In this document: piece after piece, positions 1-64,000 of the stretch
Layout: every line of letters starts with the position of its first letter
Numbering within the stretch: the stretch's first letter is position 1
Source: Flavobacteriales bacterium
Lineage (GTDB): Bacteria; Bacteroidota; Bacteroidia; Flavobacteriales; CAJXXR01
Direction of reading: 5' to 3'
DNA: 64,000 nucleotides
Assembly (NCBI GenBank): GCA_025210805.1
Contig: JAOAQX010000026.1
Span: 1-64,000, forward strand
Program-made: the position numbers and the translations under genes
Notes under the pieces: model-generated
Seen by the model: the letters and a program-made list of their open reading frames with translations, nothing else
Database searches by the model: none
What the model was told of the DNA's origin: nothing

Positions 1-2
1 AC

Positions 3-1793
3 AATGCTGTGGGTACTCCACAACTGAAAGATGTTTCGGTAAGTGCTTCGAAAATTCAAGAAGATGCGGTTACTAGAGATCATATTAATCCAAATGTAGC
101 GGGTGCGGGTCTTACTCAAGATGCAAACGGTGCGCTTATTGTTAATCCGGATGCAATATCGGGTGCAGGTAACTTAACTTCTACGGACATCACCGTTACA
201 GGTGGTGATACTGCCCTACTTCACGATGTTTCTTTGGCCTTAGCCAATAACTCGGTAAACTCAGATGAAATTGCAGATAATGCAGTAAAAACTTCGGAGA
301 TTAACAATGGAGCGGTGACTGCTGATAAGATTGCAAACAATGCGGTTACTACTACGAAGATTATTAACAATGCAGTTACCACTGATAAGATTAACAATGG
401 GGCGATAACAACTACAAAAATTGCCGACAACGCGGTTACTACTGCAAAGATTGCTAATAATGCAGTAACTACAGATAAGATTGCAACAGGAACGGCTAAT
501 AGTTTCTTAACTACCGATGGAAGTGGAAACCCTCAATGGTCTCTAACTTCAAGTATCGACAATTCAAATGATGCTTTTGTCAATAACTCTGCCAATAACC
601 GTGTGGAATTAGGAACTCAAGCAGACGGAACCACCGCACGAGCGGCAGGTACAGAATTTGTTATTCAAAATAACGGAAGAGTCGGAATTGGAGAAACCAC
701 CCCGCAGGCACTCTTACAAATAGGGAATGATTTCCCTTCAAATGGAACTTCTTTAAAAGTAAATGGAAGCAATGTTGAAGGAGTTCTCGCTTCATATAAT
801 GGTGGTATTGAAGTTTTTAAAGGTAATGCAAACAATGCTAGTATATTCTTTGGAGAGAATAGTAGTTTCTCTGGTTATTCTGAAATACGATTTAAACATG
901 AAGCTGATGATAAACATTACCTACAATTAGGAACTTTCAATACCAATTTCTTTGAATCTTCAACAATTAGAATTGGAAGCAGAAAACCAGGAGCTGGAAA
1001 CACCTCAAACATTGAATTCAAAACCATAGAACAAAATGGTGCTATTTCTAAAATGGTAATGGATGGAACTGTTTTTTATCCAAACAATAGCATGTTCCTA
1101 GGAAGACCAGCAAATCATTGGACATCTACTTACACAGACGATATATTTATAACACCTATTGATAGCTCTGCTGCTGCTAACAAAGTATTAGTGTCGCTTA
1201 GTGCTATTGGTAATGCAACATGGTCAAAATTAGATTCAGCATATATTGATGATCTCTCTATTTCACACCAAAATCTAGCTCCTGGAACTGCAGATGGTCA
1301 AACATTAAAATGGAATGCTATAGACTCAGCATGGGAACTGAGCACTCCATTTAGCCAGACCTTAGCTGAAGTTTATAATACTACAGGAACACAAATTTTG
1401 GATGAAGGAACTTTTACAGATATCACTTTTGGAACCGACGGAATTGTGGATGGTGATTATACTACTGCGGCAACTTCTATTACTGTATCAAATGCAGGAC
1501 GCTATGAAATTACTTATCGGGTATCGACTACATCAGAGGACAATGCACGAACAGGTGCGGAGTTCTATTTAGATATCAATGGAACAGAATCTCCAGGTTC
1601 TCGTTCTTATACCTACAGCAGAAATAATTTGGTAGGAAATAACTCAGCAACCGTTACCAAGATTGTACAGCTAGCGGCAAGTGCAGTGATCAGAATTAAA
1701 GGGCAAGTATATGCCTCTAACCAAAACGGGACATCAGCACAAATCAAAATGGCTGCAAATGGTTCTTCACTTATTGTGAAAAGAATTAAATAA
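3..1793 (+). CDS. Tail-fibre/adhesin-like repeat surface protein (5' partial)
   Basis: The frame is open to the left edge: the codons before the first possible start (GTG at 9) read Asn-Ala, which fits the NAV repeat that follows. The N-terminus therefore lies outside the window. About 595 residues are visible. The first part carries decapeptide repeats of the type (A/N)NAVTTxKI, common in fibrous bacteroidotal and phage tail-like proteins. A middle part has the wording typical of fibre shafts (VGIGETTPQALLQIG). The last 140 residues look like an all-beta C1q/TNF-type jelly roll. No peptidase S74 chaperone or T9SS sorting domain is seen at the C-terminus. It is the first of five closely packed genes for exported proteins. 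The role, adhesin or extracellular fibre, is inferred from composition only. Confidence 0.75.
   Translation, partial: NAVGTPQLKDVSVSASKIQEDAVTRDHINPNVAGAGLTQDANGALIVNPDAISGAGNLTSTDITVTGGDTALLHDVSLALANNSVNSDEIADNAVKTSEINNGAVTADKIANNAVTTTKIINNAVTTDKINNGAITTTKIADNAVTTAKIANNAVTTDKIATGTANSFLTTDGSGNPQWSLTSSIDNSNDAFVNNSANNRVELGTQADGTTARAAGTEFVIQNNGRVGIGETTPQALLQIGNDFPSNGTSLKVNGSNVEGVLASYNGGIEVFKGNANNASIFFGENSSFSGYSEIRFKHEADDKHYLQLGTFNTNFFESSTIRIGSRKPGAGNTSNIEFKTIEQNGAISKMVMDGTVFYPNNSMFLGRPANHWTSTYTDDIFITPIDSSAAANKVLVSLSAIGNATWSKLDSAYIDDLSISHQNLAPGTADGQTLKWNAIDSAWELSTPFSQTLAEVYNTTGTQILDEGTFTDITFGTDGIVDGDYTTAATSITVSNAGRYEITYRVSTTSEDNARTGAEFYLDINGTESPGSRSYTYSRNNLVGNNSATVTKIVQLAASAVIRIKGQVYASNQNGTSAQIKMAANGSSLIVKRIK
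246..492 (+). repeat. About 30-bp coding tandem repeat (NNAVTTxKI decapeptides)
   Basis: Seven to eight tandem units of about 30 bp encode residues such as NNAVTTDKI, NNGAITTTKI and ADNAVTTAKI. The units differ mainly at third positions, and the reading frame is kept. Similar repeats form fibrous trimeric shafts in other proteins. The copy number could change by recombination without shifting the frame. Confidence 0.7.
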
Positions 1794-1822
1794 AGTTTTA
1801 TGAATGCACAAAAATCAAACAC

Positions 1823-1859
1823 AAACAACAACATGATACGATATATCATGTTGTTGTTT
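1823..1859 (+). promoter_or_regulatory. Perfect 16-bp inverted repeat enclosing a start codon
   Basis: Positions 1823-1838 and 1844-1859 are exact reverse complements separated by the 5-base loop CGATA. The left arm holds the ATG at 1833, the most likely start of the next gene. In mRNA the start codon would be locked in a stem. It lies 30 bases after the stop codon of the upstream gene. There is no clean U-tract, so an intrinsic terminator is less likely than a translational control hairpin, but neither is shown. Confidence 0.55.
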
Positions 1860-2219
1860 ACTCTACTTTTTATAGAAAATCAAGCGAATGCTCAAATTAG
1901 CTTGCCTGCCAATACCAATATTTCAACATACAATACGGCAAGTGAAGGGGATTATTACCAAGTTACGGGGAATCCAGAACTTTATATTGGGATGCAAAAT
2001 GGTTCTCTTAAAATAGTTTCAGATTTTCAACCAAAAAAAGTTGAGAATGAATTATTTTTTGAAGACAACAGCTTTTATTATGTTTCTATGAGAATCAACA
2101 CGAATGACTTCAAAGTCATTCGTTATAACAAAACAGACCTCAATGATGAGCAAGAAGCATCTGGAACAGCCACTCAACCCAATACATTGGCTTTAGTTCA
2201 AGGATTAACGTATAACTAA
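1833..2219 (+). CDS. Small exported protein with the surface-operon N-terminal module
   Basis: A 128-residue protein with a Sec signal peptide ending near NANAQ. It is followed by a module, ISLPANTNISTYNTASEGDYY then ELYIGMQNGSLKIV, that recurs in the genes at 4220 and 5800. An in-frame ATG at 1800 would add 11 Asn/Lys-rich residues; the start at 1833 is preferred because it aligns with the signal-peptide starts of the two paralogues. After the module only about 65 residues remain, with no recognisable domain. It is probably co-transcribed with its neighbours. The function is unknown; it may be a structural partner of the longer fibre-like proteins. Confidence 0.7.
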   Translation: MIRYIMLLFTLLFIENQANAQISLPANTNISTYNTASEGDYYQVTGNPELYIGMQNGSLKIVSDFQPKKVENELFFEDNSFYYVSMRINTNDFKVIRYNKTDLNDEQEASGTATQPNTLALVQGLTYN

Positions 2220-2242
2220 TTTTTTTTCAGACACGCGCCGCC

Positions 2243-4213
2243 ATGAAGTATCTTTTCCTTCTTATTAGTTCCTTGGTATTAACCGATGTATTATCCCAAG
2301 TAAATCTCGAAACTGTTTCAAATAACATTACGAAACAAGGTTCTGTATATACTGTTCAAAACGGTACTGTGAATGTTAATCAAGCGATTAACCCTGTTGA
2401 AGAAGGGATCATTATTATCCGCAATAGTGGACGACTACGATTTCGTCCAAATGCCGATATTACTTTGGGGAAAATAAAAAGAGAAAATGGGCAAATTGTT
2501 CGTGGTATTGATGGCAAACCTATTGTTGAAAAAAGAGTCATAATAATAGAAGAAAGCAATGCAGGAACATGGGGAGCTGATAACTACAACAACAGTACAG
2601 GTAATCGATTTAACTCGGGAGCTACAGTAAATTTAGAAGGAGTTACATGGATTCAGGCAACAAGTGGAACAAGTCATTTTGATATACGCTCGGGGGCGAA
2701 TGTTCATTTTAGAAATTGCGAAATTATTCTTAAAGGTTCAACAAACTTTCCACACTTTGCCAGTACCAACGTTACCATAGATGGATTAATTATGGACAAT
2801 AGATCTAATGCAACAGCTTTGGAATTTGCTCAAGGTGGCGTACCCAGCTCCATTAAGAACTTAGAACTTATTGATAATAATTCAGGTAGTACCACTAGGC
2901 ATTTTGTTTTCGTAAGTACGCCTGCAGGAACCTATGAAGTAGAAAATCTTCAAGCGCGTAATATTGTTATTTGGAATGCTTCTTCTAACCGAATTATTCA
3001 TCTCATCAACCCTTTATCTAATATGCAAAAAGCTCAGCAAACGGGTGGAAAGCTGAGTATATTTAGAGATTTATCAGTTTCAGCCATAGATCAAAGTGGA
3101 GCAGCTTTAGCTAATATCAAACTAAAAATCCGTAGGAAAAATAGTTCTTTAGCCTATGATCAAGAATTTTCTTTAGACAACATTGGTCAACACAAAGAAC
3201 GATTATTACAATACGATATTAATCACGGTTCTTTTTCTAGAACAAATCATAATCAATATGATATTCAACTACTCAGTTATAACAAAAATATTTATTATAA
3301 TGACTTCACTTTGGACTTAGTAGCGAATCTTAATGGAGAAAATAAAATTGAGAATGTCATGTTAATTGACGATCCCAATATTTCGAAAAACATTACCGAT
3401 GCTGGAAATATATCAGGAATTAGTGTATCACACAATGCAAACAATACTGGAGGAACGATAAATATAACAGATAGCATCAGTTTATGCGACCTCTACGACT
3501 TTCTAAAGCTAGATAAAGTAGTTACCAATGAATTTGAACCTTCACCTTCTACACTGGTAGCAACACCATTGGGTAAAACCATCAATCTTGGAGATTACAA
3601 TATCACCTTTGGAAATAATGGAAAACTCACAAGTTGTGATAAATTTAGTGAACTAACCACCAACGGTACCACTACCCTACCTAACCCAAGTTCCAATATC
3701 GAAATTTCCCTTACCGACAATAACTCTACATACAAACTCATCAAGTTAGAAGGACTTAGCAATGCTAATATTCAAATCCTTGATAATAATAGTAATACTA
3801 CTCTAACAACAACGACAAATACTTCTGGAATTTTTTCATTTGTAACACAAAATAATTCAGACTCTTTAAGTATTTTCATCACAAGAAACGGATATACTAG
3901 TTGGGCTTCAACTTTAGATTTAACCGCTAGCAGTTTCTTTAACTATATTGTTAATCAAGCACCATTAGGGGGAAATATTGGAAATCCTGCAACAGTTGAA
4001 AATCAAACTGAAATGATTTATCTGATCCAAAAAAACATACAAAAATCTCAAGGAATACTCAATGGTGTAAATGGAACAAATGCAACTTTAAATATTTCAA
4101 CAATTAATCAAACAAATAACAACGCAGCAACTCAAGAAAAACAAGAAGAGATTTTAAATAGCATCAAGACAGTACTGCTCAAAACAACAGCAATTAAACA
4201 ACAATTAGAATAA
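2243..4213 (+). CDS. Exported beta-helix-like protein of unknown function
   Basis: A 656-residue protein with an N-terminal signal peptide (about residues 1-19, ending LSQ). Residues about 30-260 show short strand-rich repeats with Asn/Gly turns (GATVNLEGVTW, GANVHFRNCEI, STNVTIDGLIM) typical of right-handed parallel beta-helices. A later stretch near residues 500-560 resembles a carboxypeptidase-regulatory/CnaB-like beta-sandwich. The last about 70 residues are Asn/Gln-rich and predicted helical (QEKQEEILNSIKTVLLK). No catalytic motif was recognised. It lies 23 bases after the preceding gene and 6 bases before the next, so co-transcription is likely. A surface or matrix role is inferred. Confidence 0.7.
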   Translation: MKYLFLLISSLVLTDVLSQVNLETVSNNITKQGSVYTVQNGTVNVNQAINPVEEGIIIIRNSGRLRFRPNADITLGKIKRENGQIVRGIDGKPIVEKRVIIIEESNAGTWGADNYNNSTGNRFNSGATVNLEGVTWIQATSGTSHFDIRSGANVHFRNCEIILKGSTNFPHFASTNVTIDGLIMDNRSNATALEFAQGGVPSSIKNLELIDNNSGSTTRHFVFVSTPAGTYEVENLQARNIVIWNASSNRIIHLINPLSNMQKAQQTGGKLSIFRDLSVSAIDQSGAALANIKLKIRRKNSSLAYDQEFSLDNIGQHKERLLQYDINHGSFSRTNHNQYDIQLLSYNKNIYYNDFTLDLVANLNGENKIENVMLIDDPNISKNITDAGNISGISVSHNANNTGGTINITDSISLCDLYDFLKLDKVVTNEFEPSPSTLVATPLGKTINLGDYNITFGNNGKLTSCDKFSELTTNGTTTLPNPSSNIEISLTDNNSTYKLIKLEGLSNANIQILDNNSNTTLTTTTNTSGIFSFVTQNNSDSLSIFITRNGYTSWASTLDLTASSFFNYIVNQAPLGGNIGNPATVENQTEMIYLIQKNIQKSQGILNGVNGTNATLNISTINQTNNNAATQEKQEEILNSIKTVLLKTTAIKQQLE

Positions 4214-4219
4214 GCAGAT

Positions 4220-5803
4220 ATGAAAAATTTCATCATCCTAATTATCTTTACACTTTACTCATCTTTGGCATTTGCGCAAATCGAACTACCAGCAGGTACC
4301 AACACGAATACATATTCCAATGCATCTGATGGAGAAATTTATAAAGACGAAAACAATCAATACTATATTGGACTTTCGGATGGTAAGCTCATGTCTATTG
4401 GAGATGGGCAACCACAAACTTCAGATTGGACGCATACAGGAAATGCGAATACAACAAACAATAGCTTCCTTGGAACATCCAACGATAGAAAAATGACCTT
4501 AAAATCTAACAATATAAGCGTTTTGGAATTCGGGAGACGCCAAACTTTGGGACTTGTTCAAAACATTCCTGATTACTCCAATAACAACCAATACCTAACA
4601 CATCTATTGGGGCAAGGAGGTATTTCGGCTTTACAATTTCAAGCAAATGGTGCAGATCTCTATAAACCTATGTTTTTTTCTTCAACCAATGGGAGCTTTC
4701 GCTTAAAAGGATCGGCAGGTCGAACTGATTTATTTGAAATAGGTTCTGCAGGACCCGATAATGGAGGGCGTTTAGAATTTATCGTTGGTGATGATGGTGA
4801 CGAACCCATTATATTTAAACGATATGATCATCGAAATAGTAAATCATATAGAGAGTTATTTCGTGTACAGGGTCATGCAAATTCTGCCGATGCTAAAACA
4901 CGTTTTGGAATCAATATCAATACAGGAAAAATATCTCTCGATCCCAATTTTTCTCACAATTATAATGGAACAATTCCTGCAGGAACCCAAAACGCAATAA
5001 CATTAAGAAAACCCAATTCTACCCTTGAAGTAGGTGGTTCTTTTGCCACTGCAATTACAGAAACTACAGGAACTATTACTCTTTCAGAGGATCATCACAC
5101 AGTTATTATTGGTGGAAATCACACCATCAACCTTCCCACAGGAAGTACCTTAAAGGGACGAATCTATATTATCAAAAACCCCAATAGTTTTGCTACAGTG
5201 GTCAATAGCTATAAAGGGATGAATGGAACGACTACCATTAACACAATTAACCCCAATACCGTACTTTGGGTTCAACACGATGGCTCTGACTGGCAACAAA
5301 TAAGTGGGGGAAGTAATCCTAATGGGATCGATAATAACTCAGGGGATATTAAACATGCTGAGTATAGTTTTACTGGAACAATCAATGTCAATACCTCAAC
5401 CCTTACTTTTAAAAACTTTTTTGCAACAGAAATATCCAATGATGGTGCGGTAAGTCGTCCATCAAGTAATGAAATAGAAATAGAGGAAACAGGGCTCTAT
5501 ATCATTAGTTTTAATTCTGCACTTATTCTTGGAAACAATATTAATTATGTAGGATCTAAGTTTATTCTTTACAAAAACGGAAGTGTACTAACCAACGCCA
5601 GTATGGAAGCACAAAACGCTTGGGTAAGAGGTAGAGGAAACAGTAATGATGAAACCTCTATTCACTTTACGACAACCTTAAAGCTTAATGACAATGACAA
5701 ACTCAGAATAGCAACAATTAGGGAAAACACTGTGGAATCTGGGAGTCTTAATGCTCAAGGAAATAGAACATCTCTAACCATCACAAAACTTAAATCTCTA
5801 TGA
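4220..5803 (+). CDS. Exported fibre-like protein with shared N-terminal module and C1q-like tail
   Basis: A 527-residue protein with a signal peptide ending SLAFAQ, then the shared module (IELPAGTNTNTYSNASDGEIY, YYIGLSDGKLMSIG). The middle contains a strand-rich segment (about residues 270-350: TGTITLSEDHHTVII, INLPTGSTLKGRIYIIKN) often seen in bacteroidotal tail-fibre-like proteins. The C-terminal 145 residues resemble a C1q/TNF-type jelly roll, like the tail of the first gene in the window. It overlaps the next gene by four bases (ATGA), so the two are probably translationally coupled. No enzyme motif was seen. The exact role is unknown. Confidence 0.72.
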   Translation: MKNFIILIIFTLYSSLAFAQIELPAGTNTNTYSNASDGEIYKDENNQYYIGLSDGKLMSIGDGQPQTSDWTHTGNANTTNNSFLGTSNDRKMTLKSNNISVLEFGRRQTLGLVQNIPDYSNNNQYLTHLLGQGGISALQFQANGADLYKPMFFSSTNGSFRLKGSAGRTDLFEIGSAGPDNGGRLEFIVGDDGDEPIIFKRYDHRNSKSYRELFRVQGHANSADAKTRFGININTGKISLDPNFSHNYNGTIPAGTQNAITLRKPNSTLEVGGSFATAITETTGTITLSEDHHTVIIGGNHTINLPTGSTLKGRIYIIKNPNSFATVVNSYKGMNGTTTINTINPNTVLWVQHDGSDWQQISGGSNPNGIDNNSGDIKHAEYSFTGTINVNTSTLTFKNFFATEISNDGAVSRPSSNEIEIEETGLYIISFNSALILGNNINYVGSKFILYKNGSVLTNASMEAQNAWVRGRGNSNDETSIHFTTTLKLNDNDKLRIATIRENTVESGSLNAQGNRTSLTITKLKSL

Positions 5804-6468
5804 TAAAATACTCCATACTAAACTTTTTTCTTATTTTTTCGACATTAGTATGCGAAGCTCAAATAGCACTACCAGCTGGTACTAATATCGAAATGTACAA
5901 TTCTGCTTCAGAAGGAGATTTCTACATAGACAATGATAGTAATTTCTATATCGGACTCAGTAATGGAGGTTTAAAAATAATTCCTAAAGAAGACTCAGAA
6001 TCACTACCCACTGGAACGCCTACTATTCCTTTTGAAAACCCCGTGATATGGTTAAGCTCCACTTCTGTCCCTGTAACTTCTAGCTCCTATGAAACAATTA
6101 AATCTTTCACCCTCAAAGGTGATATTTTGCAAGACAAAAACGCCGTGAGAATTACTTGTTGGAGAAGGCGTCAAGGTGGGAATATGCAAATAAATTTCCG
6201 ATATGGTGGACAATCATTCTTCACTTCTGGAAGCCTTGGAAACAACTCTGCTCGTATGGAGTTTATTATATTCTCAAACGGAAATGCGAACTCCCAAAGA
6301 GCTTATATGGACGATGCGAACACAGGTGGCAATGGTCAAAGAACTGGAACATTAAGCATTAATTCAGCGGTTGACCAAACTGTAGAAATTCGTGCCAGAA
6401 GAGCTAGTGGAAGTGGAACTGCTGGTTTTATAGATTTTTGTTCCTCAGAAGCCCTTATTTATGAATAA
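5800..6468 (+). CDS. Exported beta-rich protein, last gene of the surface operon
   Basis: A 222-residue protein whose start overlaps the preceding stop (ATGA). A signal peptide ending LVCEAQ is followed by the shared module (IALPAGTNIEMYNSASEGDFY, FYIGLSNGGLKIIPK). The remaining about 150 residues are beta-rich with many Ser, Gly and Asn (MQINFRYGGQSFFTSGS, TVEIRARRASGSGTAGF) and match no family I can name. Three proteins in one operon sharing the same N-terminal 45 residues but different tails suggests a common docking or anchoring part. That is inference. Confidence 0.7.
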   Translation: MIKYSILNFFLIFSTLVCEAQIALPAGTNIEMYNSASEGDFYIDNDSNFYIGLSNGGLKIIPKEDSESLPTGTPTIPFENPVIWLSSTSVPVTSSSYETIKSFTLKGDILQDKNAVRITCWRRRQGGNMQINFRYGGQSFFTSGSLGNNSARMEFIIFSNGNANSQRAYMDDANTGGNGQRTGTLSINSAVDQTVEIRARRASGSGTAGFIDFCSSEALIYE

Positions 6469-6533
6469 GAACTTTAGATCATCTCATGGTCTGATTTCTT
6501 AGAAGCCCACCCCCTCATCTAATAGGATTCACG

Positions 6534-6541
6534 TATATTTG
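6534..6541 (+). promoter_or_regulatory. Predicted -7 promoter element for purM
   Basis: TATATTTG fits the Bacteroidota sigma-A -7 consensus TAnnTTTG. Transcription would begin about 6545-6550, which excludes an ATG at 6539 and supports the start at 6557. No convincing -33 TTTG was found at the usual distance. Confidence 0.5.
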
Positions 6542-6556
6542 CAAAAATTTCTATCC

Positions 6557-7723
6557 ATGAGTGACCAAAGATATATGCAAAGAGGTGTTTCCGCCTCCAA
6601 AGAAGATGTGCACAATGCCATAAAAAACATTGACAAAGGGTTGTATCCAAAAGCTTTTTGTAAAATCGTACCAGACTACCTCACAGGAAGTCAAGATCAC
6701 TGTATAGTAATGCATGCCGATGGTGCAGGTACCAAGTCTTCTTTGGCTTATATGTATTGGAAAGAAACAGGTGATTTGAGTGTTTGGAAAGGTATTGCTC
6801 AAGATGCTTTGATTATGAATATCGATGACCTTTTGTGTGTGGGAGCGACAGGACCTATTCTACTCTCTTCTACCATCGGAAGAAACAAAAACTTGATTCC
6901 TGGTGAAGTGCTTTCAGCAATCATCAATGGTACAGAAGAACTCCTTGAAGATCTTCGAAATCATGGAATCGAAATTTATTCTACAGGTGGAGAAACTGCC
7001 GATGTGGGTGATTTGGTAAGAACTATTATTGTTGATTCTACCGTTACGGCAAGAATGGAACGCAAGAATGTAATTGACAATGCCAATATCCAAGCAGGTG
7101 ATGTTATTGTGGGCTTAGCATCTTTTGGGCAAGCAAATTATGAAAAAGAATACAACGGAGGAATGGGATCCAATGGACTTACCTCTGCACGTCATGATGT
7201 ATTCGAAAAATATTTAGCCGAAAAATACCCAGAAAGTTTTGATCACGATGTACCAAATGATTTGGTTTATTCGGGGAGCAAAAAACTTACCGATACTGTA
7301 GAAAACGCACCTTTGGATGCCGGAAAAATGGTTCTTTCCCCTACTCGAACGTATGCGCCCGTGATTAAAGCCATTTTAGATAAAATGAGTGATCAGGTTC
7401 ACGGAATGGTTCATTGTTCTGGGGGAGCTCAAACCAAAATATTGCATTTTGTAGAAAATTTACATATCGTAAAAAATAACCTCTTCCCTACTCCACCACT
7501 TTTTGAAATGATCCAAAAAGAATCGGGTACAGACTGGAAAGAAATGTACAAAGTGTTTAATATGGGACACCGCATGGAAGTATATCTACCAAAAGACGCA
7601 GCCCAAGAACTTATCGAAATTTCAAAATCTTTTGGAATTGATGCACAAATTGTTGGGTATTGTGAGGCTTCCGAAGGAAAATCATTAAAAATAGAATCTG
7701 CTCACGGAGTATTTGATTATTAA
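6557..7723 (+). CDS. purM: Phosphoribosylformylglycinamidine cyclo-ligase (AIR synthase)
   Basis: A 388-residue PurM-type enzyme that closes the imidazole ring of FGAM with ATP to give AIR in cytoplasmic purine synthesis. The AIRS N-terminal half shows HADGAGTKSSLAYMYW and IAQDALIMNIDDLLCVGAT. The glycine-rich STGGETADVGDLVRT and the C-terminal HCSGGAQTKI and FNMGHRMEVY segments complete the fold. The start is set at MSDQRYMQRGVSASKEDV because a promoter -7 box sits over the earlier ATG at 6539. The sequence is the divergent Bacteroidota form rather than the enterobacterial one. prfA follows after 9 bases. This assignment is secure. Confidence 0.93.
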   Translation: MSDQRYMQRGVSASKEDVHNAIKNIDKGLYPKAFCKIVPDYLTGSQDHCIVMHADGAGTKSSLAYMYWKETGDLSVWKGIAQDALIMNIDDLLCVGATGPILLSSTIGRNKNLIPGEVLSAIINGTEELLEDLRNHGIEIYSTGGETADVGDLVRTIIVDSTVTARMERKNVIDNANIQAGDVIVGLASFGQANYEKEYNGGMGSNGLTSARHDVFEKYLAEKYPESFDHDVPNDLVYSGSKKLTDTVENAPLDAGKMVLSPTRTYAPVIKAILDKMSDQVHGMVHCSGGAQTKILHFVENLHIVKNNLFPTPPLFEMIQKESGTDWKEMYKVFNMGHRMEVYLPKDAAQELIEISKSFGIDAQIVGYCEASEGKSLKIESAHGVFDY

Positions 7724-7732
7724 AAAAAGACT

Positions 7733-8806
7733 ATGCTAGATAAATTAGAGAAAATACACCAACGCTTCATCGAAGTTTCTGATCAGATTGTAGATCCGAA
7801 TATCATTTCGGACATGAAACGCTATGTGGCGCTAAACAAAGAATATAAAGATCTTCAAAAAATAGAAGATGCTTATCAAGAATACAAGCTCTTGGTTTCC
7901 AATATAGCAGAATCGAAAGATATTTTGGCAAACGAAACAGATCCTGAAATGAAGGAAATGGCGAAAATGGAACTCGACGAAGCACTCCCAAGAAAGGAAG
8001 AGATGGATGAAGAAATCAAATGGCTTCTGATTCCAAAAGATCCTGAGGATGCTAAAAATGCTCAAGTAGAAATCCGTGCAGGTACGGGTGGAGATGAAGC
8101 CTCTATTTTTGCTGGAGACCTTTTCCGTATGTACACAAAATATTGCGAAGGAAGAGGATGGAAAATTTCAGTTTCCGATTTTACAGAAGGTACTGCAGGA
8201 GGATATAAAGAAGTTATTTTTGACGTAAGCGGACAAGATGTGTATGGAACCATGAAATATGAATCGGGAGTTCACCGTGTTCAGCGTGTTCCACAAACGG
8301 AAACTCAAGGACGTGTTCACACTTCTGCTGCCACCGTTATTGTGCTTCCAGAAGCCGAAGAATTTGATATCGATATCAAAGAATCTGATCTTCGTGTAGA
8401 TTCTTTCTGTTCGTCTGGTCCTGGAGGTCAGTCTGTAAATACCACTTATTCTGCCATCAGAATTACCCACGTTCCTACAGGAGTTGTGGCTCAGTGTCAG
8501 GATCAAAAATCGAAACTAAAAAACTACGATAAAGCCCTTAAAGTACTGAGAAATCGTATCTACGAAATGGAACTTCAGAAAAAGCTTGAAGCCGAAGCTG
8601 AACATCGTAAATCTTTAGTTTCTTCGGGTGACCGTTCGGCAAAAATTAGAACCTATAACTACCCACAAAGTAGAATTACAGACCACCGAATAGGACTTAC
8701 ACTTTATAGTCTAAATGACTTTATTAATGGAGATATCCAAAAAGTAATCGACGAGCTAACACTAGTAGAAAATACCGAAAGATTAAAAGAAGGTTCTGAT
8801 GAATAA
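7733..8806 (+). CDS. prfA: Peptide chain release factor 1
   Basis: A 357-residue class-I release factor of normal RF1 length. It recognises UAA and UAG stop codons in the ribosomal A site and triggers peptide release. The GGQ catalytic loop is present near residue 230 ([12 protein letters not shown]). The codon-recognition tripeptide is of the PxT type ([10 protein letters not shown]), which separates RF1 from RF2 (SPF). The N-terminal helical domain is complete. It follows purM after 9 bases, and its last 8 bases overlap the start of pyrF, so the three genes are likely one transcript. Confidence 0.96.
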
Positions 8807-9617
8807 ACAAGAGATTGTTGACCAAATAAAAAAGAAAAAATCCTTCCTTTGTGTAGGTTTAGATACCGATATAAACCGAATCCCAAAGCATCTTTTAGAA
8901 ACAGAAGACCCTGTTTTTGAATTTAATAAACAGATTATAGATGCAACTAAGGATTTTTGTGTTGCCTATAAACCCAATATTGCTTTTTATGAAGCTATGG
9001 GACCTAAAGGATGGGAAAGCCTGAGAAAAACCTTGGAATATATTCCAAAAGATATTTTCACCATTGCCGATGCCAAGCGTGGAGATATCGGAAATACTTC
9101 AAAGATGTATGCCCAGTGTTTTTTTGAGCAATATCAATTCGACTCGGTAACCGTTGCACCCTATATGGGAAAAGACAGCGTGGAACCATTCTTGGATTTT
9201 GATGGAAAATGGGTAATTCTACTGGCACTTACCTCTAACCAAGGTGGCCTGGAAATGCAAACGGAAAAACTGGCATCAGGGAAACCTATTTATCAAATGA
9301 CTTTGGAAAAATCCCAAAACTGGGAAAATGCCGATCGATTAATGTATGTGGTAGGTGCCACCAGAGCAGAAATGCTTACAGATATTCGAAAGACCATCCC
9401 AGATGCCTTTCTACTCGTTCCAGGAGTGGGAGCACAAGGAGGAAGCCTTACCGAAGTTGCCAAATACGGCTGGAACAAAGATTGTGGATTGCTCATCAAT
9501 TCTTCCCGAGGGATTATCTATAAATCCGATGGAGAAGATTTTGCAGAAAAAGCCCAAGAAGAAGCTCAAAAACTCCAACAACAAATGGAGAAAATTATTA
9601 TAGAAAAAGGATTGTAG
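8799..9617 (+). CDS. pyrF: Orotidine 5'-phosphate decarboxylase, family 2
   Basis: A 272-residue TIM-barrel enzyme that decarboxylates OMP to UMP, the last step of de novo pyrimidine synthesis. Visible signatures are CVGLDTD at the N-terminus, [12 protein letters not shown], the catalytic [12 protein letters not shown] segment and [11 protein letters not shown] with the phosphate-binding loop. The length and the [10 protein letters not shown] context place it in the longer family-2 (subfamily 2) OMPDC group found in Bacteroidota and mycobacteria. It overlaps prfA by 8 bases. Its stop codon lies inside the stem of the terminator that follows. Confidence 0.94.
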
Positions 9618-9635
9618 TTTACAATCCTTTTTTTT
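9604..9635 (+). terminator. Intrinsic terminator overlapping the pyrF stop codon
   Basis: AAAAAGGATTGTA and TACAATCCTTTTT form a perfect 13-bp stem with a 3-base loop, continuing into a run of eight T. The TAG stop of pyrF (9615-9617) lies at the tip of the hairpin, so the left arm is coding sequence. It ends the purM-prfA-pyrF unit. Confidence 0.85.
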
Positions 9636-9938
9636 ATTCATCCGATTCAAAAGAAAATATACACTTCTCCCCTTTGAAGAGCTTGTCCCAATTTTTCGGG
9701 AGGATAAGGGAGATATTCCATCTTGTTTCATAATCGAATATCATTTTTATAGTTTCTTTTTCGAAGGTGTTTACTTTGGTAACATCCCTTCAAAGTCAGC
9801 TTATAACTGTGAGGCAATTAACAACATAAATGGTATAATATTTTAGTTTCCTTATTTCGAGATGGTTTCAATGTGGAATATCTCTTCCTCCCCCTTAAAT
9901 AGCTGTCAATTAGTCTAGAGGACTGATTCTTTAATACT
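9636..9938. other. Gene-free stretch with degenerate repeat remnants
   Basis: No credible ORF. 9713-9772 (ATATTCCATC, then ATAATCGAATA, then TTTTTCGAA) is recognisably related to 11034-11090 on the other side of the DUF3667 gene. 9870-9905 has a CCCCCTT-type tract also seen near 11100 and 38075. These look like decayed copies of dispersed elements. Confidence 0.45.
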
Positions 9939-10715
9939 TCACTTGACTACTAAATCATAAAGGAATAACACCGCTCCAGCAGCTAACCCTAAAACTATTA
10001 TAATCCCTAAAAAAACTAATAAAGCTTTTACATTTGCCCAAATGATTGCCCAGAACTTTAATTTATACATTCTTATAAATAGATAATTCAAAAACACTAA
10101 AGTAAAAACAGTGCTAATAAGGCTAAAACTAAAGACTTGAAAATTGAAAATCAGTAAAAATATAGTTTGCAAAACTAAACCTAAATACCCTACAAAAGAC
10201 TGAATATAGGATTGATACACTATATGTTCTGCAAAATTATCTTTCCTCTTTTTGAAAATAATATAAGATATCAATGCCATGATTGGAATAGACCCGATAA
10301 TGATGAAGTTGTAGTTATCATACATTCCTGATGTCCAAGTTTGTGCATCGACCACCAAAGGATCGGTAGTTTTTGGGTTAATGTTAATATTAGAAGTCTC
10401 AACACTTTTTTCCATTACATTTGTAAACTTCAAAAACAATAGAGAGATAGAGATATAAACCATCAAAAAAGAAAATGGCTGATAATACTGTTTTCTTGCT
10501 CCTGATGTATAAGCTCTACAGACCTTATCTGGTGCAATAACTAAGTGTTTCAAGGTTTTCCAAAAATAATTTTCCCAACTAAAAAATGGTCCAATAAATT
10601 CAAACCAAATACTCTTTAAAGTGAGACGGGAATCAACAACTTTTCCTCCACAATTTGAACAGAAATTAGCATTTTTTGGCAATACTACCGCACAAGATTT
10701 ACATGCAACATTCAT
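9939..10715 (-). CDS. DUF3667 family zinc-ribbon membrane protein
   Basis: A 258-residue protein opening with a zinc ribbon (CKSC then CSNC, two CxxC pairs). Next is the DUF3667 signature region (FFSWENYFWKTLKHLVIAPDKV, then a GARKQYYQPF loop) and four to five hydrophobic segments between about residues 80 and 255. A close paralogue lies at 13043-13828, and the pair flanks the fic gene and its repeats. DUF3667 proteins are common in Bacteroidota and their function is not known. The cytoplasmic zinc ribbon plus membrane domain suggests a membrane-associated adaptor, but that is inference. Confidence 0.85.
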   Translation of the reverse strand: MNVACKSCAVVLPKNANFCSNCGGKVVDSRLTLKSIWFEFIGPFFSWENYFWKTLKHLVIAPDKVCRAYTSGARKQYYQPFSFLMVYISISLLFLKFTNVMEKSVETSNININPKTTDPLVVDAQTWTSGMYDNYNFIIIGSIPIMALISYIIFKKRKDNFAEHIVYQSYIQSFVGYLGLVLQTIFLLIFNFQVFSFSLISTVFTLVFLNYLFIRMYKLKFWAIIWANVKALLVFLGIIIVLGLAAGAVLFLYDLVVK

Positions 10716-11158
10716 AAATCATTATAAATTTTAAGGTTATACAAAATGGATTCAGATATCATCGTCCATATATTATTACTTATTCACACTTCAAAAAATT
10801 AAAGTATGTATTACATCTCTCAAACGAGATGCATTCAAATATTTTTAATGCTCCAAAAATAGCAACCTCAGGATAATTATTCAAAAAAATACGATTACTG
10901 ATCATAAAATCTATTTAAAAAGCAAATTATAGAACAAAATTGAACCGAATAGATTAATCAGCCAACATACAGAAGAAGTGTATTATCTTTCCATTGAAAA
11001 CTTATTACTTAACACACTTTTTTGGATGGTATCATATTCCATCCTGCTTGATTATCGAATAACTAATGTTCTCTTTTTTCGAAATTGTTTCGACGCAGAA
11101 CATTCCCCCTTCTCCTCCCTTTCAAAATCTTTAAAAGGAGACTTTCCCATCAGGATAT
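10716..11158. other. Gene-free stretch upstream of the fic region
   Basis: No believable gene. A 60-codon frame at 10978-11160 consists of repeat-derived sequence. 11034-11090 resembles 9713-9772, and 11097-11150 carries a C-rich/G-rich fragment (ATTCCCCCTT, then AAAAGGAG) of the dispersed type seen near 18076 and 38075. Confidence 0.4.
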
Positions 11159-11270
11159 AATACCATTTATGGTGTTAATTTACACATAGGTATTATGCCG
11201 ATACATTGCTAAAAGCCAATTATGAACGCAGTGAAATTAGTGGGTAATTTTAGCAAGTAATCGGCATAAA
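11159..11270 (+). repeat. Dispersed intergenic element, copy 1 (about 110 bp)
   Basis: Begins with the small palindrome ACCATTTATGGT and continues GTTAATTTACACATAGGTAT, then ACATTGCTAAAAGCCAATTA, ending TTTTAGCAAGTAATCGGCAT. Copies in the same order occur at 24690-24800 (plus) and 25023-25131 (minus), with fragments at 18019 and 29693. It has no coding capacity. A MITE-like or other non-autonomous element is the likely explanation. Confidence 0.65.
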
Positions 11271-11294
11271 AACCTAAAAAACAATATCATAAAT

Positions 11295-11419
11295 TTATTT
11301 TGAGCCGAATAAAATTTTATTCGGCTCAAAATAATTCGTATATTTGAGCCGAATACATAAGTTAATCGGCTCATAAAAACCACACAATATGAGCCGAATA
11401 CAAACCCTAATCGGCTCAT
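11295..11419 (+). promoter_or_regulatory. Three tandem TGAGCCGA/TCGGCTCA palindromes abutting the fic start
   Basis: Half-sites TGAGCCGA start at 11301, 11345 and 11390, and matching TCGGCTCA start at 11321, 11366 and 11411, giving a 44-45-bp period. The first copy lies in a perfect 40-bp palindrome (11295-11334); the other two have 8- to 9-bp arms around AT-rich centres. The last arm ends two bases before the fic ATG. The set could be operators for a dimeric regulator (the Fic protein has an HTH-like C-terminus) or three mRNA hairpins. A role in fic control is inferred from position. Confidence 0.7.
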
Positions 11420-11420
11420 C

Positions 11421-12527
11421 ATGTATAATTGGCAACAAAAAGATTGGAAAAATTTTCAATACAATTTGACAGAAATTGAGGATCTATTACTCGTTTATCA
11501 AGAGCAAATAGGAACCCTTAAAGGAACTGTGCATGTCTTATCCGAAAAACAAAAAATAGAAACACTGGTGGACATGCTCGTGACAGAAGCGATCAAAAAC
11601 ACCGAAATTGAGGGGGAATTTGTGAGTCGTGAAGATGTGATGTCTTCTATCAAAAATAATTTGGGTATTTACCCAAAGGTAAAAAATATCAAAGATTTGC
11701 GTGCCAAAGGAATGGCTACCGTTGTTACCGAAGTACACAAGGGATATCAGAAAAAACTCACCGAAAAAGATTTATTTAACTGGCATAAGCTTCTTTTTCC
11801 TTATCCTACAAAGCTAAATATCGGTACTTGGCGAAGTCATGAAAACCCCATGCAAATTATTTCGGGAAGCTACGGGAAAGAAAAAATCCACTTTGAAGCT
11901 CCTCCTTCTCAACAAGTTCCAGAAGAAATGAAGGATTTCATTCATTGGTTTAATGACACTGCACCCAAAGGTGAAAATACGATTAAATACGCTCCCATCC
12001 GTTCGGCTTTGTCTCATTTGTACTTTGAAAGCATTCACCCTTTTGAAGATGGAAATGGACGAATAGGGCGTGCCATTGCCGAAAAATCCCTTTTACAAAC
12101 TATTGGTTCCCCTATTCTTATTAGCCTTTCTGCGAGTATAGAATCTGATCGAAAAGCCTATTATCTTGCTCTAAAAAAAGCCCAAAAAAGTAATCAAATA
12201 ACCGATTGGCTCAAGTATTTTATTGGTGTTATTATAGATGCCCAAAAAAAATCGGAGGAATTGATTCATTTTACTTTAAAGAAAGCCAAATTATTTGATC
12301 GTCACCAAGAATCATTCAATACTCGACAAACCAAAATACTCAAGAAAATGCTCGAAAAAGGTCCCGAAGGTTTTGAAGGAGGAATGAGTGCAAAAAAATA
12401 TATGAAGATAACCAAAACCTCAAAAGCTACGGCGACACGAGATATCCAACAACTGGTAAAACTGGGCATTTTTGTGGCTCAAGGTGGTGGACGAAGCACT
12501 TCTTATTCGCTTCATTTGTCTTTTTAG
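11421..12527 (+). CDS. Fic family protein (DUF4172 / Fic / HTH), probable AMP-transferase
   Basis: A 368-residue protein. Residues 1-80 match the DUF4172 N-terminal domain of bacteroidotal Fic proteins. The Fic core carries an intact catalytic loop at residues 206-217 (HPFEDGNGRIGR), fitting HxFx(D/E)GNGRxxR, so nucleotidyl transfer (normally AMP from ATP to a target hydroxyl) should be possible. The N-terminal inhibitory helix reads NTEIEG at 60-65; the usual (S/T)xxxE(G/N) pattern has Asn instead of Ser/Thr. Residues about 320-366 resemble a winged helix-turn-helix (MSAKKYMKITKTSKATATRDIQ). Three palindromes lie directly upstream. The target is unknown and no antitoxin gene is adjacent. Confidence 0.9.
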   Translation: MYNWQQKDWKNFQYNLTEIEDLLLVYQEQIGTLKGTVHVLSEKQKIETLVDMLVTEAIKNTEIEGEFVSREDVMSSIKNNLGIYPKVKNIKDLRAKGMATVVTEVHKGYQKKLTEKDLFNWHKLLFPYPTKLNIGTWRSHENPMQIISGSYGKEKIHFEAPPSQQVPEEMKDFIHWFNDTAPKGENTIKYAPIRSALSHLYFESIHPFEDGNGRIGRAIAEKSLLQTIGSPILISLSASIESDRKAYYLALKKAQKSNQITDWLKYFIGVIIDAQKKSEELIHFTLKKAKLFDRHQESFNTRQTKILKKMLEKGPEGFEGGMSAKKYMKITKTSKATATRDIQQLVKLGIFVAQGGGRSTSYSLHLSF

Positions 12528-12558
12528 GTAAAAGAGATGGTTATATTCTCGACACAAT

Positions 12559-13022
12559 CCTGTCAGTTCGAGTGAATTTTCTGGAGAGAAACGTAAGAAA
12601 ATTTTTATCGAGAACTTTTTTGATTATCGGATGCTATTCTCGATACAATTTTTGATTCCATTGCATTTCATCAAAAAACCACTCGAATTGACAAAAGTGA
12701 TACAATTTTTGATTCCTGTCAGTTCGAGTGAATTTTCTGGAGAGAAACGTAAGAAAATTTTTATCGAGAACTTTTTTGGTGATCGGATGCTATTCTCGAT
12801 ACAATTTCTGATTCCATTGCAATTCATCAAAAACCACTCGAATTGACAAAAGTGATACAATTTTTGACTCCACTACTTTTCATCAAAAACCACTCGGATT
12901 GACAAAACGATACAATCTTTGATTCCTGTCAGTTCGAGTGAATTTTCTGGAGAGAAACGTAAGAAAATTTTTATCGAGAACCCACTGCTTTTCATCAAAA
13001 ACCACTCGGATTGACAAAACGA
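12559..13022. repeat. BIME/REP-like palindromic repeat cluster
   Basis: Three forward copies of a 57-bp motif (CTGTCAGTTCGAGTGAATTT through TTTTTATCGAGAAC) begin at 12559, 12715 and 12925. Between them lie inverted half-copies (ATTCTCGATACAATTTTTGA and AACCACTCGAATTGACA) at about 12637-12692, 12792-12846, 12887-12903 and 13001-13016. Forward and inverted units make long imperfect hairpins. Another copy occurs inverted at 29812-29860. The arrangement is that of bacterial interspersed mosaic elements mobilised by REP-associated tyrosine transposases; no such transposase gene is in this window. ORFs on both strands here mirror each other and are not genes. Confidence 0.8.
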
Positions 13023-13042
13023 GACAATTAGTAACCGCGGTA

Positions 13043-13828
13043 TTACTGAGCTAAATTTACAGCCACGAAAATACCAATAGCTAAAGCTGATAAAATAAAA
13101 ACAATTCCAAAAGCAAAAAGAGCTTTTAAATTTATCAAAACACCTTTCCAAAAACCGTAACGATAAAGTTTATAGAAAGCATAATTATAATAAAACAAAG
13201 AAATACAAGTACTTAAAACACCTATAACCACGATGTTGACTCCCAATAAGTTCATAAACAAAATTTGTATTAGAATCCCCACATAGCCTACGAATGCCTG
13301 AATATAAGACTGATAAACAATATGTTCTGCTAAATTGTTTTTATACTTTTTGAATATCCAATAAGAAATTAGCCCCAAAATAGGAATCATCCCAATAATG
13401 ATGAAATTGTAATAGCCATAGAAAATATCTGCAAAATTTTTAGCAAACTCTTGTGATGCTTGTAGAGATTCTTCTGATCTATTTGGGTTATTTATTTTTA
13501 TTCCTCTATTAAAAGATTTTTCCAATAAAACAGGATTAAACTTGAGCATCAACAAGGAAATCGTAGTGTAAACAATTAGAAATGGAAAAGGACGGAAGAA
13601 CTTTCTACGGGCACCTTCTATATAAGCATTTAATACCCATTCTGGCTTCAATATCAAACTTTTAATTGTCTTCCAAAAATTATTTTCCCAACTAAAAAAA
13701 GGACCTACAAATTCTTTCCAAATACCACCTAAGGTTAAGCGTTCATTAACAATTTTTCCGCCGCAATTTGCACAAAATTTAGCTTGAGGCATTAAAGCTG
13801 CATGGCAAGATTTACAATAATCACCCAT
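13043..13828 (-). CDS. DUF3667 family zinc-ribbon membrane protein (second paralogue)
   Basis: A 261-residue paralogue of the protein at 9939-10715. The zinc ribbon (CKSC, CANCGGK), the FFSWENNFWKTIKSLILKPEWV segment, the GARRKFFRPF loop and the later AEHIVYQSYIQAFVGY stretch align throughout, and both have the same membrane segments. The stop codon lies about 20 bases from the edge of the repeat cluster. The pair probably arose by duplication with the fic gene and repeats now in between. Function unknown. Confidence 0.85.
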   Translation of the reverse strand: MGDYCKSCHAALMPQAKFCANCGGKIVNERLTLGGIWKEFVGPFFSWENNFWKTIKSLILKPEWVLNAYIEGARRKFFRPFPFLIVYTTISLLMLKFNPVLLEKSFNRGIKINNPNRSEESLQASQEFAKNFADIFYGYYNFIIIGMIPILGLISYWIFKKYKNNLAEHIVYQSYIQAFVGYVGILIQILFMNLLGVNIVVIGVLSTCISLFYYNYAFYKLYRYGFWKGVLINLKALFAFGIVFILSALAIGIFVAVNLAQ

Positions 13829-13920
13829 TTTTTCTATAGTTTTTTTATAAAAATAACAAATTTATAATGGCTAGAATATCGCTCGACAATATTTTGCAGA
13901 ATATTAACAAAGTAGATTCA

Positions 13921-13957
13921 CAAAAAAAGAGTTGAAAATTTTCTCTTCAACTCTTTG
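13921..13957 (-). terminator. Intrinsic terminator after the SRPBCC lipoprotein
   Basis: On the minus strand AAAGAGTTGA and TCAACTCTTT form a 10-bp stem around an AT-rich loop, followed by a T run. It begins 26 bases past the stop codon of the gene at 13983. Confidence 0.75.
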
Positions 13958-13982
13958 TAATCACACGAATACTAAAATAGTA

Positions 13983-14549
13983 TTAATCTTCAACTTCTTT
14001 TTTTAACTGACTGTTAAATAAATTATACCCTTCTTGTGTTTGAGCTGATAAAGCAGGTAAAGGAAATTGAGGGTTTTCTCCTGTAAATTCGTCCGTTTGT
14101 ATAAAGCGTGTCTGACAATCAGATATTGCTTCTAGTTTAAATAGATGATTATCTGTTATTTGTGGAGCAAATGCAATTGGGTCTGCCCATCCAAATTCTT
14201 CACCATCTACAAAATGCAAAGCATGTGGAAAATGTAATGTATCGGTTCCAAGTAGATAATGAGCTACAATTTGGCCTTCGTCTCGAATATCTCCTGTAAG
14301 ACCAATAAATGATGTACTCCAATCACCCATTTTCTCCCAATTTGTTAGCACATTCCATACTTCTTCTTTTGGTGCATTTATCACGATATCCGTATAAATG
14401 TAAAAAGTACTAGAATCCGCATTGGTGGTAATATTAGAATTTACTACTGTCAAACTTTGATCAGGTGAACAGATTTTATCTTCGCTACATGAACTTACAA
14501 ATAGACCAAAAACGAAAAGAATACCCAAATGAATTTTTGTGAATTGCAT
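13983..14549 (-). CDS. SRPBCC/START-like lipoprotein
   Basis: A 188-residue lipoprotein. A signal peptide with lipobox (FGLFVSSC) precedes an Asp/Ser-rich linker and a Bet v1-like (polyketide cyclase/START superfamily) domain from about residue 50 (TDIVINAPKEEVWNVLTNWEKMGDWS). The start is set at MQFTKIHLG because the frame's earlier start adds 17 residues that spoil the signal peptide. SRPBCC domains bind hydrophobic ligands; a lipoprotein form suggests a periplasmic ligand-binding role, but the ligand is unknown. It stands alone with its own terminator. Confidence 0.75.
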   Translation of the reverse strand: MQFTKIHLGILFVFGLFVSSCSEDKICSPDQSLTVVNSNITTNADSSTFYIYTDIVINAPKEEVWNVLTNWEKMGDWSTSFIGLTGDIRDEGQIVAHYLLGTDTLHFPHALHFVDGEEFGWADPIAFAPQITDNHLFKLEAISDCQTRFIQTDEFTGENPQFPLPALSAQTQEGYNLFNSQLKKEVED

Positions 14550-14656
14550 AAAATTTTGTTTAAAATTAATACACAAAATTAGACAGTTACTTTTGTTCAA
14601 TTCGTATACAAATTTCAGTTATGTGTACACTTTTTATAGATGATTTATCCAAAATA

Positions 14657-15253
14657 TTAAGAACGATATTGATCATTTAAACTGAGGCCTTGTTTGATCA
14701 TTGGAATAATTTTTAAGATCCTTTTTTCTTTAGTTGCTGCTCTTTTTGCCTCTTGAATATATTTACAATATTCTCTTTTTTTCCCTGGAGTTAAAGCATC
14801 AAATTGGTCTTTGAGTTCAAAATCTTCATCGAAAACCTGTTGTAACTCTTCAGGAATTTCTATTGGCTTTGTGTTTGTTCTTTTTTTGTGTTTTTTCCCT
14901 TCTAGTTCATTGGCAATAGCTTCTTGAACATATTTTAAAAACAAAGCAGTATCCAGAGTATCTTCATACTCCATTCGCCATTGTCTAAGAGCAATCGTTT
15001 TATTCTCTTGGGCATTAATTAGTACGTTTTCTTGATCTGCTAAAAAAACACCTTGATGAAACCATACTGCCAAATAATTCTTAAATCCTGCAATTCCTAC
15101 TACATTTCCTTTACCGATAACATAGCAAGGAACGCCCCATTTGACTGTTTCTTCCAGTTCTGTATCCAATAAAATTTGTCTTATTTGTGAAAAAAGCTTG
15201 ATTCCTTTTTCTTGAGAGTCGTAAAAATCTTGAGCAGTTTTGTATTTTTTCAT
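14657..15253 (-). CDS. YdeI/OmpD-associated family protein (DUF1801-like)
   Basis: A 198-residue cytoplasmic protein. The N-terminal two thirds match the DUF1801/YdhG fold (ETVKWGVPCYVIGKGNVVGIAGFKNYLAVWF). The C-terminal portion has the OmdA/YdeI signature (LTPGKKREYCKYIQEAKRAATKEKRI). Family members have been linked to bacteriocin or peptide tolerance in enterobacteria (YdeI); whether that applies here is unknown. It is followed by 56 bases without a clear terminator. Confidence 0.8.
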   Translation of the reverse strand: MKKYKTAQDFYDSQEKGIKLFSQIRQILLDTELEETVKWGVPCYVIGKGNVVGIAGFKNYLAVWFHQGVFLADQENVLINAQENKTIALRQWRMEYEDTLDTALFLKYVQEAIANELEGKKHKKRTNTKPIEIPEELQQVFDEDFELKDQFDALTPGKKREYCKYIQEAKRAATKEKRILKIIPMIKQGLSLNDQYRS

Positions 15254-15288
15254 AAATCAAAAATAGTAAAATTCATATAAAATATTGC

Positions 15289-15321
15289 AAAAAAAAAGCC
15301 CATCCAAACTCTGGACGGGCT
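15289..15321 (-). terminator. Intrinsic terminator of the cold-shock gene
   Basis: On the minus strand AGCCCGTCC and GGATGGGCT pair (one G-T) around AGAGTTT and run into eight T. It lies about 30 bases past the stop of the cold-shock gene. Confidence 0.85.
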
Positions 15322-15351
15322 CTATTCAATAAAAATAAAAAAGATCTATGA

Positions 15352-15543
15352 TTAAATCACTTTCACGTTTACTGCATTCGGTCCTTTACGACCTTCTTCG
15401 ACGTCAAAGCTTACTTTGTCACCTTCTTGAATTTCATCAATAAGTCCATTGATGTGCACGAATACATCTTTACCACCATTCTCTGGCTTGATGAATCCAA
15501 ATCCTTTCGAATTATCGAAGAATTTTACTGTTCCTGTTTCCAT
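15352..15543 (-). CDS. Cold-shock domain protein (CspA family)
   Basis: A 63-residue OB-fold nucleic-acid chaperone that binds single-stranded RNA. The RNP1 (KGFGFI) and RNP2 (VFVHI) motifs are intact and the length is normal for the family. It is monocistronic with its own promoter and terminator. Cold-shock proteins in this phylum are often abundant and not always cold-induced, so a specific regulation is not claimed. Confidence 0.95.
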
Positions 15544-15560
15544 AAAAAAATAATTTGTGC

Positions 15561-15568
15561 CAAATGTA
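15561..15568 (-). promoter_or_regulatory. Predicted -7 promoter element for the cold-shock gene
   Basis: On the minus strand TACATTTG matches TAnnTTTG and lies 18 bases upstream of the start codon. That gives a very short leader, unlike the long structured cspA leader of enterobacteria. Confidence 0.5.
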
Positions 15569-15812
15569 TAGCATTTTTTTACATTAGAGGTCTTATTCTA
15601 TAAAAGCTTTTCAATTATTTGCAAAAAAACATCATTTTTACTGATTATGTGCTAAAATCAATCACATTTTCTCACTACATCACAATTGATTTCCAGTAAT
15701 GTATCGAGATATCTTTTATTGAAAGATTAATACCAGAAATAGTATTATTTACCTTACAAATATTGAATTGTATAGTGTATAGAAGCCATCAAACTAAAAA
15801 TTTTATTACCAT

Positions 15813-18008
15813 CTACAGAACAAGTAGACCACAAGATCTCAATTTGTTTACAGATTTAGAATACCACATCATTTCGAAATCTTGATTGGGTAAGTCAAAT
15901 GAGCTTTTTAACTGAGAAAATGTTGTTTTCTTTTCGTTTTGAGGACTTAAATCAGAGAGTTTTGCCACCCACCACACTCCTATTTCCTTGTCGAAAGAAA
16001 TAGAAACCTTACCATTAGGTAGATAAAAATGAAGCTGAATACTTTCAAAGACGTTCCCTTTTTTCTTTTTAGAATGATGGGATACAAAAGGAATTTGCCC
16101 TATCCAAATTACTTTTTGGGTGGGCTTTATGACATGAAAAGTTTCTTTTTCTAAATACGATTCTATTAATTGGGGTGCAATGGTGGTTTGTGGAATTGGA
16201 AAATCAAACCATTCTTGAATTGGGAAATCAAAACCTACTCCATGCATATAATTATAAATAGATTTTTTGAGTCCAAAACTAAACTTGGAATGATCTATTC
16301 TTGTAGAATCCTCAAATTGAACATCATTATCGGCAAAAAGAATTTCTTCTTTCTTTGGAAGGATTCCATATTCTTCGGGAGTTTTCCCTATGGGCGAGTG
16401 ACTTGTTAATGCAAACTGATGCCAAAAACCAGACTGAATAATGCCCAGTTCAAAAATTTGCCGAACGAGCTCTAAGCTATCAATAGTTTCTTGTTCTGTT
16501 TGGCTAGGGTAGCCATACATTAAATAAGAATGCACCATTATTCCTGCTTTTGTAAAAGCTTGGGTTACTTGAGCTACTTGCTCTACGGTTACCCCTTTAT
16601 TAATCAGTTTTAATAATCTATCAGAAGCCACTTCCAAACCTCCTGAAACGGCAATACAACCTGAAGCCGCAAGAAGCGTACAAAGGTCTTGGCTAAAACT
16701 TTTTTCAAATCGGATATTGGTCCACCATGTAACTTGCAACCTTCTTTTGAGTATTTCTAATGCCAACTCTCGCATAAGAATTGGTGGTGCCGCTTCATCT
16801 ACAAAATGAAAACCTGTATTTTGAGTTTGCGCTACTAATTCTTCCATTCTATCTACCAAAATTTTTGCTTTCAGCGGATAATATGTTTTGATATAGTCTA
16901 AGGATGTATCACAAAATGTGCATTTTGCCCAATAACAACCATGTGCCATGGTCAGCTTATTCCATACCCCATCACTCCATAAACTGTGCATTGGGTTTGC
17001 CACTTCTATTACAGAAATATATTGATCCAAGGGTAAATCTGTATAATCGGGTGTACCCGTTTCAGACATCCGATAATCCTTTTGTTCAGATTTATTACAA
17101 TAAACTACTTTTCCGTTTTCTTCATAAAAAGTTCTTTTAAAAGGAAAATTGCTTTTCTTCTTCTCACTTTTTACAAATTGATAAAGAAGCTCTACAGGTA
17201 ATTCCCCATCATCCAGTGTGATAAAATCTACAAAATCAAACACTCTAGTGTCTTTTAGACTCCTGAGTTCTGTATTAGGAAATCCTCCCCCGATAGAAAT
17301 AACCATATTTGGGTATTTCTTTTTAGCATAAGCTCCAAAACGCAAAGCAAGGATTAAATTCCCAGGAAAAGGGATAGAGATGGTGAGTAATTTGGGTTGA
17401 TGCTTTTGAATTGCTTCTTCCAAAAGGTCTATAGAAATTTGCTCAACGAAACTAAGATCAGATTGCAAAAATTGATAAATTTCATCAAAAGAATTGGCAC
17501 TCAAACCCAGCTTTTCTGCATAACGACTAAATCCAAAATTTGGATCTATGCATTCTACAATAAAATCGGATAAATCTTCAAGATACAAAGTAGCCAAATG
17601 CTTTGCTCGATCTTGAATTCCCATATTTCCAAAACTCCAATCTAAATCTTCAAGTTGATCAAATCGAGAAGCCTTAGGTAAATAATTTAATTGGCAAATT
17701 TTTCTGGCTATAGCCGAGTTTTTCCCTTGCAAAAAGGATATAACAGCATCAATACTTTGTAGATATTGTTCTTTCTGAAAAAAAATTCTCTGGGCATTTT
17801 CGGAAAAATCCTCAAAATTATACTCAGCTATTTCAAAAATTTCAGTCAAATATTGTGCTGAAAAAAGCCGCAATATTGTCTCTATTCCCAAATCCATCTG
17901 GCGAGAATCTATGCCTTTGGTATTCAAAAAGCCTTTTAAATAAGCAGTTGCAGGATAGGGCGTATTCAGCTGGGTAAAAGGTGGAGTTATTAGAAGTATC
18001 TCTGCCAT
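15813..18008 (-). CDS. B12-binding-type radical SAM protein
   Basis: A 731-residue protein. The N-terminus (ILLITPPFTQLNTPYPATAYLKGFL) and the segment near residue 220-270 (ISIPFPGNLILALRFGAYAKKKYPN, ISIGGGFPNTEL) resemble the cobalamin-binding-like domain of BchE-type radical SAM enzymes. The cluster motif is at C358, C363 and C366 (HGCYWAKCTFC), which is CX4CX2C rather than the usual CX3CX2C. Radical SAM barrel features follow (FHFVDEAAPP, SGGLEVASDRLLKLINKG, YLMYGYPSQTEQET). A C-terminal about 130 residues of unknown type ends the protein. The substrate is unknown. It is isolated between the cold-shock gene and accA. Confidence 0.85.
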   Translation of the reverse strand: MAEILLITPPFTQLNTPYPATAYLKGFLNTKGIDSRQMDLGIETILRLFSAQYLTEIFEIAEYNFEDFSENAQRIFFQKEQYLQSIDAVISFLQGKNSAIARKICQLNYLPKASRFDQLEDLDWSFGNMGIQDRAKHLATLYLEDLSDFIVECIDPNFGFSRYAEKLGLSANSFDEIYQFLQSDLSFVEQISIDLLEEAIQKHQPKLLTISIPFPGNLILALRFGAYAKKKYPNMVISIGGGFPNTELRSLKDTRVFDFVDFITLDDGELPVELLYQFVKSEKKKSNFPFKRTFYEENGKVVYCNKSEQKDYRMSETGTPDYTDLPLDQYISVIEVANPMHSLWSDGVWNKLTMAHGCYWAKCTFCDTSLDYIKTYYPLKAKILVDRMEELVAQTQNTGFHFVDEAAPPILMRELALEILKRRLQVTWWTNIRFEKSFSQDLCTLLAASGCIAVSGGLEVASDRLLKLINKGVTVEQVAQVTQAFTKAGIMVHSYLMYGYPSQTEQETIDSLELVRQIFELGIIQSGFWHQFALTSHSPIGKTPEEYGILPKKEEILFADNDVQFEDSTRIDHSKFSFGLKKSIYNYMHGVGFDFPIQEWFDFPIPQTTIAPQLIESYLEKETFHVIKPTQKVIWIGQIPFVSHHSKKKKGNVFESIQLHFYLPNGKVSISFDKEIGVWWVAKLSDLSPQNEKKTTFSQLKSSFDLPNQDFEMMWYSKSVNKLRSCGLLVL

Positions 18009-18218
18009 TTATGAAGATTTTATACCATTTATGGTGTTATACCGTTTAGGGTGTTTATTACTCACTGCTATAATGCCCCTTTGAAAGGGGCGAGGGGAAT
18101 GCTACACAAAGTAAAAACCCCTGAAAAGAAACAAAAAATTTGAATTACAGAGCATATCCCGAAATTTCTAAAGAAACTATACCAGTATGTAAATAAACAA
18201 TATAATAGATCAAAAAAA
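18009..18218. repeat. Intergenic stretch with dispersed-element fragments
   Basis: 18019-18039 repeats the left end of the about 110-bp dispersed element (TATACCATTTATGGTGTTA). 18076-18090 is the self-complementary CCCCTTTGAAAGGGG, a G/C core also seen near 38082 and, degenerated, near 11100. No gene was seen in the approximately 300 bases between the radical SAM gene and accA. Confidence 0.5.
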
Positions 18219-18247
18219 CTAAAAAACCCCTTTTAAATAAAGGGGCT
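18219..18247 (-). terminator. Intrinsic terminator after accA
   Basis: On the minus strand AGCCCCTTT and AAAGGGGTTT form a stem around an AT loop and run into T-rich sequence, about 70 bases past the accA stop. Confidence 0.75.
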
Positions 18248-18315
18248 TATATTGTTCATTCTTTACTGTAAAAGAAGGATTTTTTATTCCAAGAAATTAA
18301 CTTTTTACAAGTTAA

Positions 18316-19269
18316 TTATTCTTGTACCACTCCCATATCACAGAATTTTTCAATTCTTTGATTGACTAAATTGCTGATCTCTATTTTAGAAAGATTATCA
18401 ATTTCACCAATAAGGTAATTTTTCACTGTTTCGAAAGTAGTCTCGTAATCATAGTGTGCTCCACCTTGTGGTTCTGGTAATACGTGATCTACTAGATTAT
18501 TGTTTGACATGTCTGTAGAAGTCAATTTTAATGCTTCGGCAGCTTGTTCTTTAAAATCCCAAGAACGCCAAAGAATGGTAGAACAGTTTTCAGGAGAAAT
18601 TACAGAATACCAAGAGTTTTCTAGCATTACTACTTTATCTCCTACACCTATTCCCAAGGCTCCACCTGAGGCTCCTTCTCCAATAATCACACAGATAATA
18701 GGTACACGAAGTTTTGCCATTTCGTAGATATTTCGGGCAATGGCTTCTCCTTGTCCTCTTTCCTCTGCTTCAAGACCTGGATAAGCTCCTGGAGTATCAA
18801 TCAAACAAACAACGGGTCTATTAAATTTCTCCGCCATTTTCATCAAACGCAAAGCTTTTCTATACCCTTCAGGATTTGCCATTCCGAAATTACGATACTG
18901 GCGCATTTTGGTATTTTTCCCTTTTTGCTGACCAATAAACATCACGGGTTTTCCGTCTAAGGTTCCCCATCCTCCTACCATGGCTTTATCATCCTTTACG
19001 GTTCTATCCCCATGGAGTTCTATAAAATCTCCACCTGTTAAGGCTTCAATATAATCTAAAGTATAAGGTCTTTTTGGGTGTCTAGAAATCTGTACTCGTT
19101 GCCAAGCTGAAAGATTTCCATATATATCTTTTTTTACTTCCTCCAATTTAGCTTGGAGATTCGTAATTGTATCATCTACATCAACACCTGCATCAGAACC
19201 AATTTTTTTGGCATTTTCCAATTGCTCTTCCAATTCCAAAATTGGTTTTTCAAAGTCTAAACGCTCCAT
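18316..19269 (-). CDS. accA: Acetyl-CoA carboxylase carboxyltransferase subunit alpha
   Basis: A 317-residue carboxyltransferase alpha subunit, of normal length. It transfers the carboxyl group from biotin on AccB to acetyl-CoA together with AccD in fatty-acid synthesis. The N-terminal helical part ([20 protein letters not shown]), the crotonase-fold core ([17 protein letters not shown]) and the oxyanion-hole glycines ([13 protein letters not shown]) are all visible. The other subunits are not in the window. It follows fbp on the minus strand after about 160 bases and has its own terminator. Confidence 0.96.
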
Positions 19270-19431
19270 ATATCGCAGTATTTATTTTTTCAGAATGCTA
19301 AGTTAAAAAATTTCGTTGAACAATAAGGAAAGTATTGTTTCAAGGAAGATATAAGAAATGGTTATTTTTACTTATAATTCCTTACTTTTCTAAATAAAAT
19401 TCAACTTTTAACTCACCTAAATTAAGAGATC

Positions 19432-20415
19432 CTATAAAAAAGTTAAAAGTTTATCTACTTTATTGGCTGAACCTACAATGAAAGGTATTCTCTGGTGAAG
19501 TTCTGTGGGTTGAATATCCATTACAGATTGTTCTCCATCTGAAGACTTCCCTCCTGCTTGTTCTGCAATCATCGCAATAGGATTACATTCATATATAAGT
19601 CTTAGTTTTCCTTTTGGCGATGTTTTTGTTCCTGGGTAGATAAAGATTCCTCCTTTGAGCATATTTCTATGAAAGTCTGCTACTAAAGAACCTATAAATC
19701 GTCCTGTATGAGATCTTTTTCCATCTTCTTGTAGTTCCTTACAATAGTTAATATAATTAAGATACCCTTTATCATACAAATGGAAATTCCCTTCGTTGAT
19801 TGAGTAAATTCCTCCTTCTTTCGCTATTTTTATATCTGGGTGAGAAAGAACAAAAACTCCAATGGTAGAATCTAAAGTAAATCCGTTTACTCCATGCCCT
19901 GTGGTATAAACCATCATGGTAGAAGAACCGTAAATCACATAACCTGCACAAACTTGTTCTTTCCCTGGTCTTAAAAATTCTTCTGTGGTTGCAAGTCCTG
20001 TTCTTGTTCGTTTATAGATAGAAAAAATAGTTCCCACTGGAATATTTACATCAATGTTAGAAGAACCATCTAAAGGATCGAAAGCAATGATATATTTGGC
20101 ATCTTTTCGATCTTCAAAAGCGATAATATCATCTTGTTCTTCGCTCGCTACTGCGGCTATTTGACCTCCCAAGTGCATTGAACGAATAAATTGATTATCT
20201 GCATAAACATCTAGTTTTTGCTGTTCTTCTCCTTGCACATTGGTGTTTCCTACTGCTCCAAGAAGCTCTGTAAGCCCTGCCATATTTATTTCACGATGAA
20301 TGATTTTTCCTGCAAGTGCAATATCATTCATAATTCTAGAAAAAGAACCCGAAGCATTTTGATGTTCTTTTTGTCTGCTAAGAATAAAATCTGTTAGGGT
20401 TGTTATATTCTTCAT
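19432..20415 (-). CDS. fbp: Fructose-1,6-bisphosphatase class I
   Basis: A 327-residue FBPase that hydrolyses fructose 1,6-bisphosphate to fructose 6-phosphate in gluconeogenesis. The metal-binding motif is at about residues 113-122 (DPLDGSSNID), with the upstream metal ligands in ASEEQDD and the C-terminal substrate-site segment KLRLIYECNPIAMIAEQAGG. Family length is normal. It starts 11 bases after the stop of the nucleoside transporter and is probably co-transcribed with it. Confidence 0.95.
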   Translation of the reverse strand: MKNITTLTDFILSRQKEHQNASGSFSRIMNDIALAGKIIHREINMAGLTELLGAVGNTNVQGEEQQKLDVYADNQFIRSMHLGGQIAAVASEEQDDIIAFEDRKDAKYIIAFDPLDGSSNIDVNIPVGTIFSIYKRTRTGLATTEEFLRPGKEQVCAGYVIYGSSTMMVYTTGHGVNGFTLDSTIGVFVLSHPDIKIAKEGGIYSINEGNFHLYDKGYLNYINYCKELQEDGKRSHTGRFIGSLVADFHRNMLKGGIFIYPGTKTSPKGKLRLIYECNPIAMIAEQAGGKSSDGEQSVMDIQPTELHQRIPFIVGSANKVDKLLTFL

Positions 20416-20426
20416 AATCTATTTTT

Positions 20427-22115
20427 TTATATGATCATTCCAATAATGGCCGCCGTGAATAAACAGGCAAAAGTACCACCTATTAAGGCATAAACTCCCA
20501 ATTTGGATAAAGTTGTTTTTTGATTTGGTGCCAATACACTGATTCCTCCTATTTGGATTCCGATAGAGGCAATATTTGAAAATCCACAGAGAATATAAGT
20601 AGCAATAATGATGGATCTTTCATAAGTAAAAACTCCTGCATCTTTCATTTCTCCCAGTGTTTTGTAGGCATAAAATTCGTTTAGAATGGTTTTTTCTCCC
20701 AAAAGCTGTCCTACCATAACGATATCTTCAGAAGGTACTCCTACCATCCAAGCAATGGGTGCTCCGATATATCCTACCAAAAATTGAAAACTAAAAACGT
20801 TATATTGAGTATTGGTGGCAATAACTTCGTTTAGCCCTGTTTTTGCTCCTATAATATCTCCTAGTAAATAATTCCCCATGGCTATAAGAGCGGTAAAAAC
20901 AAGCAACATCGCTCCTACATTTACTGCAAGTTTTACTCCGTCGGTAGTACCATTACTAATGGCTTCTAAGGCATTACTTCCTATTTTTTCTTGAGAAACT
21001 TTAAGTTCCTTGTCAAATTCTTCTGTTTCTGGAACTATAATTTTTGCGGCAACAATGGCTGCTGGAGCAGACATTACTGAGGCTGCCAAAAGGTGTTTTG
21101 CAAAAAACACTTGCATTTCAAGGTCTGTTCCTCCTAAAAACCCGATATAGGCTGCCAAAACTCCTCCTGCTAAGGTTGCCATTCCTCCAGTCATGAGGCT
21201 CATAATTTCAGATTTTGTCATCCCTGCAATAAAGGGTTTTACTAAAAATGGTGATTCTGTTTGACCCAAAAAGATATTTCCTGCTGCCGAGAGGCTTTCT
21301 GCACCCGAGAGACCGAGTGTTTTTTTCATTGCCCAAGCAAGGAGATAAACTATTTTTTGGAGTATTCCCATATAATAAAGTAAGGAGGTAAGGGCAGAGA
21401 AGAATATGATTGTTGGAAGTACTTTTACTGCAAAATTCACCAGTCCGTTATCTAGTTGTCCATCTACCCATGAGTTAAACAAGAAGCCTACTCCAGCATT
21501 GGTAAAATTAATAACCTCAACAAAAAACTTACTCACTGTATCAAAAACATGGGCTACAAAGCCAACTTTTAAGACCAAAAAGGCTATTATTATTTGTAAA
21601 ACAATTCCTTTTCCTACTAATGCCCAATCAATACTTTTACGGTCTCTACTGAGTAAAAAAGCAAAGAAAACGATCATTAAGATTCCCAAAATTCCTTTTC
21701 CAATTTTTGAAAAAATCCCTCGATTTTCTTCCAAAATAGAAATAGGAGTCTTGATAGATGCAAATCTAAAAGTGGTATTTCCTTCTTGAAGATTCAACAT
21801 TTTATTTTTTATAGAATACTGATAGATTCTTGTGGTATCATTGGGTTGCGAATAGTGGAAAATCAATCTGTTTCCATCGATATGATAATCGCCCTTGGCA
21901 TGTAGATCTTTGGACGCCAAAGCATATTCAAAAAAATTGTTTTTAAAAACCAAAGAATCTTTTAAACTCACATTAGACAGTGATTTTCCTTCTTGGTTTT
22001 TGATCGATTCAAATCTCCATCGACCTTCTATTTGAGCAGTTGCTGAAAAAGAAAGAGTAAAAAAGCTTAGAAAAAGTAATAAAAGGGAGACTTTTTTTAA
22101 GTCAAAATTTTTCAT
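20427..22115 (-). CDS. CNT-family nucleoside transporter with N-terminal exported domain
   Basis: A 562-residue protein. From about residue 140 it is a concentrative nucleoside transporter of the NupC type (GQTESPFLVKPFIAGMTKSEIMSLMTGGMATLAGGVLAAYIG, GAPIAWMVGVPSED, CGFSNIASIGIQIGG), which moves nucleosides inward with Na+ or H+. Ahead of it are a signal-peptide-like segment (1-27) and about 110 residues with lipocalin-like beta strands (IEGRWRFESI, LIFHYSQPNDTTRIYQY). Ordinary NupC proteins are about 400 residues and lack this part. It sits in a run with DUF151 (9-base gap upstream) and fbp. The added domain may bind or sense something in the periplasm; that is inference. Confidence 0.88.
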   Translation of the reverse strand: MKNFDLKKVSLLLLFLSFFTLSFSATAQIEGRWRFESIKNQEGKSLSNVSLKDSLVFKNNFFEYALASKDLHAKGDYHIDGNRLIFHYSQPNDTTRIYQYSIKNKMLNLQEGNTTFRFASIKTPISILEENRGIFSKIGKGILGILMIVFFAFLLSRDRKSIDWALVGKGIVLQIIIAFLVLKVGFVAHVFDTVSKFFVEVINFTNAGVGFLFNSWVDGQLDNGLVNFAVKVLPTIIFFSALTSLLYYMGILQKIVYLLAWAMKKTLGLSGAESLSAAGNIFLGQTESPFLVKPFIAGMTKSEIMSLMTGGMATLAGGVLAAYIGFLGGTDLEMQVFFAKHLLAASVMSAPAAIVAAKIIVPETEEFDKELKVSQEKIGSNALEAISNGTTDGVKLAVNVGAMLLVFTALIAMGNYLLGDIIGAKTGLNEVIATNTQYNVFSFQFLVGYIGAPIAWMVGVPSEDIVMVGQLLGEKTILNEFYAYKTLGEMKDAGVFTYERSIIIATYILCGFSNIASIGIQIGGISVLAPNQKTTLSKLGVYALIGGTFACLFTAAIIGMII

Positions 22116-22124
22116 TGGGTGGAT

Positions 22125-22733
22125 TTAGTTGTTTCTTTTATTGATGAGGTCACGGAGTTTCGCTGCCGTTTCAAAATCCTCATCTTCTATGGCTTTTTGG
22201 AGTGCAATTTCCAATAATTCCTGCTCCATATTCTCCATATTTACCTCTTGTTCTGGAGCTTCATCAAAAAGTCCTTCTATATGAATTTCGATAATTTCTT
22301 CTTCCTCCTCTTCTTCCTCTTCATCTAAGAAAATGGTGGTTTGGTTGAGAATTTCATCAAAAGTATAAATGGGTGCGTTCACACGAATGGCAATAGCAAC
22401 GGCATCGGAAGTTCTACACTCTAATTCCTGTTTTTCTCCGTCTTTTACTAAAATAAGCTTGGAATAGAACAGATTATCCTGATAAGCAAAGATAATGGCT
22501 TCCTCTACCTCTATTTTGTACATTTCCAATAGGTTTGCCATCAAATCATGTGTTAAAGGTCTTGGTAACATGATTTCTTTTTCCATGGCTATGGAAATGG
22601 ATTGTGCTTCAAAAGGACCTACCACTATTGGGAGGTTTCTTTCGCCATCTACTTCTTTTAGGATTAAGGCAAAAGCTCCGTTTTGTGATTGGCTATACTG
22701 AATAGCACTTATATTTAAAGGAATTTTTTTCAT
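22125..22733 (-). CDS. Bifunctional nuclease family protein (DUF151) with UvrB/UvrC-like motif
   Basis: A 202-residue protein with the DUF151 domain in residues 1-130 (LPIVVGPFEAQSISIAMEK, CRTSDAVAIAIRVNAPIY), an acidic linker of consecutive Glu residues near 140, and a C-terminal UVR-type helical hairpin (QKAIEDEDFETAAKLRDLIN). Plant and bacterial DUF151 proteins have been described as RNase/DNase enzymes. This domain order is common in Bacteroidota. It lies 9 bases upstream of the transporter gene. Confidence 0.88.
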   Translation of the reverse strand: MKKIPLNISAIQYSQSQNGAFALILKEVDGERNLPIVVGPFEAQSISIAMEKEIMLPRPLTHDLMANLLEMYKIEVEEAIIFAYQDNLFYSKLILVKDGEKQELECRTSDAVAIAIRVNAPIYTFDEILNQTTIFLDEEEEEEEEEIIEIHIEGLFDEAPEQEVNMENMEQELLEIALQKAIEDEDFETAAKLRDLINKRNN

Positions 22734-22745
22734 TCTAATAAAAAT

Positions 22746-22778
22746 AAAAATTCCTGCCGAGAAAACAGCAGGAATTTT
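22746..22778 (-). terminator. Intrinsic terminator between etfA and DUF151
   Basis: On the minus strand AAAATTCCTGC and GCAGGAATTTTT form an 11-bp stem around about ten bases and run into T-rich sequence. It ends the etfBA transcript 18 bases past etfA. Confidence 0.8.
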
Positions 22779-22795
22779 CTTTTATTTTCAAAAAA

Positions 22796-23755
22796 CTAAG
22801 CTTTTGCCTTAAATTTCTTTATGGCTTCTGTTAGCTTTGGAAGAACTTCGAAAGCATCTCCTACGATTCCGTAATCTGCAGCTTTAAAGAAAGGTGCTTC
22901 GGCATCGGTGTTGATTACCACAATATTTTTTGAAGAAGAAACTCCAGCAAGGTGTTGAATCGCTCCAGAAATTCCTGCAGCGATATACAACTCAGGGTTG
23001 ATTGCCAATCCTGTTTGTCCTACGTGCTCATGGTGAGGTCTCCAACCAAGGTCTGCCACGGGCTTAGAACAAGCGGTTCCTGCTCCAAGTTCTTGTGCCA
23101 ATTCTTCAATTAAGTGCCAATTTTCGGCTCCTTTTAATCCTCTTCCTCCAGATACTACAAGCTCTGCTTCTGGCAATGGAATTGATCCTGTAGCTTTATC
23201 TACAGACACAATTTCCATCATTTTTCCTTCTGCCGAAAGGCTCATTTCTTCTACTGAAGTATCAACGGTATTTTCTGTGATTCCTACATTGTTTGGAGCT
23301 AGTGTAAGAACCGTTTTAGCTGTCTCTGAAGTGTATTCTACAAGAGCTTTATTTGAAAAAGCTTTTCTTTGCACGGTCAATGGAGATACGCTTGAAGGAA
23401 CTTCAATTGCATTGGTAATAATACTTGCTTCTAAACCAACTGCAATAGTTGGAGCGAGCATTTTTCCGTTATTGGTTCCAGAAATCACTACGATATCCGA
23501 AGTATTTGTATTGGCAATATTTTCTATAGCCTTTGCAAAAGATCCGTTCTCGAAAGTCTCGAACCCTCCTTTGATATGAACCACTTTGTTGGCTCCATAT
23601 TTTCCTAATACTTCTACGGCTTCTTTTGTGTCGAAAACGACTGCTATACAATCTACACCTTTATTTTGGGCAATTTGAGAAGCATAGCTTACTGATTCAA
23701 AGGAAGATTTTTTAAAGTTTCCTTCCCAGTTTTCTACATATACTAATACAGACAT
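22796..23755 (-). CDS. etfA: Electron transfer flavoprotein subunit alpha
   Basis: A 319-residue ETF alpha subunit. With EtfB it carries electrons from acyl-CoA and other dehydrogenases to ETF-quinone oxidoreductase. The C-terminal FAD-binding domain is intact (VSGGRGLKGAENWHL, the HHEHVGQTGLAINPELYIAAGISGA region, and INTDAEAPFFKAADYGIVGD). The N-terminal half is the usual alpha/beta domain. It lies 24 bases downstream of etfB. Confidence 0.96.
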   Translation of the reverse strand: MSVLVYVENWEGNFKKSSFESVSYASQIAQNKGVDCIAVVFDTKEAVEVLGKYGANKVVHIKGGFETFENGSFAKAIENIANTNTSDIVVISGTNNGKMLAPTIAVGLEASIITNAIEVPSSVSPLTVQRKAFSNKALVEYTSETAKTVLTLAPNNVGITENTVDTSVEEMSLSAEGKMMEIVSVDKATGSIPLPEAELVVSGGRGLKGAENWHLIEELAQELGAGTACSKPVADLGWRPHHEHVGQTGLAINPELYIAAGISGAIQHLAGVSSSKNIVVINTDAEAPFFKAADYGIVGDAFEVLPKLTEAIKKFKAKA

Positions 23756-23779
23756 ATTTTTACTTTTATAAAGGGTTGA

Positions 23780-24523
23780 TTAAAGAACTTTTGCTTCAGA
23801 ATGGAGTAATTCTACAAGTGTATCCATATCATTAGCATCAATCATTTTACAAGCTGCTTTTCCTGCTGGCTTTTCAAACTTATTGATTGCTACTTTGGTT
23901 TCATTGTTTCCTTCTATTACTGCCAACTGCTTTTTTCTAGCCATCATGATTCCTCTCATTGAAGGAATTCTCAAGTCCTTTTCTTCTACAAGTCCTTTTT
24001 GACCTCCCAATACCACTGGTAATTTAGCTTTTACAGTTTCTTTTCCTCCGTCTATTTCTCTCAACAATTCTGCCGAGTCTCCATCTACAGAAAGACCTAC
24101 ACAAGCATTTACAAATGGCATATTTGACATCGCTGCTACCATTCCTGGAACAATTCCTCCATTGTAATCAATAGATTCTCTTCCCATAAACACAATATCA
24201 TAAGACTCACCAGAAAGATAGTCTGAAATTGATTTGGCAACTGAAGCTCCGTCTTTAGCTTCTGCATTTATTCTTACGGCGCTATCGGCACCTATTGCTA
24301 AAGCTTTTCTCAAAGTAGGTTCTGTGGTAGCATCTCCTACATGAAGTACGGTTACGCTTCCTCCTTTCTCTTCTTTGAGCATTAAAGCTCTTGTTAGTGA
24401 AAACTCATCATAAGGATTGATTACATAAGTCAACCCATTGGCATCAAGTGATTGGTTATCACCTGTGAAATTAATTTTTGATGTCGTATCAGGAACATGA
24501 CTGATACATACTAATATTTTCAT
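23780..24523 (-). CDS. etfB: Electron transfer flavoprotein subunit beta
   Basis: A 247-residue ETF beta subunit that pairs with EtfA and holds AMP. Typical features are VCISHVPDTTSKI at the N-terminus, NPYDEFSLTRAL, GRESIDYNGGIVPGMVA and LPVVLGGQKGLVEEKDLRIPSMRGIMMARKK. It is the first gene of the etfBA unit. A possible -7 element (TACTTTTG on the minus strand, 24665-24672) lies about 140 bases upstream, but it has no clear -33 partner. Confidence 0.96.
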   Translation of the reverse strand: MKILVCISHVPDTTSKINFTGDNQSLDANGLTYVINPYDEFSLTRALMLKEEKGGSVTVLHVGDATTEPTLRKALAIGADSAVRINAEAKDGASVAKSISDYLSGESYDIVFMGRESIDYNGGIVPGMVAAMSNMPFVNACVGLSVDGDSAELLREIDGGKETVKAKLPVVLGGQKGLVEEKDLRIPSMRGIMMARKKQLAVIEGNNETKVAINKFEKPAGKAACKMIDANDMDTLVELLHSEAKVL

Positions 24524-24689
24524 CTGCTAATGTTTTTGTTAGTTATTGTCAGATGGAATTCACTAAGTTTTTCTTGGGTTTTAGACCCAAAGTATTCCTT
24601 AGCTCATTTCATATCGCAATGTACTTTTGTTATGATTCAAAAACTCCGCTTTGGAGCAATTCCACAAAAGTAATCATTTTTGACATCTT

Positions 24690-24852
24690 ATACCATTTCT
24701 AAGTTAATTTATCCATAGGTATAATACCTACACATTGTTAAAGCTCAATTATGAACACAGTGCTATAAGTGAGTAATTTTAGCAAGTAACTGGTATTACC
24801 ATAGTAAATACACTATCGTTTGACGTTTAAAGGTTTAATGATATGGCTTTAT
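24690..24852 (+). repeat. Dispersed intergenic element, copy 2 with extension
   Basis: 24690-24800 follows copy 1 (11159-11270) step by step: TATACCATTT, GTTAATTTATCCATAGGTAT, ACATTGTTAAAGCTCAATTA and TTTTAGCAAGTAACTGGTAT. The continuation GTATTACCATAGTAAATACA to about 24852 is shared with 29693-29758, so the full element may be longer than 110 bp. Confidence 0.65.
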
Positions 24853-24987
24853 GTCGTGTTTGGAGGGTACAACGAAAAATTAGGCTATTGCATTTTTTAG
24901 CTTAGACAACAAAATTATTCATTTGTCGTTGTAATTAACAGTCCTTTAATTATAGAGGAGGGTAATTGAAAATATTTGTTTTATACA

Positions 24988-25028
24988 AAAAATCAAAACT
25001 AAATTTTGAAAAAAACATAATGCATAAT
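24988..25028 (+). pseudogene. Ghost leader of a second GG-peptide gene
   Basis: 24988-25026 matches 26593-26630 upstream of the intact peptide gene with only a handful of differences, up to and including ATGCATA. Right after this, the reading frame runs into dispersed-element copy 3 and stops after nine codons. The coding sequence of a former peptide gene in unit A therefore seems to have been replaced or deleted when the element arrived. Confidence 0.65.
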
Positions 25029-25131
25029 ACCGATTATTTGCTAATGTGACTCACTTATTTCACTTCATTCGTAACTGATATTAACAACGTATCGACATTG
25101 TACAGTGGGTAAATTAATACCACAAATGGTA
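25023..25131 (-). repeat. Dispersed intergenic element, copy 3 (inverted)
   Basis: The reverse complement reads TACCATTTGTGGTATTAATTT, then GTCGATACGTTGTTAATATC, GAAGTGAAATAAGTGAGTCA, ending TTAGCAAATAATCGGTATTA, matching copies 1 and 2. It begins within three bases of the ATGCAT of the ghost peptide start and points opposite to copy 2, so the two bracket the unit A promoter region. Confidence 0.7.
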
Positions 25132-25183
25132 GATGACGAAATAAGGATAGGCTTTCGCTAAAAATTAATTAAAAAAAATTAAA

Positions 25184-26320
25184 ATGAAATTTTGGACAAT
25201 ATTTCTTTTTGTATTTCAATTGACTTTTGGGCAAGACAGTATCACCTTCTTAAACAAAATCCCTCTGCTGAAAAATGGGTTCTATTTGCACGATGAGCAC
25301 CATTTTCAAAACTCAGCAAGGCTAATTGATAGCGAACTTCTGAAGTTTTATGTACTTCATAGGAACGTAAAAAATGTGTTTATTGAGATGGGGCATAGTA
25401 CCGCTTATCTTATGAACCAATATCTGGAATCTGGTGAAAACAAATGGTTGTGTAGGTTACTACATGCCAAAGTGGGTGAGAATTTTGTACACTTTGTCAA
25501 AGAGGCAAGAAAACTAAACCTACAAAAAAAGTTTAAATTTTATGGATTAGATGTTTATTCCTTTCATTCGGACTGGAATTATACCATAGATCATATCCTG
25601 AATAAATATGTGGATTCCCTTCCAGAATTCACATATTTCACCAAAGAAATCAAACCGATGATAGTGTACTATGAATCACTTAACTTAAACAATTTCAAAA
25701 CTTTAGAAGATAGTATTGTTAGTCCAAACAAATGTTATAGTTTACACGAAAGATTTAATGTTTTTTTTAACCAAAAGAAGAAATACTTAAAAAATAAAAT
25801 GAATGAACAAGACTTCAAAACCATTGAGTATATATTGTTTTCAGAGGTGGCAAGAAGCCTTGAAGAGGAAAGGACTTTAGAAACAAATAATCAATGGCTA
25901 GATAATGTTCATTATGCAATGGAGAATTTAATACAAAACAATGATAATTGTTTCGCGCAAGTAGGTCAAGCACATACAATGAATTATCAGGGAAGTTTTT
26001 CAAGAATATTAAATGATCTAGATTCGTCGTTTTTTAAGAATAATGTTTTTTTGTGCCACTCGGATTATGTAAATTCTTATCAAAGGATGTATAATGAGCC
26101 GTCTGATTATAAAACTACCAACAACTTTACCCACCAATACAAGAAATACAAAATAGAGAGAAAATTTCGGAGATTTCATAAAAAAGCTAAGACAAACTCG
26201 AAGTACGAGTTTATCCCAATTGGGAGATACAAAAGATTTAAGCATGCAGGTATTTTGTTAATACGATATGACACCCCAGCTGATTCAAGACTAAAATTCT
26301 GTGGTGATGGTGGATGGTAG
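25184..26320 (+). CDS. Exported TraB / erythromycin-esterase-like protein (intact copy A)
   Basis: A 378-residue protein with a short signal peptide (cleavage near FGQ). The layout weakly resembles the TraB/Tiki/EreA/ChaN superfamily: an early YLHDEHHF followed by LLKFYVLHRNVKNVFIEMGHSTAYLMNQYLE, a middle FKFYGLDVYSFHSDWNY, and a late FAQVGQAHTMNY containing a GxxH motif. The C-terminus ends DTPADSRLKFCGDGGW. A diverged paralogue lies at 26854-27998, with a double-glycine peptide gene between them. In enterococci a TraB-family protein (PrgY) dampens the cell's own pheromone peptide; a comparable role here is a guess. Family assignment is by eye only. Confidence 0.6.
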   Translation: MKFWTIFLFVFQLTFGQDSITFLNKIPLLKNGFYLHDEHHFQNSARLIDSELLKFYVLHRNVKNVFIEMGHSTAYLMNQYLESGENKWLCRLLHAKVGENFVHFVKEARKLNLQKKFKFYGLDVYSFHSDWNYTIDHILNKYVDSLPEFTYFTKEIKPMIVYYESLNLNNFKTLEDSIVSPNKCYSLHERFNVFFNQKKKYLKNKMNEQDFKTIEYILFSEVARSLEEERTLETNNQWLDNVHYAMENLIQNNDNCFAQVGQAHTMNYQGSFSRILNDLDSSFFKNNVFLCHSDYVNSYQRMYNEPSDYKTTNNFTHQYKKYKIERKFRRFHKKAKTNSKYEFIPIGRYKRFKHAGILLIRYDTPADSRLKFCGDGGW

Positions 26321-26623
26321 AATGAAACAAACTATTCGATTAAAAAAACATAAATAAATTATAGTTATTTATTCAGCTAACAAAATTAACCATTCATCTA
26401 AAAATCAAAACTTTTAACACAAAAATTTGGTTATTCCTTTTTCTTTTTTTCAATTTAGACAATGTAAATATTTATTTGTCGTTTGTAAATTTCTGTCAAT
26501 CAATTTTAGCGGATTGAAAAAGGAAAATTTGTCGTTGGATCTTTATACGATAGTAGGGAAATATTGTAAATCATTATTATGAACAAATAATCAAAATCAA
26601 AACTGAACTTTGAAACAAACAAA
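26321..26623. other. Upstream region of the GG-peptide gene
   Basis: No ORF. It holds the A/B duplication junction (about 26447-26456) and the decamer ATTTGTCGTT at 26474 and 26527, which also occurs at 24921 in unit A. The leader AAAATCAAAACT precedes the peptide start. The repeated decamer may be a regulatory site. No exact TAnnTTTG box was found. Confidence 0.4.
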
Positions 26624-26788
26624 ATGCATACATTGAGCAATAGCGAAATGGAAAATGTAAAAGGAGGAGCGTATTTGTCAATCGGATGTAGTAGAAAAAA
26701 CTCATGCCGTAGAGCTCATAGAAAAGGTTATTGTAACAGAGCAGGTGTAATTAGAGCACCAAAAGGTGCTTGTACTGGAACAATGTAA
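26624..26788 (+). CDS. Double-glycine leader peptide, candidate cationic bacteriocin or signal
   Basis: A 54-codon gene. The leader is MHTLSNSEMENVKGG, fitting the LSxxEMxxVxGG consensus cut by C39-peptidase ABC exporters. The 39-residue core after the GG starts AYLSIGCSRKNSC and ends PKGACTGTM. It has four Cys (precursor positions 22, 28, 37 and 50), six Arg, three Lys and no Asp or Glu, so it is strongly cationic and could form two disulfides or thioether rings. The gene lies between two secreted TraB/Ere-like paralogues, and a matching leader without a core remains in the upstream unit. No transporter, modification enzyme or obvious immunity gene is in the window. An antimicrobial or signalling function is inferred from the sequence type. 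Confidence 0.75.
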   Translation: MHTLSNSEMENVKGGAYLSIGCSRKNSCRRAHRKGYCNRAGVIRAPKGACTGTM

Positions 26789-26853
26789 ATCTTTCAAAAT
26801 TATGAAACATTCACCCCTACATTAATTTATAAGGGGAATTAAATATATTGAGT

Positions 26854-27998
26854 ATGAGATACTATGTACTAGTAGTGTTGTTTGTTAAGATTTTTGCAAC
26901 TAATGGGCAAGACTCAATTGCATTGATACATAAAGTTTCATTAGAAAAAGATGTCTTTTATTTATCAGATGAATATCACTTTCAAAAATCAGGTAGGGAT
27001 ATTGATATTCAACTTTTGGAATTTTATGTTTTAGACAGAAATGTAAGGAATGTGTTTATCGAATCTGGGCATGTTACAGCTTATATCATTAATCGATATT
27101 TAGAAACAGGCGATGAAAATTTTTTATGTCAACTTGTTCTCTCTAAAACCTATGAGAATTTTGTTTTTTTTCTTAAAAAAGCAAGACAAGTCTATAAAAT
27201 GAAGAAGTTTAAATTTTATGGAATTGATCATTACAGTTTTCATTCTGATTGGAATTACGCCATAAGAGACTTATTAAAAAGAAATATTGACTCAATTCCC
27301 GAATTTAGAAGTTACTTAAATAGGATAGAACCCATTATTTCTGGGTATTATAATAAAATGAGTTTGAATAATTTTAAAACATTAAATAATTCAATAGCAA
27401 AGAGTGAGAATTGTTATAGAATCAAGAAAGATTTCAAGAACTATTTCAGTACAAATAGGGCTTTACTGCAAAAAAAATAAATCATAACGATTTTTTAGAA
27501 TTGAACTATATTATGTTCTCCGATATCACAACCAAAGATGAAGATAGAAGGTTGGATTTGACAAATATGAAATGGTACGAGAATGTTCATTTCACAATGA
27601 AAACTGGAATGACTCAAGACGGGAATTTTTATGGTAAGTTCGTTAAATATCATACACTTAACACGACGAGTTCATTTTCTAGGATATTAAACAATACTCA
27701 GTCTTCAAATTTTTACCGTAAAGTTATCCTTTGTCATTCAGAATATAAAAACTCATTTATAGGCGATAGCAAGGTGCTGCCCGAATTTACTAAAGCAAAT
27801 AACTTCACTTTTTCTGTGCCTAAGAAAAGGGCTAATGAATTATTTAAACGCTTTCACAAAAGGGCAAAAACAAATTCTAAATATGAAATTATTCCGACAG
27901 GACGATTTAAAAAATTTGCAGGTAGATATATCTTACTGATTAAAAATGACACTCCAGCTGATACAAGACTAAAATTCTGTGGTGATGGTGGATGGTAA
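26854..27998 (+). pseudogene. TraB/Ere-like exported protein, copy B, broken by a frameshift
   Basis: Two frames, 26854-27480 and about 27468-27998, together align with the whole of the intact paralogue at 25184. The break is at an A8 run (27470-27477): in the first frame it is followed by TAA at 27478, while the other frame continues KKINHNDFLELNYIMFSD, matching KNKMNEQDFKTIEYILFSE of the paralogue. One more A would restore a protein of nearly the same length. The start is the ATG after a signal peptide ending ATNGQ. The late GxxH motif of copy A (VGQAH) reads FVKYH here, so the copy may also have lost function. Ribosomal -1 slippage, transcriptional slippage, phase variation or a sequencing error remain possible. 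Confidence 0.7.
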
Positions 27999-28321
27999 AA
28001 GAAACAAAGCTACTCAGATTAAAAAAACATAAATAAGCTATAGCTATCCATAACGAATAAAATCAATCATTAACCTAATAATTAAACTTTTAACATAAAA
28101 ATTTTACTATTCCAGTTTATTTTTTTCAATTTAGATGGAGCACCCATCTTATTTGGAAGATTTGAGGCTAAAATGATTAATAGAATTGACAAAAATGATA
28201 CGATATTCATCCGAAATGGAATTTTTAAATTGACTTACGAATAAACAATGAACTTCTAAAGTTTACTTTATATCCAACATCCAATTAACCCGTTGTGCAA
28301 TCAGATTATATGAAATTTTCT
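27999..28321. other. Gene-free stretch after the duplicated module
   Basis: It begins with the 3' flank shared with unit A (GATTAAAAAAACATAAATAA) and the start of what looks like a third unit (TTTTTTCAATTTAGA near 28124). A 23-codon frame at 28173-28244 has no support. Nothing else was recognised. Confidence 0.4.
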
Positions 28322-28765
28322 ATGAAGAGAATAATTTTTACCAATATTTTATTCATTTTACTTTACAGCTGTTCAAATGATAGATATTCCTTGTGTGGTC
28401 TTGGTATAAAATATCCTTATTATTACACCGAACTTTCTTATGAAGGTGAACTATTTGCGATTTCCAAAATTTTCGATAAACAATATATTCCTGTTAAAAA
28501 TGGCACCAATCGCTCTGGGATAATTACCGTTTTTTTTGACATTAATTGCCATGGAAGAACTGGAAATTTTCGATATAAAACATTAAACTTTGATTACCTA
28601 CCCATAGACTTAAACCCAGATATTATAGACCAAATTTTAACAATCACAAAGACATTGGATGATTGGAATCCAGGAGTGAATGAGAAAGGAAACAATGTTA
28701 ATTCCTTTATGTTTTTAACATTTAAAATAAAGGATGGACAACTAATTAATATATTGCCAAAATGA
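28322..28765 (+). CDS. Lipoprotein with TonB C-terminal-like domain
   Basis: A 147-residue protein with a lipoprotein signal (MKRIIFTNILFILLYSC). The rest resembles the C-terminal domain of TonB-type proteins: RSGIITVFFDINCHGRTGNF, then LNPDIIDQILTITKTLDDWNPGVNEKGNNVNSFMFLTFKI. This corresponds to the 'G-vtV-F-V--dG', 'W-Pg---G--V' pattern of that family. An ATG at 28310 (adding MKFS) is an alternative start. It has no N-terminal TonB membrane anchor or proline region, so it is not a full energy transducer. The next gene overlaps by four bases (ATGA). Confidence 0.6.
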   Translation: MKRIIFTNILFILLYSCSNDRYSLCGLGIKYPYYYTELSYEGELFAISKIFDKQYIPVKNGTNRSGIITVFFDINCHGRTGNFRYKTLNFDYLPIDLNPDIIDQILTITKTLDDWNPGVNEKGNNVNSFMFLTFKIKDGQLINILPK

Positions 28766-29616
28766 AAATTATAAAAAGGATACTTAAATTATTAATGGGT
28801 ATTATTATATCTTTCATAATAATACTTACAATATTATACCTTACCTACCCAAAACCCTTTTTCCATTTTGAATTATTAATAGGTAATAAACTTAAATGGC
28901 ATGGGTTAGAACAAAAAGGTGACTATTTTATTAGAAAAGGCCTAAATAGTATAGACGGAGATAAAAGGTTGAAATATGGTGAAATTTATCGTTACGCTTC
29001 AATTCAAGATTTAAAAAATGGAAATTATCAACAAGCTTTTAAACATCTGAACAAAGCAGCTCAAATTGACCCAGAAGTTGATGGATATTTTGGGTGGGTA
29101 CTTTTGTATTATTTCAAAGATTATAAACGTGCCTTATTCCATTTAAAAAAATATAAAGAATATCACAAAGATAATGTCGCATTTGTAGGAGACGATCATG
29201 TTTCTTACGCTATTGGTCTTTGTTACAAAAACTTAAATCAACATGAATTGGCATTAATCAACTTTGATGATGCAATTTCAAGCTTGTTATCTCAATATAC
29301 GGAAGAATGGATCACTCACCAAATGTATTTTCAAAAAGCAAGAACACTTCATTCATTAATGCGTTATGATGAGGCATTAAAATTTTATAATAGTTCTTTA
29401 ATAATTTGGCCCAAATCTTCCGAAACATATTTCTATAAGGCCCTCTTATTTGAAGAAATTAATAAGAAAGGCAAGATGTGTGAATCTTTAAATAAATCTT
29501 ACTCACTCATAAAAGATGGCTATAAAAATATTGATGTTTATATATCATTTTTTGATGAGATTTACGAATTACAGGTTTTAGAAACCCTAAATAATAACTG
29601 TAAAGATGACTATTAA
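28762..29616 (+). CDS. Membrane-anchored TPR protein
   Basis: A 284-residue protein starting inside the stop of the previous gene. One N-terminal membrane segment (LLMGIIISFIIILTILYL) is followed by tetratricopeptide-type repeats from about residue 85 onwards (YASIQDLKNGNYQQAFKHLNKAAQIDP, SYAIGLCYKNLNQHELALINFDDAI, KARTLHSLMRYDEALKFYNSSL, YFYKALLFEEINKKGKMCESLNKSY). TPRs mediate protein contacts. It is translationally coupled to the lipoprotein, so the two products may work together at the envelope; the partner is unknown. Confidence 0.75.
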   Translation: MKIIKRILKLLMGIIISFIIILTILYLTYPKPFFHFELLIGNKLKWHGLEQKGDYFIRKGLNSIDGDKRLKYGEIYRYASIQDLKNGNYQQAFKHLNKAAQIDPEVDGYFGWVLLYYFKDYKRALFHLKKYKEYHKDNVAFVGDDHVSYAIGLCYKNLNQHELALINFDDAISSLLSQYTEEWITHQMYFQKARTLHSLMRYDEALKFYNSSLIIWPKSSETYFYKALLFEEINKKGKMCESLNKSYSLIKDGYKNIDVYISFFDEIYELQVLETLNNNCKDDY

Positions 29617-31563
<1,947 letters not shown>

Positions 31564-31566
31564 ACT

Positions 31567-33393
31567 ATGCTAAACAATCAAAACAAAGGATTTGACAAAT
31601 CATCAATTGTAGGAATGGTCCTCATTGGAGTGATTCTTATATGGATGCAATATGCATTTTCGGATGATCAAGAAAAAGAAAATCCTAAAGACAAAACAGA
31701 ACAAACACAAGAAGCCAATACAAGTAAAACGGTAGAAAATAAAGCAGAAGAATCTGTTTCTAGTACTCCATTTGCCCTTGTAGATTCTAATGGGCAAACT
31801 GTTGCTCAAGAAAGCACTATCTATACTTTAGAGAACGAAAAAGTAAAGATAGAGATCGATTCCAAAGGGGGACGTGTGGTTTCTGCATACCTAAAAGAAT
31901 ATACTACTTGGGAAGAAAAGCCTGTAAACCTCATCCATAAAGATAAATCTGCTTTTGATTTAGTTTATGCACAGCAAGGAAAGAAAGTACATACTCAAGA
32001 TATGTATTTCCAAGCTCAGGAGCAAAAAACAGATGATGCCCAAATCCTTGCATTAAGTTATAAAGATGCAACAGGAGCTACGGTTTATTTCAAATATTCT
32101 TTGAAAAAAGATGACTATCGATTGGCTTTCCAAATTAGCTCAACTGGTTTAGAAAATCAATTAACGATGGATTCTCAAGCTAAGCTGAATTTTCAAATAG
32201 ATGCACCTAGACAAGAGAAATCTGTTTCTAACGAAAGAAATTATAGTTCTGTTTACTATAACGAAACTGGAGAGGGAGTAGATGAGTTATCAATGTCTTC
32301 TTCTGATGAAGAAACCATAGAAAGTGTAGATTGGATTGCTTTTAAGGATCAGTTCTTTGCAACCATATTTGAGCCTAATTCTAGTATCAAAAACGCACAA
32401 CTTGCTACTGTAAGATATGAAGATGAAGAAACTAACTATGTTAGAAAAATGTCTTTAGCTTATGCTCTACCGATCAAAAGGGAATTGAATTATGATTTCA
32501 ATTTATACTTTGTACCTAACCACTACAAGACTTTAAATGATTACAAAAAAGACTTTCATTACCTTGTAGATCTCGGTTGGGGAATTTTCGGATGGATTAA
32601 CCGCTTCGTGGTTATTGAGCTTTTCCACTTATTAGAAGGTTGGAATCTGGGATATGGAATCATTATTTTTATTATGGCATTGGTGATCAAATTGGCTTTA
32701 TTCCCATTCACCAAAAAATCATACACTTCGGCAGCAGCCATGAGGGTTTTAAAACCTCAACTAGATAAAATAAAAGAACAGTATCCAGATGACCAAATGA
32801 AACAACAGCAGGAACAAATGGCACTCTACGGCAAAGCTGGGGTGAGTCCTTTGAGTGGTTGTTTACCTCTTTTGGTTCAAATGCCTATTCTTTTTGCCTT
32901 ATTTAGATTCTTCCCTGCATCTATAGAACTTAGACACGAAAGTTTCCTTTGGGCAGATGATTTATCTACTTATGATGTTATTGCTAATTTACCTTTTGAA
33001 ATTCCATTTTATGGGGCACATATCAGTTTGTTTGCTCTTTTGATGGCAGGTTCTTCTTTCTTACAGATGATTTACAACCAGCAAACTTCATCTATGGGAG
33101 ATAATGAGCAAGCTAAGATGATGAAGAATATGATGTACTTTATGCCGATCATTTTCTTGGGGGTAATGAACTCTTATGCTTCTGGACTTTCTTACTACTA
33201 CCTTATTGCCAACTTAATGACCTTTGGACAACAATGGTGGATAAGAAAAAACACCAATGATGCAAAAATTCTTGCTAAAATAGAAGCCAACAAAGCCAAA
33301 AGATCAAATGGTGAAGGTGGTGGTGGAAACCGATTCCAAAGAAGAATGGAAGACATGCTTAAACAACAACAAGATATGAAGAATAAAAAATAA
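31567..33393 (+). CDS. yidC: Membrane protein insertase YidC
   Basis: A 608-residue inner-membrane insertase. An N-terminal anchor (SIVGMVLIGVILIWMQYAF) is followed by a Lys/Glu-rich linker and a large periplasmic beta-sandwich to about residue 350. The conserved insertase core (FPFTKKSYTSAAAMRVLKPQLDKIKEQYPDD, GVSPLSGCLPLLVQMPILFALFRFF) has five membrane segments, and the tail is basic. It inserts and folds membrane proteins with or without SecYEG. It lies 3 bases after pyrG, so the two are likely one transcript. Confidence 0.95.
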   Translation: MLNNQNKGFDKSSIVGMVLIGVILIWMQYAFSDDQEKENPKDKTEQTQEANTSKTVENKAEESVSSTPFALVDSNGQTVAQESTIYTLENEKVKIEIDSKGGRVVSAYLKEYTTWEEKPVNLIHKDKSAFDLVYAQQGKKVHTQDMYFQAQEQKTDDAQILALSYKDATGATVYFKYSLKKDDYRLAFQISSTGLENQLTMDSQAKLNFQIDAPRQEKSVSNERNYSSVYYNETGEGVDELSMSSSDEETIESVDWIAFKDQFFATIFEPNSSIKNAQLATVRYEDEETNYVRKMSLAYALPIKRELNYDFNLYFVPNHYKTLNDYKKDFHYLVDLGWGIFGWINRFVVIELFHLLEGWNLGYGIIIFIMALVIKLALFPFTKKSYTSAAAMRVLKPQLDKIKEQYPDDQMKQQQEQMALYGKAGVSPLSGCLPLLVQMPILFALFRFFPASIELRHESFLWADDLSTYDVIANLPFEIPFYGAHISLFALLMAGSSFLQMIYNQQTSSMGDNEQAKMMKNMMYFMPIIFLGVMNSYASGLSYYYLIANLMTFGQQWWIRKNTNDAKILAKIEANKAKRSNGEGGGGNRFQRRMEDMLKQQQDMKNKK

Positions 33394-33488
33394 TACGATT
33401 TACTGTATTCACTTATTACTCTATCGTAAATTATCACCATAAAGGGTATATTTTCACAAAAAAAGAAAATTCATAGGAATTTAACGAG

Positions 33489-33516
33489 AAAAAGGGAGGC
33501 TATGCCTCCCTTTTTT
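33489..33516 (+). terminator. Intrinsic terminator after yidC
   Basis: GGGAGGC-TAT-GCCTCCC hairpin flanked by A-rich sequence and followed by six T, about 100 bases past the yidC stop. Confidence 0.85.
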
Positions 33517-33517
33517 A

Positions 33518-33525
33518 TATTTTTG
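33518..33525 (+). promoter_or_regulatory. Possible -7 promoter element for the glycosyltransferase
   Basis: TATTTTTG fits TAnnTTTG and lies directly after the terminator, about 45 bases before the next start codon. The surrounding sequence is very T-rich, so chance is possible. Confidence 0.35.
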
Positions 33526-33569
33526 TATTCAGAAATCAACTTGAACAAAGAATACAAATTTAACTTTAG

Positions 33570-34676
33570 ATGAAAATTGCCTTTGATGCTAAAAGAGCTT
33601 ATCATAACACAAGTGGACTAGGAAACTACTCTAGAGACTTAATCAAAATGCTTGCAACAAGCAATCCATCTTGGAACTTATTTGCATTTAATACTAAAAA
33701 AAGTCATCAATATAGCTTTAACCAAAATAATGTAAAAGAAATTTTACCTAAAGGACTCGCCAAAAATTTCCCGTCTTATTGGAGACGATCAAGAATCCTT
33801 AAAGAAGCTAATTCTTTGGGTGCCGACATTTTCCATGGACTCAGTAATGAAATTCCTACTGGCAAAGTAAAAAAAACCAAAACAGTCGTGAGTATTCACG
33901 ATACTATTTTTATTCATCATCCAGAGTGGTATCAATCAGTAGATAGAAATATTTATCTACGTAAAACGGCACATGCCTGTAAAAATGCAGACAGAATTGT
34001 TGCGATAAGCGAAACTACAAAACAAGATTTAATTTCTTTCTTTGATGCAGATGAAAACAAAATTGACGTAATCTATCAAAGCTGTCACCCTACTTTCTTG
34101 GAAAAAAGAAATAGTGAGACTAAAGAAAAAATTCGTGAAAAATATCAACTACCCAAAGACTTTATTCTCTGCGTAGGAACTATTGAAGAACGTAAAAATA
34201 TTTCGATAGTATTAGATACCATAGCCAAAAGACCTGACCTTCCATTAGTCATTATTGGGAAGAAAACAAGTTACTGGAAAAAAATAGAATATAAAATAGA
34301 AAGACTTCAAATGGAACATCGAGTTTTTGTTCCGGAAGTTAACAATATGGAAGATTTGGCAGGAATTTATCAAATGGCAAAAGTCTTTATCTATCCTTCA
34401 CTAATGGAGGGTTTTGGAATTCCTATCATTGAAGCTTTATTTTCTGAATGCCCTGTAATTACTAATTACAAAGGAGTATTCCCCGAGGCAGCCGGACCTG
34501 ATTCTCACTTGGTAAATACCGAAAATATTGCTGAAATTCGAGAAAAGATTGACTGGATTATCAATAACCCAGAAGAATCTCAGAAAAAAATAGAGAAAAG
34601 CAGACAATTTGCTCAAAAATTTGAAACAAAAAACTTACTCCCTCAATGGGAAAAACTTTATAAAAGCATGATTTAA
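33570..34676 (+). CDS. Glycosyltransferase family 4 (GT-B)
   Basis: A 368-residue GT-B fold enzyme. The N-terminal domain begins with an acceptor-site loop (DAKRAYHNTSGLGNYSRDLI). The C-terminal domain has the donor-site sequence CVGTIEERKN and the family E-x7-E motif (EGFGIPIIEAL) near residue 285. Such enzymes transfer sugars from nucleotide donors to cell-envelope or secondary polysaccharides. The donor and acceptor cannot be told. It stands alone between two terminators, far from the polysaccharide locus at 50 kb. Confidence 0.88.
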   Translation: MKIAFDAKRAYHNTSGLGNYSRDLIKMLATSNPSWNLFAFNTKKSHQYSFNQNNVKEILPKGLAKNFPSYWRRSRILKEANSLGADIFHGLSNEIPTGKVKKTKTVVSIHDTIFIHHPEWYQSVDRNIYLRKTAHACKNADRIVAISETTKQDLISFFDADENKIDVIYQSCHPTFLEKRNSETKEKIREKYQLPKDFILCVGTIEERKNISIVLDTIAKRPDLPLVIIGKKTSYWKKIEYKIERLQMEHRVFVPEVNNMEDLAGIYQMAKVFIYPSLMEGFGIPIIEALFSECPVITNYKGVFPEAAGPDSHLVNTENIAEIREKIDWIINNPEESQKKIEKSRQFAQKFETKNLLPQWEKLYKSMI

Positions 34677-34692
34677 ACACCCTTGTTAAATC

Positions 34693-34728
34693 AAAAAAAA
34701 GTGATCTGAATTTCTGATCACTTTTTTT
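34693..34728. terminator. Bidirectional terminator between convergent genes
   Basis: AAAAAAAGTGATC and GATCACTTTTTTT form a stem with A and T tracts on both sides, serving both the glycosyltransferase (plus) and ribBA (minus). Confidence 0.85.
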
Positions 34729-34759
34729 ATGTTTTCACTTTCTTATACCGTTTACAGTA

Positions 34760-35977
34760 TTATTTAAAATCTTGTTTGAGCTCATGCCCCATTTTATCTT
34801 TCTTTGTTTTCAAATAAAAATCATTGTACTCGTTACTTTCTATCTCAATAGCAACATTTTCAACAATTTCTAATCCGTAACCAATCAAACCTTTCCTTTT
34901 TCTAGGATTATTAGACATTAATCGAATTTTTGAAATCCCCAAATCTTTTATAATCTGAGCTCCTACTCCATATTCTCTTTCATCGCCTTTAAAACCTAGT
35001 TTTAGATTTGCCTCAACGGTATCAAAACCTTCTTCTTGGAGTTTATAGGCTTTTAACTTATTTACCAATCCAATCCCTCGACCTTCTTGATTCATATATA
35101 CCACAACGCCTTTTCCTGCCTCTTCGATCATTTGCATCGCCTTTTCTAACTGAGGACCGCAATCGCATCTACAAGAACCAAAAATATCTCCTGTGATACA
35201 AGAGGAATGAACTCTTACCAAAACAGGTTCATCTTTGTCCCATGTACCTTTATATAATGCTAAATGGTTTTTTCCATTGTTTATTTGCTCGAATGCTGCT
35301 AATTTGAAATTCCCTTCTTTTGTAGGCATTTCAACAGTTTCAAGATGCTCGATTAAACTTTCTTTTTCCATTCTATAGGATATTAAATCTTCAATTGAAA
35401 TGATTTTTAAATCAAATTTCTTTGCTATATCCATAAGTTCTGGCAAACGAGCCATACTTCCGTCTTCATTCATGATCTCTACAATCACTCCTGCGGGAGC
35501 AAAGCCTGCCATTCTAGCTAAATCGATAGCGGCTTCTGTATGTCCAGCTCTTCTTAGAACACCTCCTTCTCTAGCTTTTAAAGGAAAAATGTGCCCAGGT
35601 CGAGATAAATTCTCAGGGTTGGTTGTTTTGTCCACCAAAGATAGAATCGTTTTCGCTCTATCCGATGCCGAAATCCCTGTTGTTACCCCATCTCCTACTT
35701 TATCTACAGAAATGGTAAAAGCAGTGTTATTGGGATCCGTATTTTTCCCTACCATAAGGTCTAGGTCTAATTCTTTACACCTTTGCTCAGTAAGAGGGGT
35801 ACAAATAAGACCTCTACCGTGCATAGCCATAAAGTTGACCATTTCGGGAGTTATTTTCTCTGCAGCACAAACGAAGTCTCCTTCGTTTTCTCTGTTTTCG
35901 TCATCCACTACAATAACTACTTTACCATGCTTTATATCCTCTAAAGCTTCGGTGATGGAGTTGAGTTTTGTTTGCAT
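34760..35977 (-). CDS. ribBA: Bifunctional DHBP synthase / GTP cyclohydrolase II
   Basis: A 405-residue fusion for riboflavin synthesis. Residues 1-200 are 3,4-dihydroxy-2-butanone-4-phosphate synthase ([42 protein letters not shown]). Residues 205-400 are GTP cyclohydrolase II ([26 protein letters not shown], with the three zinc Cys, then [10 protein letters not shown] and RLMSNNPRK). No FMN riboswitch was seen in the short upstream region. A minus-strand TAAATTTG (35997-36004) about 20 bases upstream may be its -7 box. Confidence 0.96.
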
Positions 35978-36078
35978 TTACTTATGATTGTTTGCACAAA
36001 TTTACCAAATCCTTTGGGAGTTTGGGTTTGATATAATTAAAGTTCTTTTCAAAGACTTATGAAATCCGTAAAACTAGG

Positions 36079-36603
36079 TTAATGAGACTCTATTTTTGTA
36101 TTTTCCTCCCAATCTCCTTTGGTACGCATTACATGCTCTATGAATTCTCTTACACAACCTTCTCCTCCATTCAAGGGAGAAATATAGGTGGCGATATTCT
36201 TGATCTCTGTTGCTGCATTTTTAGGACAAGCTGGAAGAGCCACTTCTTTCATTACTTCCCAGTCTGGTAAATCGTCCCCCATATAGGCTAAATCTTCTAG
36301 TTGGATATCATAACAAGCCATCAAATCCTTTAAACATTCCATTTTATCATGAGCTCCAAGATACACATCATAAATCCCGAGATAATGCATTCTTTTTCGA
36401 ACAGATTCTGACCTTCCGCCTGTAATTATGGCAACTTTATAACCTTTTTCCATTGCCAATTTCATGGCATAACCATCACGGGTATGCATCTCCCTGAGTT
36501 GATCTCCATTGGGCATAATAATGACTTTACCATTTGTTAGCACGCCATCTACATCAAACACAAAGGTGCTGATATTCTTCATTGTTTCTTTAAAATTCTC
36601 CAT
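36079..36603 (-). CDS. kdsC: 3-deoxy-manno-octulosonate-8-phosphatase (KdsC-type HAD)
   Basis: A 174-residue C0-type HAD phosphatase. The nucleophile motif is VFDVDGVLTNG, motif II is ITGGRSESV, and the MGDDLPDWEVM loop supplies the acidic motif IV. The length and the HTRDGYAMKLA region match KDO-8-P phosphatases, which form KDO for lipid A-core assembly. It overlaps the upstream gene by 14 bases and is likely translated with it. Confidence 0.9.
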   Translation of the reverse strand: MENFKETMKNISTFVFDVDGVLTNGKVIIMPNGDQLREMHTRDGYAMKLAMEKGYKVAIITGGRSESVRKRMHYLGIYDVYLGAHDKMECLKDLMACYDIQLEDLAYMGDDLPDWEVMKEVALPACPKNAATEIKNIATYISPLNGGEGCVREFIEHVMRTKGDWEENTKIESH

Positions 36604-37351
36604 GTCTTTTTATAATTTGATCACTAAGTATTTTATAAATATTTTGATAATCTTCTGGATAAGATTTTAAAATACTTTGGTGTTTCTTTATCGTTTTAAA
36701 GTCCTTTCTTTTTGCTGGACCCGTTTGTGCCTCAAAAGCGGTAAGGCTTGTTAGTTTCTCAATAGATTCTTCTACTAATGGAAGAATAATTTTAGGATTT
36801 AAACCTTCTTTCTCTAATATTTCTTGTGAAAAATCTATCATTAAATTTGAAAAATTTGAAGCAAAAACCGCTGCCAAATGAAGTTTTAATCTTTGGGTAG
36901 AATCTATGATAGAATTTCCCGACAAAAATCGCATAGCCATTGTTTCTAACTCATTGATTACCTCTACATCGCTTCCTTCAATTAGAATATGAATTTTTTC
37001 AAATAAAACTTCTTTTGATTTAGTAAACGAATGTAATGGATAAAAAACACCTTTTCTACTTGATTGTAAACTGGAAATATCCGTTGCTCCTGAACAGTGA
37101 ATATGTATTCCTCTTTCGGATATTTGCTGAGATAAATGGGCTATTACATCATCTGGAACACAAAAAAACAAAAGTAATTTCTCCGAAAAATCTTGTATAT
37201 CTTTAAGTGCCTTTGCATTGACCAGATCAGCTAATTCTTGAGCATTCTCGTGATTTCTAGAATAGATTTCTTTAATCTGATATCCTGTTTCATCCATTTT
37301 TTTTGCCAAATGGAAAGCGATATTTCCAGAACCGATGATTCCTATTTTCAT
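36590..37351 (-). CDS. Rossmann-fold oxidoreductase-like protein (DUF2520)
   Basis: A 253-residue protein. It begins with an NAD(P)-binding GxGxxA loop (IGIIGSGNIAFHLAKKM). The central HSFTKSK and the C-terminal helical domain with LKLHLAAVFASNFSNLM and TGPAKRKD match the DUF2520 family. These resemble short ketopantoate- or pyrroline-carboxylate-reductase-like proteins; the substrate is unknown. It overlaps kdsC by 14 bases, an arrangement seen in Bacteroidota. Confidence 0.85.
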   Translation of the reverse strand: MKIGIIGSGNIAFHLAKKMDETGYQIKEIYSRNHENAQELADLVNAKALKDIQDFSEKLLLFFCVPDDVIAHLSQQISERGIHIHCSGATDISSLQSSRKGVFYPLHSFTKSKEVLFEKIHILIEGSDVEVINELETMAMRFLSGNSIIDSTQRLKLHLAAVFASNFSNLMIDFSQEILEKEGLNPKIILPLVEESIEKLTSLTAFEAQTGPAKRKDFKTIKKHQSILKSYPEDYQNIYKILSDQIIKRHGEF

Positions 37352-37458
37352 AATGATTTCTTTTCTATTCTCTCACAAAACTTCAATTTTGTGTAATAAA
37401 GTTTAATGTTTCACGTTGAATTCTTTCAAATTTAGTAGATTATTTGTATTTTTTCATC

Positions 37459-37899
37459 ATGAAAACAGTTACTATGAAGAATTTATTTTTAAACCTATTA
37501 GCCTTTTTATTATTTCAATCCTCTTTTGGACAGAACATTGTTGGAGAATGGAATAATATTGACCCTGAAACTCAAAAAGTAAACTCTACCATTACCATCA
37601 CCAAAAGGGGTAATGAATATTTTGGGGCAATTACACATATTTCAAACCCTGCAAAAAGGAATGAAATATGTACAAAATGTAAAGGCGACTTAAAAGGTAA
37701 ACCTATGCTTGGATTAGAAATCCTAAGAAATCTTAAAAAAAATGACGATATTTTTGATGGTGGTAAAATCCTTGACCCAAAATCTGGAAAAGATTACAAA
37801 TGTAAAATCTGGGTTGACGAAGATGATGCAAACACCTTAAATGTGCGAGGATATATCGGTTTTTTCTATAGTACCCGTACTTGGGTTAGAAAAAAATAG
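37459..37899 (+). CDS. Exported DUF2147 family protein
   Basis: A 146-residue protein with a signal peptide ending SSFGQ. The body fits DUF2147: IVGEWNNIDPETQK, CTKCKGDLKGKPMLGLEIL, GGKILDPKSGKDYKCKIW and VRGYIGFFYSTRTWVR. The fold is a small beta-barrel secreted by many Proteobacteria and Bacteroidota; its role is unknown. The starts at 37459 and 37474 both give a workable signal peptide. It is monocistronic with its own terminator. Confidence 0.88.
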   Translation: MKTVTMKNLFLNLLAFLLFQSSFGQNIVGEWNNIDPETQKVNSTITITKRGNEYFGAITHISNPAKRNEICTKCKGDLKGKPMLGLEILRNLKKNDDIFDGGKILDPKSGKDYKCKIWVDEDDANTLNVRGYIGFFYSTRTWVRKK

Positions 37900-37920
37900 T
37901 CCTAACTATTCATACTCACA

Positions 37921-37957
37921 AAAAAGCCTTATTGTTATAAAACGATAAGGCTTTTTT
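37921..37957 (+). terminator. Intrinsic terminator after DUF2147
   Basis: AAAAAAGCCTTAT and ATAAGGCTTTTTT form a long stem with one wobble pair and end in a T run. Confidence 0.85.
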
Positions 37958-38059
37958 CTCATTTCTTAACTCACTTTGATACAGAATCCTTGTTAAAAAT
38001 ACACCGATTTTGATGTTATTTACCTATAAGTTCAGTTTCCTTTTCTGAGTATTCCGTTT

Positions 38060-38105
38060 CCGTTGTAGAACATCCCCCTTCCCCCCTTCAAAAGGGGGCT
38101 TAAAT
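38060..38105. repeat. C-rich/G-rich palindromic repeat core
   Basis: CCCCCTTCAAAAGGGGG (38082-38098) within AACATCCCCCTTCC...AAAGGGGGCTT. The same kind of core is at 18076-18090 and, degenerated, near 9890 and 11100, so this is a dispersed non-coding element between convergent genes. Confidence 0.5.
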
Positions 38106-38175
38106 TAGTGTGTGTAAATTAAAACCATACATAATCTAATTCGACTTCCCCAAAAAAAACTAGAGTCATTTTTAA

Positions 38176-39531
38176 TTATAATCTATTAAGAATAGCGTTT
38201 TCTACCTCTTTGCTATCCCATATTGCTTCTATATTTTCAAAAGATGCCATTACTTCATCCATAATCTTAGATTGCTTTATCCCTATTTCCCATGCATCTG
38301 CATAAGGTGTATGGCTAAATGTGACCATAGAATAAAGTGGAACCCATTTGTCTGGATGGTTTTTAAGCATTTTCTTTTCGATCTTTTTACGGAGCAAAAA
38401 CTCTACATCAGCAGTTTTATCACGCATTTCGATAAAATTATACAATGCCAAATCAGCAATTGCATCCGCATTTCTTTTTCTAGCTTTTTGATATTGATCT
38501 AGGATTGCGTCCCAATCATTTTTATCTGCTGCCCTTTCAATAATCTCGTGTAAAACGGTGCAATCTTCAAAACCGGCATTCATTCCTTGCCCATAGAAAG
38601 GTACAATTGCATGAGAAGCATCGCCAATTAAGGCAGTATTATTTCTTACCCAAGGGTAGGATCTGATAATACAGAGTGATGAGGTAGGATTTTCATTATA
38701 ATCTGCAATCAAATCTGGAATTAACTCAAGAGTATCTGGGAAGTGTTTTTTAAAAAATGCCATTACTTTAACATCGTCTGTTAATTGCTCAAAAGATTCT
38801 TCCCCCTCAAAAGGTAAAAATAAAGTACAGGTAAATGAACCGTCAAGATTAGGCAAAGCGATTAGCATGAACTCCCCTCTTGGCCAAATATGTAAAGCAT
38901 TTTTTTCTAGTTTATGACTTCCGTCTGGATTAGCTGGAATTTCTAATTCTTTATACCCATGATCAATATAGTCTTGCTGATAATCAAATCGATCTGTTCT
39001 TTGCATAGAGGCTCTCACTTTTGAGAATGCACCATCTGCTCCAAAAATTAAATCTGATTGATTGGTGAGTTCTTCACCAGTTTCTGTATTGGTGAGTTTT
39101 AGACTCGTTTCCTTTAAATTAACCCCTCTACACTTATGATCAAAAGTGACAGTGACATTTTCGTGTTTTTCTGCCAAGGTGATCATCGCATTATTCAAAC
39201 CTCCACGAGAAACAGAATAAATTGCTTGGTCATCAATTCCATAAAACTGCTCTGTTAGACTTCCGTCAACAGCATGCATTACACGCTTATACATAGGTAT
39301 AGCATGTTTTCTAATTTCATCAGATATTCCCACAATATCCAATGCTTTCCATCCTCTATCAGAAAGTGCCAAATTGATGGATTTCCCAGCGTAAGCAGAC
39401 TCTTTTCGAGAATCTGACCTGGCTTCAAAAATATCTACTTTATGACCTTTTTGTGCTAGAACAAGTGAAAGCAATGATCCTACTAATCCTGCTCCAGCAA
39501 TTTGAATATGTTTTTTTTCTGTTTGCATCAT
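38176..39531 (-). CDS. kmo: Kynurenine 3-monooxygenase
   Basis: A 451-residue FAD enzyme that hydroxylates kynurenine to 3-hydroxykynurenine with NADPH and O2. The N-terminal dinucleotide fold is IAGAGLVGSLLSLVLAQKGHKVDIFEAR, the DG motif is DLIFGADGAFSKVR, and the GD motif is ALIGDASHAIVPFYGQGMNAGFEDC. Family length is normal, and the usual hydrophobic C-terminus of eukaryotic KMO is absent. It is the last gene of a four-gene unit and lies 2 bases after kynU. Confidence 0.95.
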   Translation of the reverse strand: MMQTEKKHIQIAGAGLVGSLLSLVLAQKGHKVDIFEARSDSRKESAYAGKSINLALSDRGWKALDIVGISDEIRKHAIPMYKRVMHAVDGSLTEQFYGIDDQAIYSVSRGGLNNAMITLAEKHENVTVTFDHKCRGVNLKETSLKLTNTETGEELTNQSDLIFGADGAFSKVRASMQRTDRFDYQQDYIDHGYKELEIPANPDGSHKLEKNALHIWPRGEFMLIALPNLDGSFTCTLFLPFEGEESFEQLTDDVKVMAFFKKHFPDTLELIPDLIADYNENPTSSLCIIRSYPWVRNNTALIGDASHAIVPFYGQGMNAGFEDCTVLHEIIERAADKNDWDAILDQYQKARKRNADAIADLALYNFIEMRDKTADVEFLLRKKIEKKMLKNHPDKWVPLYSMVTFSHTPYADAWEIGIKQSKIMDEVMASFENIEAIWDSKEVENAILNRL

Positions 39532-39533
39532 TT

Positions 39534-40811
39534 CTAAGAAAGTTTATTTAGGGCGTTTTCTAGCGCTTTCCCAAATTTATAAATATCTGTAAAACTATTA
39601 TATAAAGGTACGGGAGCAATTCTAATAACATTAGGCTCTCTCCAATCGGCAATTACCCCTTCTTCTGTTAATAGATCAAAGAATTTTTTATCATAACCAT
39701 GTACAAATAGAGAAAACTGGCAACCTCTAGCTTTTTCTTCTTTTGGAGTGATTAATTCTACCACTTTTTTTCCTTGAGATGCATCTACTTCATTCAAAAC
39801 AAAATCCATAAAATCTCTTAGCTTTTTAGCCTTATTTTGAATATTCTCCCAGCCTGCTTTTTCAAAAATATCTAAAGATGCTCTATAAGCTGCCATTGCT
39901 AACACAGGGGCATTACTGGTTTGCCAAGATTCAGCAGTAGGAATAGGAACAAAACCTTTTTTCATTTCAAAACGATCTGATTTTCGATATCCCCACCAGC
40001 CTGCAAATTTGTGAAGTTCTTCGTTTTCATGATGTTTTTCATGCACGAAAATACTAGAGATGGATCCTGGTCCTGAGTTTAAGTATTTATAAGAACACCA
40101 AGCGGCAAAATCCACTTCCCAATCATGAAGATGTAAATCAATATTCCCTGCTCCATGTGCTAAATCCCAACCTACAGTTATACCTTTCTTCTTGGCTGCT
40201 GCTGTAATGGTTTTCATATCAAAAACCTGACCTGTATAATAGTTTACTCCACCAATCATGAGCATGGCAATCTGATCACCTTCTTTCTCAATAGTCTCTA
40301 AAATATCTTCGGTTCTCAATGTGTATTCACCTGCTCTTGCCGTCATTTCTAGAATAGCATCTTCTGGTTGATAACCATGAAACTTCACTTGAGATTCTAG
40401 TGCATATTGATCTGATGGAAAAGCGTTTTCTTCACATAAAATTTTATACTTCCCTTTTGTTGGACGATAAAAAGAAACCATTAGTAAGTGCAAATTCGTA
40501 GTCAAAGTATTCATGGCTACTACTTCTGTTGGCTTTGCTCCAACAAGTTTTGCAAGGCTATCGCTAAATCTTTCATGATAAGGCATCCAAGGATTTTTTG
40601 CATGAAAATGCCCTTCTACCCCATGAGTTTCCCAATCTTGTAATTCTGTCTCTATGGCTTTTCGGGCGCTTTTAGGCATTGCACCTAAAGAGTTTCCTGT
40701 AAAATAAATAGATTCTTTTCCTTGATATTTAGGTATGTGAAATAAATCTCTGAAAGATTTTAATTCATCTTGCTCATCCAGTTGTTGAGCATATTCTAAG
40801 CTATAATTCAT
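39534..40811 (-). CDS. kynU: Kynureninase
   Basis: A 425-residue PLP enzyme that cleaves kynurenine or 3-hydroxykynurenine to (3-hydroxy)anthranilate and alanine. Motifs seen are FTGNSLGAMPKSA, MNTLTTNLHLLMVSFY, GWDLAHGAGN with the cofactor Asp and His, and the Schiff-base Lys in WCSYKYLNSGPG. It precedes kmo by 2 bases. The pair feeds either NAD synthesis or tryptophan breakdown; no 3-hydroxyanthranilate dioxygenase gene is in the window. Confidence 0.95.
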   Translation of the reverse strand: MNYSLEYAQQLDEQDELKSFRDLFHIPKYQGKESIYFTGNSLGAMPKSARKAIETELQDWETHGVEGHFHAKNPWMPYHERFSDSLAKLVGAKPTEVVAMNTLTTNLHLLMVSFYRPTKGKYKILCEENAFPSDQYALESQVKFHGYQPEDAILEMTARAGEYTLRTEDILETIEKEGDQIAMLMIGGVNYYTGQVFDMKTITAAAKKKGITVGWDLAHGAGNIDLHLHDWEVDFAAWCSYKYLNSGPGSISSIFVHEKHHENEELHKFAGWWGYRKSDRFEMKKGFVPIPTAESWQTSNAPVLAMAAYRASLDIFEKAGWENIQNKAKKLRDFMDFVLNEVDASQGKKVVELITPKEEKARGCQFSLFVHGYDKKFFDLLTEEGVIADWREPNVIRIAPVPLYNSFTDIYKFGKALENALNKLS

Positions 40812-40831
40812 TGTGGTATTTTTTCCAGCCT

Positions 40832-41668
40832 CTAAGTTATCACAAATCCTCGTTCTACAAAAAGACTTATGACATACAAAATTGGAATAGATTCTAAAGC
40901 AATGGTAAAAAGAAAGTCTGGTGCGTTTTTACGGAGCATTGGAACAAGTTTTAAAAAAACTAGCACAGCGATAAGTAAAGACCAAACTGGCTCCAAAAAA
41001 ATATAAGTAAATCCGGCCCAAACAAACATATTAAGGGTAATAATTATGGGCATATCTACCCGATCTGCAAAGTGTTTTTTTAGAATATTTTCTTCTCCGT
41101 CATATTCTATATCTCGGAAATCGAAAGGTAGCGTTAAAGAGAATATGAGTAAAAAATTACTAAAGAATAAAATCCAATGGTTATCAAATTTAATTTCTCC
41201 AGACATTTCGTAGGGAATACTCACCGTAACTACGGACCAAATAAAAGCGATTAAAAAAGTTTTGAGATATGGGAGCTTTCTTAAACTCCACCATTTATTT
41301 TTGGTTTTTATAAATGGAATGGTGTAAAACACCACTGAAAAACCAACAATGACCACCCAAACAAGAGCCTCTCGCCAATTACAATTAAAAAAGAAATGAT
41401 AAAAGGCATAACCTAAAGATAACGTCATTGTAATTCCAAGATGGTTCATGAATTTATCTAAAAAACTAAGCCTTTCCTCTGATGCTTTTTCTGAAAAATA
41501 AATATGCCTGCTCAATCTGTGAAAGTGATAAACTCCATTGGATCCAAGAAATACTGTAATAATATAAAAGATATCGAGCTTCACCCCAAAATACACATAG
41601 CTTGAAACTGTAAGCATAGCTACGCTAAGTGACATTATCAAATTACTTTGTGAAAGAAATGTGAGCAT
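40832..41668 (-). CDS. UbiA-like polytopic membrane protein with a degenerate first Asp motif
   Basis: A 278-residue protein with seven to eight hydrophobic segments. A loop LTLPFDFRDIEYDGEEN resembles the second aspartate motif (DxxxD) of UbiA prenyltransferases. At the place of the first motif (NDxxDxxxD) the sequence reads SNGVYHFHRLSRH, so the diphosphate-binding aspartates are missing. Prenyl transfer is therefore doubtful. It shares one base with the upstream gene and lies 20 bases before kynU, so it is part of the kynurenine transcript. No further function can be inferred. Confidence 0.7.
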   Translation of the reverse strand: MLTFLSQSNLIMSLSVAMLTVSSYVYFGVKLDIFYIITVFLGSNGVYHFHRLSRHIYFSEKASEERLSFLDKFMNHLGITMTLSLGYAFYHFFFNCNWREALVWVVIVGFSVVFYTIPFIKTKNKWWSLRKLPYLKTFLIAFIWSVVTVSIPYEMSGEIKFDNHWILFFSNFLLIFSLTLPFDFRDIEYDGEENILKKHFADRVDMPIIITLNMFVWAGFTYIFLEPVWSLLIAVLVFLKLVPMLRKNAPDFLFTIALESIPILYVISLFVERGFVIT

Positions 41669-42492
41669 TAATTGAATCCTAATTCCCGATCTATTTCTTC
41701 TTCTTTTATTAATGAAAAGAAGGCTGGGGTTTTTGATTGCATAAAAAGAACCATCTGATAATAATCTTTAATTTTCAGTAAATGATTGAATAGTGGTTCT
41801 GTAGAACAAAAGTAAATAAATCTGTTAATATCTTTTGGAAGAATATTCATTTTGGAAAACAGACTGTCTCCAAAATGAACCCTAACACTTTCTAGTTCTG
41901 ACGACTGATTCTTCAACATATGAAGTTTTTTCATATCCTTCACATACTGACTTCCTCCCATAAAAACATTAGCTATTAATGAAGAACCAGCATAACTAAG
42001 TTCTCTTTCTTCATAAGTTTTATTTATTGGACCGGTATCCCAAGGTAAGTCAAGATTTTTGATTGCTTTTGCGGCATCGTCATCATCTCCAAAATGTTTT
42101 CTATACATAGAAAACCCTTCAGAAAGTACTACTTCATTCAGTTCAAAATTCTTTGGAAAGAGTAACACTTCTAGTATTCCTTTAAAATTTTCTTCAAGTA
42201 TTATCAGGTCTTGATTTTGTAAATTGACAGCCGAAAACCTTAAAGTATCTCCCGCTTTTGCAGAAATTTCAAAGTATCCATCTTGACGATTTGTGGTTCC
42301 TTTTTTTGACCTGAGATTAATAATATTAATTGGAATTTTTTCCTGAGATACAATTTTCACGACTCCTTCTACTTTTTTCTCTTGTGCAAAAGAATTTTGA
42401 GAAGAAAACAATAATAAAAAAGCGAAAAATATTTTTAAAAAATTTGTCAAATCAATCAATTTGTAGCAAATAAAACCAAAAATTATCATCAA
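41668..42492 (-). CDS. Exported CarboxypepD_reg-like protein
   Basis: A 274-residue protein with a long signal sequence ending NSFAQ. Residues about 40-120 match the carboxypeptidase-regulatory-like/CnaB-type beta-sandwich common in bacteroidotal envelope proteins (VEGVVKIVSQEKIPINIINLRSKKGTTNRQDGYFEISAKAGDTLRFS, ELNEVVLSE). The C-terminal about 150 residues have no recognised domain. It heads the unit that continues into the UbiA-like gene, kynU and kmo. Being outside the cytoplasm, it is unlikely to act in kynurenine chemistry itself. Confidence 0.75.
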   Translation of the reverse strand: MMIIFGFICYKLIDLTNFLKIFFAFLLLFSSQNSFAQEKKVEGVVKIVSQEKIPINIINLRSKKGTTNRQDGYFEISAKAGDTLRFSAVNLQNQDLIILEENFKGILEVLLFPKNFELNEVVLSEGFSMYRKHFGDDDDAAKAIKNLDLPWDTGPINKTYEERELSYAGSSLIANVFMGGSQYVKDMKKLHMLKNQSSELESVRVHFGDSLFSKMNILPKDINRFIYFCSTEPLFNHLLKIKDYYQMVLFMQSKTPAFFSLIKEEEIDRELGFN

Positions 42493-42532
42493 AAGAAACC
42501 TTTTAATTGGCTTTGGTATTAATTCACTTATA

Positions 42533-43696
42533 TTAACCCACTACAGGATGTCTTTCAAAAGGAATGTTTTCATCTATCATATACCGATAAGTGATCAGTT
42601 TTCTGTGTACATTAGTATCCAGGCGTTCTACAATTTTTAACATTTTGGGATTAAAATCACCTATCCAGTTTAAAGTAGTTTCTTCATAAGAAACTCGATG
42701 CTTAACATGATCAGAAAACCACTTCACCATCACTCCTTCAATTCCCTGTCCTTGAAATTCTTTTACTACTCCAAAAATTAGTCCAATCATTATTTTTGGT
42801 TTTTTGGTCATTTTATAATACATGAACTTCAATTTTCCAATCAAATTTAATTTAGAACCAACATGTCTAAATATTTCATTGAGCTCAGGGATATTTATAT
42901 AAAAAGCAATTGGTTTTCCTTCATTAAAAACAAAAACAATTATTTTTTTGTCCATAATAGGTTTCATGCTTTTTATCAACTTTAGTGCAACTTCTGGTTT
43001 CATTGCTTTAAAATTCTTAAAAGAACCTCCCCATGCACTATTATAAATAGTAACAAAATAGGAAGCAATTTCTTTTATACTCATCCCTTCGGCTGTTTTT
43101 ACTTCGAGCTTTCCAGATCGCATGGCTAGATTGTATTTTCGTACAAAAATTTCTTGAGCAGGAACATCAAGACTTCTGTGAAACACAAATTGCTCAAAAT
43201 AATTTTGAAAACCATAATTTTCAATCAGCTTTTGGTAATAAGGCAAATTGTACCCTTGATTATAGCTTGGAATTGCTGTAAAATTCTCCACTACACAACC
43301 CCAAAACTTATCTCTTTCTCCAAGGTTAATGGGACCATCAACTGCTTGAACACCCAATTTTTTTAAAAAATCTATAGCGGTATCAAATAATACATTTGCC
43401 GCTTCTTGGTTATCAATGCATTCAAAAAAACCTATTCCGCCTACCTTTATTTTTTCGGCTTTATATGTTTTCTGGTTCAAAAAGGCGGCTATTCTACCTA
43501 ATGGTTGGTTATTATCATCAAACAAAACATAACGTTTACACCATTCTGCCTTATAAGCCTTATTTTTTTCTGTAAAAGTATTTTTTACTTCATTATCTAA
43601 AGGCTGAATCCAATTCTTATCTTTATGATAAATTTTTTTTGGAAGTTCATAAAAAGCTTTTTCTAACGCCGGAGCATCAACTTCGTGAATATGCAT
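42533..43696 (-). CDS. GNAT-like (YghO-type) protein
   Basis: A 387-residue cytoplasmic protein. The N-terminal portion (FYELPKKIYHKDKNWIQPLDNEVK, then LGRIAAFLNQKT, GFFECIDNQEAANVLFDTAIDFLKKLGVQAVDGPINLGERDKFWG) and the later GVVKEFQGQGIEGVMVKWF match a conserved family usually annotated as GNAT-related or YghO-like. The Q/GxGxxG-type acetyl-CoA loop is partly recognisable in the last segment. The substrate is unknown. It stands 40 bases upstream of the carboxypeptidase-regulatory-like gene and may be the first gene of that transcript. Confidence 0.7.
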   Translation of the reverse strand: MHIHEVDAPALEKAFYELPKKIYHKDKNWIQPLDNEVKNTFTEKNKAYKAEWCKRYVLFDDNNQPLGRIAAFLNQKTYKAEKIKVGGIGFFECIDNQEAANVLFDTAIDFLKKLGVQAVDGPINLGERDKFWGCVVENFTAIPSYNQGYNLPYYQKLIENYGFQNYFEQFVFHRSLDVPAQEIFVRKYNLAMRSGKLEVKTAEGMSIKEIASYFVTIYNSAWGGSFKNFKAMKPEVALKLIKSMKPIMDKKIIVFVFNEGKPIAFYINIPELNEIFRHVGSKLNLIGKLKFMYYKMTKKPKIMIGLIFGVVKEFQGQGIEGVMVKWFSDHVKHRVSYEETTLNWIGDFNPKMLKIVERLDTNVHRKLITYRYMIDENIPFERHPVVG

Positions 43697-43927
43697 GAGT
43701 TTGTTTTTTTAACAAAAACAAAGGTAAGAATTTGATAAGACCAAATGAAATTAAGAAGAAGAGATATAGAAATCAACTAGATTACATAACAATGTTCAGC
43801 TAAAAAAAAGCTGATTTGTAACTTTATTATATAAAGTGTGAAATAAGGTAATTTTTCTGGGAAATAGCCTAAAAAATATTTTAAACTATTGTCGATAAAA
43901 AATATTTATTCCCGAATTTTGCCTTGT
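43697..43927. other. Gene-free divergent intergenic stretch
   Basis: No ORF or repeat was recognised. The sequence is very AT-rich. A weak promoter-like pair (TTG at 43889-43891 and GAATTTTG at 43914-43921) would transcribe toward the hairpin at 43947. Confidence 0.3.
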
Positions 43928-43991
43928 AAATATATATAACATTCCTAATCGAAAGACGAATATCGCGCCATTTGTCTTTCGATTTTTTTTT
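43928..43991 (+). ncRNA. Possible short RNA or leader ending in a strong hairpin terminator
   Basis: 43947-43957 and 43974-43984 form a perfect 11-bp stem, extended by three further pairs (one G-T), and run into nine T. This is a strong intrinsic terminator for plus-strand transcription, but no plus-strand gene lies upstream; the neighbour is a minus-strand gene. A transcript of about 60 bases from the weak promoter near 43914, or an attenuated leader of the gene at 44069, would explain it. Confidence 0.35.
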
Positions 43992-43998
43992 GTGATTT

Positions 43999-44006
43999 TA
44001 TTTTTG
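43999..44006 (+). promoter_or_regulatory. Possible -7 promoter element for the orphan gene at 44069
   Basis: TATTTTTG fits TAnnTTTG and lies just past the hairpin T-run, about 60 bases before the start codon. Evidence is limited to the motif. Confidence 0.3.
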
Positions 44007-44068
44007 ATGACACAAAATGTCACTCCTTATTCTGTACTTTGTTCTATTAACCTATGAACTAGACCAAA

Positions 44069-44371
44069 ATGAATACAGGAATTCAAAATGCCGAAAAAAT
44101 ACGGGACTTTTTTACAGGAACCAATGAAGATAACATGGTTCTACAAATGATTCCCTGTTTAAATAAAAAAATCTATTTAGCTTCTAAAACAGAGATATCA
44201 GAAAAAAGCATAAATCTATACATCAGATCACTACTAGACTGCGATATTAAACTGAGTCGTTATATCCATAATAGAATTGTAGGAAAAGGTTCTGTTTCAC
44301 AATATATATTTATAGGAAACAGCTTAGAAGAGCATGAAAATATTTTAGGAATGGTTATGCTTCCCCATTAG
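44069..44371 (+). CDS. Small hypothetical protein
   Basis: A 100-residue cytoplasmic protein without signal peptide, membrane segment or known motif. It reads as a mixed alpha/beta domain (DNMVLQMIPCLNKKIYLASKTEIS, INLYIRSLLDCDIKLSRYIHNRIVG, SQYIFIGNSLEEHENILGMVM). I do not recognise the family. It is transcribed alone between two minus-strand genes. Coding use agrees with its neighbours and it starts with a clear ATG, so it is probably real. Confidence 0.6.
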   Translation: MNTGIQNAEKIRDFFTGTNEDNMVLQMIPCLNKKIYLASKTEISEKSINLYIRSLLDCDIKLSRYIHNRIVGKGSVSQYIFIGNSLEEHENILGMVMLPH

Positions 44372-44392
44372 TGTTTTTTTTTCAAATTAAGA

Positions 44393-45499
44393 CTAAGAAC
44401 TTGCGATAATGATTCCGACAACAATAAGAATGAACACAACCGTAAAGAATATTTTCCAGAAAGAATAAGGTCTTTCACCATGAATAGTCCCGTTTTGTCC
44501 ATTTACATAAAACGTATAATTCTTTCCCCCATAACGATAATTCGAAATATAAACTGGTAATAGGATTTGCTTGAAGGTTTCCTCAAAAAGTCTTTTATTT
44601 AATTGAGATATTCTTTGCGTATCACCTCCTATATCACCTCTTGCCCAATCATGAGCCAAAGAATCTGCAAATTCTTGTGCTTTTATATGCCCATCTTTTA
44701 AGGAGATCGTATATTTTTCTGTTACAAACCCCACTAAATAACTTCTGTCAAAGGGAACTAATGCTTGAAGATTCCAGTTTACAATTTTCTTTGGGAAAAT
44801 CCTTTTCGCTTTTTGGGAAGCGTTCACTAAGGTATCGTCCACAAAACCTGTAAGGCTTCCACTTGCAGGATACCATCTTACTTTTTGCACCTGTCTGGTT
44901 TCGTTTCTAGAATTACCATTTTCATCATTCACTGTGTATGTTTCTGTTTCATAGTAATATTCTCCTCTCTGCCCACTATATTCCACATACATTTGTGCAT
45001 CAAAAGTCCAAAAAGGCGTATAAACTCCTTTAAGTTGATCTGTTTGCAAACTTGCTTTTTTGAATTTATTGGGAGCAAACCATCTAGATTTCGCCCAACT
45101 CTGAAAACGTAATTGAGCCTTTTTTTGGTCGATTTGAAAAGGTAAAATTGCTCCAGGAAGTATCCAATTTTCTTGATACTGATCTTTAATATCCAAAGGA
45201 CTGGTACAGAAAACACAAGCGAGAGTTTTCATGTGTGATTCAATATGTTGCTCTGCTCCACACTCTTTGCATTTCACCATAGAAATTTCTTCCTGCTGAT
45301 GCGAAGTCTCACCAAGTCTTTCTAGATGCTCGTATAAATCGAGTTCTTGAATTCCTTCATCTTTGGGATCTTCTTCTATTTGCTCTTGATGACCACAATA
45401 GCCACACTTGAGATAAGTAGAGCCGGGTTGATAATGAAACTCGGCTCCACAGTTTTTGCAAGAATGTTTTTTATGACTTTCTTGTTCGTTTTTTTGCAT
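44393..45499 (-). CDS. Zinc-ribbon membrane protein (YdjG-like)
   Basis: A 368-residue protein. Two zinc ribbons open it (CKNC then CGYC; CKEC then CVFC), of the TFIIB/PriA-like type that gives such proteins the name 'primosomal protein N-like'. The middle is beta-rich (GVYTPFWTFDAQMYVEYSGQRGEYYYETETYTV), and one C-terminal membrane segment (IFFTVVFILIVVGIII) ends it. The next gene upstream codes for an SPFH protein 19 bases away. In Bacillus, YdjG (zinc ribbon) and YdjI (SPFH) act with the PspA homologue YdjF in membrane stress; no PspA-like gene is in the window. Confidence 0.78.
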   Translation of the reverse strand: MQKNEQESHKKHSCKNCGAEFHYQPGSTYLKCGYCGHQEQIEEDPKDEGIQELDLYEHLERLGETSHQQEEISMVKCKECGAEQHIESHMKTLACVFCTSPLDIKDQYQENWILPGAILPFQIDQKKAQLRFQSWAKSRWFAPNKFKKASLQTDQLKGVYTPFWTFDAQMYVEYSGQRGEYYYETETYTVNDENGNSRNETRQVQKVRWYPASGSLTGFVDDTLVNASQKAKRIFPKKIVNWNLQALVPFDRSYLVGFVTEKYTISLKDGHIKAQEFADSLAHDWARGDIGGDTQRISQLNKRLFEETFKQILLPVYISNYRYGGKNYTFYVNGQNGTIHGERPYSFWKIFFTVVFILIVVGIIIASS

Positions 45500-45518
45500 T
45501 TTTTAGATGAACTAAGGT

Positions 45519-46655
45519 TTATGACATTGGAGGAAGAGGAGGCGGTGTCAATCCGTTAACTTTTTGGTATTCTTCAAGAGTATTGAATGCTGCCCAATTT
45601 GCCATTCCCATTTTCCAAACCAAAGTATCACCAGAAATTGTTTTTTGTTTAAATAGATCTATTAATCTCTGAAGATTTATAGGACCTATTTGTGCTCCAT
45701 TTTCTGCATAAAAATATTGAGTTTCTTGTGGCAATGGCGGAGGTGCGGCGTTCCCCACAGTTTGGTTGTTTTGTTGAGTATTTTGATTTTGTTGAGCGAA
45801 TGCATTCCCAAATTGGTTTGCCATCGCAAATCCCATTCCCATACCCATTCCAGCTCCTGCAGTACCACTTTCATTGGCTGCTGCAATTTCCATAGCTTTT
45901 GCAGATTTGAATTTCATGAGTTTATCCATATCCACTTTGTCTAAACGACTGTACTCAAAAATTTCTTTTTTGAGTTCTTCTGGCATAGACACATTTTCTA
46001 CAAAGAATTTTTCTACAGAAAGCCCTACAGATTTGAATTCCGCCTGCAAAATATCTTGACAAAGTTCTGAAAGTTCATTGGAGTTCGCGGCATAGAGTTC
46101 TATGGGGATATTTGCTTCCCCTGTGGCATCTGTAAATCTTGTAGAAATCAAACTTTTTAGGTGTTCGCTAATTTCATAAGAAGAAAAATGTCCATCAGTA
46201 CCCACAATTTCTTTGATAAATTTAGCGGCATCATCTATTTGGAAAGCATAGGTTCCAAAAGCCCTTATCTCCACAAGACCAAAGCGGTCATCATTTAAAA
46301 TTATAGGTGACTTTGTTCCCCATTTTTCGTTGGTAAATAATTTTGTTGATACAAAATAGATTTCAGCTTTAAAAGGAGAATTAAATCCATACTTCCATCC
46401 TTTTATTGTGGAAAGTACTGGAAGATTCTGTGTACTCAATGTATAAGTACCAGGAGTAAACACATCAGCCAATTGACCCTCTGAAACAAAAACGGCAGTT
46501 TGCCCTTCTCTAACAATTAGTTTTGCTCCATTTTTAATTTCGTTTTGATAACGCTCAAAGCGATGTGCGATGGTATCATTGCTGTTGTCAAGAAACTCAA
46601 CAATGTCAATAAATTCGTTGCTTAATTTTTCTTTAATTTTATCAAATAGTCCCAT
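45519..46655 (-). CDS. SPFH-domain protein with C-terminal GYF_2 domain (YdjI-like)
   Basis: A 378-residue protein. Residues 1-260 are an SPFH/virion-core-type domain (LIVREGQTAVFVSEGQLADVFTPGTYTLST, then NPFKAEIYFVSTKLF-like and EIFEYSRLDKVDMDKLMKFKSAKAMEIAAANE). A Gly/Met- and Gln/Asn-rich linker follows, then a GYF_2-type domain at about 310-365 (YFYAENGAQIGPINLQRLIDLFKQKTISGDTLVWKMGMANW), flanked by proline stretches (PPPLPQ and PPPLPP). It probably forms a membrane-associated oligomer with the zinc-ribbon partner encoded just downstream. The GYF_2 domain would bind proline-rich or processing partners; this is inference. Confidence 0.85.
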   Translation of the reverse strand: MGLFDKIKEKLSNEFIDIVEFLDNSNDTIAHRFERYQNEIKNGAKLIVREGQTAVFVSEGQLADVFTPGTYTLSTQNLPVLSTIKGWKYGFNSPFKAEIYFVSTKLFTNEKWGTKSPIILNDDRFGLVEIRAFGTYAFQIDDAAKFIKEIVGTDGHFSSYEISEHLKSLISTRFTDATGEANIPIELYAANSNELSELCQDILQAEFKSVGLSVEKFFVENVSMPEELKKEIFEYSRLDKVDMDKLMKFKSAKAMEIAAANESGTAGAGMGMGMGFAMANQFGNAFAQQNQNTQQNNQTVGNAAPPPLPQETQYFYAENGAQIGPINLQRLIDLFKQKTISGDTLVWKMGMANWAAFNTLEEYQKVNGLTPPPLPPMS

Positions 46656-46836
46656 AATATTTTGTTTTTATGATAATATGAAAACTTGATTCTTTTTTTT
46701 TCTAAAATCAATTCGTTTTCATGGAGATAAATTTAAGAATTCCCTGTTGAACCTCAAAACAACTTTAAAGCTTACTCAATGTTTTTTTAAGTGATTTAAC
46801 AGTTTTTATCTAAATAGTACAAGAATCAGCTCTCTA

Positions 46837-47355
46837 TCAAAAAGTATCAAACCAACTATTTGAAAGAACTTTTTCCAATAATTCTTTATCTGGGCAATCT
46901 TGTACTAATTGAGTAATTGTTTTGTGTAAAACAGGATGTGTCCAGTGTGGAGTGATCTCTAGCATTGGAATCAACACAAAGTTTCTATCACTCATTCTTG
47001 GATGGGGAATTATGAGGTTTTTACTTTGAATAATTTGTTCTTCATAAGCAATGATGTCAAGATCTATTGGTCGATCCTCATATTCACCAATTATTGTTCG
47101 TTTTCTACCAATCTTATTTTCAATACTTAATATTTCATTCAAAAATCTCTTAGGCTCAAACAAGGTCTCTATCCACAAACATCCATTATAATAATCTGCT
47201 CCTGAATATCCCCAGCTCTTAGATTTATACAAAGAAGAAATGGACGAAACTTCGCCTAAATTTCTTAACTCATCAATAGCAAAAAGAATATTCTTAATTC
47301 TAGATCCTTGGTTGCTACCAAAAGAAAGAAGGTATTTCAATTTTATTGGTGTCAA
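46837..47355 (-). CDS. folK: 2-amino-4-hydroxy-6-hydroxymethyldihydropteridine pyrophosphokinase
   Basis: A 172-residue HPPK of the folate pathway, which transfers pyrophosphate from ATP to the pterin. Signatures are LLSFGSNQGSR, SSLYKSKSWGYSGADYYNGCLWIET, the GEYEDRPIDLDIIAYE motif and IIPHPRMSDRNFVLIPMLEI. The frame has no ATG before the conserved core; a TTG at 47355 (or 47340) must serve as the start, which is unusual and leaves the N-terminus uncertain by a few residues. Confidence 0.93.
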   Translation of the reverse strand: MTPIKLKYLLSFGSNQGSRIKNILFAIDELRNLGEVSSISSLYKSKSWGYSGADYYNGCLWIETLFEPKRFLNEILSIENKIGRKRTIIGEYEDRPIDLDIIAYEEQIIQSKNLIIPHPRMSDRNFVLIPMLEITPHWTHPVLHKTITQLVQDCPDKELLEKVLSNSWFDTF

Positions 47356-47658
47356 ATAGTTTGATATAAAACAATAATTTATGTTGTTCTGCCTTTACAG
47401 AGCAGAAACAAATTTAAAGTAAAATGAATTAACAATTTCATAACTTTGAAAATTTCCTCTTTTTTGGATAGCGTTTTTATTGATATACCTATACATTAAA
47501 AGCTTTTAGAACGTAAAAAATAATCTTATTTTGTTTTAACGAGCATTCTTACCCAATAATCGACAAAACTCGCAATGTTAACTTAATGTTAATATTAATT
47601 TGGTTAAATGTAAATTTATTGTTAACTTTGCCTTAGTATTAATTCAAAAACTAATGCC
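47356..47658. promoter_or_regulatory. Divergent intergenic region with a clear sigma-A promoter
   Basis: TTTG at 47599-47602 and TAACTTTG at 47623-47630 are spaced 20 bases apart, an excellent match to the Bacteroidota -33/-7 pattern, and precede the ATG at 47659 by about 30 bases. The rest of the 300-base stretch between folK and the MORN-like gene shows nothing else. Confidence 0.65.
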
Positions 47659-48021
47659 ATGAAAACTTTTATATACACTTTAATCATACTATTATTTTCA
47701 GCTAATTCATTTGCTCAAGAAGTTACAAAAGATAGATACACCGTTAAGGAAACTCACATATTTGTAGAAAGAGTAAGCAAAAAAAATATCATCCTTGAAA
47801 AAGGATCTTATCTTAAAAACGGAAAATTAGATGGAAAATGGGTTGCTTATCATACAGATGGAACCATAAAAAGTATTGCTGAATATCAGAATGGAGAAAA
47901 AGTAGGAAACTGGCTTCACCATGACCAGTTTACAGGAAAAACATTCCAAGTATCTTATGATCAAAATATGGTCGCAAGCATCGTAGAAACTGACAAGACG
48001 AGCTTGGTTATCGAGGACTAA
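47659..48021 (+). CDS. Exported MORN/YwqK-like protein
   Basis: A 120-residue protein with a signal peptide ending NSFAQ. The C-terminal half has two to three MORN/YwqK-type repeats: KGSYLKNGKLDGKWVAYHTDGTIKSIAEYQNGEKVGNWLHHDQ. Such repeats are frequent in small secreted proteins of Bacteroidota; the function is not known. It has its own promoter and terminator. Confidence 0.8.
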   Translation: MKTFIYTLIILLFSANSFAQEVTKDRYTVKETHIFVERVSKKNIILEKGSYLKNGKLDGKWVAYHTDGTIKSIAEYQNGEKVGNWLHHDQFTGKTFQVSYDQNMVASIVETDKTSLVIED

Positions 48022-48046
48022 AAATTCTTTTTCAATTTGTTTGTTT

Positions 48047-48089
48047 AACCCCAAAAGGCTAATAATTGCTTTTTGGGGTATTTTTTTTT
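48047..48089 (+). terminator. Intrinsic terminator after the MORN-like gene
   Basis: ACCCCAAAAGGC and GCTTTTTGGGGT pair (one G-T) around TAATAATT and are followed by nine T. Confidence 0.85.
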
Positions 48090-48260
48090 ATAAAAAATAG
48101 GCACTATTTTCAATAAGAATAGAGGATTTAAAAAGAAGAAATTCAAACAATAAAATTTACAAAAAAAAGAAACAACCTAAGCATTCAACTAAAAAAAGCC
48201 TGTATCTTACCAATCTTAAAAACATTATCATAAATTTGAAGCCGTAAAAAAAGAGAAAAG

Positions 48261-48971
48261 ATGAAATATCAAAGAGTCTTAATTAAGTTAAGCGGAGAAT
48301 CCTTAATGGGAGAACAAAAATTTGGAATCCTTCCTGAAATGCTTACTCAATATGCCTTAGAAGTTAAATCAGCCGTAAAACATGGTGCTCAGGTTGCTGT
48401 AGTAATTGGAGGTGGTAATATTTTCAGAGGGCTTAATGCAAAAGGATCTGATATTCATCGAGTTCAAGGAGATCAAATGGGAATGTTGGCAACAGTAATT
48501 AATGCACTTGCCTTACAAAGTGCATTAGAAGCAAATGGTGTGGATACCCGAGTGATGACAGCCGTTAAAATGGATCAATTAGCAGAACCATTTATCAGAA
48601 GAAAGGCAATAAGACATTTAGAAAAAGGACGTGTAGTAATCTTTGCTGGTGGAACAGGAAACCCGTTCTTTACCACAGATTCAGCAGCGGCACTAAGAGC
48701 TTCTGAAATAGAAGCCAATATCATTCTTAAAGGTACACGTGTGGATGGAATCTACAGCGCTGATCCAGAAAAAGACCCAACAGCAACTAAATATGACCAA
48801 ATATCTTTTGCTGATGTTTATGATAAAAACCTCAATATAATGGATATGACTGCCTTTACGATGTGTAAAGAAAATAATATTCCGATTGTCGTATTTGATA
48901 TAAACAATAAAGGTAACTTATTGAACGTTCTTGAAGGTGAAAAAATTGGAACCTTAGTATCCAACCAATAA
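48261..48971 (+). CDS. pyrH: UMP kinase
   Basis: A 236-residue amino-acid-kinase-fold enzyme that phosphorylates UMP to UDP and is usually hexameric. Motifs: [12 protein letters not shown] at the N-terminus, [49 protein letters not shown] and [20 protein letters not shown]. Length is normal. In many bacteria frr follows; here miaE follows after 15 bases. Confidence 0.96.
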
Positions 48972-48986
48972 GAAACCATTTACTCA

Positions 48987-49619
48987 ATGACCAAAAAAAT
49001 CAAGTATACCCAAGAGGAAATGCTGGATCCAGTAAAAATCTTGGGCTTAAAAATGTCTACTGACCCTAGGTGGGTCAACATCCAAGAGAAAAATCTTGCT
49101 GACATTTTGAATGATCATGCATTTGCAGAACAGAAAGCAACAAGTTCATGTATATCTTTGATTGTACGATACTGGGATAAACCAGATATTGTTGAAAAGG
49201 TAACTCCTGTTGTAGCCGAAGAATGGGCACATTTTAGGATGGTACTTAGGGAAATGGAAAAAAGAGGAATAGAACTGCAAAAACCACAAAACGATAATTA
49301 TGTTCATAAATTATTGAGTTTTTGTAGAAAAAACGTTCCTCTTGAGGTAAAAATGCTTGATCAACTACTGGTTTCAGCCATGATAGAAGCGCGTTCCTGT
49401 GAACGTTTTAGACTCTTGTCACTTTATTGTTCAGATACTGATTTAAGAGATTTTTATTATGACTTCATGGTTTCAGAAGCCGCTCATTATACCATGTTCA
49501 TTAAACTAGCCGAGAACTATTTCTCTAGAGAAGAAGTAAGAGAAAGATGGAATGAATTCCTTGAATATGAAGCAAAATTCTTAGAGGAATATGTGGGAGA
49601 AGAAGGTAGAATACACTAA
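48987..49619 (+). CDS. miaE: tRNA-(ms2io6A37) hydroxylase
   Basis: A 210-residue ferritin-like diiron monooxygenase that hydroxylates the isopentenyl group of ms2i6A at tRNA position 37, an O2-dependent reaction. Iron-ligand motifs are visible as AFAEQKATSS, VAEEWAHFRMVLREME, MIEARSCERFRLLSL and VSEAAHYTMFIKLA. Length fits the family. It lies between pyrH and DUF4290 with short gaps of 15 and 8 bases, so it is probably co-transcribed. Confidence 0.92.
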   Translation: MTKKIKYTQEEMLDPVKILGLKMSTDPRWVNIQEKNLADILNDHAFAEQKATSSCISLIVRYWDKPDIVEKVTPVVAEEWAHFRMVLREMEKRGIELQKPQNDNYVHKLLSFCRKNVPLEVKMLDQLLVSAMIEARSCERFRLLSLYCSDTDLRDFYYDFMVSEAAHYTMFIKLAENYFSREEVRERWNEFLEYEAKFLEEYVGEEGRIH

Positions 49620-49627
49620 AAATATTG

Positions 49628-50236
49628 ATGATGAAAATGGAAATGACCTATAACTCAGAACTTGAACCCCTTTTGATGCCAGAATATGGTCGAAATGTTC
49701 AAAAAATGGTGTCTTACTTATTAAAAATAGACAACCGTGAACTCAGAAATCAACAAGCTCAAAATGTTATCAGTGTAATGGGGAATTTAAATCCTCATCT
49801 AAGAGATACTCCAGATTTTCAGCACAAACTTTGGGATCATTTATTTATCATGTCTGCATATCAATTAGATGTAGATTCGCCATACCCGATTCCAAAACCA
49901 GAAGAACTTTCTCAAAAACCAGAGCCTCTACAATACCCAAAAGGGAAGATTCGCTATCGTCATTATGGAAGAAATATCCTTCAGATGATTGATTATGCCA
50001 AGACTATTGAGGATGAAGAAGAGCAACAAACTTATATTACAGCAGTCTGTAATGTAATGAAGAATAGTTATATTCTATGGAACAATAAGATGATTGAGGA
50101 TGAAGTAATCATTGCTCAATTTCAACAGCTTTCAGGAAACTATTTCGATATTTCATCAGAAATAAAACTCAAGAATATGTATGTGAAAAGAAAGAAGAAT
50201 CACACACAGAACAGAAATCATAGAAAACGCTCTTAG
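49628..50236 (+). CDS. DUF4290 family protein
   Basis: A 202-residue protein restricted to Bacteroidota. Conserved features are LMPEYGRNVQKMVSYLL, RNQQAQNVISVMGNLNPHLRD, DFQHKLWDHLFIMS and YGRNILQMIDYAKTIEDEEEQ. A basic tail (KRKKNHTQNRNHRKRS) ends it. Several ATG codons near the start (49628, 49631, 49637, 49643) leave the exact N-terminus open. Function unknown; in this phylum it is often near murA, but here it follows miaE. Confidence 0.88.
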   Translation: MMKMEMTYNSELEPLLMPEYGRNVQKMVSYLLKIDNRELRNQQAQNVISVMGNLNPHLRDTPDFQHKLWDHLFIMSAYQLDVDSPYPIPKPEELSQKPEPLQYPKGKIRYRHYGRNILQMIDYAKTIEDEEEQQTYITAVCNVMKNSYILWNNKMIEDEVIIAQFQQLSGNYFDISSEIKLKNMYVKRKKNHTQNRNHRKRS

Positions 50237-50275
50237 ATTTTTTCCATTTTAACTAGAAACTCTCAACTATATTAC

Positions 50276-50283
50276 TATTTTTG
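50276..50283 (+). promoter_or_regulatory. Predicted -7 promoter element for the polysaccharide locus
   Basis: TATTTTTG fits TAnnTTTG and ends 9 bases before the ATG at 50293. It coincides with the TTG at 50281, which therefore cannot be the start. The leader would be only a few bases. Confidence 0.5.
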
Positions 50284-50292
50284 TGTAATAAA

Positions 50293-51057
50293 ATGAAATC
50301 AATGTACATCAGAATAATCACATTACTTTCACTAATAATTATGGCTGCATCATGTGTACCAGTTAGCGAAATGGCATACCTTCAAACAGACAAAGCTGTA
50401 GAAGACCAAGAATATGAAGTTAAATATGACGACTATGTTGTCGGTTATAACGATATCCTTCACGTTCAAATTACTATCAAGGAAGAACAATACCTTGAAC
50501 AACCCAATAGAAACTATGCCTCAGATGCCTCTTTCTTTTTGAGTGGATATACCGTTGATAAAAATGGATATATCGAACTTCCTATTCTAGGTGAGGTTTA
50601 TGTTTTCGGTAGTACAATTGCTCAAATTAAGGACAGACTTTCTGAATTACTATCTTCATACTATACAAAATACGTAGTGAGAGTAAAACCAAATGGGGTA
50701 AAAATCACGATTCTAGGAGAAGTAAATAGACCAGGAGCCTATACTTTTTACCAAAATAATGTTACCATTTTCCACCTTATTGCTAGTAGTGGAGATTTAA
50801 GTACGTTCGCAAATAGAAAACAAATAAAAATCCTAAGACATACAGATGATAATGTAAAAGTCCATTATTTGGATTTAACAAATCAAGATATTTTTACCTC
50901 AGATTTTTATTATCTACAACCAGAAGATGTGATATATGTAGAACCTTTAGGTGTAAAAACTTGGGGAATAGGAACTACAGGATTTAGTAGTGTAGTTACA
51001 ATTACTTCAATTATTTCTTCAATTTTCCTAGTTGTAAACGTAATTAGTAGAAGCTAA
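50293..51057 (+). CDS. Polysaccharide export lipoprotein (Wza/BexD family)
   Basis: A 254-residue outer-membrane export protein. The lipobox (IIMAASC) is followed by the poly-export domain (YDDYVVGYNDILHVQITIKEE, VDKNGYIELPILGEVYVFGSTIAQIKDRLSELLSSYY) and a SLBB-type domain (VKITILGEVNRPGAYTFYQNNVTIFHLIASSGDLSTFANRKQIKILR). A C-terminal hydrophobic segment (VVTITSIISSIFLVVNVIS) would span the outer membrane. It forms the outer channel for the polymer, with the Wzc-like kinase 4 bases downstream as inner-membrane partner. Confidence 0.92.
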   Translation: MKSMYIRIITLLSLIIMAASCVPVSEMAYLQTDKAVEDQEYEVKYDDYVVGYNDILHVQITIKEEQYLEQPNRNYASDASFFLSGYTVDKNGYIELPILGEVYVFGSTIAQIKDRLSELLSSYYTKYVVRVKPNGVKITILGEVNRPGAYTFYQNNVTIFHLIASSGDLSTFANRKQIKILRHTDDNVKVHYLDLTNQDIFTSDFYYLQPEDVIYVEPLGVKTWGIGTTGFSSVVTITSIISSIFLVVNVISRS

Positions 51058-51061
51058 AACT

Positions 51062-53554
51062 ATGAATGAAAACAAAATAAATAACAATCTGAGTTCACTA
51101 GGATCTAAGGGAGTTGATAATAAAGCTGATGTTAGTCTAAACATAGACTTGAAAGCTATTTTAAATTTAATATTAGCCAATTGGTATTGGATTGCTCTTT
51201 CAGTTTTAGTTTTTGGAGCTGGTGCTTATATGAAAAATAGATATGCAAAAAATATCTATTCAATGGAGCTAAAACTCTTCATTTCGCCAGATGGACAAGT
51301 AGCCTCTACTGCTGATCAAATCCAGAGAAAACAAACTTGGGTAAGACCATTAGAGTTTTATCTAAACGAAAAAGAATTTTTGAAAAGTAGAAAGATGACT
51401 GCAAAAGTTGTCAGACAACTTAATTTTGAGGTTGGATATTTACTAAGAGGAGATTACAATACCACAGAAATATACAATCAAGCACCTTTTGAAGTAGAAT
51501 ACGATACAATCATGTATCAACCTCTTTTTCAAGACTTTATTATTCAGCATAAAACAGACTCTTCTTACACTTTAAGCTTCACTCCATTTCCAACCACCAC
51601 CTTATATAACTATGGCGAGGAAACTTATGGTTCTAAATCAAATGGTGCTGAACCACAAGAAATTAAAAAAACACTTAAATGGGGAGAATGGTATGAAGGT
51701 AAATTCGGTAGATTCCGATTAAACAAAAAGGTTGGATCTATTATGGTTCCGAGATTTCAATATGTTTTTAAATTTATTGATTACAATTCATTAGAAAACA
51801 TGTACCATAATCTTACACTATCTGACGTAGATGGAGCTTCTGTTACCGTTTTATCTATGACTGGTGAAAATAAGCAAAAACTAGCTGATTATCTCAATGA
51901 ATTAGCCCGTACTTATATTGATCATTCTATTGAATATCAAAAGAAAGTTTCTAGGAAAACTATTGATTTTATTGATCGACAAATCAATAAATTGAGTACA
52001 AATATTGAGAATACAGAAAGTGACGTAGCAGATTACAAAAAAACAAAAGGGGTTGTTAATTACGAAATTCAAGCCCAAGAAAAATATAAAAGACTTTCTA
52101 GCTATGATGAGAAAATTCTGGAGTTAAGAACTTCAAAAGATTATCTCAGACTCATCCAGAAAAGACTAAACTCAGCGGAAGACAAAGACTATTCAGGATT
52201 AATGTCCCCCAGTGCCGCTGGTGTTGCGGATCAATCTGTAAACAACTTAGTTAGAAGCATTCAAGGCTTAGCTTTAAGAAGAAGTGAATTAATGACATAT
52301 AGTTTACCTGATGCACCTGAAGTAGTTAAGCTTACCAGTCAAATTAATAATCAAAAAGAATCTCTTCTTAGAGATGTGAGTGCCTTAATCAAATCAATAA
52401 ATTCTAGAATTAGTAGTTACCAGTCTAAAGTGGGACAAGTTTCGGGGCAATTAAGACAACTACCAGATCGCCAAAAGGACATGAAAACCCTTCAAAGGCA
52501 ATACGACGTAAAAGACCGTTATCTTACTTTTTTATACGAAAAGAAAGCCGAAGCAGGAATGCTTAATGCAGCAATAGAACCAAGACATAGAATTATTGAC
52601 AAAGCTGAAGACAGAGGGCAAGGTCCAATCCTACCAAAAAAACGAACAACCATGATGTATGCTATTATCATGGGTCTTCTTATTCCAGTGATCATTCTTC
52701 TTATTGTTGATTTCTTCAGAACAAAGATTATTGTTGTAGAAGATATAGAAAACGTAACTAATGTGCCGATTGTTGCCACTATTACGCACGATAAATCTAA
52801 ATATGATTTACCTGTTTTTGAGCAACCAAAATCAAAATTGGCAGAATCTATACGAGGTTTAAGAACAAACTTGAACTTCTTGATCCAAAAACAAGATCAA
52901 CAAACAATCTTATTCACCTCCAGCTTATCTGGAGAAGGAAAAACTTTCTTAGCGATCAACTTAGCTTGTCTAAATGCATTATCAGACAAAAAAACGATAT
53001 TAATTGGGGCTGACTTGCGTAAACCGAAAATTTTCAAGGAATTTAAACTTACCAATGATTTAGGTTTAAGTAATTACCTTTCGGGAGAAGCAAGCATTGA
53101 GGAAGTAACAAATGCTACGGTAAATGAAAATCTAGACGTAATCCTTTCAGGACCTGTACCTCCGAATCCTGCAGAACTATTAGAATCAAAACAATTTGAT
53201 AATTTCATTACACAAATGAAAGAAAAATATGAAAGAGTAATCATTGACTGTTCTCCAATAGGGCTTGTAACAGATGCTCAAATAATTTATCATTATGCCG
53301 ATTCTTTAGTTTATGTATGTCGCCAAGGTGTTACCAATAAAAACCTATTGAAAATTATCGATATCGGTTATAACAGTGGTAAACTTGATAAAGCATGTAT
53401 TGCTCTTAATGGATTTAAAATTGAAAAATCCAAAGGATATGGATACGGATATGGTTATGGTTATGGATACGGATATGGATATGGATATGGGTATGGGTAT
53501 CTTGATGAAGAGAAAAAAGGTTTCTTCGGAAGATTATTTAGTAGAAAAAAATAA
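51062..53554 (+). CDS. Polysaccharide copolymerase / BY-kinase (Wzc-like)
   Basis: An 830-residue inner-membrane protein. A Wzz domain lies between two membrane segments (about 37-55 and 532-552) with a long coiled coil between. The C-terminal tyrosine autokinase has Walker A (SSLSGEGKTFLAINLA near 621), Walker A' (LIGADLRKPKIF) and Walker B (VIIDCSPIGLVTDA). Residues 792-813 are eleven consecutive Gly-Tyr pairs, an extreme Tyr cluster for autophosphorylation, followed by a basic tail. The family controls chain length and export through the Wza-like channel. Confidence 0.93.
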   Translation: MNENKINNNLSSLGSKGVDNKADVSLNIDLKAILNLILANWYWIALSVLVFGAGAYMKNRYAKNIYSMELKLFISPDGQVASTADQIQRKQTWVRPLEFYLNEKEFLKSRKMTAKVVRQLNFEVGYLLRGDYNTTEIYNQAPFEVEYDTIMYQPLFQDFIIQHKTDSSYTLSFTPFPTTTLYNYGEETYGSKSNGAEPQEIKKTLKWGEWYEGKFGRFRLNKKVGSIMVPRFQYVFKFIDYNSLENMYHNLTLSDVDGASVTVLSMTGENKQKLADYLNELARTYIDHSIEYQKKVSRKTIDFIDRQINKLSTNIENTESDVADYKKTKGVVNYEIQAQEKYKRLSSYDEKILELRTSKDYLRLIQKRLNSAEDKDYSGLMSPSAAGVADQSVNNLVRSIQGLALRRSELMTYSLPDAPEVVKLTSQINNQKESLLRDVSALIKSINSRISSYQSKVGQVSGQLRQLPDRQKDMKTLQRQYDVKDRYLTFLYEKKAEAGMLNAAIEPRHRIIDKAEDRGQGPILPKKRTTMMYAIIMGLLIPVIILLIVDFFRTKIIVVEDIENVTNVPIVATITHDKSKYDLPVFEQPKSKLAESIRGLRTNLNFLIQKQDQQTILFTSSLSGEGKTFLAINLACLNALSDKKTILIGADLRKPKIFKEFKLTNDLGLSNYLSGEASIEEVTNATVNENLDVILSGPVPPNPAELLESKQFDNFITQMKEKYERVIIDCSPIGLVTDAQIIYHYADSLVYVCRQGVTNKNLLKIIDIGYNSGKLDKACIALNGFKIEKSKGYGYGYGYGYGYGYGYGYGYGYLDEEKKGFFGRLFSRKK
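53435..53500 (+). repeat. Hexanucleotide repeat coding for (Gly-Tyr)11
   Basis: Eleven units of six bases with consensus GGATAT and synonymous variants (GGATAC, GGTTAT, GGGTAT) code for alternating Gly and Tyr at the kinase C-terminus. Unit gain or loss keeps the frame and changes the number of phosphorylatable tyrosines. Confidence 0.85.
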
Positions 53555-53573
53555 AATAATGTTTTCTTAAACA

Positions 53574-54587
53574 ATGAGAAACAAATTTCAAAAATATCAT
53601 GGAGTTGATTTGAATAATCACTCATTTTTGATAACAGGTGGTGCAGGTTTCATAGGGTCTAATCTCGTGGAATACCTGCTACAGTTTGGAGCTAAAAAAG
53701 TGCGAGTTTTAGATAACCTCTCAAATGGTTACTACAAGAATATTGAAGAATTTGAAAAATATCCAAATTTCGAATTCATTCAAGGTGACATCAGAGACTA
53801 CTCAACTTGTCAAAAAGCTGTAAAAGGAATTGATTTTGTCTCTCACCAAGCAGCCCTAGGTTCTGTACCTAGATCTATCAATGATCCGATTACTTCCAAT
53901 GAGGTAAATGTCTCTGGATTTCTAAACGTCCTAGAAGCGGCTAAAAACGAAGGGATTATCAAAATGGTTTATGCTGCGAGTTCTTCTACTTACGGCGATT
54001 CCAAATCACTTCCTAAAGTGGAAGACAAAATTGGTAAACCACTTTCTCCTTATGCCGTTACTAAATATGTAAACGAACTGTATGGCGATGTATACGCTAA
54101 TGTCTATGGCTTTGCCACAGTGGGTTTAAGATATTTTAATGTCTTTGGACCCAAACAAGATTCAAATGGTGCTTATGCTGCCGTAATACCCTTGTTTATG
54201 GATGCAATGATCGAAAAGAGAGCTCCAACAATCAACGGTGATGGCGGGCAAACAAGAGACTTTACTTTTGTTGATAATGCAGTACAAGCAAATATCAAAG
54301 CACTCTTGAATGCACAAAATGTTAAAACACATGAGGTATGTAATATTGCCTTTGGAGAAAGAACTTCTCTGCTTCAATTATGGGAAATGATTCAAGAGGC
54401 CGACGGAAACACTCTTGATGCAGTTCATGGCCCAGATAGAGCTGGTGATATCCGAGATTCCTTGGCAGATATCTCAAAAGCAAAAAAATTAATAGGCTAT
54501 GATCCCGGTTTTTCTATGGCTCAAGGTCTTTCAAATACTTACAACTGGTTCAAAAACAATTTAGAATTTATCAAACAAAATGGCTAA
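53574..54587 (+). CDS. UDP-N-acetylglucosamine 4-epimerase-like SDR (WbpP/TviC type)
   Basis: A 337-residue extended SDR. The NAD loop is TGGAGFIGSNLVE and the catalytic YxxxK is in SPYAVTKYVNELYG. The stretch HQAALGSVPRSINDP and the GPKQDSNGAYAAVIPLFMDAM segment are typical of WbpP/TviC-type UDP-GlcNAc(A) 4-epimerases. It probably supplies UDP-GalNAc or the uronic form to the polysaccharide. It overlaps rfbB by 8 bases. Confidence 0.85.
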   Translation: MRNKFQKYHGVDLNNHSFLITGGAGFIGSNLVEYLLQFGAKKVRVLDNLSNGYYKNIEEFEKYPNFEFIQGDIRDYSTCQKAVKGIDFVSHQAALGSVPRSINDPITSNEVNVSGFLNVLEAAKNEGIIKMVYAASSSTYGDSKSLPKVEDKIGKPLSPYAVTKYVNELYGDVYANVYGFATVGLRYFNVFGPKQDSNGAYAAVIPLFMDAMIEKRAPTINGDGGQTRDFTFVDNAVQANIKALLNAQNVKTHEVCNIAFGERTSLLQLWEMIQEADGNTLDAVHGPDRAGDIRDSLADISKAKKLIGYDPGFSMAQGLSNTYNWFKNNLEFIKQNG

Positions 54588-55632
54588 AAATATCTTAGTA
54601 ACAGGTGGAGCTGGTTTTATAGGCTCACACGTTATACGATTAATGGTAAATAAATACCCTAATTACAATATTTATAATTTGGATCTATTAACCTATTGCG
54701 GAAATCTCGAAAATCTTAAAGATATCGAGGATAAACCTAATTATCACTTTATTAAAGCAGATATCAATGATGGAGCTTTAATGATGAAAATTTTTGAAGA
54801 AAAAAATATCGATTCTGTAATCCATTTGGCTGCAGAATCTCATGTGGATAGATCAATCACTGATCCCTTGGCTTTTGTTAAAACCAATGTTATTGGAACT
54901 GTCAACTTACTTGAAGCTGCTAAAAAACATTGGGCAGGAAATTGGGATGGTAAAAGATTCTATCACGTTTCCACAGATGAAGTATTCGGTTCTTTGGGTG
55001 AAACAGGATTCTTTTTAGAAACCACACCTTACGACCCACAATCGCCTTATTCAGCGTCCAAAGCAAGTTCTGATCACTTTGTAAGAGCTTATGGTAACAC
55101 ATATGGAATGCCATTTGTGATTTCAAATTGCTCCAATAACTACGGACAAAATCAGTTTCCGGAAAAATTGATTCCATTGTTTATTCACAATATCAAAAAC
55201 AATAAAAATCTTCCTGTTTATGGAGATGGAAAATATACCAGAGATTGGTTATACGTGGTAGACCATGCAAGAGCTATTGACACCATTTTCCATAAAGCAG
55301 AAAACAAAAAAGAATACAATATTGGTGGTTTTAACGAATGGACTAATATTGACTTGATAAAGTTACTTTGTTCTATCATGGACAAAAAACTTGATAGAAC
55401 CTCTGGTTCATCAGAAGGATTGATTACTTATGTAAAAGATCGTCCAGGACATGACAAACGCTATGCTATTGATGCTACTTTGTTGAAAAACGAACTAGCT
55501 TGGGAACCATCTCTTCAGTTTGCCGAAGGATTAGAAATTACCATTGACTGGTACCTCAATAATGAAGAATGGTTAAACAATGTAACCTCAGGATCTTATC
55601 AAGATTATTATAAAACTCAATACCAACATTAG
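54580..55632 (+). CDS. rfbB: dTDP-glucose 4,6-dehydratase
   Basis: A 350-residue SDR that converts dTDP-glucose to dTDP-4-keto-6-deoxyglucose. Motifs: TGGAGFIGSHVIRL, HLAAESHVDRSITDP, HVSTDEVFGSLGETGFF with the catalytic Thr-Asp-Glu, and SPYSASKASSDHFVRAYG with YxxxK. Length is normal. It starts inside the end of the epimerase gene and is followed by rfbA after 6 bases. No rfbC or rfbD is present, so the product is not headed to rhamnose here. Confidence 0.96.
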   Translation: MAKNILVTGGAGFIGSHVIRLMVNKYPNYNIYNLDLLTYCGNLENLKDIEDKPNYHFIKADINDGALMMKIFEEKNIDSVIHLAAESHVDRSITDPLAFVKTNVIGTVNLLEAAKKHWAGNWDGKRFYHVSTDEVFGSLGETGFFLETTPYDPQSPYSASKASSDHFVRAYGNTYGMPFVISNCSNNYGQNQFPEKLIPLFIHNIKNNKNLPVYGDGKYTRDWLYVVDHARAIDTIFHKAENKKEYNIGGFNEWTNIDLIKLLCSIMDKKLDRTSGSSEGLITYVKDRPGHDKRYAIDATLLKNELAWEPSLQFAEGLEITIDWYLNNEEWLNNVTSGSYQDYYKTQYQH

Positions 55633-55638
55633 AATATT

Positions 55639-56502
55639 ATGAAAGGAATTATATTAGCAGGAGGATCGGGTACTCGATTACACCCACTTACTTTAGCTGC
55701 AAGTAAACAGCTATTACCAGTTTATGATAAGCCAATGATCTATTACCCGCTATCGATTTTAATGTTAGCAGGAATTCGAGAAATTCTTATCATTACTACT
55801 CCACATGATCAAGAAGCTTTTAAAAGACTTTTGGGAGATGGTTCTGAGTTAGGATGTAGATTTGAGTATATAGTTCAAGAAGTGCCAAATGGTCTTGCTC
55901 AAGCCTTTGTACTAGGGGAAGAATTTATTGGCGATGATGGAGCAGCTCTTGTTCTAGGTGATAATATTTTTTATGGATCGGGAATGGGTAATCTTTTGAG
56001 ATCAAAAGTAAACCTTGATGGTGCTTGTGTTTTTGCTTACCGAGTAAATGATCCTGAAAGATATGGAGTAGTTGAATTTGATGAAGCTGGAAAAGTCCTC
56101 TCTTTAGAGGAAAAACCAGAAAATCCAAAATCAAACTATGCAGTCCCAGGTTTGTATTTCTATGACAATGATGTTGTAGAAATTGCAAAAAACATCAAAC
56201 CTTCTGCAAGAGGTGAATACGAAATTACTGATGTAAACATTGAGTATCTCAAAAGAAAAAAACTACAAGTAGGAATTCTTGACAGAGGAACCGCTTGGCT
56301 TGATACAGGTACTTTTCCTTCTTTAATGCAAGCAGGTCAATTTGTACAAGTTATTGAAGAAAGACAAGGATTCAAAATTGGATGTATTGAAGAAATAGCC
56401 TTCCGTCAAGGATTTATTGACGAAAAACAATTACTTGTTCTTGCAGAAAAGTACAAGAAAAGTGGTTACGGTGAATACCTTAGAAAACTAACAGAGCTTT
56501 AA
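55639..56502 (+). CDS. rfbA: Glucose-1-phosphate thymidylyltransferase
   Basis: A 287-residue nucleotidyltransferase that makes dTDP-glucose from dTTP and glucose-1-phosphate. It shows the G-rich loop [71 protein letters not shown] and [10 protein letters not shown]. Family length is normal. It supplies the substrate of the adjacent rfbB product. The next gene shares one base with its stop. Confidence 0.96.
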
Positions 56503-56915
56503 TGTTTTCTGTTCAAGATACCAAAATAATTGATTTACCAAAAAAGATAGATCCGAGAGGAAATCTATCTTTTTTGGAATCTAAGGAACATATTCCCTTT
56601 GAAATAAAAAGGGTTTATTGGATCTATGATGTTCCCGGTGGTGAGGAAAGAGGTGGACATGCATTTAAGGAGCAACTAGAATTTATCATTGTTCTTTCAG
56701 GAAGTTTAGATGTGGTAGTTTTTGATGGAAATGAAGAGAAACGATACCACCTAAACCGATCTTATTACGGCTTATTTATTCCCAAAGGAATCTGGAGAAG
56801 AATGGAAAATTTCTCTACCAATTCTTTAGTCGTTTGCTTAGCAAGTACTGCTTTTGACACTTCTGACTATATCAGAAACAAACAAGACTATTTAAGATTC
56901 AAAAATGAAAGGTAG
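56502..56915 (+). CDS. WxcM/FdtA-like cupin, putative dTDP-hexose 3,4-ketoisomerase (copy 1)
   Basis: A 137-residue cupin of the FdtA/QdtA family, which isomerises dTDP-4-keto-6-deoxyglucose to the 3-keto sugar. The family frame is clear (KIDPRGNLSFLESKEHIPFEIKRVYWIYDVPGGEERGGHAFKE, then IIVLSGSLDVVVFDG). The His-x-His pair expected in the GxHAH segment reads GGHAF, so the second His is Phe. Activity may be reduced or changed. It overlaps rfbA by one base and the second copy by 11. Confidence 0.82.
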   Translation: MFSVQDTKIIDLPKKIDPRGNLSFLESKEHIPFEIKRVYWIYDVPGGEERGGHAFKEQLEFIIVLSGSLDVVVFDGNEEKRYHLNRSYYGLFIPKGIWRRMENFSTNSLVVCLASTAFDTSDYIRNKQDYLRFKNER

Positions 56916-57327
56916 AACCAACACCATACACCATTGTAAAAAAATCACCTTACCTAAGGTGAATAATCCAGCAGGAAATCTTACTTCTATCCAAGAGAAT
57001 CAAGAAGTCCCCTTCCCTATCGAAAGAATCTATTACCTTTATGACATCCCTGGCGGGGAAGAAAGAGGTGCTCACGGACACAAGGAACTTCAACAATTAC
57101 TTGTGGCTGCCTCAGGAGCTTTTGAAGTGGTACTTTTTGACGGAAAAGAACAGAAATCTGTTTACCTCAACAGACCCTATGAAGGTTTACTCATAGAACC
57201 AGGTATGTGGAGAGAACTCAAAAATTTCTCATCAGGTTCTGTCTGTTTAGTTTTGGCTTCACTAAAATATGATGAAAAAGATTATATCCGAGACTATCAG
57301 GAATTTTTAGATTTTAAAGACTTATAA
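56905..57327 (+). CDS. WxcM/FdtA-like cupin, putative dTDP-hexose 3,4-ketoisomerase (copy 2)
   Basis: A 140-residue paralogue of the preceding gene. Here the active-site segment is ERGAHGHKELQQLL, with both His residues, so this is the copy more likely to be catalytic. Other family features are VNNPAGNLTSIQENQEVPFPIERIYYLYDIPGGEERG and YEGLLIEPGMWREL. It lies 30 bases before the aminotransferase gene. Whether the two cupins act together or on different sugars cannot be told from sequence. Confidence 0.85.
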   Translation: MKGRTNTIHHCKKITLPKVNNPAGNLTSIQENQEVPFPIERIYYLYDIPGGEERGAHGHKELQQLLVAASGAFEVVLFDGKEQKSVYLNRPYEGLLIEPGMWRELKNFSSGSVCLVLASLKYDEKDYIRDYQEFLDFKDL

Positions 57328-57357
57328 CTATCTTACTCTCTCAAAGCATAAAAAATT

Positions 57358-58461
57358 ATGATCAAATTTTTAGACATTAAAAAAATAAACGACCGGCAAG
57401 AAAAAGAAATCAGCCAAGCCATCCAAAGGGTTTTAGATTCAGGATGGTATGTTTTAGGAAATGAAGTAGCTTCATTCGAAAGAGAATTTGCTGAATTTCA
57501 TGGCGTAAAATATGCTTTGGCAACTTCCAATGGTTTAGATGCACTAAAAATTATCATAAGAGCTTATATAGAAAAAGGAATTTTTCAAGAAGGTGACGAA
57601 ATACTCGTACCTGCCAATACTTTTATCGCTTCTGTATTAGCGATATCTGATGCCAAACTAAAACCTGTTTTAGTAGATATTTCTGAGAAAGACTATTTGA
57701 TTGATTCATCAAAAATTGAAGCTAAAATAAGCTCAAAAACCAAAGGAATTATGAATGTTCATTTATATGGACAAATCTCCTATAATGAAAAGTTAGATCA
57801 AATCATTCAAAAACATCAACTCATCCACATTGAAGATAATGCTCAAGCTATTGGAGCGAATCTCAACGGAAAAAAATCTGGAAATATTGGGCATGCAGCG
57901 GCCGTAAGCTTCTACCCAGGGAAAAACCTTGGAGCTTTGGGTGATGCTGGGGCTATTTTAACCAATGACGAAGCGCTTTATAGAATAGGAAAAAGCCTCG
58001 CAAACTATGGCTCAGAGAAAAAATATAGTCATGATTATCAAGGCTTCAACAACCGAATGGACGAAATACAAGCTGCCGTACTTAGAGTAAAATTGCCTAA
58101 AATCAATCAAGACAATCAAAAAAGGCAAGCCATAGCCAAAAAATTTGTGGAAGGAATTTCGAATCCAAAAATCGAACTTCCAAAAATCCCAACAGATCCG
58201 TCAAAACACGTTTGGCATCTATTTGTTGTTCGATGTAAAGAAAGACAAAAATTACAAGAATATTTACAAGAAAACGGAATTCAAAGCTTGATTCACTATC
58301 CTATTCCAGTGCATCAGCAAAAATCCTATCAAAGCCTTTTTGAAGGAGAAAAATATCCTATTACAGAACAACTCTCTGAAGAGATTCTCTCCATTCCCAT
58401 TAGTCCTGTTTTAGAAGATTCTGAGGTTGAAAAAATCATTAACGCACTCAACAAGTTCTAG
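57358..58461 (+). CDS. DegT/DnrJ/EryC1/StrS aminotransferase (FdtB/QdtB-like)
   Basis: A 367-residue PLP enzyme of the sugar aminotransferase family. Signatures: DSGWYVLGNEVASFEREFAEFHGVKYALATSNGLDAL, VPANTFIASVLAISDAKLKPVLVDI, HIEDNAQAIGA with the cofactor Asp, and the Schiff-base Lys in FYPGKNLGALGDAGAIL. With FdtA-type isomerases it would form dTDP-3-amino-3,6-dideoxy-galactose or -glucose. No acyltransferase follows, so N-acylation may be done elsewhere. Confidence 0.92.
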   Translation: MIKFLDIKKINDRQEKEISQAIQRVLDSGWYVLGNEVASFEREFAEFHGVKYALATSNGLDALKIIIRAYIEKGIFQEGDEILVPANTFIASVLAISDAKLKPVLVDISEKDYLIDSSKIEAKISSKTKGIMNVHLYGQISYNEKLDQIIQKHQLIHIEDNAQAIGANLNGKKSGNIGHAAAVSFYPGKNLGALGDAGAILTNDEALYRIGKSLANYGSEKKYSHDYQGFNNRMDEIQAAVLRVKLPKINQDNQKRQAIAKKFVEGISNPKIELPKIPTDPSKHVWHLFVVRCKERQKLQEYLQENGIQSLIHYPIPVHQQKSYQSLFEGEKYPITEQLSEEILSIPISPVLEDSEVEKIINALNKF

Positions 58462-58464
58462 AAC

Positions 58465-59610
58465 ATGCATATTTTATTGGTTTCTCACGAATTTGCCCAC
58501 CCACAACTTGAAAGAGCTGGAGGAATAGGGAATTTCTTGGCAGATTATGCCCAAAGATTGGTTTTTGAAGGTCACCAAGTAACAGTTATAGGTTATAATA
58601 AAATTGCCCTTGATGAAACTTGGAATGGTGTCCAACTCAAATTTTTCAAAAGTCAGTTTAGTGGATTTTACCAACAACTGGCAAGGCTTTTTCATAAATT
58701 CAATTACAGTAAAGGGCTTATTCCTTTTTATGCAAAAGACCGCTATTTCTTGGCTAGAAAAGTAAAAGATTTCGTTGAAAAAAATCATGTAGATATTATA
58801 GAAGTAAACGATTATCTAGGCGATGGAGCTTTTATTGAGGTAGAAATTCCATTGGTTATGAGAACTCATGGATCTTACAGAATGCTTAAGCATGAAGTAG
58901 GACTTAGAAACAATGATGCTTTTGAGTATTTTGAACAAGAACAGATTAAAAAAGTAAATGCCGTTTGTTCTGTTTCTCATTTTAGTGCCGAAAAATTTTG
59001 CAAATATTTTGATTATCCAAAAGATCAAGTAGCCATTATTCACAATGGAGTTGATATTCCCGCTGAAAATCAAAAAAGCAGCCAAACAGACTCCTTATCT
59101 GTTTTCTATTTTGGAACTTTTTCCCATGCTAAAGGAAGCGACCGTTTGGCAGAAATAATAGAACAGTCTAAAGATCTACCCATACATTTTACACTTGCGG
59201 GAAAACCAGAATCGGCATTCAAAAACTTTATAGAAGAAAAAATAAGCACAGAAGCCAAAAAGAATATCAACTTTTTAGGGTATATCAATCATGATCAACT
59301 AGAAACAGAACTTCAAAAAAGCCAAGTAGTACTTTTTCCCTCCCGCTTAGAGAACTTTAGTATTGCCCTTTTGGAAGCCATGATTTATAAAAATATTTGT
59401 ATTGGTTGGGATATCCCATCTTTCAAAGAAGTAATCATTTCTGGAGAAAATGGTTTTTTAGTAGATTCTGTAGAAGATTGTATTTCACTTTTGAAAGATT
59501 ATCAAAAACACCAAGAAATTGGACAAAAAGCTAGAGAAACAGTAGTAAAGAACTATTCAAAAAGTAAAATGATTGAAAAGAGTATACAGTTCTATATTTC
59601 AAAGCTATAG
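58465..59610 (+). CDS. Glycosyltransferase family 4 (GT-B)
   Basis: A 381-residue GT-B enzyme. It opens LLVSHEFAHPQLERAGGIGNFLADYA, a typical GT4 N-terminus. The donor site has FYFGTFSHAKGSDRLAEI and FPSRLENFSIALLEAM, with the E-x7-E motif. It follows the aminotransferase gene after 3 bases and probably adds a sugar, perhaps the amino-deoxyhexose, to the repeat unit. Linkage is not predictable. Confidence 0.88.
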   Translation: MHILLVSHEFAHPQLERAGGIGNFLADYAQRLVFEGHQVTVIGYNKIALDETWNGVQLKFFKSQFSGFYQQLARLFHKFNYSKGLIPFYAKDRYFLARKVKDFVEKNHVDIIEVNDYLGDGAFIEVEIPLVMRTHGSYRMLKHEVGLRNNDAFEYFEQEQIKKVNAVCSVSHFSAEKFCKYFDYPKDQVAIIHNGVDIPAENQKSSQTDSLSVFYFGTFSHAKGSDRLAEIIEQSKDLPIHFTLAGKPESAFKNFIEEKISTEAKKNINFLGYINHDQLETELQKSQVVLFPSRLENFSIALLEAMIYKNICIGWDIPSFKEVIISGENGFLVDSVEDCISLLKDYQKHQEIGQKARETVVKNYSKSKMIEKSIQFYISKL

Positions 59611-59736
59611 AACGGTTTAAAAAAAGCGCGTAAGTTATTCTACACCATCTAAATTTATATCAGATTACTACATTCATCTGTATTGCGTATCTTTCCTGTG
59701 CTAATTGCAAATATCACTTCGAAAAAAGTCTTAAAA

Positions 59737-61203
59737 ATGCTCCAAAAAAACACCACCAAATCTATTACAATTTGGGTTATCACAATCCTTTTGTTGGGAT
59801 ATTTCGGGCATAATTTATGGTTAAATTTTGAAGCACATACTCATGTTCCATTAGATGGCGATTTTGTTTATGTAACACATCCACGAGACAGTTATAAAAA
59901 AATATTGGATCACCCTTTTGGTTTTCCTGCAATCTTTAATGGGGAGGAATACCCAGCTACAAATCGTTATTTTGCACACTATATTTTTAGAGAATATGCA
60001 TTAGGCATGCCACTTTTTCTCCAAAAATGGTTCAGCCCTATCGACTCTATTTATCTCTCAATTGCCATTCTAAAAATATTATCTATTAGCCTCATTATCT
60101 ATCTTCTGTCAGTGATAACGACTGGGAAATTTATGATATTCAATTTTTTTAATGTTTTTTTATATGCGTTCTTCATCTCATTTGTCTTACACGGAAAATA
60201 TTATCATCATTATGGCTTAATTGATTATGCTTCAACCTATGCTTTTAATTATACAACAGGGTTCATTTTTTTACTGATTTATTACCTCCCTATCACTTTT
60301 ATTCTGATTTACAATAAAAACATTAAATATCAGAAACTGTTATACCTTTTTGTTTTCCTTTGGGGAATATTAACCACACTGAGTACCCCATTAAATAGCC
60401 CCTTAATATTAATCATTTCAGGTGTAATACTATTTTATTACTTGATCAAATTGATCGTAAAAAAAGAAAAAATCATTGTGTTTTGTAAAAAGAATTCATT
60501 TCTGATATTTTTTCTTATAACTAGTCTTTTATTCGCTGGGTATTCTATTCTATTAGGCACCTATAATTCTGAAAATATTTGGAGTGAACCCAAACCTTTA
60601 TCAGAAAAATTTGAACTTTTGACGAAAGGAATACACAAAATGCTATTTGGCAAAAGAGAAATGCAAAATTTGTTGATATGGACTTTATTTCTGACACTTC
60701 TATTCTACAAATTTGGATCAAAAGCAAGAAAAAATTTATTCCCTATTCTACTATTCTCTTTAGTCGTTTGTTATATCTTTCTACTCCCATATGGTGGTTA
60801 TAGACCCTATCGTCCTCTGATATTACGAAGAGATACTTTTGCACCCATTTTTTTAACCATCCTACTACTTAATAGCTACTTAGGATATCAACTAATAAAA
60901 ACAAAAAAAAGATTACTCCAATTTATTGTTTATATTGGGCTTATATATAACGCATATTCATTTGAAAGAAAAGATTTTGGACATGTCACTGAGGGAAGTA
61001 ATCAATGTGAAAAAACAGCTTTAAAAACACTTCAAAAAACAACTGAAAAATTTGTTTATTTCCCCGGAGAATGCTCCATACTTGCCTGGGGTTATATAAC
61101 AGAACACGAGAATTCAGAATTAGTAATAAATATGTTAGTTCACTACCAAGTAATTAAAGATCCTGATCTTCGATTTATCAATCACAGAAAAAAAAGAAAT
61201 TAG
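59737..61203 (+). CDS. Multi-span membrane protein of the polysaccharide locus
   Basis: A 488-residue protein with ten or more hydrophobic segments and short polar loops. The first large loop (HVPLDGDFVYVTHPRDSYKKILDHPFG) carries an Asp-rich patch, and the fold could be GT-C-like, but I do not recognise a family. The ATG at 59737 is chosen over a TTG 18 codons upstream because it starts the signal-anchor directly. Its place at the end of the locus suggests a role as a transferase, flippase or polymerase; undecided. Confidence 0.7.
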   Translation: MLQKNTTKSITIWVITILLLGYFGHNLWLNFEAHTHVPLDGDFVYVTHPRDSYKKILDHPFGFPAIFNGEEYPATNRYFAHYIFREYALGMPLFLQKWFSPIDSIYLSIAILKILSISLIIYLLSVITTGKFMIFNFFNVFLYAFFISFVLHGKYYHHYGLIDYASTYAFNYTTGFIFLLIYYLPITFILIYNKNIKYQKLLYLFVFLWGILTTLSTPLNSPLILIISGVILFYYLIKLIVKKEKIIVFCKKNSFLIFFLITSLLFAGYSILLGTYNSENIWSEPKPLSEKFELLTKGIHKMLFGKREMQNLLIWTLFLTLLFYKFGSKARKNLFPILLFSLVVCYIFLLPYGGYRPYRPLILRRDTFAPIFLTILLLNSYLGYQLIKTKKRLLQFIVYIGLIYNAYSFERKDFGHVTEGSNQCEKTALKTLQKTTEKFVYFPGECSILAWGYITEHENSELVINMLVHYQVIKDPDLRFINHRKKRN

Positions 61204-61306
61204 CATTTATAGTACACTACTTACATCATTCTATATTTCAATTTTAGAAAATTGAACGAATAGAATATAATCAAAAAAAATAGACATTTTATTCGAGTAA
61301 AAGTTA

Positions 61307-61314
61307 TACATTTG
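61307..61314 (+). promoter_or_regulatory. Predicted -7 promoter element for rpsO
   Basis: TACATTTG fits TAnnTTTG exactly and lies 46 bases before the ATG at 61361, leaving a leader of about 40 bases in which S15 could bind its own mRNA. Confidence 0.5.
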
Positions 61315-61360
61315 CACAGATTTAATCGTCGCATTACAAACATTGAAAAACAATTTTGCT

Positions 61361-61630
61361 ATGTATTTAACAAAAGAAAAGAAAGCCGAAATCTTCGAAA
61401 AATACGGTAAAGACTCAAAAAACACAGGATCAGCAGAAGGACAAATTGCATTGTTCTCATTCAGAATCTCTCACCTTACAGAGCATTTGAAGCAGAACAG
61501 AAAAGATTACAACACGCAACGTTCGCTAATCCTTTTAGTAGGTAAAAGAAGAAGTTTACTAGACTACTTAAAGAAAAAGGATATCGAAAGATACCGTAAT
61601 ATTGTAAAAGAACTTGGACTAAGACGATAG
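61361..61630 (+). CDS. rpsO: 30S ribosomal protein S15
   Basis: An 89-residue S15, the standard length, when the ATG at 61361 is used rather than the upstream TTG at 61343. It binds 16S rRNA in the platform. Hallmarks are [23 protein letters not shown], HxxDxxxxR-like [27 protein letters not shown] and [14 protein letters not shown]. It is followed by pnp, an order kept in many bacteria. Confidence 0.97.
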
Positions 61631-61642
61631 TTTAAGGTAAGA

Positions 61643-61674
61643 TAAAAAGGCAGTTTTCGTAATTGCCTTTTTTT
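61643..61674 (+). terminator. Intrinsic terminator or attenuator between rpsO and pnp
   Basis: AAAAAGGCAGTT and AATTGCCTTTTTT pair with one G-T wobble around TTCGT and end in a T run. It may stop part of the transcription before pnp. Confidence 0.75.
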
Positions 61675-61747
61675 ATTTGTATCAATTTAATATTCCACTC
61701 TCAAAGATCTCTCTCTGGAGAGTAGATGACTAAAAAAAGATGAAAAG

Positions 61748-63943
61748 ATGATGAACGTAAAAGAAAAAACACTTACACTTCCAGATGGAAGAGAGATCAA
61801 AATCGAAACAGGAAAACTAGCACGCCAAGCTCATGGATCTGTAATGGTATCTATGGGTAAAATGAGAATGTTGGCTACAGTAGTTTCCAATCACAGCCCA
61901 AAAGAAGGAATCGACTTCCTACCTTTAACCGTAGATTACCGTGAGAAATTTGCCGCTGATGGTAGATTCCCAGGAGGTTTCTTTAAAAGAGAAGCAAGAC
62001 CTTCTACAAACGAAATCCTTACGATGCGTTTGGTAGATAGAGTTCTTAGACCTCTTTTTCCAAAAAATTATCACCACGAAACGCAAATCATGATTCAACT
62101 TATGAGTCATGACCCAGAAGTAATGCCTGATGCATTTGCAGGATTGGCAGCTTCGGCTTGTTTGGCAGTTTCGGATATTCCATTTAGCGGTCCTATTTCT
62201 GAAGTAAGAGTAGGAAGACTCAATGGTGAATTTGTTATAAACCCTTCACTAGAAGACCTTGAAAATTGTGATATCGACCTTATGGTGGGTGCTTCAAAAG
62301 AAAGCGTAGTGATGGTAGAAGGTGAAATGAAAGAAGTTTCTGAAGATGAAATGATCGAGGCAATTGCTTTCGCTCATGAAGCTATTAAAGCTCAATGTGA
62401 CCTACAGCTAGCTCTTGCAGAAGAAGTGGAATCTGCTTATCCTAAAAGAGAAGTAGCCGTTGTAGAGATCAATGAAGAAATCTATAATAAAGTAAAAGAA
62501 GAAGCTTACCAAAAGCTTTATGATATTGCTAAAAAAGGAACGGCTAAACACGAAAGAAGTGCTGCCTTTGCCTTAATCTTAGACGAAATTCTTGAAGGTC
62601 TTTCTGAAGAAGAAAAAGAAGAAAACGGAGGATTATACAAATCCTACTTCTATAAAATCCAAAAAGACGCTGTTAGAAACTTAGTTCTTGACGAAGGAAT
62701 TCGCCTTGACGGAAGATCTACAACAGACATTCGTCCAATAGCTTGTGAAGTAGATTTATTACCATCTACTCATGGTTCTGGACTATTTACCAGAGGGGAA
62801 ACTCAAGCACTTTCTACTGTAACTTTAGGAACTTCTTTGGATGACAATATCGTAGATGATGTTTCTTTAGTAGGAAAAGAAAAATTCTATTTACACTATA
62901 ATTTCCCACCATTCTCAACAGGAGAAGCAAGACCAATTCGTGGTACTTCAAGAAGAGAAATTGGACATGGAAACCTAGCTCAAAGAGCTTTGAAAGATAT
63001 GATTACGGATGATTGTAAATATACCGTTCGTGTAGTTTCTGAAGTATTAGAATCTAATGGTTCTTCTTCAATGGCTACCGTTTGTTCGGGTACAATGGCA
63101 CTTATGGATGCTGGAGTTCCAATGAAGGCTCCCGTATCAGGAATAGCCATGGGATTAATTACCGATCCTGACACAGGAAAATATGCCGTACTTTCAGATA
63201 TCCTTGGAGACGAAGATTTCTTAGGAGATATGGACTTTAAAGTAACTGGAACGGATAAAGGAATTACCGCTTGTCAAATGGACATAAAAATCCAAGGTTT
63301 GACTTACGAAATTTTGAGTAATGCCCTAAACCAGTCTAAAGAAGGAAGATTGCATATCCTTGGTAAACTTACAGACACCATTGATGCTTCTAGAGATAAC
63401 GTAAAAGATCATGCTCCACAAATGGAGAATATGACCATCAAAAAAGACTTTATTGGTGCTGTTATCGGACCTGGAGGAAAAGTGATTCAAGAACTTCAAG
63501 CAAAAACCGATACAACCATTACGATTACAGAAGATGGTGATTTCGGAAAAATTGAAATTTTGGGTACCAACCCAGAAGGAATGAAAGCTGCAATTGCGAA
63601 GATCGAAGCCATTACTTTTGAACCTAATGTAGGAGATATCTTTGATGCCAAAGTAGTTTCTATCCAAGACTATGGAGCATTTGTAGAAATTGCACCAGGA
63701 ACACAGGGACTTCTTCATATCTCAGAAATTACTTGGGAACGTTTGAAGTCTATGGAAGGTGTTTATAATGAAGGTGACGATGTAAGAGTAAAACTTCTTG
63801 CAATAGATGCAAAAACGAAAAAACTCAAACTTTCGGCTAAAGCACTTCTAGAAAAACCAGAAGGATACGTGGAAAGAGAAAGAAAACCACGCCCTCAAGG
63901 TGATAGAAACAAAAGAAATGATAGAAGAAACGATAAGAAATAA
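61748..63943 (+). CDS. pnp: Polynucleotide phosphorylase
   Basis: A 731-residue 3'-5' exoribonuclease that degrades RNA with phosphate. Two RNase PH domains are complete ([52 protein letters not shown] and [21 protein letters not shown], with [20 protein letters not shown]), followed by KH ([17 protein letters not shown]) and S1 ([33 protein letters not shown]). The C-terminus is a short basic tail. Two adjacent ATG codons (61748 and 61751) are both possible. Confidence 0.97.
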
Positions 63944-63968
63944 TCTATAAACTTTTATCTGAAATATC

Positions 63969-64000
63969 AAAAGCTACTCAATGCAAATTGAGTAGTTTTT
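63969..64000 (+). terminator. Intrinsic terminator after pnp, at the window edge
   Basis: AAAAGCTACTCAAT and ATTGAGTAGTTTTT form a 14-bp stem (one G-T pair) around GCAA and run into T up to the last base. Confidence 0.8.

Follow-up and report, generated by a model that had tools for sequence, protein, structure and literature searches.

The open reading frame at positions 26624–26788 of the window (the whole 64,000-nucleotide stretch of Flavobacteriales DNA that was analysed) is probably the surviving part of a GG-leader precursor gene, of the RiPP or bacteriocin type, in a decaying and tandemly duplicated unit of a peptide gene and a hydrolase gene. Since no C39 exporter was found and both genes of the pair look damaged, the encoded peptide more probably represents a relic than a functional antimicrobial. 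The features concerned are the following.

24956–25026 (+): what is left of the peptide gene in the upstream unit, in frame as KKSKLNFEKNIMH, after which the GG site and core are missing (DNA identity, frame and leader-HMM score)
25184–26320 (+): Ere1, the first Ere/TIKI-like secreted hydrolase gene, intact, 378 aa, with a signal-peptide-like N-terminus
26579–26623 (+): upstream in-frame stretch MNK*SKSKLNFETNK, which probably once formed the first half of a 30-residue leader (base matches to the homologue, HMM gain)
26624–26788 (+): peptide ORF, GG leader and basic four-Cys core (translation, motif statistics, start context)
26814–26836 (+): hairpin CCCCT...AGGGG in the gap between the peptide gene and Ere2
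26854–27998 (+): Ere2, the second Ere/TIKI-like secreted hydrolase gene, about 60 bp 3′ of the peptide gene
27998–28095 (+): opening part of another inter-unit flank copy, made up of 3′ flank and promoter-proximal sequence; similarity fades beyond it

Translation of the peptide ORF gives 54 residues, comprising a 15-residue leader, MHTLSNSEMENVKGG, and a 39-residue core, AYLSIGCSRKNSCRRAHRKGYCNRAGVIRAPKGACTGTM, with nine Arg/Lys, four Cys and no Asp or Glu, exactly as the earlier note on this DNA had described. The leader has hydrophobic residues at V-4, M-7 and L-12 and GG at −2/−1, as GG leaders require, and the hydrophobic positions −4, −7, −12 and −15 are all retained within its 15 residues. 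A single copy of the motif is present in the 64 kb, where second-order Markov simulations lead one to expect 0.00 occurrences in a strict form or 0.02 in a relaxed one; chance does not account for it. A still looser form returned no match when 302 kb of unrelated Bacteroidota DNA were scanned. The scores against curated families all fall below cut-off (TIGR04149 17.4 bits, cut-off 25; TIGR01847 13.8, cut-off 15.7; Bacteriocin_IIc 12.5, cut-off 27.1), as does that against the leader model L1b (12.4 bits, cut-off 27), and the model L1a gave no match. The ATG at 26624 is preceded by A at −3 and at −6, a favourable context in Flavobacterium (PMC6847099), so that restarted translation at this codon is possible.

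The genus and family hold too few genomes to help in a search for relatives. Comparison of the peptide with 396 genomes of the same order, roughly 1.2 Gb, returned 71 matches with E no higher than 1, of which all but a few were weak. A single relative was accepted, in one of the 396 genomes (G026), with an E-value of 0.027 that is weak by itself. It lies on contig C25 (JAQWKY010000039.1) at 5154–5318, spans 55 codons and reads MKTLKLSKLSLKKDYVSELSSREMQNVRGG in the leader and RGFLSIRCTKRRSRKTKCFNFLVEE in the core. An independent search of the same 396 genomes with Ere1 found, besides the genome of the window, only G026 (E 3.7e-15), and the Ere-like gene there (3874–4998) follows directly downstream of the peptide gene on the same strand, in the gene order of the window. 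Two independent searches thus converge on one spot, a coincidence whose chance we estimate, from the 71 weak peptide matches over roughly 1.2 Gb, at roughly 1e-4. The DNA of the window and that of G026 align from window position 26574 onward, with 67.9% identity in 106 columns (E 6e-6). Because the same pairing is seen in both places, the peptide and hydrolase genes appear to form a conserved two-gene unit, of which one homologous pair is known outside the genome of the window.

The G026 peptide exceeds the curated cut-offs of NF038153, NF038158 and TIGR04149, with scores of 30.4 bits versus 22 for L1a, 30.2 versus 27 for L1b and 26.6 versus 25 for TIGR04149. Membership of the window peptide in a lineage of GG-leader precursor peptides is thereby supported at the level of sequence. 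The cores of both peptides carry [YF]LSIxC[ST][RK][RK]. The expectation that homologues would keep both the GG site and the Cys pattern was borne out in part: this one homologue keeps the GG site, and its core is basic and contains Cys, but that core has two Cys, of which only the first (in LSIxC) aligns clearly with the window core, and the four-Cys pattern is not conserved. Contig C25 is a grasp-with-spasm cluster (TIGR04192, 288 bits; TIGR04193, 252 bits) holding ATP-grasp and SPASM maturases and two C39 pieces, both truncated.

Several further observations concern contig C25. The two truncated pieces are C39 N-terminal segments and are near-identical (94%), and repeated intergenic blocks of 82–92% identity (5324–5579 and 3569–3829; also 5606–5836 and 8164–8394) precede successive small ORFs for GG peptides. 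The repeats and C39 pieces give the impression that peptide cassettes are moved or duplicated in one piece.

Wider searches added no second homologous pair. Scanning bacterial genome contigs and viral contigs with the peptide gave no relatives, tblastn of the peptide against plasmids gave only noise, and a scan of genome contigs with the Ere alignment recovered the G026 contig alone. Ere homologues from 22 other genomes of the class provided 16 regions (302 kb) in which neither a GG-leader ORF nor a C39 motif was found; since these 16 loci lack a GG peptide, pairing with a peptide is not a general Ere trait. Separately, genome G004 (locus L085, 171–1370) encodes a GG-leader peptide (MDKLQLNKKTVSRLNNQEMQKVHGG, core LCILSTKKKCFIAIGG...) whose neighbours are a LanC-like gene and a secreted protein similar to an aspartyl protease.

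The neighbouring protein combines the fold and the 2His/2Glu residues of the Ere/TIKI superfamily. All scores against PF05139 are below the gathering threshold of 26.4 (Ere1 20.4 bits; two homologues 17.3 and 15.7). Among PDB structures the profile of Ere1 matches Bcr135 (2rad/3b55) with an E-value of 6e-7, and in Foldseek the only matches of its model clearly above noise were Bcr135, 2qgm (a second structure of the succinoglycan-biosynthesis type) and EreC; the predicted structure is of low confidence (pLDDT 53.6) and the fold comparison serves as support only. Residues E38, H40, E68 and H264 are invariant across three Ere homologues. A TIKI endopeptidase has a 2His/2Glu motif that includes Glu-3900, His-3902 and Glu-3930 (PMC6254334), and the spacing E38-x-H40...E68 in Ere1 is the same. 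Ere1 is a divergent member of the Ere/TIKI superfamily, putatively secreted on the basis of a signal peptide judged by eye. No homologue found exceeds about 50% identity to the Ere proteins of this genome, and all three paralogues, of which the third lies on contig C3, end in RLKFCGDGGW.

The comparison of the two units in the window points to an ancient tandem duplication. As DNA, their 5′ leader regions are 73% identical in an alignment of 79 columns (E 3.6e-9, against 26552–26630), and the leader remnant of the upstream unit, joined to the leader end of the window peptide, scores 21.5 bits with the leader HMM, a value reached by 61 of 5000 shuffles. Downstream of the second unit, 27998–28300 matches 26321–26640 with 66.8% identity (E 1e-28), most strongly to about 28090. 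Between Ere1 and Ere2, pS is 0.72–0.80, and hence saturated, and pN is 0.31–0.35 on both sides of a frameshift in Ere2. Such values argue that the duplication is old and that purifying selection acted on both hydrolases for a long time. The Ere2 frame is broken by a shift of one base at an A8 run (27470–27477) followed by TAA at 27478–27480, and its second half is open in another frame to 27998; over about 375 codons no other damage is present. As the pS/pN pattern is the same on both sides, the break is best read as recent, phase-variable or an assembly error, and transcriptional slippage, like phase variation or an assembly error, could explain it in place of gene death. The 3′ ends of Ere1 and Ere2 with their flanks are 77–85% identical, versus 45–70% in the remaining parts, and the last 21 bases (26297–26317 and 27975–27995) show no difference at all, although the genes are otherwise saturated at synonymous sites, which suggests gene conversion or a conserved junction.

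The gap between the peptide gene and Ere2 holds the hairpin listed above, and the corresponding gap in G026 (C25, 4996–5150) likewise holds a GC-rich hairpin. A partial terminator is often found at such a position in bacteriocin operons. A scan for sigma-70 promoters gave a result about equal to that from shuffles. Further 3′ of the units (28295–29616) lies a small lipoprotein-like ORF, without a Pfam or NCBIfam match, that overlaps a gene for a TPR protein.

A more active role for the duplicated unit is conceivable, if rather doubtful. The unit would then be an unrecognised Flavobacteriales cassette that duplicates as a whole, in which a small basic GG peptide is accompanied by a secreted hydrolase of the Ere/TIKI type, which opens the peptide or cuts it for immunity or processing, and which survives here with a shortened, colicin-V-like leader after loss of its modification half.

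The earlier note had called the leader textbook, which it is not for this group, its length being half that of its relatives (25–32 residues, about 30 being typical). The leader-like frame continues 5′ of ATG 26624 as far as a methionine codon at 26579, which places this start exactly 30 codons ahead of the core; TAA interrupts the frame at codon 4 (26588–26590), where the homologue has a leucine codon. Of the 45 bases in 26579–26623, 25 match the leader codons of the homologue, as happens in 53 of 20000 shuffles and in one of 2484 intergenic stretches. Adding this stretch raises the leader-HMM score from 16.3 to 19.1 bits (attained by 102 of 5000 shuffles and 3 of 2966 intergenic stretches), that of TIGR04149 from 17.4 to 20.7 bits and that of L1b from 12.4 to 16.9 bits. 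The evidence that the stretch once coded for leader is moderate and not conclusive (p about 0.001–0.02), and we infer that the TAA probably cut off the first half of an ancestral 30-residue leader.

The conservation of this DNA could instead reflect only a 5′UTR or promoter element, with the 15-residue leader being original and the TAA irrelevant. This concerns the start site and may be combined with either functional reading. Between the two units 32 of 36 bases are conserved here, unusually for DNA beside hydrolase genes with saturated synonymous sites, and the flank and hydrolase 3′ end are unusually conserved too. The methionine codon at exactly the 30-codon position, the similarity to true leaders in DNA and HMM comparisons and the leader length of 25–32 residues in relatives speak against it, and we hold a purely regulatory origin to be less probable than loss of a leader half.

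The preferred reading of a decayed unit is consistent with the export machinery of the genome, which is 99.91% complete in 34 contigs. GG precursors of Bacteroidales accompany C39 ABC exporters (PMC10352776), and a search for such an exporter had been proposed as a check on the peptide. No match to Peptidase_C39 (PF03412) was found in this genome, with a control that was positive in 8 of 14 genomes; the four PF00664 exporters, in open frames of 598–616 residues, are all half-transporters without C39. A second GG-leader peptide was not found in the genome, nor was a GG leader in the 20 kb around the third Ere paralogue. Adjoining the window peptide there are no modifying or immunity genes except the Ere-like genes, one of them broken.

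It is on these grounds unlikely that the ORF encodes a working, unmodified microcin-like bacteriocin or signal, made with a restarted 15-residue leader from 26624 and exported by a C39 exporter in unassembled DNA or a mobile element, or by some other exporter. Accessory exporters can lie in unassembled DNA, the short leader keeps the C39 recognition pattern behind a start codon in favourable context, and the core ORF is intact with a basic, Cys-containing character common to the homologue. Against this stand the PF03412 result in a genome 99.9% complete, the lack of companion GG peptides and the broken neighbour. The earlier proposal of an exported antimicrobial or signalling peptide therefore stands as to descent from GG precursors, given the G026 homologue, and is probably wrong for the present state, with no exporter found and the partner gene frameshifted. 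For the window peptide itself, export, disulfides and antimicrobial action are hypothetical.

Still less probable is a precursor of a modified peptide, a graspetide or radical-SAM RiPP like that of the G026 cluster, whose enzymes would be encoded elsewhere in the genome. The homologue does reside in a grasp-with-spasm cluster, but the window copy has probably lost that half of the leader on which modifying enzymes usually depend, and none of these enzymes is near the gene: no ATP-grasp or SPASM gene was found near the peptide, and no ATP-grasp maturase was recognised by eye among the ORFs of 18–36 kb. A graspetide with side-chain links was rejected because the 39-residue core lacks Asp and Glu, so that side-chain lactone or lactam links cannot form. 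A chance ORF unrelated to exported peptides, to which the sub-threshold family scores and the absence of relatives from most collections might point, is very improbable in view of the motif expectation of 0.02 per 64 kb, the DNA similarity to the homologue and the shared partner gene in G026.

As a decayed peptide-hydrolase unit, the locus can be given the following history. An ancestral leader of about 30 residues would have served as the recognition signal for modifying enzymes and for a C39 ABC exporter; through cleavage behind GG, this exporter would have set the basic, Cys-containing core free outside the cell. The hydrolase would have been exported by its own signal peptide, and its conserved 2His/2Glu site may have cleaved an ester or peptide bond, the most plausible substrate being that peptide family, for self-protection or turnover. 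At present the C39 exporter is not found, the first half of the leader would be lost to the stop codon and Ere2 is frameshifted, and the upstream unit has lost its peptide and has an intact hydrolase. Any function retained would probably be an immunity-like one of the hydrolases and not one of the peptide.

Should the pairing be real, secreted Ere/TIKI hydrolases would constitute a partner class for GG-leader peptides in Bacteroidota, their genes could flag small peptide genes missed by callers, and hydrolysis-based self-protection would become a testable idea. For this genome the main value is cautionary, in that a textbook-looking export leader can be a truncated remnant whose exporter is gone.

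Among known systems, the class I lanthipeptide-type GG precursors of Flavobacteriales (NF038153, NF038158, TIGR04149) resemble the window peptide in the LSxxEMxxVxGG leader end and in having core Cys, whereas the window peptide has a leader of half the length, scores below the cut-offs and a far more basic core, and neither a modifying enzyme nor a PCAT was found beside it. Class II microcins of the colicin V type have a GG leader of 15 residues. The window leader is alike in length and in its GG, and the core is unmodified-looking, but no sequence similarity to these microcins and no exporter genes for the window peptide were found. Grasp-with-spasm clusters (TIGR04192/TIGR04193), as represented by C25, share a homologous peptide gene followed by a homologous Ere-like gene; the window copy differs in having no nearby ATP-grasp or SPASM gene and no acidic residue in the core. 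Ere homologues also occur in graspetide loci of cluster 575, where a role in modification or resistance has been proposed (Makarova et al. 2022, PMC8939145). There, too, an Ere homologue adjoins a GG peptide system, but cluster 575 is gammaproteobacterial and has ATP-grasp and C39 peptidase, whereas the window holds a Flavobacteriales tandem peptide-hydrolase unit for which an exporter was not found. Finally, EreC, Bcr135 and the TIKI endopeptidases resemble the window hydrolases at the level of fold and in their 2His/2Glu residues, whose E-x-H...E spacing is the same; the window hydrolases are set apart by their putative secretion, their sub-threshold match to PF05139 and the C-terminal RLKFCGDGGW common to three copies.
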